NCBI GenBank assembly: GCA_001791745.1
Contig: MGFG01000010.1
Span: 69,573 to 104,174 of the forward strand
From: Candidatus Uhrbacteria bacterium RIFOXYC2_FULL_47_19
GTDB lineage: Bacteria; Patescibacteriota; Patescibacteriia; SG8-24
Length of the DNA stretch: 34,602 bases
Reading direction: 5' to 3'
The position numbers and the translations under genes were made by a program. This document shows, one piece after another, positions 1 to 34,602 of the stretch (positions are counted from its first letter, which is position 1; the number at the start of each line of letters is the position of its first letter). Under the pieces are notes generated by a model that saw only the letters and a program-made list of their open reading frames with translations, was not told the DNA's origin and did not search any database.

Positions 1-450
1 CTCCGCCGCCACTTCCCTCTGTAGGAGGTTCAACCTGACAGCCTCACCTTCAACTTCCGCCAATCGATAGGTGGCCACCGACCAACGGTAGGCATTGCGC
101 CATTCACTACGACTCGGAGCATGCCTAAAAAATAGACAACGCATACGGGCATCGAACTGCCCATCATCCGTCCTCCTGTCGACTCGGTGTCCCCACATAT
201 ACTGATGCTCGGACCGAGCACCTTCACCACACCACGCCCCGCCATCATGTTCGATCAGATTCTGAGGAACAGACGGTACTGCCACCCGTTCCCAATGAGC
301 CCAGGCCGGATGTGGCGGACCATTACAATCCCCGTGTACATCCACGGTTTCAGTCCCGCCATTCATGCAGGTAGGACGGTTGTACCCTTGAGGGATGCAG
401 GCCGACGCCATAAAAAGTACAAAAAACACCACCATAACTGTCCAACGCAT
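1..450 (-). CDS. Putative lipoprotein, truncated by the window edge
   Basis: Open minus frame from ATG at 450 to position 1 (150 codons, no stop). N-terminus MRWTVMVVFFVLFMASACIPQGYN has a signal peptide with a lipobox-like ASAC. Strong SD AAAAGGAGAAGGCG just before the ATG. Absent from the ORF track because it has no stop inside the window. Confidence 0.8.
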   Translation of the reverse strand, partial: MRWTVMVVFFVLFMASACIPQGYNRPTCMNGGTETVDVHGDCNGPPHPAWAHWERVAVPSVPQNLIEHDGGAWCGEGARSEHQYMWGHRVDRRTDDGQFDARMRCLFFRHAPSRSEWRNAYRWSVATYRLAEVEGEAVRLNLLQREVAAE

Positions 451-503
451 CGCCTTCTCCTTTTGTTGGATGGCCTAAAAAACTACACCAAAAAACCAAT
501 CCT

Positions 504-509
504 ATTATA
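504..509 (-). promoter_or_regulatory. Putative -10 element (TATAAT) for the lipoprotein gene
   Basis: Perfect TATAAT on the minus strand about 55 bp upstream of the start codon; the -35 is weak (TTTATT at 17-bp spacing). Confidence 0.45.
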
Positions 510-536
510 GCTCATGCGAATTCAAGAATAAATTAA

Positions 537-570
537 CCAAAAACCACCATTTCTAAAACGGTGGTTTATC
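537..570 (-). terminator. Rho-independent terminator downstream of parB
   Basis: Minus strand AAACCACC...GGTGGTTTTTGG hairpin followed by T-run. Confidence 0.65.
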
Positions 571-582
571 GACCCCATTCAA

Positions 583-1482
583 CTAGGCTAACAGTTTTTC
601 AATCAAATCGTTGTACTCCTCCTCAGAGAAAAATTGAAGTGTTACCTTACCCTTTCCTGTACGTTCAGTGATCGTAACCCTGGTTCCATACTTATCACGC
701 AATTCCTCTTCTGCTGCCATAAGCTGTGGTGATTTCCTGATTCTGGTTGAATCTCGTCTAGCACCCTCTTCAGCCTCTCGAACAGTTAAACCAGACCCAG
801 TCGTCATCTGATGAAACAATCTTGACCGTGCACCTGGATCAGTAATTGCTAATAATGCTCTAGCTCCGCCAGCTGAAATCTTACCAACCGCCACCGCATC
901 AAGCATCTCATCCGACAAATCCAATAAACGCAACGTATTAGCGACTGTCGATCGAGCCTTACCAACTTGTTTAGATACCGACTCTTGGGTTAAGCCAAAC
1001 TCATCCATTAATCGACGATAAGCCCTGGCCTCCTCAATCGGATTCAAATCCTCTCGTTGTATATTCTCAATCAGAGCCAACACCAACTTATCCCGACTGT
1101 CGGCCTGACGAATAACTGCTGGTACACTCTTTAATCCAGCCAACTGAGCCGCCCGGAACCTTCGCTCACCAGCAATAATTTCATAACTTCCGTCTGATTT
1201 TGGTGACAGAGCTAATGGCTGAATAATTCCATGCTCTCGAATTGAAGCAGCTAAATCTTCCATACCTTGATGACCAAATGATGTTCTGGGCTGATCTGGA
1301 TTGGCCGATATTTTATCCAGATTAATCTCAGATACAGCGGAGGACTCGGTGTCATCGGTGTTGGTCGGCGTGACTTTCTGAGCCACTCCAATGGCTACAG
1401 TCTTAGTGGGCTCGTCGGACTGCGGAATCAACGAACTGAGACCGCGGCCTAACCCTGTCTTTTTCTTGATGGCCATAATCAA
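583..1482 (-). CDS. parB: ParB/Spo0J family chromosome partitioning protein
   Basis: GLGRGLSSLIP N-terminus, IAGERRFRAA and ENIQREDLNPIEEA motifs; overlaps parA stop. Confidence 0.95.
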   Translation of the reverse strand: MIMAIKKKTGLGRGLSSLIPQSDEPTKTVAIGVAQKVTPTNTDDTESSAVSEINLDKISANPDQPRTSFGHQGMEDLAASIREHGIIQPLALSPKSDGSYEIIAGERRFRAAQLAGLKSVPAVIRQADSRDKLVLALIENIQREDLNPIEEARAYRRLMDEFGLTQESVSKQVGKARSTVANTLRLLDLSDEMLDAVAVGKISAGGARALLAITDPGARSRLFHQMTTGSGLTVREAEEGARRDSTRIRKSPQLMAAEEELRDKYGTRVTITERTGKGKVTLQFFSEEEYNDLIEKLLA

Positions 1483-2249
1483 AAAGAGTGTTCAAGGTCG
1501 AGTATTTCCTTAGCTAAACGTTCATATGCCTTGGCTCCTTTGGACCAAGGATCATATTCCATTATCGGACGACCAAAACTTGGCGCTTCGGCTAGTCTGA
1601 CATTTCTAGGAATAACGGATTTGAAAACACGGTCAGGAAAAAAACGATGCAGTTCGGCCATTACATCAGTCGAGAGGCGATTACGTCCATCATACATAGT
1701 TAGAACAGCGCCCAAAATCTCTAACTCAGGTTTAAGAGCCTGACGTACCATGCCAATGGTCCTAAGTAACTGGCTAAGTCCCTCCAAAGCATAATACTCA
1801 GCTTGTACAGGAATTAGCACCTTGTCTACTGCAACCAAGCCATTGATGGTCAATAAACCAAGTGAAGGTGGACAATCAATAATAATGTAATCGAAATCAT
1901 TACGAACTTCCAATAAAGCATCAGACAGACGATGTTCTCGCCTGTCCATGTCGACTAGGTCTACGGCCGCTCCAGCTAGAGCCTGTGTCGAAGGCGCCAG
2001 TTTTAATCCCTCAACCTGCGTCGGAATGATAACATCGCGCAAACTTTTCTCTCCTAATAATATCTCATAAGTTCCTACTTCCAAATCACGCGAATCAATA
2101 CCCAATCCAGAAGTAGCATTGGATTGTGGATCCAAATCGACCAATAAAACAAATTTTCCGTTCGACGCCAAATATGACCCCAAATTAATTGCGGTCGTAG
2201 TCTTACCCACTCCCCCTTTTTGGTTGACGACAGCGATTATGCAGGCCAT
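1479..2249 (-). CDS. parA: ParA/Soj family ATPase
   Basis: MACIIAVVNQKGGVGKTTTAINL deviant Walker A. The track ORF extends upstream through a tRNA gene, so the start is moved to about 2249. Confidence 0.95.
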   Translation of the reverse strand: MACIIAVVNQKGGVGKTTTAINLGSYLASNGKFVLLVDLDPQSNATSGLGIDSRDLEVGTYEILLGEKSLRDVIIPTQVEGLKLAPSTQALAGAAVDLVDMDRREHRLSDALLEVRNDFDYIIIDCPPSLGLLTINGLVAVDKVLIPVQAEYYALEGLSQLLRTIGMVRQALKPELEILGAVLTMYDGRNRLSTDVMAELHRFFPDRVFKSVIPRNVRLAEAPSFGRPIMEYDPWSKGAKAYERLAKEILDLEHSF

Positions 2250-2335
2250 AACGACATATACTGTACAGGAAGGCCCCCCCTTTGACAACACGGTTTCTAG
2301 ATGGTTAAAATAAGCCGTAACCAAAGTTACAATTA

Positions 2336-2422
2336 GCCGCGGTGGCGGAACTGGCAGACGCACACGACTCAAAATCGTGCGGGGGTAACCCCATGAGGGT
2401 TCAATTCCCTCCCGCGGCACCA
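2336..2422 (+). tRNA. tRNA-Leu(CAA), CCA encoded
   Basis: GCCGCGG...CCGCGGC acceptor stem, CACGA-CTCAAAA-TCGTG anticodon arm, long variable arm, GGTTCAATTCC T-arm, ACCA end. Confidence 0.93.
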
Positions 2423-2461
2423 AACCCGAAATCCTATTAAAAATAGAAAGTCGGGTTTTTG
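2422..2461 (+). terminator. Terminator downstream of tRNA-Leu
   Basis: AAACCCGA...TCGGGTTTTTG hairpin with T-run. Confidence 0.65.
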
Positions 2462-2472
2462 TTTTAAACCAA

Positions 2473-2501
2473 ACAAAAAACACCTTCATTACCTGAAGGT
2501 G
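2473..2501 (-). terminator. Terminator of the 2508..2999 gene
   Basis: Minus strand CACCTTCA-GGTAA-TGAAGGTG followed by TTTTTTG. Confidence 0.65.
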
Positions 2502-2507
2502 AGATAA

Positions 2508-2999
2508 TTACAATAACCAACGGACGACTAAGCCGAGAACTAATACTTGAACCACCAATCCAAATCTGGAAGATATATCACCACGAAAGAATTTCCTAAT
2601 TAGGAAGACATGATTGCGCATGTGAAGATCATTGAACTTCAACAACTGTCGTCCAGTCCATCTTCTTCCTTTGGGTTTGAACATCTCAAAAAGTCCAACT
2701 AATAAATCCGGTAATAGTCCACCAATAATACCTGCAATGACCCCGGTCTCCGACGCAAATGTGACAGTACTAAGTAAAACAAAAACTAAAATAGCAGTGA
2801 CTAAAGCATCTATTAGAACACGAATAACTGCTCGATTCACCTTGTCACCACGTTTATACTGATCGTAAAGATACTGATCACCATGTGGGATCATGTCCAA
2901 AAAAAAGTGCGATAGAAAACTCAAAGAGAAAGAGGTGGCCGGATCGACCACCACACTACCTAATAAAGCTCCAGCTGTCGCATGAACTGCTAGAAACAT
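2508..2999 (-). CDS. Hypothetical membrane protein (resembles membrane-bound metal-dependent hydrolase-like proteins)
   Basis: 163 aa; N-terminal HATAGALLG and SHFFLDMIPHGD motif plus hydrophobic segments. Confidence 0.65.
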   Translation of the reverse strand: MFLAVHATAGALLGSVVVDPATSFSLSFLSHFFLDMIPHGDQYLYDQYKRGDKVNRAVIRVLIDALVTAILVFVLLSTVTFASETGVIAGIIGGLLPDLLVGLFEMFKPKGRRWTGRQLLKFNDLHMRNHVFLIRKFFRGDISSRFGLVVQVLVLGLVVRWLL

Positions 3000-3189
3000 A
3001 AATACGAAACAAGGATACCAAACCTAAGAGTAGATGGAAAATGTCAAAAACAACCTAACTATGGAGATTCCAAAAAAATTACTTAAAACGGAGCTCAAAA
3101 TATCGATTTTAGGCCTAATCCTTGAAAAAAATAGGATGGTATGCTAAGGTTCTTCCAGTAAAAGAAGAAACGGAATTTTTGGTAAAAAT

Positions 3190-3450
3190 ATGAGGAAAAA
3201 GAAGCACAATTCGGACGAAATTAGATTCTGCCAGTCGAGGCTACATAAGTGCCTCTACGAGTTTAAAGCTGGTGAGACATGTTTTTTGGTTGCAGTCGAA
3301 TGGGACGGCGGAAGACCATTGCGTATGGTTGTTTGCAACGAATGTTCTAAGGCTGGATTCGGAACTCTTATCAAAGAGATAGTCATCGATAATCCACGTG
3401 TTACCACAACTAAAACACGTAAAAGTACGGCTACTTCTGCTGCTGCCTAA
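3190..3450 (+). CDS. Small Cys-containing hypothetical protein
   Basis: 86 aa plus-strand ORF in an otherwise empty intergenic space; Cys pairs (CQSRLHKC, CNEC). No homology assignable by eye. Confidence 0.5.
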   Translation: MRKKKHNSDEIRFCQSRLHKCLYEFKAGETCFLVAVEWDGGRPLRMVVCNECSKAGFGTLIKEIVIDNPRVTTTKTRKSTATSAAA

Positions 3451-3558
3451 CAGTAAAAAATGGTTAAAATATAAAAGTATTTTAGTCCGGCTCATATAGC
3501 CGGGCTTGCCATCTTAGCCGGGTCTGGTACCATTGGTCCCGCCGGAAAGAAACACTAC

Positions 3559-3635
3559 GGCGAGGTAGCTCAGTTGGTTAGAGCGAGGGACTCATAAGCC
3601 CTAGGTCGTGGGTTCAATTCCCACCCTCGCTACCA
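3559..3635 (+). tRNA. tRNA-Met(CAT), elongator-like, CCA encoded (tRNA-Ile2 not excluded)
   Basis: GGCGAGG acceptor, GCTC/GAGC D-stem, CTCATAA anticodon loop, GTGGGTTCAATTCCCAC T-arm, ACCA end. Confidence 0.9.
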
Positions 3636-3839
3636 TGACGAAAGGCCCCCGAAGGGGGGCTTTTGTCGTGGTGGAGATGGGGGGTGGGTAATTGAACGGA
3701 CAGGAGACGAGCCAGGTCCGTCGTCCAACGGACCGCAGCGAGTCGTAGCCGGACGAGAGCTGGCGAGCGTCCGGCTCTGCCCTGGGCAACGAAGCGGCGC
3801 ATTCGGTGCCGCGAGGCGAGATTCCCACCCTCGCTACCA
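3617..3839 (+). repeat. 19-bp direct repeat of the tRNA-Met 3' end flanking about 185 bp
   Basis: ATTCCCACCCTCGCTACCA at 3617-3635 (inside the tRNA) and identically at 3821-3839. Confidence 0.9.
3640..3664 (+). terminator. Terminator after tRNA-Met
   Basis: GGCCCCC-GAAG-GGGGGC then TTTTG. Confidence 0.6.
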
Positions 3840-3910
3840 GAGAGCATCTCCTTCGGGAGGCGCCTTTTCTTGTCATGTGAGATTAACTCTAGGATTAGTC
3901 CAAAACAAAC

Positions 3911-3938
3911 AAAAATGCCCGAGACCGACTCGGACACT
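3911..3938 (-). terminator. Terminator of tRNA-fMet
   Basis: Minus strand GTCCGAG-TCGGT-CTCGGGC followed by ATTTTTG. Confidence 0.65.
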
Positions 3939-3943
3939 TTTGT

Positions 3944-4018
3944 TGGTTGCGGGGCCAGGATTCGAACCCGGGGTCTCGAGGTTATGGGCCTCGCGAGATG
4001 CCACTTCTCCACCCCGCT
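3944..4018 (-). tRNA. tRNA-fMet(CAT) initiator, CCA encoded
   Basis: AGCGGGG...CCCCGCA-ACCA with unpaired 1-72 (A/A), anticodon loop CCCATAA, GGTTCGAATCC T-loop. Confidence 0.88.
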
Positions 4019-4104
4019 ACAAACAGTGAAATCTAATCACCGGTTAGCAGTATAGATCAAGCTTAAATTATCGTCAAGAACAGCTAACCTGACGCGACAC
4101 TACA

Positions 4105-4611
4105 TCAAATCGTCGGTTGTTTTAAGAGAAAATCCAAAAATGACAAAACTCCAGTTGTTATAAGTGTCACCACTAAAGCTGCCAAGCACATTCCTAAAAA
4201 GACGTACAAGCAGGCCCGACGCCAAGGCACACCAAACAAGAAAGCCGCTACTGATCCGGTTAACACTCCGGTCATAGGGAGTGGCACAGCCACGAAGACC
4301 GTCAAAGCCAACAGACCAAATTTTTCGTATTGTCCGTTTCCTAAAACACGTCGAGAACGATGTAATACAACATTGGTAAGACGACTCAAAAAACTACGAT
4401 GCGAATCCATGAGTTTAATCCACCAACCACCAACCAAATAAACAACAATAAACAACAAGATGTTTCCAAGTAGAGACAAGGCAACTGCTACTGGTATAGA
4501 CATGCCCAATACGCCAATAGCAAAAGGAATTGAACCACGGAGTTCAATAATTGGTGTCGCAGCTATACCAACAACTAGTAAATAGTCTGTAAATCCAGAC
4601 ATAAAAATCAA
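4105..4611 (-). CDS. Small multidrug export-like membrane protein (COG2426-like)
   Basis: ATPIIELRGSIPFAIG and FGLLALTVFVAVPLPMTG motifs. Confidence 0.75.
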   Translation of the reverse strand: MIFMSGFTDYLLVVGIAATPIIELRGSIPFAIGVLGMSIPVAVALSLLGNILLFIVVYLVGGWWIKLMDSHRSFLSRLTNVVLHRSRRVLGNGQYEKFGLLALTVFVAVPLPMTGVLTGSVAAFLFGVPWRRACLYVFLGMCLAALVVTLITTGVLSFLDFLLKQPTI

Positions 4612-5552
4612 CTACCTACGGACCAACCAAAAGCATCAAAAGCCCAAAAAATTAAAGCACCAACATCATCAAATCGAATCTGCTTGGTTGGTGCACCTAA
4701 AACAACAGTCACAATACGATTTCCATCCTGATCTTCTGCTGCGGCTCCAAAACAATAACCAGCTTCTTCTAAATAACCAGTCTTACCACCTAGAAAAGAT
4801 AATGGTGGTCTAGACACCCAGCCGCCAAGCAACTCATCAGTACTCTGTAACCGATGACGGAATCCACTCACTGCATCAAAAGAATATTCCCCCATCACCA
4901 CAATACTATGTATAAAGTCATTTTGAAGACTACGTCTAACTAACAACGCCACATCTCTCGCACTAGATACATTCTCTGGATTCAAACCAGTTGGTTCGAC
5001 GAATCTAGTTTCGGTCATTCCTAAGTCTGAAGCCAACGAATTCATCCGAGCAACAAATTCTTCTTCTGACAATCCGGTCGAACGTGACAGGGTTACTGTG
5101 GCACCGTTGGCCGAAGCGATCAGTGAAGCGTGTAACAAATCGCTAACCCGAATCACCTCCCCTGGTGCAACGTACTGGATACCACCTGAACGCATATCTT
5201 GAGGCAATACCTCGATCGAACTATCTAACGAAACACCAGTGTCCATGACCACTAATGCAGTCATTAATTTGGTGATCGAAGCAATCGGATAAGCTGTATC
5301 GGCATTCTTCTTCATTAACGTCTGACCTGTCCTCCAATCCATAATGTAGGCGGCACGAGAAGAGGTTTCTACTCCGATACGCGCAGAATCCTTTTTGACC
5401 GGTACTCGCACAACACTAGCAATCTGGCGCTCAACGTTGGCTGCTATCGGCAAAAATGAGCGAGACTGCAAACTCAAATCTACCGGCATCATCGCTGGAT
5501 GAGCTTGAGCTGTAGCGACATAAATTGTCAGAGCTAGAAGAAATGTGAACAT
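4608..5552 (-). CDS. D-alanyl-D-alanine carboxypeptidase (serine type, S11)
   Basis: SITKLMTA (SxxK), SANGA (SxN), GGKTGYLEEAGYC (KTG) motifs; N-terminal signal sequence. Confidence 0.88.
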   Translation of the reverse strand: MFTFLLALTIYVATAQAHPAMMPVDLSLQSRSFLPIAANVERQIASVVRVPVKKDSARIGVETSSRAAYIMDWRTGQTLMKKNADTAYPIASITKLMTALVVMDTGVSLDSSIEVLPQDMRSGGIQYVAPGEVIRVSDLLHASLIASANGATVTLSRSTGLSEEEFVARMNSLASDLGMTETRFVEPTGLNPENVSSARDVALLVRRSLQNDFIHSIVVMGEYSFDAVSGFRHRLQSTDELLGGWVSRPPLSFLGGKTGYLEEAGYCFGAAAEDQDGNRIVTVVLGAPTKQIRFDDVGALIFWAFDAFGWSVGS

Positions 5553-5557
5553 AAAAA

Positions 5558-6160
5558 TTATTCTTCGCCTTCTTTTTTCGGGTCAACATCATCACTACCA
5601 GTCGACAATTCAACATTAGCAGCTGGACCAGCGTTCTCCATGGCCTTGGTTACATTCTCATCGGAATGCAATAACTCATAGTCTGGCAATTCCTCAACCG
5701 AGGAAACTCCCAAAAAACGAAGAAAATCCATAGTTACCTGAAACTGAGTCAGAGGATGCGAAACTTCACCTAATGACTCAACCAATCCGCGCATCATCAA
5801 ATTACGTAAAATAAGAGAACAATTAACCCCTCTAATCTGCTCAATTTCTGCTTTAGTTAGAGGTCCTCGATAAGCGACAATAGTCAAAGTCTCGAGAGAT
5901 GGTCTGGTCATCTCACCTGTAGTTTCATCCTTGAGGAAAGACCGTACTAGCTCGGCTGTTTCCTGAGAAGTCGACATCTGTACACTGTCACCATGCCGCA
6001 ACAACCTCAAACCAGACTTACCATTCGAATAAACCTCTGATAGCTCGTCGATTGCCTCTGCTGTTTCGGTCTTTTTTGCACCACAAATCTCGGCCAATTT
6101 AGCTAAGGTCAAGGGTCGATTAACAACAAAGAGAATACTTTCTACTTTCGCTCTCAACAT
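5558..6160 (-). CDS. scpB: Segregation and condensation protein B
   Basis: ESILFVVNRPLTLAKLAEI and ETLTIVAYRGPLTKAEIEQIRGVNC. Confidence 0.93.
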   Translation of the reverse strand: MLRAKVESILFVVNRPLTLAKLAEICGAKKTETAEAIDELSEVYSNGKSGLRLLRHGDSVQMSTSQETAELVRSFLKDETTGEMTRPSLETLTIVAYRGPLTKAEIEQIRGVNCSLILRNLMMRGLVESLGEVSHPLTQFQVTMDFLRFLGVSSVEELPDYELLHSDENVTKAMENAGPAANVELSTGSDDVDPKKEGEE

Positions 6161-6178
6161 ATAAAAAGAAGTTCAAGA

Positions 6179-6910
6179 TTACTTTCTAGATTGCGCACCC
6201 ACAACTGCGTCCAATCGAGTAATACTAATATCATCAAATCGTTCGGACTGTGCCACAGAAACGGTACGCTGCTTAACCAACTCGAGCAAGGCTAAAAAAC
6301 TAACAATCACTTCTAACCGAGAGGTTGAAGTCTGTATTAGCGATCTAAAACTGGTTCGTTTCGTACGAGCAATGAACTCCTTAATCTGTCTAATCTTATC
6401 GTGAATGGAAACAATGCGCTCAAGTGTTTGTTTTTGAACCTTCACAATCGGCTCGAGCCGTTTAGATACGGCAGCGAACAGCTCACGCATCTGTTCTAGT
6501 TTGAGTTTTTTTGGTGGAGAAAAACCAATTTCAGTTTGTGGCAATTTATCATGCACATACATAAATCGACGTTTCCCCACTAGTCTCTCGATAATCTTCG
6601 AAGCATCCAGATAAGCTTTATAGATACGCAACTGCTCCTCTAAATTGAATTCACTATCATCATCCGTCGATTGCAAATAAGGTAACAATAGCTTCGATTT
6701 GATTAATAACAACCTAGAAGCCACAACCAAAAAATCGGCTAATTCCTCAGGTGGTAACTCTGGATTTTCTTCTATTAGCCTTAAATAATCGTCTGTAACC
6801 TGTGCCAGCGAAATTTCCGAAATATCCAACTTCTCTGCTTCGATAAGCTGAAGCAAGAGATCTAACGGACCCTCGTACTGATCAAGTCTGACGGTGTAAG
6901 GCATAACCAA
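6179..6910 (-). CDS. scpA: Segregation and condensation protein A
   Basis: YEGPLDLLLQLIEAEKLDISEISLAQVTDDYL. Confidence 0.94.
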   Translation of the reverse strand: MVMPYTVRLDQYEGPLDLLLQLIEAEKLDISEISLAQVTDDYLRLIEENPELPPEELADFLVVASRLLLIKSKLLLPYLQSTDDDSEFNLEEQLRIYKAYLDASKIIERLVGKRRFMYVHDKLPQTEIGFSPPKKLKLEQMRELFAAVSKRLEPIVKVQKQTLERIVSIHDKIRQIKEFIARTKRTSFRSLIQTSTSRLEVIVSFLALLELVKQRTVSVAQSERFDDISITRLDAVVGAQSRK

Positions 6911-6919
6911 AGCTAACGA

Positions 6920-7630
6920 TTACTTTCTACGAACGGATTTACTACCAACTATCTTCTTCTTAGTCGGCTTCTTTACCACCTTTTTGATCGACTTTTTTAC
7001 TATTTTCTTAACTGGCTTCTTTACCACCTTCTTGAGTGACTTACTCTTCAACAATTTAGCTTTAACTTTGGTCTTAACAGACTTCTTGACCGACGATTCT
7101 TTACGAACCTTCAATTTATTCTTTCGACCCACAATCGCCACCAGTGCCTGTTCTAAATCAATCAAATCCTTAGCCTTTAGTCTCAATGATTCAGTAAATG
7201 ACTCAGCGCCAACTAAAGCCTGTTTAGTCTTAAGCAAACCACTATCAACTAAAACACCGAACTTACGCAGAGAACCAAACGGCGACACTGCACCAGGTTC
7301 TAATCCCAACTTCTTAAAGACTTTCTCTGGGGCAATTTCAACCTTAGTAGCTTTTAATACTCGCTTAACTTTTTGCAAATCAACATTATAAGAGGCTGGC
7401 AATACCACTACAAAGTAAGCCCCCTTTTTCTTGAGCATGGGCAATTCAACTCTTAACAGTAAGGTTTTGGCAATCTCATCGAGCTTGGCTCCAGCGGTCT
7501 GAGCTAAGTCGTAGGCGGTATAAACTTTACGATGAGGAATGACGTCAAAGTTGATACCACTCTTCTTCAAATAGTTGATTATCTGTTTAGAAGCTGGCTT
7601 AGCTTTGGGTTTAGATTTAGGTTTAGGCAT
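6920..7630 (-). CDS. YbaK/aminoacyl-tRNA deacylase-domain protein with Lys-rich C-terminal tail
   Basis: N-terminal YbaK/EbsC-like domain (YTAYDLAQTAGAKLDEIAKTLLL...VLPASYNVDLQKV), then about 70 aa rich in KK/VKK repeats. Confidence 0.75.
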   Translation of the reverse strand: MPKPKSKPKAKPASKQIINYLKKSGINFDVIPHRKVYTAYDLAQTAGAKLDEIAKTLLLRVELPMLKKKGAYFVVVLPASYNVDLQKVKRVLKATKVEIAPEKVFKKLGLEPGAVSPFGSLRKFGVLVDSGLLKTKQALVGAESFTESLRLKAKDLIDLEQALVAIVGRKNKLKVRKESSVKKSVKTKVKAKLLKSKSLKKVVKKPVKKIVKKSIKKVVKKPTKKKIVGSKSVRRK

Positions 7631-7672
7631 ATCTTTTTTCTAAGAGTCCATAGAAATGGACTGAGCCGACAT

Positions 7673-9055
7673 TCAAACGTCGGTACTAATATGAACATCC
7701 TTGAGTTGACTCAGGGGGAGAGTGGATGGTGCACCCATCATCGGATCACGTGCATCACCAGTTTTGGGAAAAGGAATAATTTCTCGAATGTTGGGTTCGT
7801 TGGCCAACAACATGACCAGACGGTCTATCCCTGGAGCCATACCACCATGTGGCGGAGCTCCATACTCGAATGCCTCTAACAAGTGACCAAAACGAACTTT
7901 AATTGTCTCCTCATCCAATCCCAACAACTCAAAGACTTTCTGTTGAAGACCTGGTTTATGAATTCTAATTGACCCAGACGACAATTCGTATCCGTTAAGC
8001 ACTAGATCATAAGTCCAACCTCGAACCTTAAGCGGTTCAGTATCGAGCAAATGAAGATCTTCTGGGTTTGGCATGCAGAACGGATGATGGGCTGCCTGAA
8101 TAGAACCATCGTCATTTTTCTCAAAAAGCGGAAAATCAACTATCCAACAAAAAGATAGCTCGTTAGGATCATTCTTATCCTGACGTAAATCTGGTTTATC
8201 GGTACCGTACTTCTCCAAAGACTCAAAGTAAGGAATACGGGGGAAGGGAGTGACAGCAATCCGCTTGTCCGGACAAACTTTCTTAATCAGTTCAATCATC
8301 ATTCGTTCGTTCAACTCCAGCACATCTTCCTGTTCAACAAAGGACATTTCTAGATCTAATTGTGTAAATTCCGGCTGTCGATCACCACGCTGGTCCTCAT
8401 CGCGGAAACAACGTGCTAATTGAAAGTATCTTTCTACACCAGCCACCATCAACAATTGTTTGAATTGTTGTGGCGACTGAGGTAGGACGTAAAAATTTCC
8501 GGAATGAATTCGCGACGGAACAACAAATTCGCGTGCTCCCTCAGGTGTACCCTTAGTGAGCATTGGTGTCTCGATCTCAATGAATCCTTCATTTCGTAAC
8601 CAATCACGAAAGAAACCAACAACCCGATCACGCAGTCTGATATTCTGTGCCATTCTCTCAGAACGCAAGTCTAAATAGCGATACTTTAAACGCAACTCCT
8701 CATTTACTGGCGTGGTATCCTTGTCGATCTCAAAGGGTGGAGTCTTGGCCTCATTCAATATCTCCAGACTCTCGGCCAACATCTCGACCGAACCAGTAAT
8801 TAGGTTTGGATTACGCATCTTCTCTGGTCGCTCATTGACCGTACCTCTAATTCGCACACAAAACTCTGGCCGTAAATTCATGGCCTGGGCTAGCAATTCC
8901 TGATTACTGGGAATAAAAACTACTTGCAGTAACCCAGTACTATCACGTAAATCGATAAAGACTATCTTCCCCATGTCCCGCCGAGCATGAACCCAGCCGG
9001 CCACCTCGACACTCTCCCCTACTGACTTCGAAATTTCTCCAATATATTTCTTCAT
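7673..9055 (-). CDS. aspS: Aspartyl-tRNA synthetase (460 aa, GAD insertion absent)
   Basis: GWVHARRDMGKIVFIDLRD OB-fold, FTQLDLEMSF, GMAPGIDRLVMLL motif 3, FPKTGDARDPMMGAPS C-terminus. Confidence 0.95.
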   Translation of the reverse strand: MKKYIGEISKSVGESVEVAGWVHARRDMGKIVFIDLRDSTGLLQVVFIPSNQELLAQAMNLRPEFCVRIRGTVNERPEKMRNPNLITGSVEMLAESLEILNEAKTPPFEIDKDTTPVNEELRLKYRYLDLRSERMAQNIRLRDRVVGFFRDWLRNEGFIEIETPMLTKGTPEGAREFVVPSRIHSGNFYVLPQSPQQFKQLLMVAGVERYFQLARCFRDEDQRGDRQPEFTQLDLEMSFVEQEDVLELNERMMIELIKKVCPDKRIAVTPFPRIPYFESLEKYGTDKPDLRQDKNDPNELSFCWIVDFPLFEKNDDGSIQAAHHPFCMPNPEDLHLLDTEPLKVRGWTYDLVLNGYELSSGSIRIHKPGLQQKVFELLGLDEETIKVRFGHLLEAFEYGAPPHGGMAPGIDRLVMLLANEPNIREIIPFPKTGDARDPMMGAPSTLPLSQLKDVHISTDV

Positions 9056-9096
9056 ATGATTGTATTGAACCCTAACTACTTGAAACTTTCCTTAGT

Positions 9097-10296
9097 TTAC
9101 TTTTTGAAGACTATGCCAACATAGTCAACTCCATGAAAATCCTGATCTGGATAGCGACCCGATCGTCGATCCACTGAAAAAGTAGAACCATCCCTAACTG
9201 ATACCAATTGCAATTCATTATCTCGATCCACTACCAGGGATAAACCATCCGGTGTCCAATCGAGCATTGTTCCTGAGATCAATCGTTGCTCATGCCCACC
9301 TAAATCTAATCCACTAACCCAGATATCGGACTGTGCACCCACAGCTGTATAAGCGACTCTAGAACCGTCCGGTGAAATCTTGGGTCGGCTAAAGATTCGA
9401 TAATCCTCATTCTCACCTGCTAACTCGACCACTTCTCCGGAATTCAGATCCAGTAGGACCACCGAAGAAAAACCAATTGTGTTTTCGAGACCATTATCAT
9501 TAACAGTCGAGATTATCCCTACTAATTTACCAGACGCTGGATGCAAATCTATTTGATCGAAGTTCATTCTTCTAACAGACTCAATCTCGGTCAGACTATT
9601 AGCATCGAGATCCAGCAGATAAACACTGAGTGGTTGTCCGCCTATCTCAGGTACTGATACCAAATAAACTAAATTTTCATTCCAGACGATTGGTTTGACC
9701 GGCTCCGGCACCGGAAAGGATTTTAATGGACCTGAGGCCGCTCCCAGTACAACCTGTCTGCGGCCATTATCGTAATAAACTGTTAGATCATGGTTAGTAG
9801 ATGGTAGTCCTCCATACTTTAGATCCAATCCCCCCCAATCAAAATTCGGACGAAATTCATTACCCGAAGCATCAATCCAATCCACATCATTAACATCGTT
9901 GTGTCGATCTAGGAGTAGAGTATCGTTCGACACTCGACCCATCCATGGCTCACCATTCATATTCAACTTGCCATCCTGGATCATGCGAACCACACTTTCA
10001 CCTCGCAAAGCCGAACCGTCTAGCGGATAGCGGAAGAACTCGTACGAAACCGTGTCATCACTAGCACTGATACTATCGCCACGCGAAATGACTTTATAGC
10101 ATCTGTAGACCAAAAAACTATGACCAGTAATCGACACTGAATTACTTGGAGTCGCACCAACTTGGGTTGGATTAATAATGTGAGCGATGCGCCAACCTAA
10201 AATCAAAGTCAATACAGTCAATGACACAGTCAAAATCACTCCAGCTTTAATATAGGTCTGCTTGACTAATGGACCGGATGACTTTCTTCTCAACAT
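9097..10296 (-). CDS. Membrane-anchored TolB-like beta-propeller protein
   Basis: N-terminal TM helix, then SRPKISPDGSRVAYTA and LDWTPDGLSLVV blades. Confidence 0.65.
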   Translation of the reverse strand: MLRRKSSGPLVKQTYIKAGVILTVSLTVLTLILGWRIAHIINPTQVGATPSNSVSITGHSFLVYRCYKVISRGDSISASDDTVSYEFFRYPLDGSALRGESVVRMIQDGKLNMNGEPWMGRVSNDTLLLDRHNDVNDVDWIDASGNEFRPNFDWGGLDLKYGGLPSTNHDLTVYYDNGRRQVVLGAASGPLKSFPVPEPVKPIVWNENLVYLVSVPEIGGQPLSVYLLDLDANSLTEIESVRRMNFDQIDLHPASGKLVGIISTVNDNGLENTIGFSSVVLLDLNSGEVVELAGENEDYRIFSRPKISPDGSRVAYTAVGAQSDIWVSGLDLGGHEQRLISGTMLDWTPDGLSLVVDRDNELQLVSVRDGSTFSVDRRSGRYPDQDFHGVDYVGIVFKK

Positions 10297-10353
10297 AGGC
10301 GAATCACCATGTGAACGACTGTAGTTACAGCAACACTGTATCGAAAAATCGTA

Positions 10354-11646
10354 CTAAGGCTGAATTCGATTCATTAAACGTGGAAACGGAATTGTCTCGC
10401 GTACATGTTCCAAACCGCAGATCCAGGCCACAGTCCGTTCCAACCCAATACCAAAACCAGCGTGCGGTACTGAACCGTAACGACGTAGATCCATATACCA
10501 GTTAAACGCCTCGCTTGGTAACCCATGTTCGGCGATACGCTTCTCCAGCAAAGACTGATCGTAGATACGTTGCGAACCACCGATTATCTCACCATAACCT
10601 TCTGGAGCCAGTAAATCATCACACAAGGCTCGATCAGGACGTTCCGGATCAGCTTCCATGTAAAAAGCCTTGATTGCCGAAGGATAATGGTGAACAAAAA
10701 CTGGTCGATCGAATTCTTTGGTTAGAATTGTCTCATCGTCACCACCAAAATCATCACCGGATTTAATGTCTGAACCAGCCTTCTGAAGACGCTCAACTGC
10801 TTCGTCATAATCGATGCGTGGAAAGTTGCTTTCAGCAGTTCGTTCGATAGTCGCAATATCACGACCTAACTCTTTAAGTTCATAACTCCGCTCCTCTAGT
10901 ACACGTCCGGCAATGAAAGAGACAAGTTGTTCTTGCAGATCCATGTTTCCCTGCCAATTCATGAACGATGCCTCGGCCTCGAGCATCCAAAACTCAGTTA
11001 GGTGACGACGAGTCTTGGACTTCTCAGAACGAAAAGTTGGACCAAAACAATAAGTTTTTCCGAGAGCGGCCGAGGTGGCTTCCTGATAAAGTTGTCCAGA
11101 CTGTGAAAGATAGGCCTTATCATCAAAGTACTTCACTTCGAACAAATCAGTGGTCCCCTCACAGGCATTTGGAGTAAAAATTGGCGAATCGGTCAGTATG
11201 AAACCTTCTCGTCTCATAAAATCGCGCATGGCAAATTCAATCGAATCACGAACTCGTAGTATCGATGATTGTCGTTCAGAACGAATCCAAAGATGGCGAT
11301 AATTGAGCAAAAAATCTGGACCATGCTCCTTCTTGCCGATCGGATATTCGGCTGCAATTTGTATTGGTTCAACTTCCTCAACCGACAACTCAAAACCACT
11401 AGGCGCACGTTCATCTGTTCGAACGATTCCACGAATAACAACTGATGACTCAATAGTAAGTTGTTGGATGGATTCCCAGGTTTCATCACTCAACTGATCA
11501 CGAACTGCCACACCCTGAATTCTGCCGGTTCCGTCGCGCAATTGAAGAAAGGCGATTTTACCCGAAGATCGTAAATTATGACACCAACCTCTAATCTCTA
11601 CTTTTTGGCTCTCCTTAGCGGAAATTTTTGATATCGAAGTTACCAT
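10354..11646 (-). CDS. asnS: Asparaginyl-tRNA synthetase
   Basis: RGWCHNLRSSGKIAFLQLRDGTG, FTPNACEGTTDLFEV, AGFGIGLERTVAWICGLEHVRETIPFPR. Confidence 0.93.
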   Translation of the reverse strand: MVTSISKISAKESQKVEIRGWCHNLRSSGKIAFLQLRDGTGRIQGVAVRDQLSDETWESIQQLTIESSVVIRGIVRTDERAPSGFELSVEEVEPIQIAAEYPIGKKEHGPDFLLNYRHLWIRSERQSSILRVRDSIEFAMRDFMRREGFILTDSPIFTPNACEGTTDLFEVKYFDDKAYLSQSGQLYQEATSAALGKTYCFGPTFRSEKSKTRRHLTEFWMLEAEASFMNWQGNMDLQEQLVSFIAGRVLEERSYELKELGRDIATIERTAESNFPRIDYDEAVERLQKAGSDIKSGDDFGGDDETILTKEFDRPVFVHHYPSAIKAFYMEADPERPDRALCDDLLAPEGYGEIIGGSQRIYDQSLLEKRIAEHGLPSEAFNWYMDLRRYGSVPHAGFGIGLERTVAWICGLEHVRETIPFPRLMNRIQP

Positions 11647-11717
11647 ACTTTCGTTCTGAGTTACCGTTCAATTGTGCCGAAATAAGCTAAAAAAAGCAAA
11701 AATAACGCTCGTCTAAA

Positions 11718-11752
11718 TCTGCGGGACAAAAAAAGACTCATTAATGAGTCAG
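11718..11752 (-). terminator. Terminator downstream of asnS
   Basis: Minus strand GACTCATTAATGAGTC palindrome followed by TTTTTTTG. Confidence 0.65.
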
Positions 11753-11788
11753 CCCGAAACACGAAAAAAAATAATTTAAAACAAATCC

Positions 11789-12538
11789 CTAAAATCTAAC
11801 CGAGCTCATATACTGTAACGGATCAAAACGCGCTTCAAGATTAGAGGTAATCAAAACATCAATGATAAAAGCGACCTGGTCTCTGACTTGATCAGTTAGA
11901 CGTAATAATCCGACTTGAGAAAGTCGTTCACGTCGCAAAAAACGCAAAACCTTTACTGTATCACCCATAATTCCAGGAGTTGGACCAGACCGACATTTTC
12001 GACACTCTATCCCTCCACGTAATACATTTAGCGCGTTACCATCAAATCCAATAGGTTGCCGACAGCCCACACAGACATCGATCTCTAAACCGAAACCTAA
12101 TACATCAAATAATTTAATCATGGCAGCGTTAAAAATTGGACGCTGATCATAGGTGTCACCCTCGTTGTCCATAACCGTCATAAACTCCAACAATAACTCA
12201 AAGATTCGAGGCTCAGACAATTCCCAACGGGTCATGGAATCAACTGCTAGTAGCAGCGATTGAGCAATAGCAGTTCGTTCCAAAGAAGCGGACACCTGAC
12301 GAAACGACAAGTTCAAGTTAGCTCCGGCCAATCGATCCATTTGACGACCTTTGGCCACCATTAGATCAACTACGCCAAAAGCACCCATATGAGGTGACAT
12401 TTTACTACCTATCTTGCGTGTTCCTTTGGCTAGAAGTGAAATTTTGCCATGTAATTCGGTAAAGACGACATATTGACGATCATCCCCTCTAAGACCACGC
12501 GCCTTCAAAACTATGCCCATGTCACGATAGGTAGCCAT
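11789..12538 (-). CDS. recO: DNA repair protein RecO
   Basis: GIVLKARGLRGDDRQYVVFTELHGKISLLAKGTRK, zinc-binding CVGC...CRKC. Confidence 0.88.
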   Translation of the reverse strand: MATYRDMGIVLKARGLRGDDRQYVVFTELHGKISLLAKGTRKIGSKMSPHMGAFGVVDLMVAKGRQMDRLAGANLNLSFRQVSASLERTAIAQSLLLAVDSMTRWELSEPRIFELLLEFMTVMDNEGDTYDQRPIFNAAMIKLFDVLGFGLEIDVCVGCRQPIGFDGNALNVLRGGIECRKCRSGPTPGIMGDTVKVLRFLRRERLSQVGLLRLTDQVRDQVAFIIDVLITSNLEARFDPLQYMSSVRF

Positions 12539-12999
12539 TAGAATTCTGTTGTCTTAGGCTGATCCGAGATTCGGTCTACAGCTGAGATCAACCTCTCGAT
12601 ATGAGATTCTAAGATTAGCGCAGCAGCTACAGCATCACGATCAAACTTTTTGCCGCTACTAACGCCATACTCGCGATGCATACGCTCAGCGAGAACCGAG
12701 GTGAAACGTTCATCCTCGGTGCTAACTGGAACCCCAGCTACTGCTGATAATCGACGAACAAAATCCATCACTTGTTCCAGTGTATCTCCACCTTCATGCC
12801 CCCGCAGACTGGTAGGTAAACCAACGACTACACCTTCAACAGCTTCAATCTGAATCTCTGCCGTCACCGCTCTAACGATCGATGCCATATCCTCGGTCGC
12901 AATAGTCTTTAATGGTTCGACAAAAAAAGGCGACGTGTCGCCGATAGCTAGTCCGGTTCGTTTCGAGCCAAAATCAACTCCCATCAAACGCATAGGCAA
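12538..12999 (-). CDS. ruvX: Putative Holliday junction resolvase RuvX/YqgF
   Basis: LMGVDFGSKRTGLAIGD, VVGLPTSLRG, DERFTSVLAER. Confidence 0.93.
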   Translation of the reverse strand: MPMRLMGVDFGSKRTGLAIGDTSPFFVEPLKTIATEDMASIVRAVTAEIQIEAVEGVVVGLPTSLRGHEGGDTLEQVMDFVRRLSAVAGVPVSTEDERFTSVLAERMHREYGVSSGKKFDRDAVAAALILESHIERLISAVDRISDQPKTTEF

Positions 13000-13005
13000 T
13001 GCTAA

Positions 13006-13791
13006 TCAAAGCCCAACGTCGGGCAGTGGAGTAAGTACTTCCGTGCCATTCTCGGTGATTGCCAAAGTCACCTCAAAATGAGCTGATGGTTGACCATCTG
13101 CAGTCACTATCGTCCATTCGTCCGGCATTAGTTGAACCTCATCACTGCCGGCGTTAACCATAGGTTCGATAGCTAAAACCATACCAGTCTGGATTCTAAC
13201 CGGACGTAATGACGGATCGAAATAGTTCGGTATCCGAGGCTCTTCATGAACTTCATACCCGACTCCATGACCAACCAAATCCTTCACTGTACTAAAACCA
13301 TTGCGTCGAACATGACGATCTACCCCCTTACCAATGTCGCTAATCCAATTACCAACTATGGCCTTTTCTAAACCGATTAACAGGGACTTGCGAGTAGTAA
13401 TCACTAATTTACGCAGTTTGTCATCGATGCCGCCGACTGGAACAGTAACTGCCATATCAGTACACAGACCGCCATACCACATACCGATATCCAACTTCAA
13501 TATATCGCCGGCATGTACCCGACGTCCCGGAATGGCTGGTGCATGAACCACCTCATGATTTATGCAAGTGCACATAGTCGAAGTAAAGGCACGTTCGTCA
13601 CCATCACTCTGATAGCCCTTAAAAGATGGACGTCCACCGGCTTGACGTATCAATTTCTCTGCTAGTTCATCCAATTCTCGAGTATCAGCCTCAGGACCTA
13701 TTTGGTTCACCACTTGCCCAAGGACCTGTGATAAAACAGCCCCCCCTTCACGTAAAACCTCAATTTCTTTCTTGTTCTTGAGTTTAATCAT
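13006..13791 (-). CDS. map: Type I methionine aminopeptidase
   Basis: CTCINHEVVHAPAIPGRRVHAGDILKLDIG, GHGVGYEVHEEPRIPNY, MVLAIEPM. Confidence 0.95.
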   Translation of the reverse strand: MIKLKNKKEIEVLREGGAVLSQVLGQVVNQIGPEADTRELDELAEKLIRQAGGRPSFKGYQSDGDERAFTSTMCTCINHEVVHAPAIPGRRVHAGDILKLDIGMWYGGLCTDMAVTVPVGGIDDKLRKLVITTRKSLLIGLEKAIVGNWISDIGKGVDRHVRRNGFSTVKDLVGHGVGYEVHEEPRIPNYFDPSLRPVRIQTGMVLAIEPMVNAGSDEVQLMPDEWTIVTADGQPSAHFEVTLAITENGTEVLTPLPDVGL

Positions 13792-13858
13792 GCAATTAGT
13801 TTAAGGAAGAAAATAGTATAAAACAAGCCGGTCAAACACGGTTAAGGATTATAGATCC

Positions 13859-13930
13859 CCACGGGCAAGCCCGTGGTACTACTCCAGCACAAGCTTCGCT
13901 TGACCCATTCAACCACGCCCAAGGGCGTGG
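13859..13930. repeat. REP/IS200-like cluster of three short palindromes
   Basis: CCACGGGCAAGCCCGTGG (13859-13876), CAAGCTTCGCTTG (13890-13902), CCACGCCCAAGGGCGTGG (13913-13930) in the adk-map intergenic region. Confidence 0.6.
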
Positions 13931-14015
13931 TCTTTTGGGTTAGTTGATAAAAACATCCAAAAATCAGCAAGTTTGATCACTATCACCATACCGAAACATC
14001 AACTAAAAACAGATG

Positions 14016-14672
14016 CTAATCCCTAAAATTCTCCATGATCGACTTAAAAACCTCGGTAATTGATTGTTCTCCATCAACCTCACGAAGCAATCCCCGTTCA
14101 CGGTAATACTCAATAAGTGGCGTAGTCTCCCTATTGTAGATAGCTAACCGTCGACTAATTGCCTCGGGTTTATCATCAGACCTATGGACCAATTCCGAAC
14201 CACAACGATCACACTTATCCGGATCGTGTTTGGATGGATGTAAATCGACGTGAAATTTAGTTTCACAATCTCGATTAGTGCAAACCCGCCGTCCTGAAAG
14301 TCGTCTCACGGCCTCCTCATCAGAAAGACGGATATAAACCACATCAGTCAACATCCGTCCGTTCTTGGATAACATTTCAGTTAGAGCCTCAGCTTGGTCC
14401 ACATTACGTGGAAACCCATCCAAAATAAAACCATCCCGAGCGGCTGGCGCATCCATCCAATTGGTAACAACCTGACAAACTATGTCTTTAGGTACTAAAT
14501 CACCCTGTTCCACATAACGAGCGATCTCATGACCAAGTTCCGTCCCTTCTTCTATTTTTGAACGAAAAAGTCGACCAGTGGAAACGGTAGGCAAAAAAAA
14601 CTCCTTAGCTAACATCTCGGCCTGTGTTCCTTTTCCAGACCCCTGAACCCCGAGCATGACTATGTTTCTCAT
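14016..14672 (-). CDS. adk: Adenylate kinase (zinc-lid type)
   Basis: MLGVQGSGKGTQAEML, DGFPRNVDQAE, Cys-containing lid CTNRDC...CDRCG. Confidence 0.95.
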   Translation of the reverse strand: MRNIVMLGVQGSGKGTQAEMLAKEFFLPTVSTGRLFRSKIEEGTELGHEIARYVEQGDLVPKDIVCQVVTNWMDAPAARDGFILDGFPRNVDQAEALTEMLSKNGRMLTDVVYIRLSDEEAVRRLSGRRVCTNRDCETKFHVDLHPSKHDPDKCDRCGSELVHRSDDKPEAISRRLAIYNRETTPLIEYYRERGLLREVDGEQSITEVFKSIMENFRD

Positions 14673-14678
14673 AAAGCA

Positions 14679-15551
14679 CTAGATAATAAGGAAAAAAGTT
14701 AAATAACCAATTACTGAACCAAGAGCCAAAGGCGGTAGAATCGACGTTAGACGAGGCCATGAAGTAGTTATATGCGTCAGAACCAAGAAGAGCGTCGCTC
14801 CCAACATCACTGATCCAGCTGCGGCTAACCCATAATGCCACATAACTGAGGCAGCGAACATTGTTGGTAACAACAATTCACCGATTCCCCGAAAACCAAA
14901 ATCATTAACATTGCGATTGGCCTTCCTCACTCTAACCAAAAAATTAGACCAATAAAAAGGAAAAAAAAAGTAAATAAATGATCGACGGGGCGGTAATTGA
15001 TGTGAAAATAGGACCGACCTACCGGAAAGATAAATTATCATCACATCATAGATAGCAACCAAACCCAAGACTAGTAATAACACCCAGGACTGAAAGGCCG
15101 GTCCAATCGCAGCACAAATTCCAGCCAAACCTAAACAAAGTACTAAATCGTAAAGCATAACCCAGGGATTGGAGTAGTAAACGACCACCGCCAGACAAAA
15201 AACGACTGTGCCTATAGCCGGACCAAAAAGTACATTAACCCCGAAGGTTAGACCAAAAATAATTGCTAGAAACATAACTGTTCCTAGTAGTTTAGTACTC
15301 CGTACGGAATTCATGGTTAGAAATACCAAAGCCATGACTCCAACCAAGGTCGTCAGAATCTTCCAGTTAGAGTATTGAGACGACACCGACGTTCCAATGA
15401 GCGACACCCCGGACTTAGAAGCTGTCACCATCACACCGGCCGCACACATCATGACTAGCAAACAAATCAAAGATTGCCAGAAAATAATTCCTTTAGAAGG
15501 ACCATTAGTCGGAGCAATAATACTATCTTCGTTCAGATCATTCTCTGGCAT
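14679..15551 (-). CDS. Presenilin/signal-peptide-peptidase-like multi-pass membrane protein
   Basis: Multiple TM helices; AIYDVMIIY (YD-like), GIGELLLPTMF (GxGD-like with Glu), LPPLALGSVIGYL (PAL-like) in family order. Confidence 0.6.
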   Translation of the reverse strand: MPENDLNEDSIIAPTNGPSKGIIFWQSLICLLVMMCAAGVMVTASKSGVSLIGTSVSSQYSNWKILTTLVGVMALVFLTMNSVRSTKLLGTVMFLAIIFGLTFGVNVLFGPAIGTVVFCLAVVVYYSNPWVMLYDLVLCLGLAGICAAIGPAFQSWVLLLVLGLVAIYDVMIIYLSGRSVLFSHQLPPRRSFIYFFFPFYWSNFLVRVRKANRNVNDFGFRGIGELLLPTMFAASVMWHYGLAAAGSVMLGATLFLVLTHITTSWPRLTSILPPLALGSVIGYLTFFLII

Positions 15552-15640
15552 ATCGAATATAATTCAAATTGTCTTGCAATAGACGCCGGCTGAACACAAA
15601 AACCCTATCAAGGGTACGAGCGAAAGACAACGACAAACAA

Positions 15641-15666
15641 AGATGCTACCTGATTAGGCAGCATCT
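15641..15666 (-). terminator. Terminator-like hairpin downstream of secY
   Basis: Minus strand AGATGCTGCC-TAATCA-GGTAGCATCT then TTG. Confidence 0.5.
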
Positions 15667-15711
15667 AAACTTCTATCAAAAAATACTTTTAGACAACTTG
15701 ATAGCCCTAAT

Positions 15712-16989
15712 CTATAACGACTCGTACTCTCGCATGGTTAGCTGCGAATTGATCTGATTGACGATCTCAATCACTACAGACACAACGATTAGTAGACTTG
15801 TTCCACCGATAGCCATGGCCTGAGTACCGAGCGATTGCTGCATAACAATCGGTAGAATGGCAATGGCCGCCAAAAAGAAGGCACCAGCCGGCATAATCCG
15901 ATTGATGGTGCGTTGGATAAATTCGGCCGTCGGGCGTCCTGGACGAATTCCTGGAACATAACCACCTTGCTTTTGTAGATTCTCTGCAACCCGGTCAGGA
16001 TGAAAAATTACCGCCGTGTAGAAATAAGTAAATCCAAACACGAAGACAAAATAGAGAATGCCGTAGATCAACTGATTTTGAAACAGTTCAATGGTCTTCT
16101 GTGCAACCAACGCCAACCATTGAGTCTTAGCGTGCACAAAAAACTGACCGATCATTGGAGGCAATAAAATAATCGATATGGCGAAAATGATCGGGATAAC
16201 TCCAGCCATGTTGACTCGAAGCGGCAAAAAAGTCTCGGCACCGCCATAAGACCGATTGCCTCGCATCCTCTTAGCATAGACAACTGGAATGTTCCTCTGA
16301 CCCTCAGAAATCAAAACGACTCCGGCGATGGTGGCCAAAGCAATGGCAACATAAGCCACCCAAACTACGACTTGAGATGAATCATAAGTAACTAACGCCT
16401 GCTGAAGAGTGGTCGGCATACCAGAAATAATGCCAGCAAAAATCATGATAGATATACCATTGCCGATCTTTCGCTCCGAAATCAGCTCACCGATCCACAT
16501 CAAAAACACAGTGCCAGTGGTCATGGTAATAGCCATCATGGCCATTTGGAACAATGTTACACTCGGGGCGATGATACCATTACCGGTCTGACGTAGAAGT
16601 GAAATCATGGCATAGCCCTGCAACAATGCTAGTGGCACTGTCAGCAAGCGAGTGTACTGATTAATCTTCTCCTGTCCAGACTGACCTTCCTTCTGCATCT
16701 CTTCAAGACGCGGAACGATCATTGCTAACAATTGAAAAATAATCGAGGCAGTGATGTAGGGTCCAACTCCCAAGGCTACAATGGAGAACGACTCCATAGT
16801 TCCTCCAGAAAAGACATTAAACATGCCGAGAACCTGATTCTGATCGAAAAAGTCCTTTAGAGCGACCGTATCCACTCCGGGTATCGGGATATGGGCCGCG
16901 ACCCTAAAAATGACCAACATCAGGAGGACAAAAAGGACGCTGTAACGCAGGTCCGTCGTCTTCCATATTTGCCGCAGAATCTTCAGCAT
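15712..16989 (-). CDS. secY: Protein translocase subunit SecY
   Basis: RVAAHIPIPGVD, GVGPYITASIIFQLL, GQEKINQYTRLLTVPLALLQGY, FTYFYTAV. Confidence 0.96.
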   Translation of the reverse strand: MLKILRQIWKTTDLRYSVLFVLLMLVIFRVAAHIPIPGVDTVALKDFFDQNQVLGMFNVFSGGTMESFSIVALGVGPYITASIIFQLLAMIVPRLEEMQKEGQSGQEKINQYTRLLTVPLALLQGYAMISLLRQTGNGIIAPSVTLFQMAMMAITMTTGTVFLMWIGELISERKIGNGISIMIFAGIISGMPTTLQQALVTYDSSQVVVWVAYVAIALATIAGVVLISEGQRNIPVVYAKRMRGNRSYGGAETFLPLRVNMAGVIPIIFAISIILLPPMIGQFFVHAKTQWLALVAQKTIELFQNQLIYGILYFVFVFGFTYFYTAVIFHPDRVAENLQKQGGYVPGIRPGRPTAEFIQRTINRIMPAGAFFLAAIAILPIVMQQSLGTQAMAIGGTSLLIVVSVVIEIVNQINSQLTMREYESL

Positions 16990-17064
16990 ACAGTGGTTAC
17001 AAATTGATTTACCATTATCCCTGACTGAGACCCGTTTTACGGACTGAAATCAGTGATAGCCAAT

Positions 17065-17094
17065 ATGATAGCACGTAGTCGTATTCGCAGTGAA
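17065..17094 (-). promoter_or_regulatory. Possible secY promoter
   Basis: Minus strand TTCACT-18 bp-TATCAT with upstream TG (TGC-TATCAT). Confidence 0.4.
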
Positions 17095-17109
17095 CGAAAA
17101 AATCAAGAG

Positions 17110-17550
17110 TTATTTGATCTTTCCGCCAGCCTCTTCGATAGCCTTTCGAACACTGGCCGTTAACAAACAGCCAGAGACATGTATTTTCTTTTTAATCTCT
17201 CCACCACCAACGATTTTAACTCCGTTACGATGACTAGAAACCAATCCCTTCTTCGCTACGGAAGCTGGAGTTACACTCTCGCCAACCGCAAAAGCCTTAG
17301 CCAAATCACCTAACTTAACACGAGCAGGCTTCGCCTTCAGACTCTTAAAGCCACGTAATTTTGGAGTGGCCAACATAATCTGACGAAAACCGCGCAACTT
17401 GCGACGGTTGCGTCCACCGGTCCGAGCAGCCTGTCCTTTGGTGCCGCGTCCAGCGGTCGTACCCTTTCCAGAGGCGTTACCACGACCGACCCGCTTAGAC
17501 TTGGTCCGCGAACCGACAGCAGACTTTAAATTGTGCATCTCGAGTGCCAT
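17110..17550 (-). CDS. rplO: 50S ribosomal protein L15
   Basis: KRVGRGNASGKGTTAGRGTKGQAARTGG. Confidence 0.95.
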   Translation of the reverse strand: MALEMHNLKSAVGSRTKSKRVGRGNASGKGTTAGRGTKGQAARTGGRNRRKLRGFRQIMLATPKLRGFKSLKAKPARVKLGDLAKAFAVGESVTPASVAKKGLVSSHRNGVKIVGGGEIKKKIHVSGCLLTASVRKAIEEAGGKIK

Positions 17551-17562
17551 ATATTCCTTTCT

Positions 17563-18207
17563 TTACTCAGCCTCTTCAACCTGACTCTCGACGGTCGGGA
17601 CGACGCCTTGCTCCAGCTTAGACTTTTTTGCCGAATTTGGACGCTCCTTAATGGTCTTAATACTGCTTAGAGCAGCCATGGTTGCCTTGGCGTTGTTGAT
17701 CTTGTTGTTCGAACCGAGAATCTTAGCTACTACATTCGGTACCCCGGCCAACTCTAATACCACACGAACCGCACCACCAGCTTTGACACCAGTACCTTCT
17801 GGAGCTGGTTTGATAATCACCTGAGCGGCTGCGAACTTACGACGAATCTCGTACGGTATTGTCTCATTAACAAAAGGCACTGTAATCATCACCTTCTTGG
17901 CTTTATTGGTGGCCTTGCTAACAGCCTGCTGTACATCCAAACCCTTAGCCACACCATAACCAACGCGCCCCTTGCGATCCCCTAGCACAACACAAGCTCG
18001 AAAACGCATGCGCTTACCACCCTTAGTGACACGGGTTACCCGAGCCAATTCCAAGATGCGAGAATCAAACTCTCCTTTTTCTTCTGACCGACGATTGCGT
18101 GGCGGACGACCTCCACTAGGTCTACCCCCACGTCCAGCTGGGCTACCCGGCCTCTGCTGGCCTTCGCTCGGTGCGTTGTTCTGCTGCTTATTATCCATAA
18201 TGTCCAA
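17563..18207 (-). CDS. rpsE: 30S ribosomal protein S5
   Basis: RVTKGGKRMRFRACVVLGDRKGRVGYGVAKG. Confidence 0.95.
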   Translation of the reverse strand: MDIMDNKQQNNAPSEGQQRPGSPAGRGGRPSGGRPPRNRRSEEKGEFDSRILELARVTRVTKGGKRMRFRACVVLGDRKGRVGYGVAKGLDVQQAVSKATNKAKKVMITVPFVNETIPYEIRRKFAAAQVIIKPAPEGTGVKAGGAVRVVLELAGVPNVVAKILGSNNKINNAKATMAALSSIKTIKERPNSAKKSKLEQGVVPTVESQVEEAE

Positions 18208-18209
18208 CG

Positions 18210-18593
18210 TTAAAACGAAAGGCCGTTATCTCGAGCACCTTGAGCCAGAGCGGCGACCCTGCCAGCGAAAGAAAATCCGCCACGATCGAACACCACCGAC
18301 TTAATTCCGGCCTTGACTGCCCTCTCCGCTAGAAGCTTACCGATCGCGTAAGCTGCCGCTGTCTTACCTTTGCGCCCCCCTTCGTCCTCAACAATCTTGA
18401 GGTCAATGCCGTGCTCATCCGCAGATATCAAAGTACGGCCAGATACATCGTCGATCAACTGGGCATAAATATGTTTGAGACTCCTAAAGACCGCCAATCG
18501 TGGGCGTTCGGCCGTGCCAGAAACCTTGGCTCGGATGCGACGGTGGCGGCTAATACGGGCCTGCCTCTTCTTTGCTACTTTAATGTCTGCCAT
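18210..18593 (-). CDS. rplR: 50S ribosomal protein L18
   Basis: [46 protein letters not shown]. Confidence 0.95.
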
Positions 18594-18613
18594 ATGTCTC
18601 TTTAGCTCCTTAG

Positions 18614-19153
18614 CTAAGATTTCGAGGTCTTACCGGCCTTGCGCTGGATCGTCTCCTCGAGATACTTGATACCCTTACCTTTATATGGCTCGGGCTTCCT
18701 AACACGACGTATCTGCGCAGCGGTTTCCCCAACGAACTGCTTATCAATACCGGATACAGTAATCAAGTTTTTCTCTACCGTTATGTTGATACCATCAGGT
18801 ATAGGAAAATTGACCTCATGGGAAAAGCCCATATCCAGCTTCAGTATCTTGCCCTGAAGTGCAACCTTATAGCCAATACCATTCACCTCCAACTTTCTCT
18901 CGAAACCTGTAGTCACGCCGGTAATCATATTACCGATAAGACGAACAAACAGACCCCAGAGCGCTCGATCACTCACGTTAGTCTCGTCTTCGACTTTGAC
19001 GGTAATCAAACCATCAACCAAAGACACCTCCACGTGTGGGTGAATATCTAAATCAAGCGTACCTTTTGGACCCTTGACGATCACCTTCCGGTCGTCGATT
19101 TTTACCTCTACACCGGACGGGATCGAGATTGGTTTTTTTCCGATTCTGGACAT
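18614..19153 (-). CDS. rplF: 50S ribosomal protein L6
   Basis: [34 protein letters not shown]; start revised from 19210. Confidence 0.95.
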
Positions 19154-19181
19154 AAACTTTTCGTCACTACTGCTCCGTTCC

Positions 19182-19571
19182 TTAGAAGATCTCGCACAAC
19201 ACCTCACCACCGAGCTTTCGCTTTCTAGCTTCTCGATTGGTCATGATGCCTTGTGAGGTAGATACGATGGCGATGCCGTGGTTCGACCTAACCTGCGGCA
19301 AAAATCTGTACCCGGAGTAGGACCTGCGTCCTGGCCGAGAAACCCGTCTGATACTAGTAATGGCCGAACCATCCTGATCATACCGAAGAGAAAGACGAAT
19401 TTCACCAAATCCAGCGTCCACTTTTTCGATACTAGAAACGTACCCCTCTGTTGCGAGGATCTTGGCGATTGCGTATTTCATGTTCGAGTACGGAACGCGC
19501 ACCTCGGTCTTTTTGACCTTGTAAGCGTTACGTATTCTCGTGAGCATGTCTGAGATTGGATCTGTAATCAT
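19182..19571 (-). CDS. rpsH: 30S ribosomal protein S8
   Basis: MITDPISDMLTRIRNAY; GIAIVSTSQGIMTNREARK. Confidence 0.95.
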   Translation of the reverse strand: MITDPISDMLTRIRNAYKVKKTEVRVPYSNMKYAIAKILATEGYVSSIEKVDAGFGEIRLSLRYDQDGSAITSIRRVSRPGRRSYSGYRFLPQVRSNHGIAIVSTSQGIMTNREARKRKLGGEVLCEIF

Positions 19572-19588
19572 AGTCTTGCGTCCAATTC

Positions 19589-19774
19589 TTACCAAGATGC
19601 CTTCCTAATGCCTGGAATTTCACCATTCCTGGCCATCTCGCGAAAGCAGATTCGACAGAGCTTGAAGTCCCTCATGTAGCCATGTTTACGGCCGCACTTC
19701 CAGCAGCGTCTAACTAGCCGAGATGAGAACTTGGGCTCCTTGTTTGACTTTACGATTTGCGCTGTTGTAGCCAT
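19589..19774 (-). CDS. rpsN: 30S ribosomal protein S14, zinc type
   Basis: RCWKCGRKHGYMRDFKLCRICFREMARNGEIPGIRKASW. Confidence 0.95.
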   Translation of the reverse strand: MATTAQIVKSNKEPKFSSRLVRRCWKCGRKHGYMRDFKLCRICFREMARNGEIPGIRKASW

Positions 19775-19783
19775 AGCTCGCTG

Positions 19784-20338
19784 CTATTTTTGCGTCGACC
19801 GGAATGGGAAACCGACCGTCTTAAATAAGGCCAATCCCCTTTCTCGAGTTCCAGCATTAGTGACCACGGTAATCTCGAGGCCATGTGTTGTTTCGCTGTC
19901 CTCCGGATTAATCTCCGGAAAAGCGATGAACTCACGAAATCCAATCGACATACTGCCATGTGCGTCGACCGACTTAGGTGGCAATCCACGAAAGTCTCGC
20001 ATTCGGGGCATGGTTAGATTGATCAACTTGTCGATGAAGTCGTACATCCGTCGGCCGCGCATAGTAACAGCCATTCCAACCGTATTACCCTCACGAATCT
20101 TGAAACCAGCGATTGACTTACGGGCCAATGTCTTGACCGGCTTCTGACCACTGATCTTAATGAGAGTCTTCTCGACAGCATCAACAAACTTGGAGTCCTT
20201 GATTCCGTGCTTGAGACCAACATTTATGGTCACCTTCACGAACTTGGGCACCGCATTGATGTTGGTCTCGCCCAGTTCCTTCTTTAGTGCGGGCACGACC
20301 TCCTTCTCGTATTTTTCTTGCATTCGTGTTTTCTGCAT
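19784..20338 (-). CDS. rplE: 50S ribosomal protein L5
   Basis: VPKFVKVTINVGLKHG; SIGFREFIAFPEI; start revised to about 20338. Confidence 0.95.
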   Translation of the reverse strand: MQKTRMQEKYEKEVVPALKKELGETNINAVPKFVKVTINVGLKHGIKDSKFVDAVEKTLIKISGQKPVKTLARKSIAGFKIREGNTVGMAVTMRGRRMYDFIDKLINLTMPRMRDFRGLPPKSVDAHGSMSIGFREFIAFPEINPEDSETTHGLEITVVTNAGTRERGLALFKTVGFPFRSTQK

Positions 20339-20342
20339 AGGC

Positions 20343-20666
20343 TCACTCAATTGCTTCCTTGCATTTCTTGCAGATCCGGACCTTCTTAATGCCCTTACCC
20401 TCACTCTCGAGAGTCTGCATGCCGATCCGGGTCGGTTGAGCACACTTCGGGCAGACCAACTGCACGTTGGTGACGTTGAGTGGAGCACTATAAGAAATCT
20501 TCTGCCCCTTCTCGCCCTGTTTACGAACCTTCATGTGCTTAGTCATGGTATTGGCCCCTTCGACCACCACCTTACCTAGGGCTGGAAACGCCTGCATGAC
20601 CTTACCAGTCTTGCCCCGATCCTTGCCCGCCGTGACCTTTACATTGTCCCCTTTCTTTATTCTCAT
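20343..20666 (-). CDS. rplX: 50S ribosomal protein L24
   Basis: MRIKKGDNVKVTAGKDRGKTGKV; start revised to 20666. Confidence 0.94.
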   Translation of the reverse strand: MRIKKGDNVKVTAGKDRGKTGKVMQAFPALGKVVVEGANTMTKHMKVRKQGEKGQKISYSAPLNVTNVQLVCPKCAQPTRIGMQTLESEGKGIKKVRICKKCKEAIE

Positions 20667-20679
20667 ATCTTGCGGCGAG

Positions 20680-21051
20680 TTAGACGACCTCTGGAGCCAA
20701 GGAAATAATCTTAGTAAATCCCTTGGCACGCAATTCGCGGGCGATCGGTCCAAAGATGCGAGTACCCTTCGGCTCTTTGTTCTTACGGTCGATGATAACT
20801 GCGGCATTCTCGTCGAATCTGACATAAGATCCGTCGGTTCGCCGTGTCTCCTTCTTAGTACGAACTATAACCGCATGAACAACCTGACTCTTCTTCACTC
20901 CACTATGAGGTACGGCCACCTTAATAACCACAGTGACGACGTCACCTAAACCCGCATAATGCTTTTGATATCCACCCAGAACACGAATCACCTGGAGCTT
21001 TTTTGCACCAGAGTTATCGGCGACTGCTAGCATTGAACGATGTTGCACCAT
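20680..21051 (-). CDS. rplN: 50S ribosomal protein L14
   Basis: [35 protein letters not shown]. Confidence 0.96.
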
Positions 21052-21055
21052 ATAA

Positions 21056-21316
21056 CTATGCGCTTACCTTACCGATGATTCTCCACTTCTTATCCTTGGA
21101 CATCGGCCTGGTTTCCTCAAAACGGACGGTTTCGCCGACCTTACACTCACCTTTCTCATCGTGCACCTTGAACCGATTCGACCGAATAGACCGTTTGCCA
21201 TACTTAGGATGAACCTTCACTTGGTCAACCCGCACAACTACAGTCTTCTCCATACGGTCCGACACGACCACTCCTTGGAAAATCCTCTTTTGCGTTTTCT
21301 TATTATTCTCTTCCAT
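21056..21316 (-). CDS. rpsQ: 30S ribosomal protein S17
   Basis: [30 protein letters not shown]; start revised to 21316. Confidence 0.93.
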
Positions 21317-21342
21317 ATCATTTCGGCTTACGCACCGACGCA

Positions 21343-21558
21343 TTAGCGAACGGCCGTTTCACCATTACCGGACAGGGTCCGCTCGTGTCTAACATATAGA
21401 ATGCGAGCGATGTCCTTACGGATCGTACGCAATTCCCGGACCCGAGTGAGCCTCCGACCGACAGCGGCAAACCTATGGTCCTGCAACTGACTTTGTAGTT
21501 CAGCTAGCAGGCGACCTAGTTCGGCGTCGGACTTTTCTTTCAGTTCTTTCATCTTCAT
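21343..21558 (-). CDS. rpmC: 50S ribosomal protein L29
   Basis: MKMKELKEKSDAELGRLLAELQSQLQDHRFAAV. Confidence 0.93.
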   Translation of the reverse strand: MKMKELKEKSDAELGRLLAELQSQLQDHRFAAVGRRLTRVRELRTIRKDIARILYVRHERTLSGNGETAVR

Positions 21559-21569
21559 AAGCCGTACTG

Positions 21570-21980
21570 TTATTTGACGATGAACTTGGTGCGCATGGGC
21601 AGCTTGTAACCAGCCAAACGCATGGCTTCTCGAGCCATCTCTTCGGAAATACCGTCCATCTCGAACATGACGGTCCCCGGACGGATGACGGCAACATAAT
21701 GATCAACCGCACCCTTTCCGCTACCCATCGTGTTCTCGTTACCATGGAAAGTAATTGGCTTATCGGGGAAAATGCGAATCCAAATCTTTCCACCACGCTT
21801 AATGTAGCGAGTCATAGCTCGACGAGCAGCCTCAATCTGTCTCGAGGTAACCCAAGCACCGTCCATGGCCTTAAGGCCATAGCCACCGAAACTAACATCA
21901 AGCTTGGTCGTAGCTTTTCGCTTATTGCGTCCGCGACCTTTATGCATTTTCCTAAATTTGACCTTGGATGGCAGCAACAT
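21570..21980 (-). CDS. rplP: 50S ribosomal protein L16
   Basis: [41 protein letters not shown]. Confidence 0.96.
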
Positions 21981-21992
21981 ATGGTCTCAATT

Positions 21993-22709
21993 TCAGACTT
22001 TTCCTGTTCTCGACACAACTTCGCCGAGCTTTTCTTGTCCAGAAACTTCACCGTTTTTGATGAAGACCTCACCACGGTAAATCCAAACCTTGATACCGAT
22101 CGCACCAAAAATGGTCCGAGCGGTTCCCTGGGCAAAATCAATGTCAGCTCTGAGATTATGTAACGGGATACTACCCCAGGCAAGCTTCTCTTCACGAGCA
22201 ATTTCTGCACCGTTTAGACGTCCTTTAATCATCATCTTGACGCCTTTAGCTCCGGCTTTCTGCACTCGATCCAAATTCAGCTTCATTACATGACGGAAGC
22301 GAACACGTCGCTCAATATCGGCAATCATCGACTGCAATACGATATTGGCCGATAGTGATGGCTTGGTTACCTCGATAATATTGAGGTTTAAGTTTCGCTT
22401 TTGATCATCGGATTTCCCTCGACTGACAATCTTCTTCAAATCAAGCTTCAAAGACTCGACACCAGTTCCACCACGACCAATAACAAAACCTGGCTTGGCG
22501 GTATGAACAGTGACTGTCACTGCTCGTGGAGTACGCTCAATTTCGACCCGATCAACCGATGCTTCTTTTAACTTCTTTTCGAGATAAGATCGAATCTGAA
22601 AATCTTCACGAAGCAAATCTGGCATAGTCCGTCTGGTGCCGAACCACTTCGACCCCCAAGAGTAGATTACGCCGATTCGGAAAATTTTTGGATGAATTTT
22701 CTGACCCAT
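21993..22709 (-). CDS. rpsC: 30S ribosomal protein S3
   Basis: MGQKIHPKIFRIGV; KPGFVIGRGGTGVE KH motif. Confidence 0.96.
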   Translation of the reverse strand: MGQKIHPKIFRIGVIYSWGSKWFGTRRTMPDLLREDFQIRSYLEKKLKEASVDRVEIERTPRAVTVTVHTAKPGFVIGRGGTGVESLKLDLKKIVSRGKSDDQKRNLNLNIIEVTKPSLSANIVLQSMIADIERRVRFRHVMKLNLDRVQKAGAKGVKMMIKGRLNGAEIAREEKLAWGSIPLHNLRADIDFAQGTARTIFGAIGIKVWIYRGEVFIKNGEVSGQEKLGEVVSRTGKV

Positions 22710-22710
22710 A

Positions 22711-23202
22711 TTATGCTTCGCTTTCGCCCTTCTTAGTTTCCGTCACGTCTTCGGTGGGTTCCGTCGACCTGGCCGACTCAGTCGGCACTTCTTTTGTGGC
22801 CTTGTTTTCGTTCTTTTTGCTGTCCTTCTTAACCACCGCTTTAGTAACGGCCTGAGGCAATCCCTCAGCCAATCTATCACCCAGAATAACTGTAATGTGA
22901 GAGGAACGCTTACGAAGTGGAGTAGCACGACCGAAGGCTCGTGGCATCCAACGATGTAATACCGGTCCACCATCAACAGTGATCGACTTAATGAACAAAC
23001 TTTCACCCTCCATCTTAAAGTTATGTTCGGCGTTGGCCTTGGCTGACATGACTACTTTAAGTACCGGACGAGCGGCAGCCTTCCGAATAAACTTCAATTG
23101 CGCCTCAGCCGATGACACATCCAAACCGCGAACCAAATCCGCGACCAAACGCACCTTCTTTGGCGAAATCCTGATAAACCTGGCTTTTGCTATTACCTCC
23201 AT
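22711..23202 (-). CDS. rplV: 50S ribosomal protein L22 with charged C-terminal extension
   Basis: ARFIRISPKKVRLVADLVRG; PRAFGRATPLRKRSSHITVIL. Confidence 0.94.
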   Translation of the reverse strand: MEVIAKARFIRISPKKVRLVADLVRGLDVSSAEAQLKFIRKAAARPVLKVVMSAKANAEHNFKMEGESLFIKSITVDGGPVLHRWMPRAFGRATPLRKRSSHITVILGDRLAEGLPQAVTKAVVKKDSKKNENKATKEVPTESARSTEPTEDVTETKKGESEA

Positions 23203-23207
23203 ATGCC

Positions 23208-23534
23208 TTACTTCTTGGTTGTGGAGGCTGCCTTGTTAGCAGTTCTCTCCGCTTCTTGTCGCTTCTGTTCGAGTTCCTTTTGCATCTTACCGCCATGACG
23301 GACGAACTTCCGTGTCGAAGCAAACTCACCTAATTTATGGCCGACCATGTTCTCCACAATTTTAACTGGTACATGCTCTTTACCATTGTGTACGCCAATA
23401 GTGTGACCCACCATAACCGGCGTGACATGTGACCAACGCGACCAGGTTTTTACTACCTTGCCGGGTTCGATCTTTGAGAGCCTGAGAACAAGCTTCTCAT
23501 CTACGATTGGTCCTTTCTTTAAACTGCGTGGCAT
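23208..23534 (-). CDS. rpsS: 30S ribosomal protein S19
   Basis: [30 protein letters not shown]. Confidence 0.96.
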
Positions 23535-23546
23535 AAATTTGTCCGC

Positions 23547-24392
23547 TTACTTCTTCCGCTTCTTGTTGCGTCGCTGGACAATGAGCTTGTCCGAAGCGAG
23601 CTTAGTCCGACGAGTCTTAACTCCCAAAGCTGGTTTACCCCATGGTGTCTTAGGGTGCTTGAGACCGATCGGATGACGGCCTTCACCACCGCCATGCGGA
23701 TGATCAACTGGATTCATTGCCTTACCACGAACAGTTGGACGAATACCCAAATGTCGTGAACGACCAGCCTTGCCCCAACGGATCAACCGATAGTCTGGAT
23801 TGCTCACCACTCCAACAGTAGCCATGGACAGACGAGAGATCAGACGAATCTCACCTGACGGCATTTTGAGCTGAGCATACTTACCTTCAAGCGCCATGTA
23901 CCGAGCCGATAAACCAGCACCGCGCACCAACTGTCCACCATTTCCAGGAACCAACTCAATGCTATGAACTGTGATACCAACTGGAATCTGCTCGAGTGGC
24001 ATACGATTGCCAGGCTTAATTTCCACTCGATTCATTGAGGAAACGATGACATCACCGACCTTCAATCCTTGAGTAGCAACTACATATCTCTTCTCACCAT
24101 CACGGTAGTGCAATAAAGCTAAACGAGCACCACGGTTTGGATCATATTCAATAGCTGCAACCTTAGCCGGTACATCAAACTTGTCCTGCTTATAATCAAC
24201 CACACGGACGTAGCGTCTGGCACCACCGCCACGATGACGAACAGTGATTCTTCCTTGAGCATTGCGACCGCCAACACTTTTCCGGAAAACCGTAAGCTTC
24301 TTCTCTGGCTCGGTTTTGGTTATGTCGGCGAAAGCATCGACACTAGAAATGCGTCGTCCACTCGTCGTCGGATTGTACTTCTTGATCGGCAT
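23547..24392 (-). CDS. rplB: 50S ribosomal protein L2
   Basis: [34 protein letters not shown]. Confidence 0.96.
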
Positions 24393-24396
24393 AGAT

Positions 24397-24819
24397 TTAT
24401 GCGCTTTCCGCTAGGCTGATCGAATCGCCTGCCTTCAGAGTAACAATAGCTTTCTTTCGGTCCTTACGCCGACCCTCCTGACGACCACGGCGCACGGCCT
24501 TACCTTTAACATTGAGTATCCGAACTGAAACCGGATTAACTCCGTAAATCACCTTGATGGCTCGCGCCACCTCAACCTTGTTGGTATCACCATCAACAAA
24601 GAAGGCGTATTTACTATTCATCTTTAGTAATTCACCCTTCTCAGTCAGAACTGGACCACAAATGACACGATAAGCGAAACCATCCTCAGAACGAACCGGA
24701 GTTTTCTTGATCTCACCAGCCTGAACCTTATTCGCATCGATCTGAGTCGCAACGTCTTTGGACTTTTTATCGGTCGCCTGGTCAGGCTTCTGGCTGGAGT
24801 TTTTCTTCAAAATTCCCAT
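24397..24819 (-). CDS. rplW: 50S ribosomal protein L23 with N-terminal extension
   Basis: [40 protein letters not shown]. Confidence 0.92.
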
Positions 24820-24829
24820 ATCAGTCAGC

Positions 24830-25474
24830 TTAAGCCTTAACAGCGGTAAACTTCTGCTCGATCTTGTCGGCAGCCTCTGGAGTCATGAGTAGATACTCAC
24901 TATTCAGTACATCCATGAAACCTAAATCACCAACATTACGCAGAGTAACACCAGGAATATTTCCAGTACTGCGACGTAATACAGCATCAGACTTATCGGA
25001 AACGGCCAATAACTTCTTTACGGTACTGAGTGGCAGTTTACCGATCACAGTAGCAAATTCCTTGGTCTTACCATCTTTCACTCCAAAAGACTCTATCAGT
25101 ATCAAGCGATCATTATTAACTAAATCAGATAAGGTCATCAGCATAGCCTGACGTTGTGTTTTGCGATTGACCTTCACTGAATAATCGCGCTCACTACGCG
25201 GACCAAAGGTTACACCGCCACCGACCCAGATCGGAGAACGAGACGAACCATGACGAGCTCGACCAGTCCCCTTCTGTTTCCACGGCTTCTTTCCACCACC
25301 AGATACATCACCCCTAGTCTTAGTATGAGCATACGAGCCGTGCGTGTTGGCCATCACACTAAGCATGACCTCGTGCACCACTTCAGGCTTCACATTGATG
25401 CCGAAAACATCATCGCGAAGATCCTTCTCCCCGACCGACTTACCTTCAGTATTGTAGATCTTTACTTTCGGCAT
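24830..25474 (-). CDS. rplD: 50S ribosomal protein L4
   Basis: MPKVKIYNTEGKSVGEKDL; KPWKQKGTGRARHGSSRSPIWVGGGVTFGP; start revised to 25474. Confidence 0.95.
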   Translation of the reverse strand: MPKVKIYNTEGKSVGEKDLRDDVFGINVKPEVVHEVMLSVMANTHGSYAHTKTRGDVSGGGKKPWKQKGTGRARHGSSRSPIWVGGGVTFGPRSERDYSVKVNRKTQRQAMLMTLSDLVNNDRLILIESFGVKDGKTKEFATVIGKLPLSTVKKLLAVSDKSDAVLRRSTGNIPGVTLRNVGDLGFMDVLNSEYLLMTPEAADKIEQKFTAVKA

Positions 25475-25481
25475 ATGCTTA

Positions 25482-26120
25482 TCAGTTCCACGATTGACGC
25501 TTATCGAAACCACCAGAAACCAGTACCGACGCCCCACGAGCACCGGGTACTGCTCCTTTAATAGCCAAAACGCCGTTCTTGGTGTCGACGTCAATGATTT
25601 CCAGATTCTTTACGGTGACACGATCCGTACCCATACGACCAGCCATGCGCATACCTTTAAACACGCGCTCAATTCCACCAGAACCGATCGAACCAGGCAT
25701 ACGAAGATTATCCTTGTGTCCATGGGAGGCCGGACCACCCTTGAAACCGTGACGCTTAACCACACCTTGAAAGCCACACCCTTTCGAGGTGGCAGTAACA
25801 TGAACGAACTCACCAGGATTGAATTGCGCGACCTCAACTGTGTCTCCGATCTTAAAATCAGCGGCGGACTCAACCCGAAACTCACTTAGTTCCCGAGAGA
25901 GCTTACCACTGATCTTCATGTGTCCTTGCTGTGGCTTAGCCACGAGCTTCTGACGAATTTCGCCACAACCGAGTTGAACGGCCTCGTAGCCATCACTATC
26001 AGAGGTTTTAATCTGCGTAACCACACAGGGTGTAACTTGAAGCAGTGTAACCGGAACCACAGTACCGTCTGCACGGAACCGCTGTGTCATTTCCAGTTTC
26101 TTAGCGATGATGAACTTCAT
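25482..26120 (-). CDS. rplC: 50S ribosomal protein L3
   Basis: MKFIIAKKLEMTQRFRADGTVVPVTLL; SKGCGFQGVVKRHGFKGGPASHGHKDNLRMPGSIG; start revised to 26120. Confidence 0.95.
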   Translation of the reverse strand: MKFIIAKKLEMTQRFRADGTVVPVTLLQVTPCVVTQIKTSDSDGYEAVQLGCGEIRQKLVAKPQQGHMKISGKLSRELSEFRVESAADFKIGDTVEVAQFNPGEFVHVTATSKGCGFQGVVKRHGFKGGPASHGHKDNLRMPGSIGSGGIERVFKGMRMAGRMGTDRVTVKNLEIIDVDTKNGVLAIKGAVPGARGASVLVSGGFDKRQSWN

Positions 26121-26240
26121 ACCTATTCCATTATGCTCATGAACGTCTAACCAATGTTGATTCATGGTCGAGACTTCAGTGGAGCACTTATCTTGAAAGT
26201 AGTCTGTTTTTATTCGGTCGTTCTGACCGTAAATCGCCTT

Positions 26241-26283
26241 ATAAACGAAAAGCCGGAACCCTCTTATTAGAGAAGCTTCCAGC
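26241..26283 (-). terminator. Terminator/attenuator-like hairpin just upstream of rplC
   Basis: Minus strand GCTGGAA-GC-TTCTC-TAATAA-GAGGG-TTCCGGC followed by TTTTCGTTT. Confidence 0.4.
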
Positions 26284-26351
26284 CGTAGTCCGTCGGGAAT
26301 CGTATGCCGGACAGCTCGAGAGTCCACCTTATTAGTGAACTTTCCAGCCGT
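26255..26351 (-). repeat. Two copies of a 32-nt hairpin motif in the rpsJ-rplC leader
   Basis: ACGGCTGGAAAGTTCACTAATAAGGTGGACTC (26351-26320) and ACGGCTGGAAGCTTCTCTAATAAGAGGGTTCC (26286-26255), 24/32 identical by eye. Confidence 0.6.
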
Positions 26352-26701
26352 CCGGTTCAGGATCACGGTCTTTGTAGGCCGTCCTGCCGACTCAGCGAAA
26401 CCTTGGCTTATTGTTCTTCGGAACGTTCCAATAGTGTAGGAGTTCCGGCGGTTTGATTGATCGAAGGCGGTTATTCTCCGTGGCCTATCAGGAGATGGCG
26501 GAGGTTTCCTTGACTCTTCCGTTCGTACAAACACGCACTGCGTATCTGTTTTCACTCAGCACCTACCCTGATACTTCTTTATTCCAAGGGCTGGTTTCTT
26601 GAACGACGCATCCGCGCCGCTCTACAAACAGTAAGATGTAAAGGTCTTTCTCCGTCTCTCCCGACAGACTTGATCTATTCGTTTCTCTATCTATCTACAA
26701 C

Positions 26702-26821
26702 GGCTTTCAGCATGGGATGAGCTGTGCCTGTCTGGAAGCAATTCTTTCAGCGAAGCGCACTTATCGGTGCGTTGAGCGAAGAATTGCTGAAGACGGGTGC
26801 AGATCGCCCATTATGGAAGCC
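26702..26821 (-). other. Structured RNA hairpin unit A (rpsJ 3' side)
   Basis: About 120-nt imperfect inverted repeat beginning 8 nt after the rpsJ stop; shares arm motifs with unit B. Confidence 0.7.
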
Positions 26822-26828
26822 AGATTCA

Positions 26829-27176
26829 CTACATTTTGATCTCTACGTCGACACCAGCCGGCAAATTCAAATTCGTCAGTGCTTCGACGGTCTTGGGGGT
26901 CGGATCATAGAGGTCAACCAAACGCTTGTGCACGCGCATCTCGTACTGATCACGAGAATCTTTGTGCACGAACGTAGAACGGTTGACCGTATATCTCCTT
27001 TTTTCCGTCGGAAGAGGCACTGGACCTCTGACTACCGCACCTGTCCTCTCCGCAGTCTCAATGATCGTGCGGGTGGTTTGGTCGATAATCTTATGGTCAT
27101 AAGCACGAATTCTAATACGAATTCTCTGCCTTGCCTCATCGTCAGTCTTCTTCGTTGTCTTCTTCTCAACGTCCAT
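26829..27176 (-). CDS. rpsJ: 30S ribosomal protein S10
   Basis: [47 protein letters not shown]. Confidence 0.95.
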
Positions 27177-27224
27177 CGCCGTAGAGTTTAGTGGTAAAGA
27201 CCGCTTTACGTCAATGGTCTACCG

Positions 27225-28412
27225 TTACTTCAGAATCTTGGTGACTGTGCCAGCTCCAACGGTCCGACCACCCTCACGGATAGCGAACCTCATCTTCTCC
27301 TCGAGAGCTACGACCGAAATCAGCTTGACGGTACAGTTAACAGTATCGCCAGGCATGACCATTTCAGTACCCTCCGGTAACACGACCTCACCGGTCACGT
27401 CCGTGGTTCGGATGTAGAACTGTGGCTTGTAACCCTTGAAGAATGGCTTGTGACGACCACCTTCTTCCTTAGTCAAGGCGTAGACCTGGGCCTCGAACTC
27501 AGTGTGTGGCTTAACTGAACCAGTCTTAGCTAGAACCATACCGCGTTCCACTTCATCCTTCTTGGTACCACGGAGTAGGATGCCAGCATTGTCTCCAGCA
27601 CGACCCTCGTCGAGCTGTTTGTTGAACATTTCGATACCGGTCACAGTTGTCTTTCTGGTATCTCCTAGACCAATAATCTCAACCTCTTCGCCAACTTTGA
27701 TCATACCGCGCTCGATACGACCGGTAACCACCGTGCCGCGACCCTCAATACTGAACACGTCCTCAATCGGCATCAAGAATGGCTTGTCAATATCGCGAGT
27801 TGGTTCTGGAATAAATTCGTCGAGCTTGTCTAAAAGCTCTAATACCGGCTTAGCATCGTCTCCGGCAGGGTTGTTCAGAGCCTTAAGCGCCGAACCACGC
27901 ACGATCGGGGTGGTGTCTCCCGGGAAATCATATTTCTTTAATAGATCACGAATTTCCTCTTCGACTAGATCGATGAGTTCCGGATCCTCTACCTGATCAA
28001 CTTTGTTCAAGAAGACGACAATGTGAGGCACGCCGACCTGATGGGCCAGCAGAATGTGCTCGCGAGTCTGAGGCATGGGGCCGTCAGCAGCCGAAACAAC
28101 CAAGATGGCACCATCCATCTGAGCGGCACCAGTGATCATGTTCTTGATGTAGTCGGCGTGGCCGGGGCAGTCAACGTGCGCGTAGTGACGCTTCGCAGTC
28201 TCATACTCGCAGTGAGCGGTAGCAATAGTGATACCACGAGCCTTTGACTCCGGAGCCTTGTCCAGGTCGTCGACGCTCTTGTCCTGAGCGATGCCGCCAG
28301 TAGTCTTCAATACCTGCAGGATAGCGGCCGTAAGAGTGGTCTTACCGTGGTCAACATGACCGATGGTGCCCACATTCACGTGCGGCTTACTGCGATCGAA
28401 TTTCTCCGCCAT
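27225..28412 (-). CDS. tuf: Elongation factor Tu
   Basis: [38 protein letters not shown]. Confidence 0.97.
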
Positions 28413-28548
28413 ATGGCTTGCTTACGCGATTATTCTCCCTGAGGAGAGGCCGAACAGACCATCCTCGGGCTTGATATTTATAAGATAGTAGACTGTCCGA
28501 CCGTCCGGATGGGCTTTTTGTTCAGCACCAACCTGGAAAGCACAGCGC

Positions 28549-28578
28549 AGTATACACTGAAAAGAAAAAATTTGGCAA
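28549..28578 (-). promoter_or_regulatory. tuf promoter
   Basis: Minus strand TTGCCA-18 bp-TATACT with GTG upstream of the -10. Confidence 0.65.
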
Positions 28579-28721
28579 GGGGTCGGTTGGCGTACTCCGG
28601 ACCGTCTCCGACGACCCAGCTTGCCCTCCGTCTCCTGCCAAATGCTCATTCCCTTTTTTCGACAACGAAATGAGCTTGGGTAGGAGGACCGGAAATGCAT
28701 TTTTCCGCTCAACTAACAACC

Positions 28722-29279
28722 CTATTCGATCGGCTCCAGATAGAACCGGGCTTCCTCTTCAGGCTCGTCTGACCACTGAGCCGCCGATTTGGCCGGTGGT
28801 GATACAGACTGCTGAACAGTAGCTTGGTTCTGAATCTGTGATTCGTTCTGAAACGATGACTTGGTCATCGACTCAATAACGTTCTTCACAGATGACTGGA
28901 TACCGATTTCGCGGTTTATATTAGCCCCGGTTTTGACTGCTGTCAAGTGTTCTAACCCGGACCGATCAGGTTCTGGAAATTGAGGATGAGATGACTCGGT
29001 CGAGCGGGCTGTTGATAGAGGTTCAACCGGAGCTGACTCGATCTTAGTTACTGGACGAACAACGTCATTGCGCGATGGTGTAGAACTCGGTTGTTCAGGA
29101 GTTGAAACAATTTCTGATTGAGAGCTCACCAGCTGCTCACCAGCCTGATTCAATAATCGTTCGTAAGCGGCCAAGTCCATGACCACTACTGCATTATCGC
29201 TCGATGGGTCGGCCAGAATCAACCGATCGCCAGTTTTCCTTACGAGTTCAATCAGTCTAAATACGAGTTGTGTATCCAT
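28722..29279 (-). CDS. Hypothetical protein with Phd/YefM-like N-terminal segment
   Basis: 185 aa; RKTGDRLILADPSSDNAVVVMDLAAYERLL, then a low-complexity linker; AAGGA RBS upstream. Confidence 0.65.
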   Translation of the reverse strand: MDTQLVFRLIELVRKTGDRLILADPSSDNAVVVMDLAAYERLLNQAGEQLVSSQSEIVSTPEQPSSTPSRNDVVRPVTKIESAPVEPLSTARSTESSHPQFPEPDRSGLEHLTAVKTGANINREIGIQSSVKNVIESMTKSSFQNESQIQNQATVQQSVSPPAKSAAQWSDEPEEEARFYLEPIE

Positions 29280-29305
29280 AAAAAAATATCCTTAATTGAA
29301 GACTT

Positions 29306-29333
29306 ATCTTAGATCATCGGGGGATGATGTCAA
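29306..29333 (-). promoter_or_regulatory. Promoter with palindrome in the spacer for the 185-aa gene
   Basis: Minus strand TTGACA-16 bp-TAAGAT; ATCATC-CCCC-GATGAT inverted repeat occupies the spacer. Confidence 0.6.
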
Positions 29334-29405
29334 GCCGAGTGAAAAACAACTTTTTGCCAACTTTGACTGCCTGACCTGAGAAGGCAGCCGTTGTCACCCC
29401 GACAA

Positions 29406-29460
29406 AACCAAAAAACCGCCGGAGGTGGTGTCACCAAGACACCAACCGTCCGACGGTCTT
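29406..29460 (-). terminator. Strong terminator downstream of fusA
   Basis: Minus strand ACCGTCGGACGGTTGGTGTC-TTGG-TGACACCACCTCCGGCGGTTTTTT. Confidence 0.8.
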
Positions 29461-29470
29461 TTTCATTTTC

Positions 29471-29687
29471 TGAGCTAGCGAAGGACGAAGACAGGTGCAA
29501 TGCGCCCGCAGCGAAAACCGCAGCTACTTTTTACAATCCGATCTTCAAAGGCGGGTTTCGATACGGGATGCAGTGTGTTTGTCTGGAGTCCGTCGCGACG
29601 CGAGCCGTACTAGACAAGTACGGTGAGCTAGCGAAGGACGAAGACAGGTGCAATGCGCCCGCAGCGAAAACCGCAGCTACTTTTTAC
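29471..29687. repeat. 64-bp perfect direct repeat, 153-bp period
   Basis: 29471-29534 and 29624-29687 identical by eye; the second copy covers the last codons and stop of fusA. Confidence 0.9.
29551..29674 (-). other. Structured RNA hairpin unit B (fusA 3' side)
   Basis: About 124-nt imperfect inverted repeat starting 3 nt after the fusA stop; GGGCGCATTGCACCTGTCTTC and TCCAGACAAACACACTGCATCCC arms match unit A. Confidence 0.75.
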
Positions 29688-31755
29688 CTTCTTTGATTTG
29701 CTCGGCAATGTTATTCGGCACCTCATCGTAGAAACTAAACTCCATCGAGTAGGAGGCGCGCCCTTGGGTCATGGACCGTAACTGAGTTGCATAACCAAAC
29801 ATCTCCGAAAGCGGTACCAAAGCGTCAACGATCTTAGCATTACCTCGATCGCGCATTTCTTTGATCTGTCCGCGTTTAGATGAAAGGTCACCAATAACGT
29901 CGCCCATGAAGTCTTCTGGTGTAATCACCTCAACACCCATGATCGGCTCGAGCATTACCGGACTTGCTTTGCGACAAGCATCTTGGAAAGCCATAGATGC
30001 CGCCACCTTGAAAGCGATTTCACTCGAGTCAACGTCATGATAAGAGCCGTCATACAACTCGACCTCGATGTCGACCAATGGATAACCGGCGATAACACCC
30101 TTGTCCATAGCCTCGCGACAACCCTTTTCAATAGCCGGAATAAATTCGCGTGGAATAACACCACCTTTAATTGCATCTTTGAACGTAAAGCCACTCCCCT
30201 TCACCTCAGACGGTCTAAGCTTCAAGTAACAATGACCATACTGACCACGACCACCAGACTGCTTGATGTACTTACCTTCAGCCTGAGCCTCGGTACGAAT
30301 AGTCTCACGATAAGCAACCTGAGGTTTACCGACAGTACACTCCACCTTGAACTCACGCTTCATGCGATCAACGATGATGTCGAGATGCAGCTCACCCATG
30401 CCAGAAATAATGGTCTGCAAAGTCTCGGTGTCAGTTCGTACTCGGAAAGTCGGATCTTCCTCAGCCAACTTCAAGAGAGCACCATCCATCTTCTCCTGAT
30501 CGACCTTAGTCTTCGGTTCCACAGCCAGCGAAATAACCGGCTCAGGGAAAGTCATCTTCTCTAAGACAATCGGATTCTTTTCGTCACACAAAGTGTCACC
30601 AGTGAAAGTCTTCTTGAAACCCACAGCTGCAGCAATATCGCCAGCCATGATCTCATCTACATCTTCACGCGAGTTAGCATGCAGACGAACAATCCGACCC
30701 ACACGCTCGCGGTCACCAGTCGTGGTGTTCAACACATAACTACCGGCCTTGATGATGCCAGAATAAACACGGAAAAAGCACAACTTACCAACAAACGGAT
30801 CAGCTGCAACCTTGAAGGCCAACGCAGCCAAAGGCTCGTTATCATCGGTTTTACGGAACAACTCTTTCTCCGGATTCTCTGGATCGATTCCTTTGACTGG
30901 CGGAACATCCAGAGGTGAAGGCAGATAATCATTCACTGCATCGAGCAACTTCTGAACACCCTTATTCTTGAGCGCTGTACCACAAAGCACGGGCACAATA
31001 TCCAAACTGATCGTTGCCTTACGCAGAACACGTTTCAGATCATCAATCGGAATTTCTTCACCAGCCAAATACTTATTCATCATCTCCTCATCATTTTCGA
31101 CGATGGCCTCGATCAACTTACCACGCCACTCTTCGGCCAGAGCCTTCATGTCTTCTGGTACATCTGTCTCCTCGACATCCTTCCCTAAGTCGTCCTTATA
31201 AATGAAGGCACGCATCTTAAGCAGATCGACGATGCCACTAAAATTGCTCTCTGTACCTATCGGCAGTTGGAGCGGATAAGCATTGGTAGTCAGACGATCA
31301 TGGATCGACTTGAGGTCGGCATAAAAGTCGGCTCCAGTTCGATCGAGCTTGTTAATGAAGCACATCCGCGGTACATGAAAATCATCGGCGTAATGCCAGT
31401 TGGTCTCGGACTGTGGCTCGACTCCAGCTACACCATCGAAGATAACAACTGCGCTATCCAGCACACGTAACGATCGTTTAACCTCGACTGTGAAGTCGAT
31501 ATGTCCAGGGGTGTCGATGATATTAATCTGATGGTCCTTCCAGAAACAGGTCGTCGCAGCGGCGGTAATAGTAATACCACGCTCGCGCTCCTGCTCCATC
31601 CAATCCATCTCGGCCGCACCCTCGTGTACTTCACCAATTTTGTGCTTTTTTCCGGTATAAAAGAGCACACGTTCAGACACTGTGGTCTTACCGGCATCAA
31701 TGTGAGCAATAATGCCGATGTTACGAATTTTCTCTAGTGGAAATTGCCTAGGCAT
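29677..31755 (-). CDS. fusA: Elongation factor G
   Basis: [35 protein letters not shown]; start revised to the ATG at 31755 rather than the TTG at 31806. Confidence 0.97.
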
Positions 31756-31819
31756 AAGTTGAATGATTGAAAAATCTTGGCGCTCTCTCTCAAGCAGAAC
31801 TACCAAGGACTTTCGAAGT

Positions 31820-31862
31820 GGAATGAGATGCGTCTACTCTAATTTCCATTAGAATCTCATTC
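31820..31862 (-). promoter_or_regulatory. Long perfect hairpin upstream of fusA
   Basis: Minus strand GGAATGAGAT-[TCTAAT-GGAA-ATTAGA]-GTAGACGC-ATCTCATTCC. Confidence 0.55.
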
Positions 31863-31869
31863 CCTCCTA

Positions 31870-31991
31870 GCGGTTTCCGAAACAGAATGAAGTGTATCTG
31901 GTTGAATTGGATGACGGCGTAAGTCGTACTGAAAGAACACGACGAAATAAGAACAGAAAGCCAGATGTACTTCGTCTGTTATAAAAGCCAC
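31870..31991 (-). other. Structured RNA hairpin unit C (rpsG 3' side)
   Basis: About 122-nt imperfect inverted repeat starting 6 nt after the rpsG stop: AACAGA/TCTGTT, GAAGT/ACTTC, ATCTGG/CCAGAT, with a tandem A-C mismatch loop. Confidence 0.65.
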
Positions 31992-31996
31992 TATGA

Positions 31997-32464
31997 TTAA
32001 CGAGCAAAGTGAGCAAAGGCCCGATTGGCCTCAGCCATACGATGGACGTCCTGCCTCTTCTTGACAGCGTCACCTTCACCTTCGGCTGCAGCTAGAAGCT
32101 CAGCAGCGAGGCGATCAGACATTGGACGACCTTTTTTACTACGAGCGATCGATAATATCCAACGGAAAGCCAGTGCATAACGACGTTCGCCACGCACCTG
32201 CATCGGAATTTGATAGTTAGCGCCACCGACCCGTTTGGACTTAACCTCGACCGACGGCATAACGTTCTTGATAGCTAGATCGAATAACTCCAGCGGATCA
32301 CGACCAGTCTTTTCGCCCATCTTGTCGAACGCGCCGTAGACCACACGCTGAGCCACGGTCTTTTTGCCATCATGCATGACGTAATTAATGAATCGGGCGA
32401 CAGTCTCATTCCGGTACTTAGGATCCGGAGCGACGACGCGCCTTGGTGCCTTTTTACCTCTCAT
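31997..32464 (-). CDS. rpsG: 30S ribosomal protein S7
   Basis: VARFINYVMHDGKKTVAQRVVYGAF; YQIPMQVRGERRYALAFRWI. Confidence 0.96.
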   Translation of the reverse strand: MRGKKAPRRVVAPDPKYRNETVARFINYVMHDGKKTVAQRVVYGAFDKMGEKTGRDPLELFDLAIKNVMPSVEVKSKRVGGANYQIPMQVRGERRYALAFRWILSIARSKKGRPMSDRLAAELLAAAEGEGDAVKKRQDVHRMAEANRAFAHFAR

Positions 32465-32490
32465 ATCAGTATTAGCTTGTGGAAGGTGAC

Positions 32491-32919
32491 TTAGGACTTA
32501 GCAGCCTTGGGCCGCTTGGTACCGTAAACCGATCGGCTACGCCGACGACCTTCGACACCCTGTGAATCGTAAACACCGCGAACAATGTGATAACGGACAC
32601 CAGGTAAGTCTTTGACCCGACCACCACGAAGCATGACGATCGAGTGCTCCTGTAGGTTGTGTCCAACACCTGGAATGTAAGCGGTCACCTCCATACCGTT
32701 CGACAAACGAACACGGGCGATCTTACGCAGGGCTGAGTTAGGTTTCTTTGGGGTCATGGTTGTGACCTTGACGCACACACCACGCTTGAATGGCGAACCC
32801 TTTGGCAGGTCGGTCTTCTTGCGGTGCAGAGTGTCGGCTGTGAACTGCAAAGCCGGAGTCTTGGACTTGACCTTGGTGGTTCGTCGGCCCTTTCTGACCA
32901 ATTGGTTAGTTGTAGGCAT
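32491..32919 (-). CDS. rpsL: 30S ribosomal protein S12
   Basis: [50 protein letters not shown]. Confidence 0.96.
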
Positions 32920-33077
32920 AAACAAAAAATCGCTTCATCGAACAGCGCCTAGCTTCCCCAACCTATCCGTTAAATCGGATCTGGTGAGTACTGCACCACT
33001 CGACTGCCGCCTGGAGATGGACCAAAGGCCAATTCTCGTCTGCGGACAAAGAAATTGTTAATTCGACTCGTGCGAAG

Positions 33078-33106
33078 ACGTTATCATGGACACCAAAACC
33101 GGTCAA
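33078..33106 (-). promoter_or_regulatory. str operon promoter
   Basis: Minus strand TTGACC-17 bp-TAACGT with extended -10 TGA. Confidence 0.5.
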
Positions 33107-33118
33107 GGTGTCTTACTG

Positions 33119-33763
33119 CTACAATCCACCTAAACGAAAAACTGTGTTTACAGCGGTGTTGAAGATCCGGCCCAAAATCGAAACCGGTAAAATGAAGTCG
33201 ACTAGGACGAGGCCCATTAGAATCAATGGTCCGCGAGTCTCAAGTGTGATTAACAGATTACGATACTGCGGCGCGTCAAGCAGAGCGTGCAACAACTTGG
33301 AGCCATCGAGTGGCGGCACCGGAATAAAGTTGAAGATGCCTAGAACGACATTGACGGTTACGAGCAGGAACAGGAACACCACCAAGAGGTTGCTTTGTGG
33401 TAGAGCAAAGTTGATCACTGCCAGACGTAGCAATCCCAAAAAGACGAAAGCCATTACGAAATTAGAGATCGGTCCGGCCAAAGCCACGGCCACCGAACCC
33501 CAGCGACTATTCTTTAAATTGTGTGGATTGAACGGCACTGGCTTAGCCCAACCAATCAACGGAAAACCAGACAAGGCGCCGAGGAGCGGCACTAACACCG
33601 TACCAACCGGATCGATGTGTGCCAGTGGATTGAGTGTCAGACGACCGGACCGCTGGGCTGTTTGGTCACCTTGCAAATAAGCCGAAAAAGCGTGACTAAA
33701 TTCATGCACGGTAAGTGAAACGTAGAGTGCTAACAAAGCAACTAGAATGAAAGTGAGGTCCAC
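33119..33763 (-). CDS. Site-2 protease family (M50) membrane protein
   Basis: SLTVHEFSHAFSAYLQGD (HExxH) and VPPLDGSKLLHALL (NPDG-like). Confidence 0.85.
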   Translation of the reverse strand: MDLTFILVALLALYVSLTVHEFSHAFSAYLQGDQTAQRSGRLTLNPLAHIDPVGTVLVPLLGALSGFPLIGWAKPVPFNPHNLKNSRWGSVAVALAGPISNFVMAFVFLGLLRLAVINFALPQSNLLVVFLFLLVTVNVVLGIFNFIPVPPLDGSKLLHALLDAPQYRNLLITLETRGPLILMGLVLVDFILPVSILGRIFNTAVNTVFRLGGL

Positions 33764-33926
33764 GGGATTGTAGGTTTGTGCTGGGTACTAAATGTCCCAG
33801 CCGTAGGGTCAGCCTACAACCGACCGAATTAAATGTCGAGTCTCTATAAAGTACAAAAAAGAAAAATAAATTGATTTTGAAAAACAAACTTACTAACCTA
33901 GTCCCGGATCATTATAGGAAGTAAAG

Positions 33927-34337
33927 ATGAGTGATTAACGGGTTAAGACGAGACTAAGAAAGATCAGCCTATTCCTGTCGTTCGAGGCCGTCCAAACCGC
34001 GGTCGAAAACAGTGAGGACCTGACGAGCAGCCTGTTCTGCCTACCGCTGACCTGGTCCGTGATCATACAGCGGACCGACAAGCTGCAGCCAATCAGAGTC
34101 GAAATGGGCAGAGCACTCCTAAATGACCATCTGATGAAAGCCCAGCACGCGAGTGATAAGGTCGGCTAGAGTGACTTGCGGCATCTGCTGCAGTCCATGA
34201 ATCATTTTCAACTGTTGTACAACCAGCGTTGCAACGACGACGGGCAGGACATGGAACCGACCGAATTCACACCGGCCACCGTGAGACTATGGATCGAGTG
34301 GCAGGAACTGGCCGACCAAATCGAAGTAGTCGGCTAG
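33927..34337 (+). pseudogene. Interrupted ORF (in-frame TAA at codon 4, TAG at codon 81)
   Basis: AGGAAG SD then ATG AGT GAT TAA; continues ...SFEAVQTAVENSEDLTSSLFCLPL...KVG*SDLRHLLQSMNHF...IEWQELADQIEVVG* in a single frame with coding-like codons. Confidence 0.4.
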
Positions 34338-34467
34338 TCGACACCGACACAAATCGACCAAAAACACGAACTTCCTATCTCTATGACACGCCCAACCCGG
34401 ACGTTTTTTTGTTGGGGTCAAATTTTGACTTTTAACCTTTATGGTATCGTCCTCTTTTTACTTCTGG

Positions 34468-34489
34468 GTCCCGGGTCTCGGCCCGGGAC
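34468..34489. repeat. Perfect 8-bp-stem palindrome in a CCGGGACGAC-rich intergenic block
   Basis: GTCCCGGG-TCTCGG-CCCGGGAC; CCGGGACGACA recurs at 34520-34530 and near-inverted GTCATCCCG at 34566-34574. Confidence 0.6.
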
Positions 34490-34602
34490 GACAAAAGGAA
34501 TAATGTTCAGTTCGCAGTTCCGGGACGACAGTGTTTTTTGTCATCTCAATTCTTCTTACGTATTTGTCATCCCGAAAATCGCGAGTCTTTCCAGCTGTCA
34601 TC

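Follow-up and report, generated by a model that had tools for sequence, protein, structure and literature searches.

In E. coli, the leader of the S10 operon acts through L4-dependent attenuation together with translational repression. There, L4 binds upstream elements and stabilises the NusA-paused polymerase at the attenuator hairpin, a mode of control described as pausing with NusA and stabilisation by L4, and not as an antiterminator switch; the E. coli L4 site is not widely conserved, even among gammaproteobacteria (PMC10931766). A survey of r-protein leaders (r-leaders) mentions a Firmicutes S10 r-leader, which by its name serves the same gene block, and presents an L4-Archaeoglobi candidate that precedes rplC-rplD-rplW-rplB (Eckert and Weinberg 2020, PMC7247131). 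That survey names no Patescibacteria, and its sole leader before rplC is the archaeal one (PMC7247131). In the open-licence literature, we found no report of such a leader in Patescibacteria.

Here, we analysed a window of 34,602 nucleotides from the 1.04 Mb genome of a Candidatus Uhrbacteria bacterium. Like the E. coli S10 leader, the locus described below would serve the L3-L4-L23-L2 block as a structured leader with a hairpin of the terminator type, and neither has an apparent general antiterminator. In contrast, the E. coli leader lies upstream of rpsJ and this one between rpsJ and rplC, and the likeness is one of gene block served and type of hairpin, without an Rfam match or a shown relation in sequence or structure. 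The L4-Archaeoglobi candidate, which shares the gene position, is archaeal and was graded borderline by its authors (PMC7247131). The Firmicutes leader belongs to another lineage, and Rfam families matched no tested locus. The element appears, from sequence comparison, to be an r-protein leader not described before, whose unusual part is an apparently permuted twin.

Results

A long gap between rpsJ and rplC is normal in the class

On the minus strand of the window, tuf (27225-28412) is followed by rpsJ, and rplC by rplD (L4) and the remaining S10/spc genes. The first-pass annotation had pointed to a 708-bp gap splitting rpsJ from rplC. Both the coordinates, with 708 nt separating the stop codon of rpsJ from the ATG of rplC at 26120, and the identification of S10 and L3 by Pfam bear this out.

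26829-27176, minus strand: rpsJ (S10), the upstream gene (Pfam PF00338, E=8e-37)
26121-26828, minus strand: intergenic leader region between rpsJ and rplC (folding z-score of the entire gap -8.4 against 20 shuffles; 88% identity to the sister species across 500 nt, at the equivalent place)
25482-26120, minus strand: rplC (L3), the first downstream gene (Pfam PF00297)

A gap of 117-756 nt was present in all 26 class relatives in which the rpsJ-rplC junction was recovered, the range being 117-547 nt in the 25 that remain when the sister species is left aside. Among named Patescibacteria, such as Uhrbacteria, Falkowbacteria and Moranbacteria, the usual gap measures about 90-490 nt, and some gaps are longer; most of the non-Patescibacteria listed with them have gaps of 9-90 nt. 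A long gap is therefore normal in the class and not peculiar to this genome.

The repeat and hairpin A are lineage-restricted

The first-pass annotation had also proposed a duplicated hairpin motif. Indeed, ACGGCTGGAAAGTTCACTAATAAGGTGGACTC (from 26351) and ACGGCTGGAAGCTTCTCTAATAAGAGGGTTCC (from 26286) are identical at 24 of 32 positions. No other pair of 32-mers within the gap matches better, and 200 dinucleotide shuffles gave 23 at most, so that the duplication is real. The two hairpins named with it fold as had been described, the second being the terminator-like hairpin of the locus.

26712-26809, minus strand: hairpin A, 98 nt, directly after rpsJ (-35.8 kcal/mol)
26307-26355, minus strand: hairpin B, CCGGAC...GTCCGG (-32.8 kcal/mol), by inspection shared with the sister species and with two other genera
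26243-26284, minus strand: terminator-like hairpin (26284-26252) with its U-rich tail TTTTCGTTT, whose end lies about 130 nt upstream of rplC

As a functional signature, however, the repeat did not hold. In relatives, the gap proved conserved class-wide but the repeat motif did not; it is restricted to the genus of the window, as is the resemblance of hairpin B to the terminator hairpin. Neither the AATAA loops nor the repeat is kept even in the sister species, which has ATCATGAAG and CTGACAAG there. What is shared instead is the AAAGN/WAAC core described below.

Hairpin A is lineage-specific and its sequence is not conserved. A copy of it, 73% identical, lies elsewhere in the sister genome (L003:1501-1588), and many relatives carry a different long hairpin at its position. 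Hairpin A is possibly a dispersed palindrome or a protector of the 3' end of the tuf-rpsJ message.

A conserved core RNA lies upstream of rplC

A conserved core at 26669-26481, on the minus strand, had been absent from the features first listed for the gap. Visual inspection and then a descriptor search revealed its plan, which recurs in the majority of loci in the window's family and in many other loci: P1, P2, an internal loop 5'-AAAGN-3'/5'-WAAC-3' and P3, followed by AGGAGA. The window carries the following elements.

26481-26669, minus strand: core RNA (model R1), with P1, P2, internal loop AAAGA/AAAC and P3 (R1 match and covariation)
26650-26654, minus strand: P2 5' strand CGGAG, pairing with CUCCG at 26503-26499 (compensatory changes)
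26645-26649, minus strand: internal-loop strand X, AAAGA (AAAG unchanged throughout alignment A2, of 15 sequences)
26512-26640, minus strand: structured, genus-specific insertion of about 130 nt in the P3 loop (R1 alignment; sister species too)
26504-26507, minus strand: internal-loop strand Y, AAAC (core alignment)
26499-26503, minus strand: P2 3' strand CUCCG (covariation)
26475-26479, minus strand: purine element GGAGA, just after P1 (near-constant place in relatives; permuted form too)

With its 130-nt P3-loop insertion, common to the sister species, the window's copy is an unusual one. The secondary structure of the core is well supported by the comparative data. In the 15-sequence alignment, pairing held in 95.8% of P2/P3 cells and the covariation score was 0.617, versus 0.227 when shuffled and at most 0.204 with the pairing slid by 1-3 columns. 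Extending this to 41 model-aligned sequences gave 0.568 versus 0.221, a score flattered by an alignment that was fitted to the structure, and compensatory changes occurred in P1, P2 and P3. Within P2, they affected 4 of the 6 modelled pairs, and the two pairs adjacent to the loop were invariant.

We then considered the distribution of the core. The covariance model R1, run over 381 whole class genomes, found matches in 67, single copy in all but one. The best 30 class loci were without exception located between rpsJ and rplC; over half of the genomes behind them had played no part in building R1. A refined model, R3, found fewer genomes (34 versus 67), probably owing to a fast first look scoring few candidates, yet added six. 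Taking the best 30 together with L170, L171 and ten loci from R3, 42/42 checked class loci lay between rpsJ and rplC. Over 380 phylum-wide genomes, R1 found just two class members and two off-locus chance matches. In the window, it gave a single match (25.3 bits, E=3.8e-5), the next-best score in the genome being 14.1; the genome-wide search skips this copy, with its insertion, and a direct scan recovers it. No Rfam family reached its gathering score in the window gap or in the leader regions of 18 relatives. Altogether, the core combines a covariation-supported structure with a position consistently upstream of r-protein genes, two of the marks by which r-leaders are judged.

A second form at the same place has its loop strands in reversed order

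Other families of the class, such as Falkowbacteria, have at the same place an element built as outer helix, WAAC, hairpin, AAGUG, outer helix. Its two loop strands resemble those of the first form but come in the opposite order, as a circular permutation would place them. In twelve sequences of this form, 90.5% of the cells were paired, and covariation, independent of that in the first form, scored 0.898 versus 0.323. The corresponding model, R2, matched in 28 of the 381 class genomes, 22 of these 28 matches being between rpsJ and rplC. In most of the latter, GGAGG or AAGGA stands about 20-28 nt past the core as the purine element, and a U tract lies 8-42 nt ahead of rplC. None of the loci inspected contained both forms.

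We propose that Uhrbacteria and the window's order, on the one hand, and the related Falkowbacteria, on the other, may carry a single protein-binding module, made of GAAAGU and UAAC strands, in two topologies that differ by circular permutation. Both would occupy one position in the operon and be followed by the same purine element and terminator, with ligand and function kept. We hold this to be an even bet. Since the loop strands differ between the forms (AAAGN versus AAGUG), a true permutation is put forward as a hypothesis.

Two further elements were noticed. At the same junction, other Patescibacteria (L035, L046, L054, L024, L043, L063) have a third type, a stem with a 2-nt AU bulge, AGUCCC...GGGAUACU or GAUCCC...GGGAUAUC, which may be another r-leader family. 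The Magasanikbacteria gaps L065, L074 and L095 carry AAGAUC...GAAAAC, with an A-U closing pair instead of G-C and near-perfect promoters upstream, possibly a variant of the first form.

Terminator-like hairpins follow the core, and promoters precede it in some relatives

Downstream of the core, a hairpin with a U-rich tail was found in 35/40 loci (mean z -3.6 relative to shuffles of the sequence downstream), and its stem is conserved in several families (GGCUAGAAG...CUUCUGGCUUUU). A terminator scan of the window did not list the 26284-26252 hairpin, whose stem has a mismatch. A general antiterminator, pairing AAAGCC with GGCUUUU, did not exceed shuffles over 35 loci (mean z -0.2) and so does not account for the switch. 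The textbook antiterminator arrangement AAAUCCAGA / UCUGGAUUU / CCAGAUUUUU was seen only in the subgroup L020, L042 and L129.

Near-perfect promoters, that is, with at least 11/12 matches and a spacer of 16-18, occurred in 7/89 gaps versus 0.26 expected from shuffles. In these seven relatives, they sit after rpsJ and upstream of the core, and this suggests that rplC starts its own transcription unit, of which the core would be part. A looser scan showed no enrichment (14 versus 9.7), and the window's own gap has no consensus promoter.

Discussion

Our best explanation is that the gap is an r-protein leader and attenuator of the operon from rplC onward (L3, L4, L23, L2 and so on), with L4 as the first candidate for the protein sensed; we give this reading a probability of about 0.65. 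The first-pass annotation had proposed a relocated attenuation leader that uncouples S10 from L3-L15. An attenuation leader with this effect is what best fits the class-wide gap, the covarying RNA at one place and the terminator-like hairpin. The notion of relocation fared less well: since rpsJ follows tuf in this lineage and the rplC operon probably starts at this point, the leader may simply head that operon.

How might such a leader work? The core, with P1-P2, the AAAGN/WAAC loop, P3 and AGGAGA, is the predicted protein-binding site. An r-protein encoded downstream, when in excess over rRNA, would bind the core and favour termination at the downstream hairpin, thereby lowering L3-L15 output and leaving tuf and S10 unaffected. 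The data show conservation, covariation, a fixed location and a terminator-like hairpin; the protein nature of the ligand, its identity, the direction of control and termination in vivo are what we infer. By analogy with the E. coli S10 leader, we tentatively name L4 as the first ligand candidate, at somewhat less than even odds, and L3 or others are possible instead. Mimicry of the rRNA binding site is seen in some r-leaders and is not obligatory; scans of the genome's own 23S locus with R1 and R2 gave chance-level scores only, and so lend L4 no independent support.

The data had to be set against other explanations. A terminator-like hairpin in most loci and promoters after rpsJ in some relatives would also be expected of a constitutive partial attenuator or transcription-unit boundary, where the hairpin does no more than terminate the tuf-rpsJ transcript, rplC is transcribed from a promoter of its own and no ligand is sensed. 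We consider this unlikely, as it leaves unexplained the conserved internal loop, the constant purine element and the compensatory stems upstream of the terminator, and as the high-scoring promoters, being upstream of the core, place it in the rplC transcript. Control of the rplC operon by a small-molecule riboswitch or another non-protein sensor would fit the highly conserved internal-loop nucleotides followed by a terminator-like hairpin. Yet, with about one copy per genome, no Rfam riboswitch match, and the checked first-form class loci all before r-protein genes and none before metabolic genes, we find it improbable.

To two other possibilities we grant very little. The second copy of hairpin A in the sister genome and the genus-specific P3 insertion could recall an insertion scar or a mobile element in the operon, but relatives across the class have long gaps with the same core. 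A scar is thus ruled out for the core, could still apply to hairpin A, and as an account of the gap is highly improbable. The rplC frame, for its part, is open for 145 codons upstream in the window (ORF 25482-26555, without a stop), as if L3 had an N-terminal extension. In the sister species, however, a stop codon interrupts the frame 3 codons before rplC; substitutions between window and sister show no bias by codon position (15/21/19), indels are not multiples of three and the frame is broken in relatives. The sister sequence rules out a coding extension, whose chance we deem negligible, and hence the gap is noncoding.

If the leader reading is true, it would add an undescribed r-protein leader from a bacterial branch that is not mentioned in the survey PMC7247131, and would show how very small genomes could control the L3-L15 block separately from tuf and S10. 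The occurrence of both permuted forms at a single locus would then be a natural experiment on RNA-protein recognition surviving rearrangement of the chain.

Incidentally, elsewhere in the window, at 29391-29696 on the plus strand and just past the fusA stop codon, we noticed two near-identical direct repeats, with 19 protein letters occurring twice in one frame.
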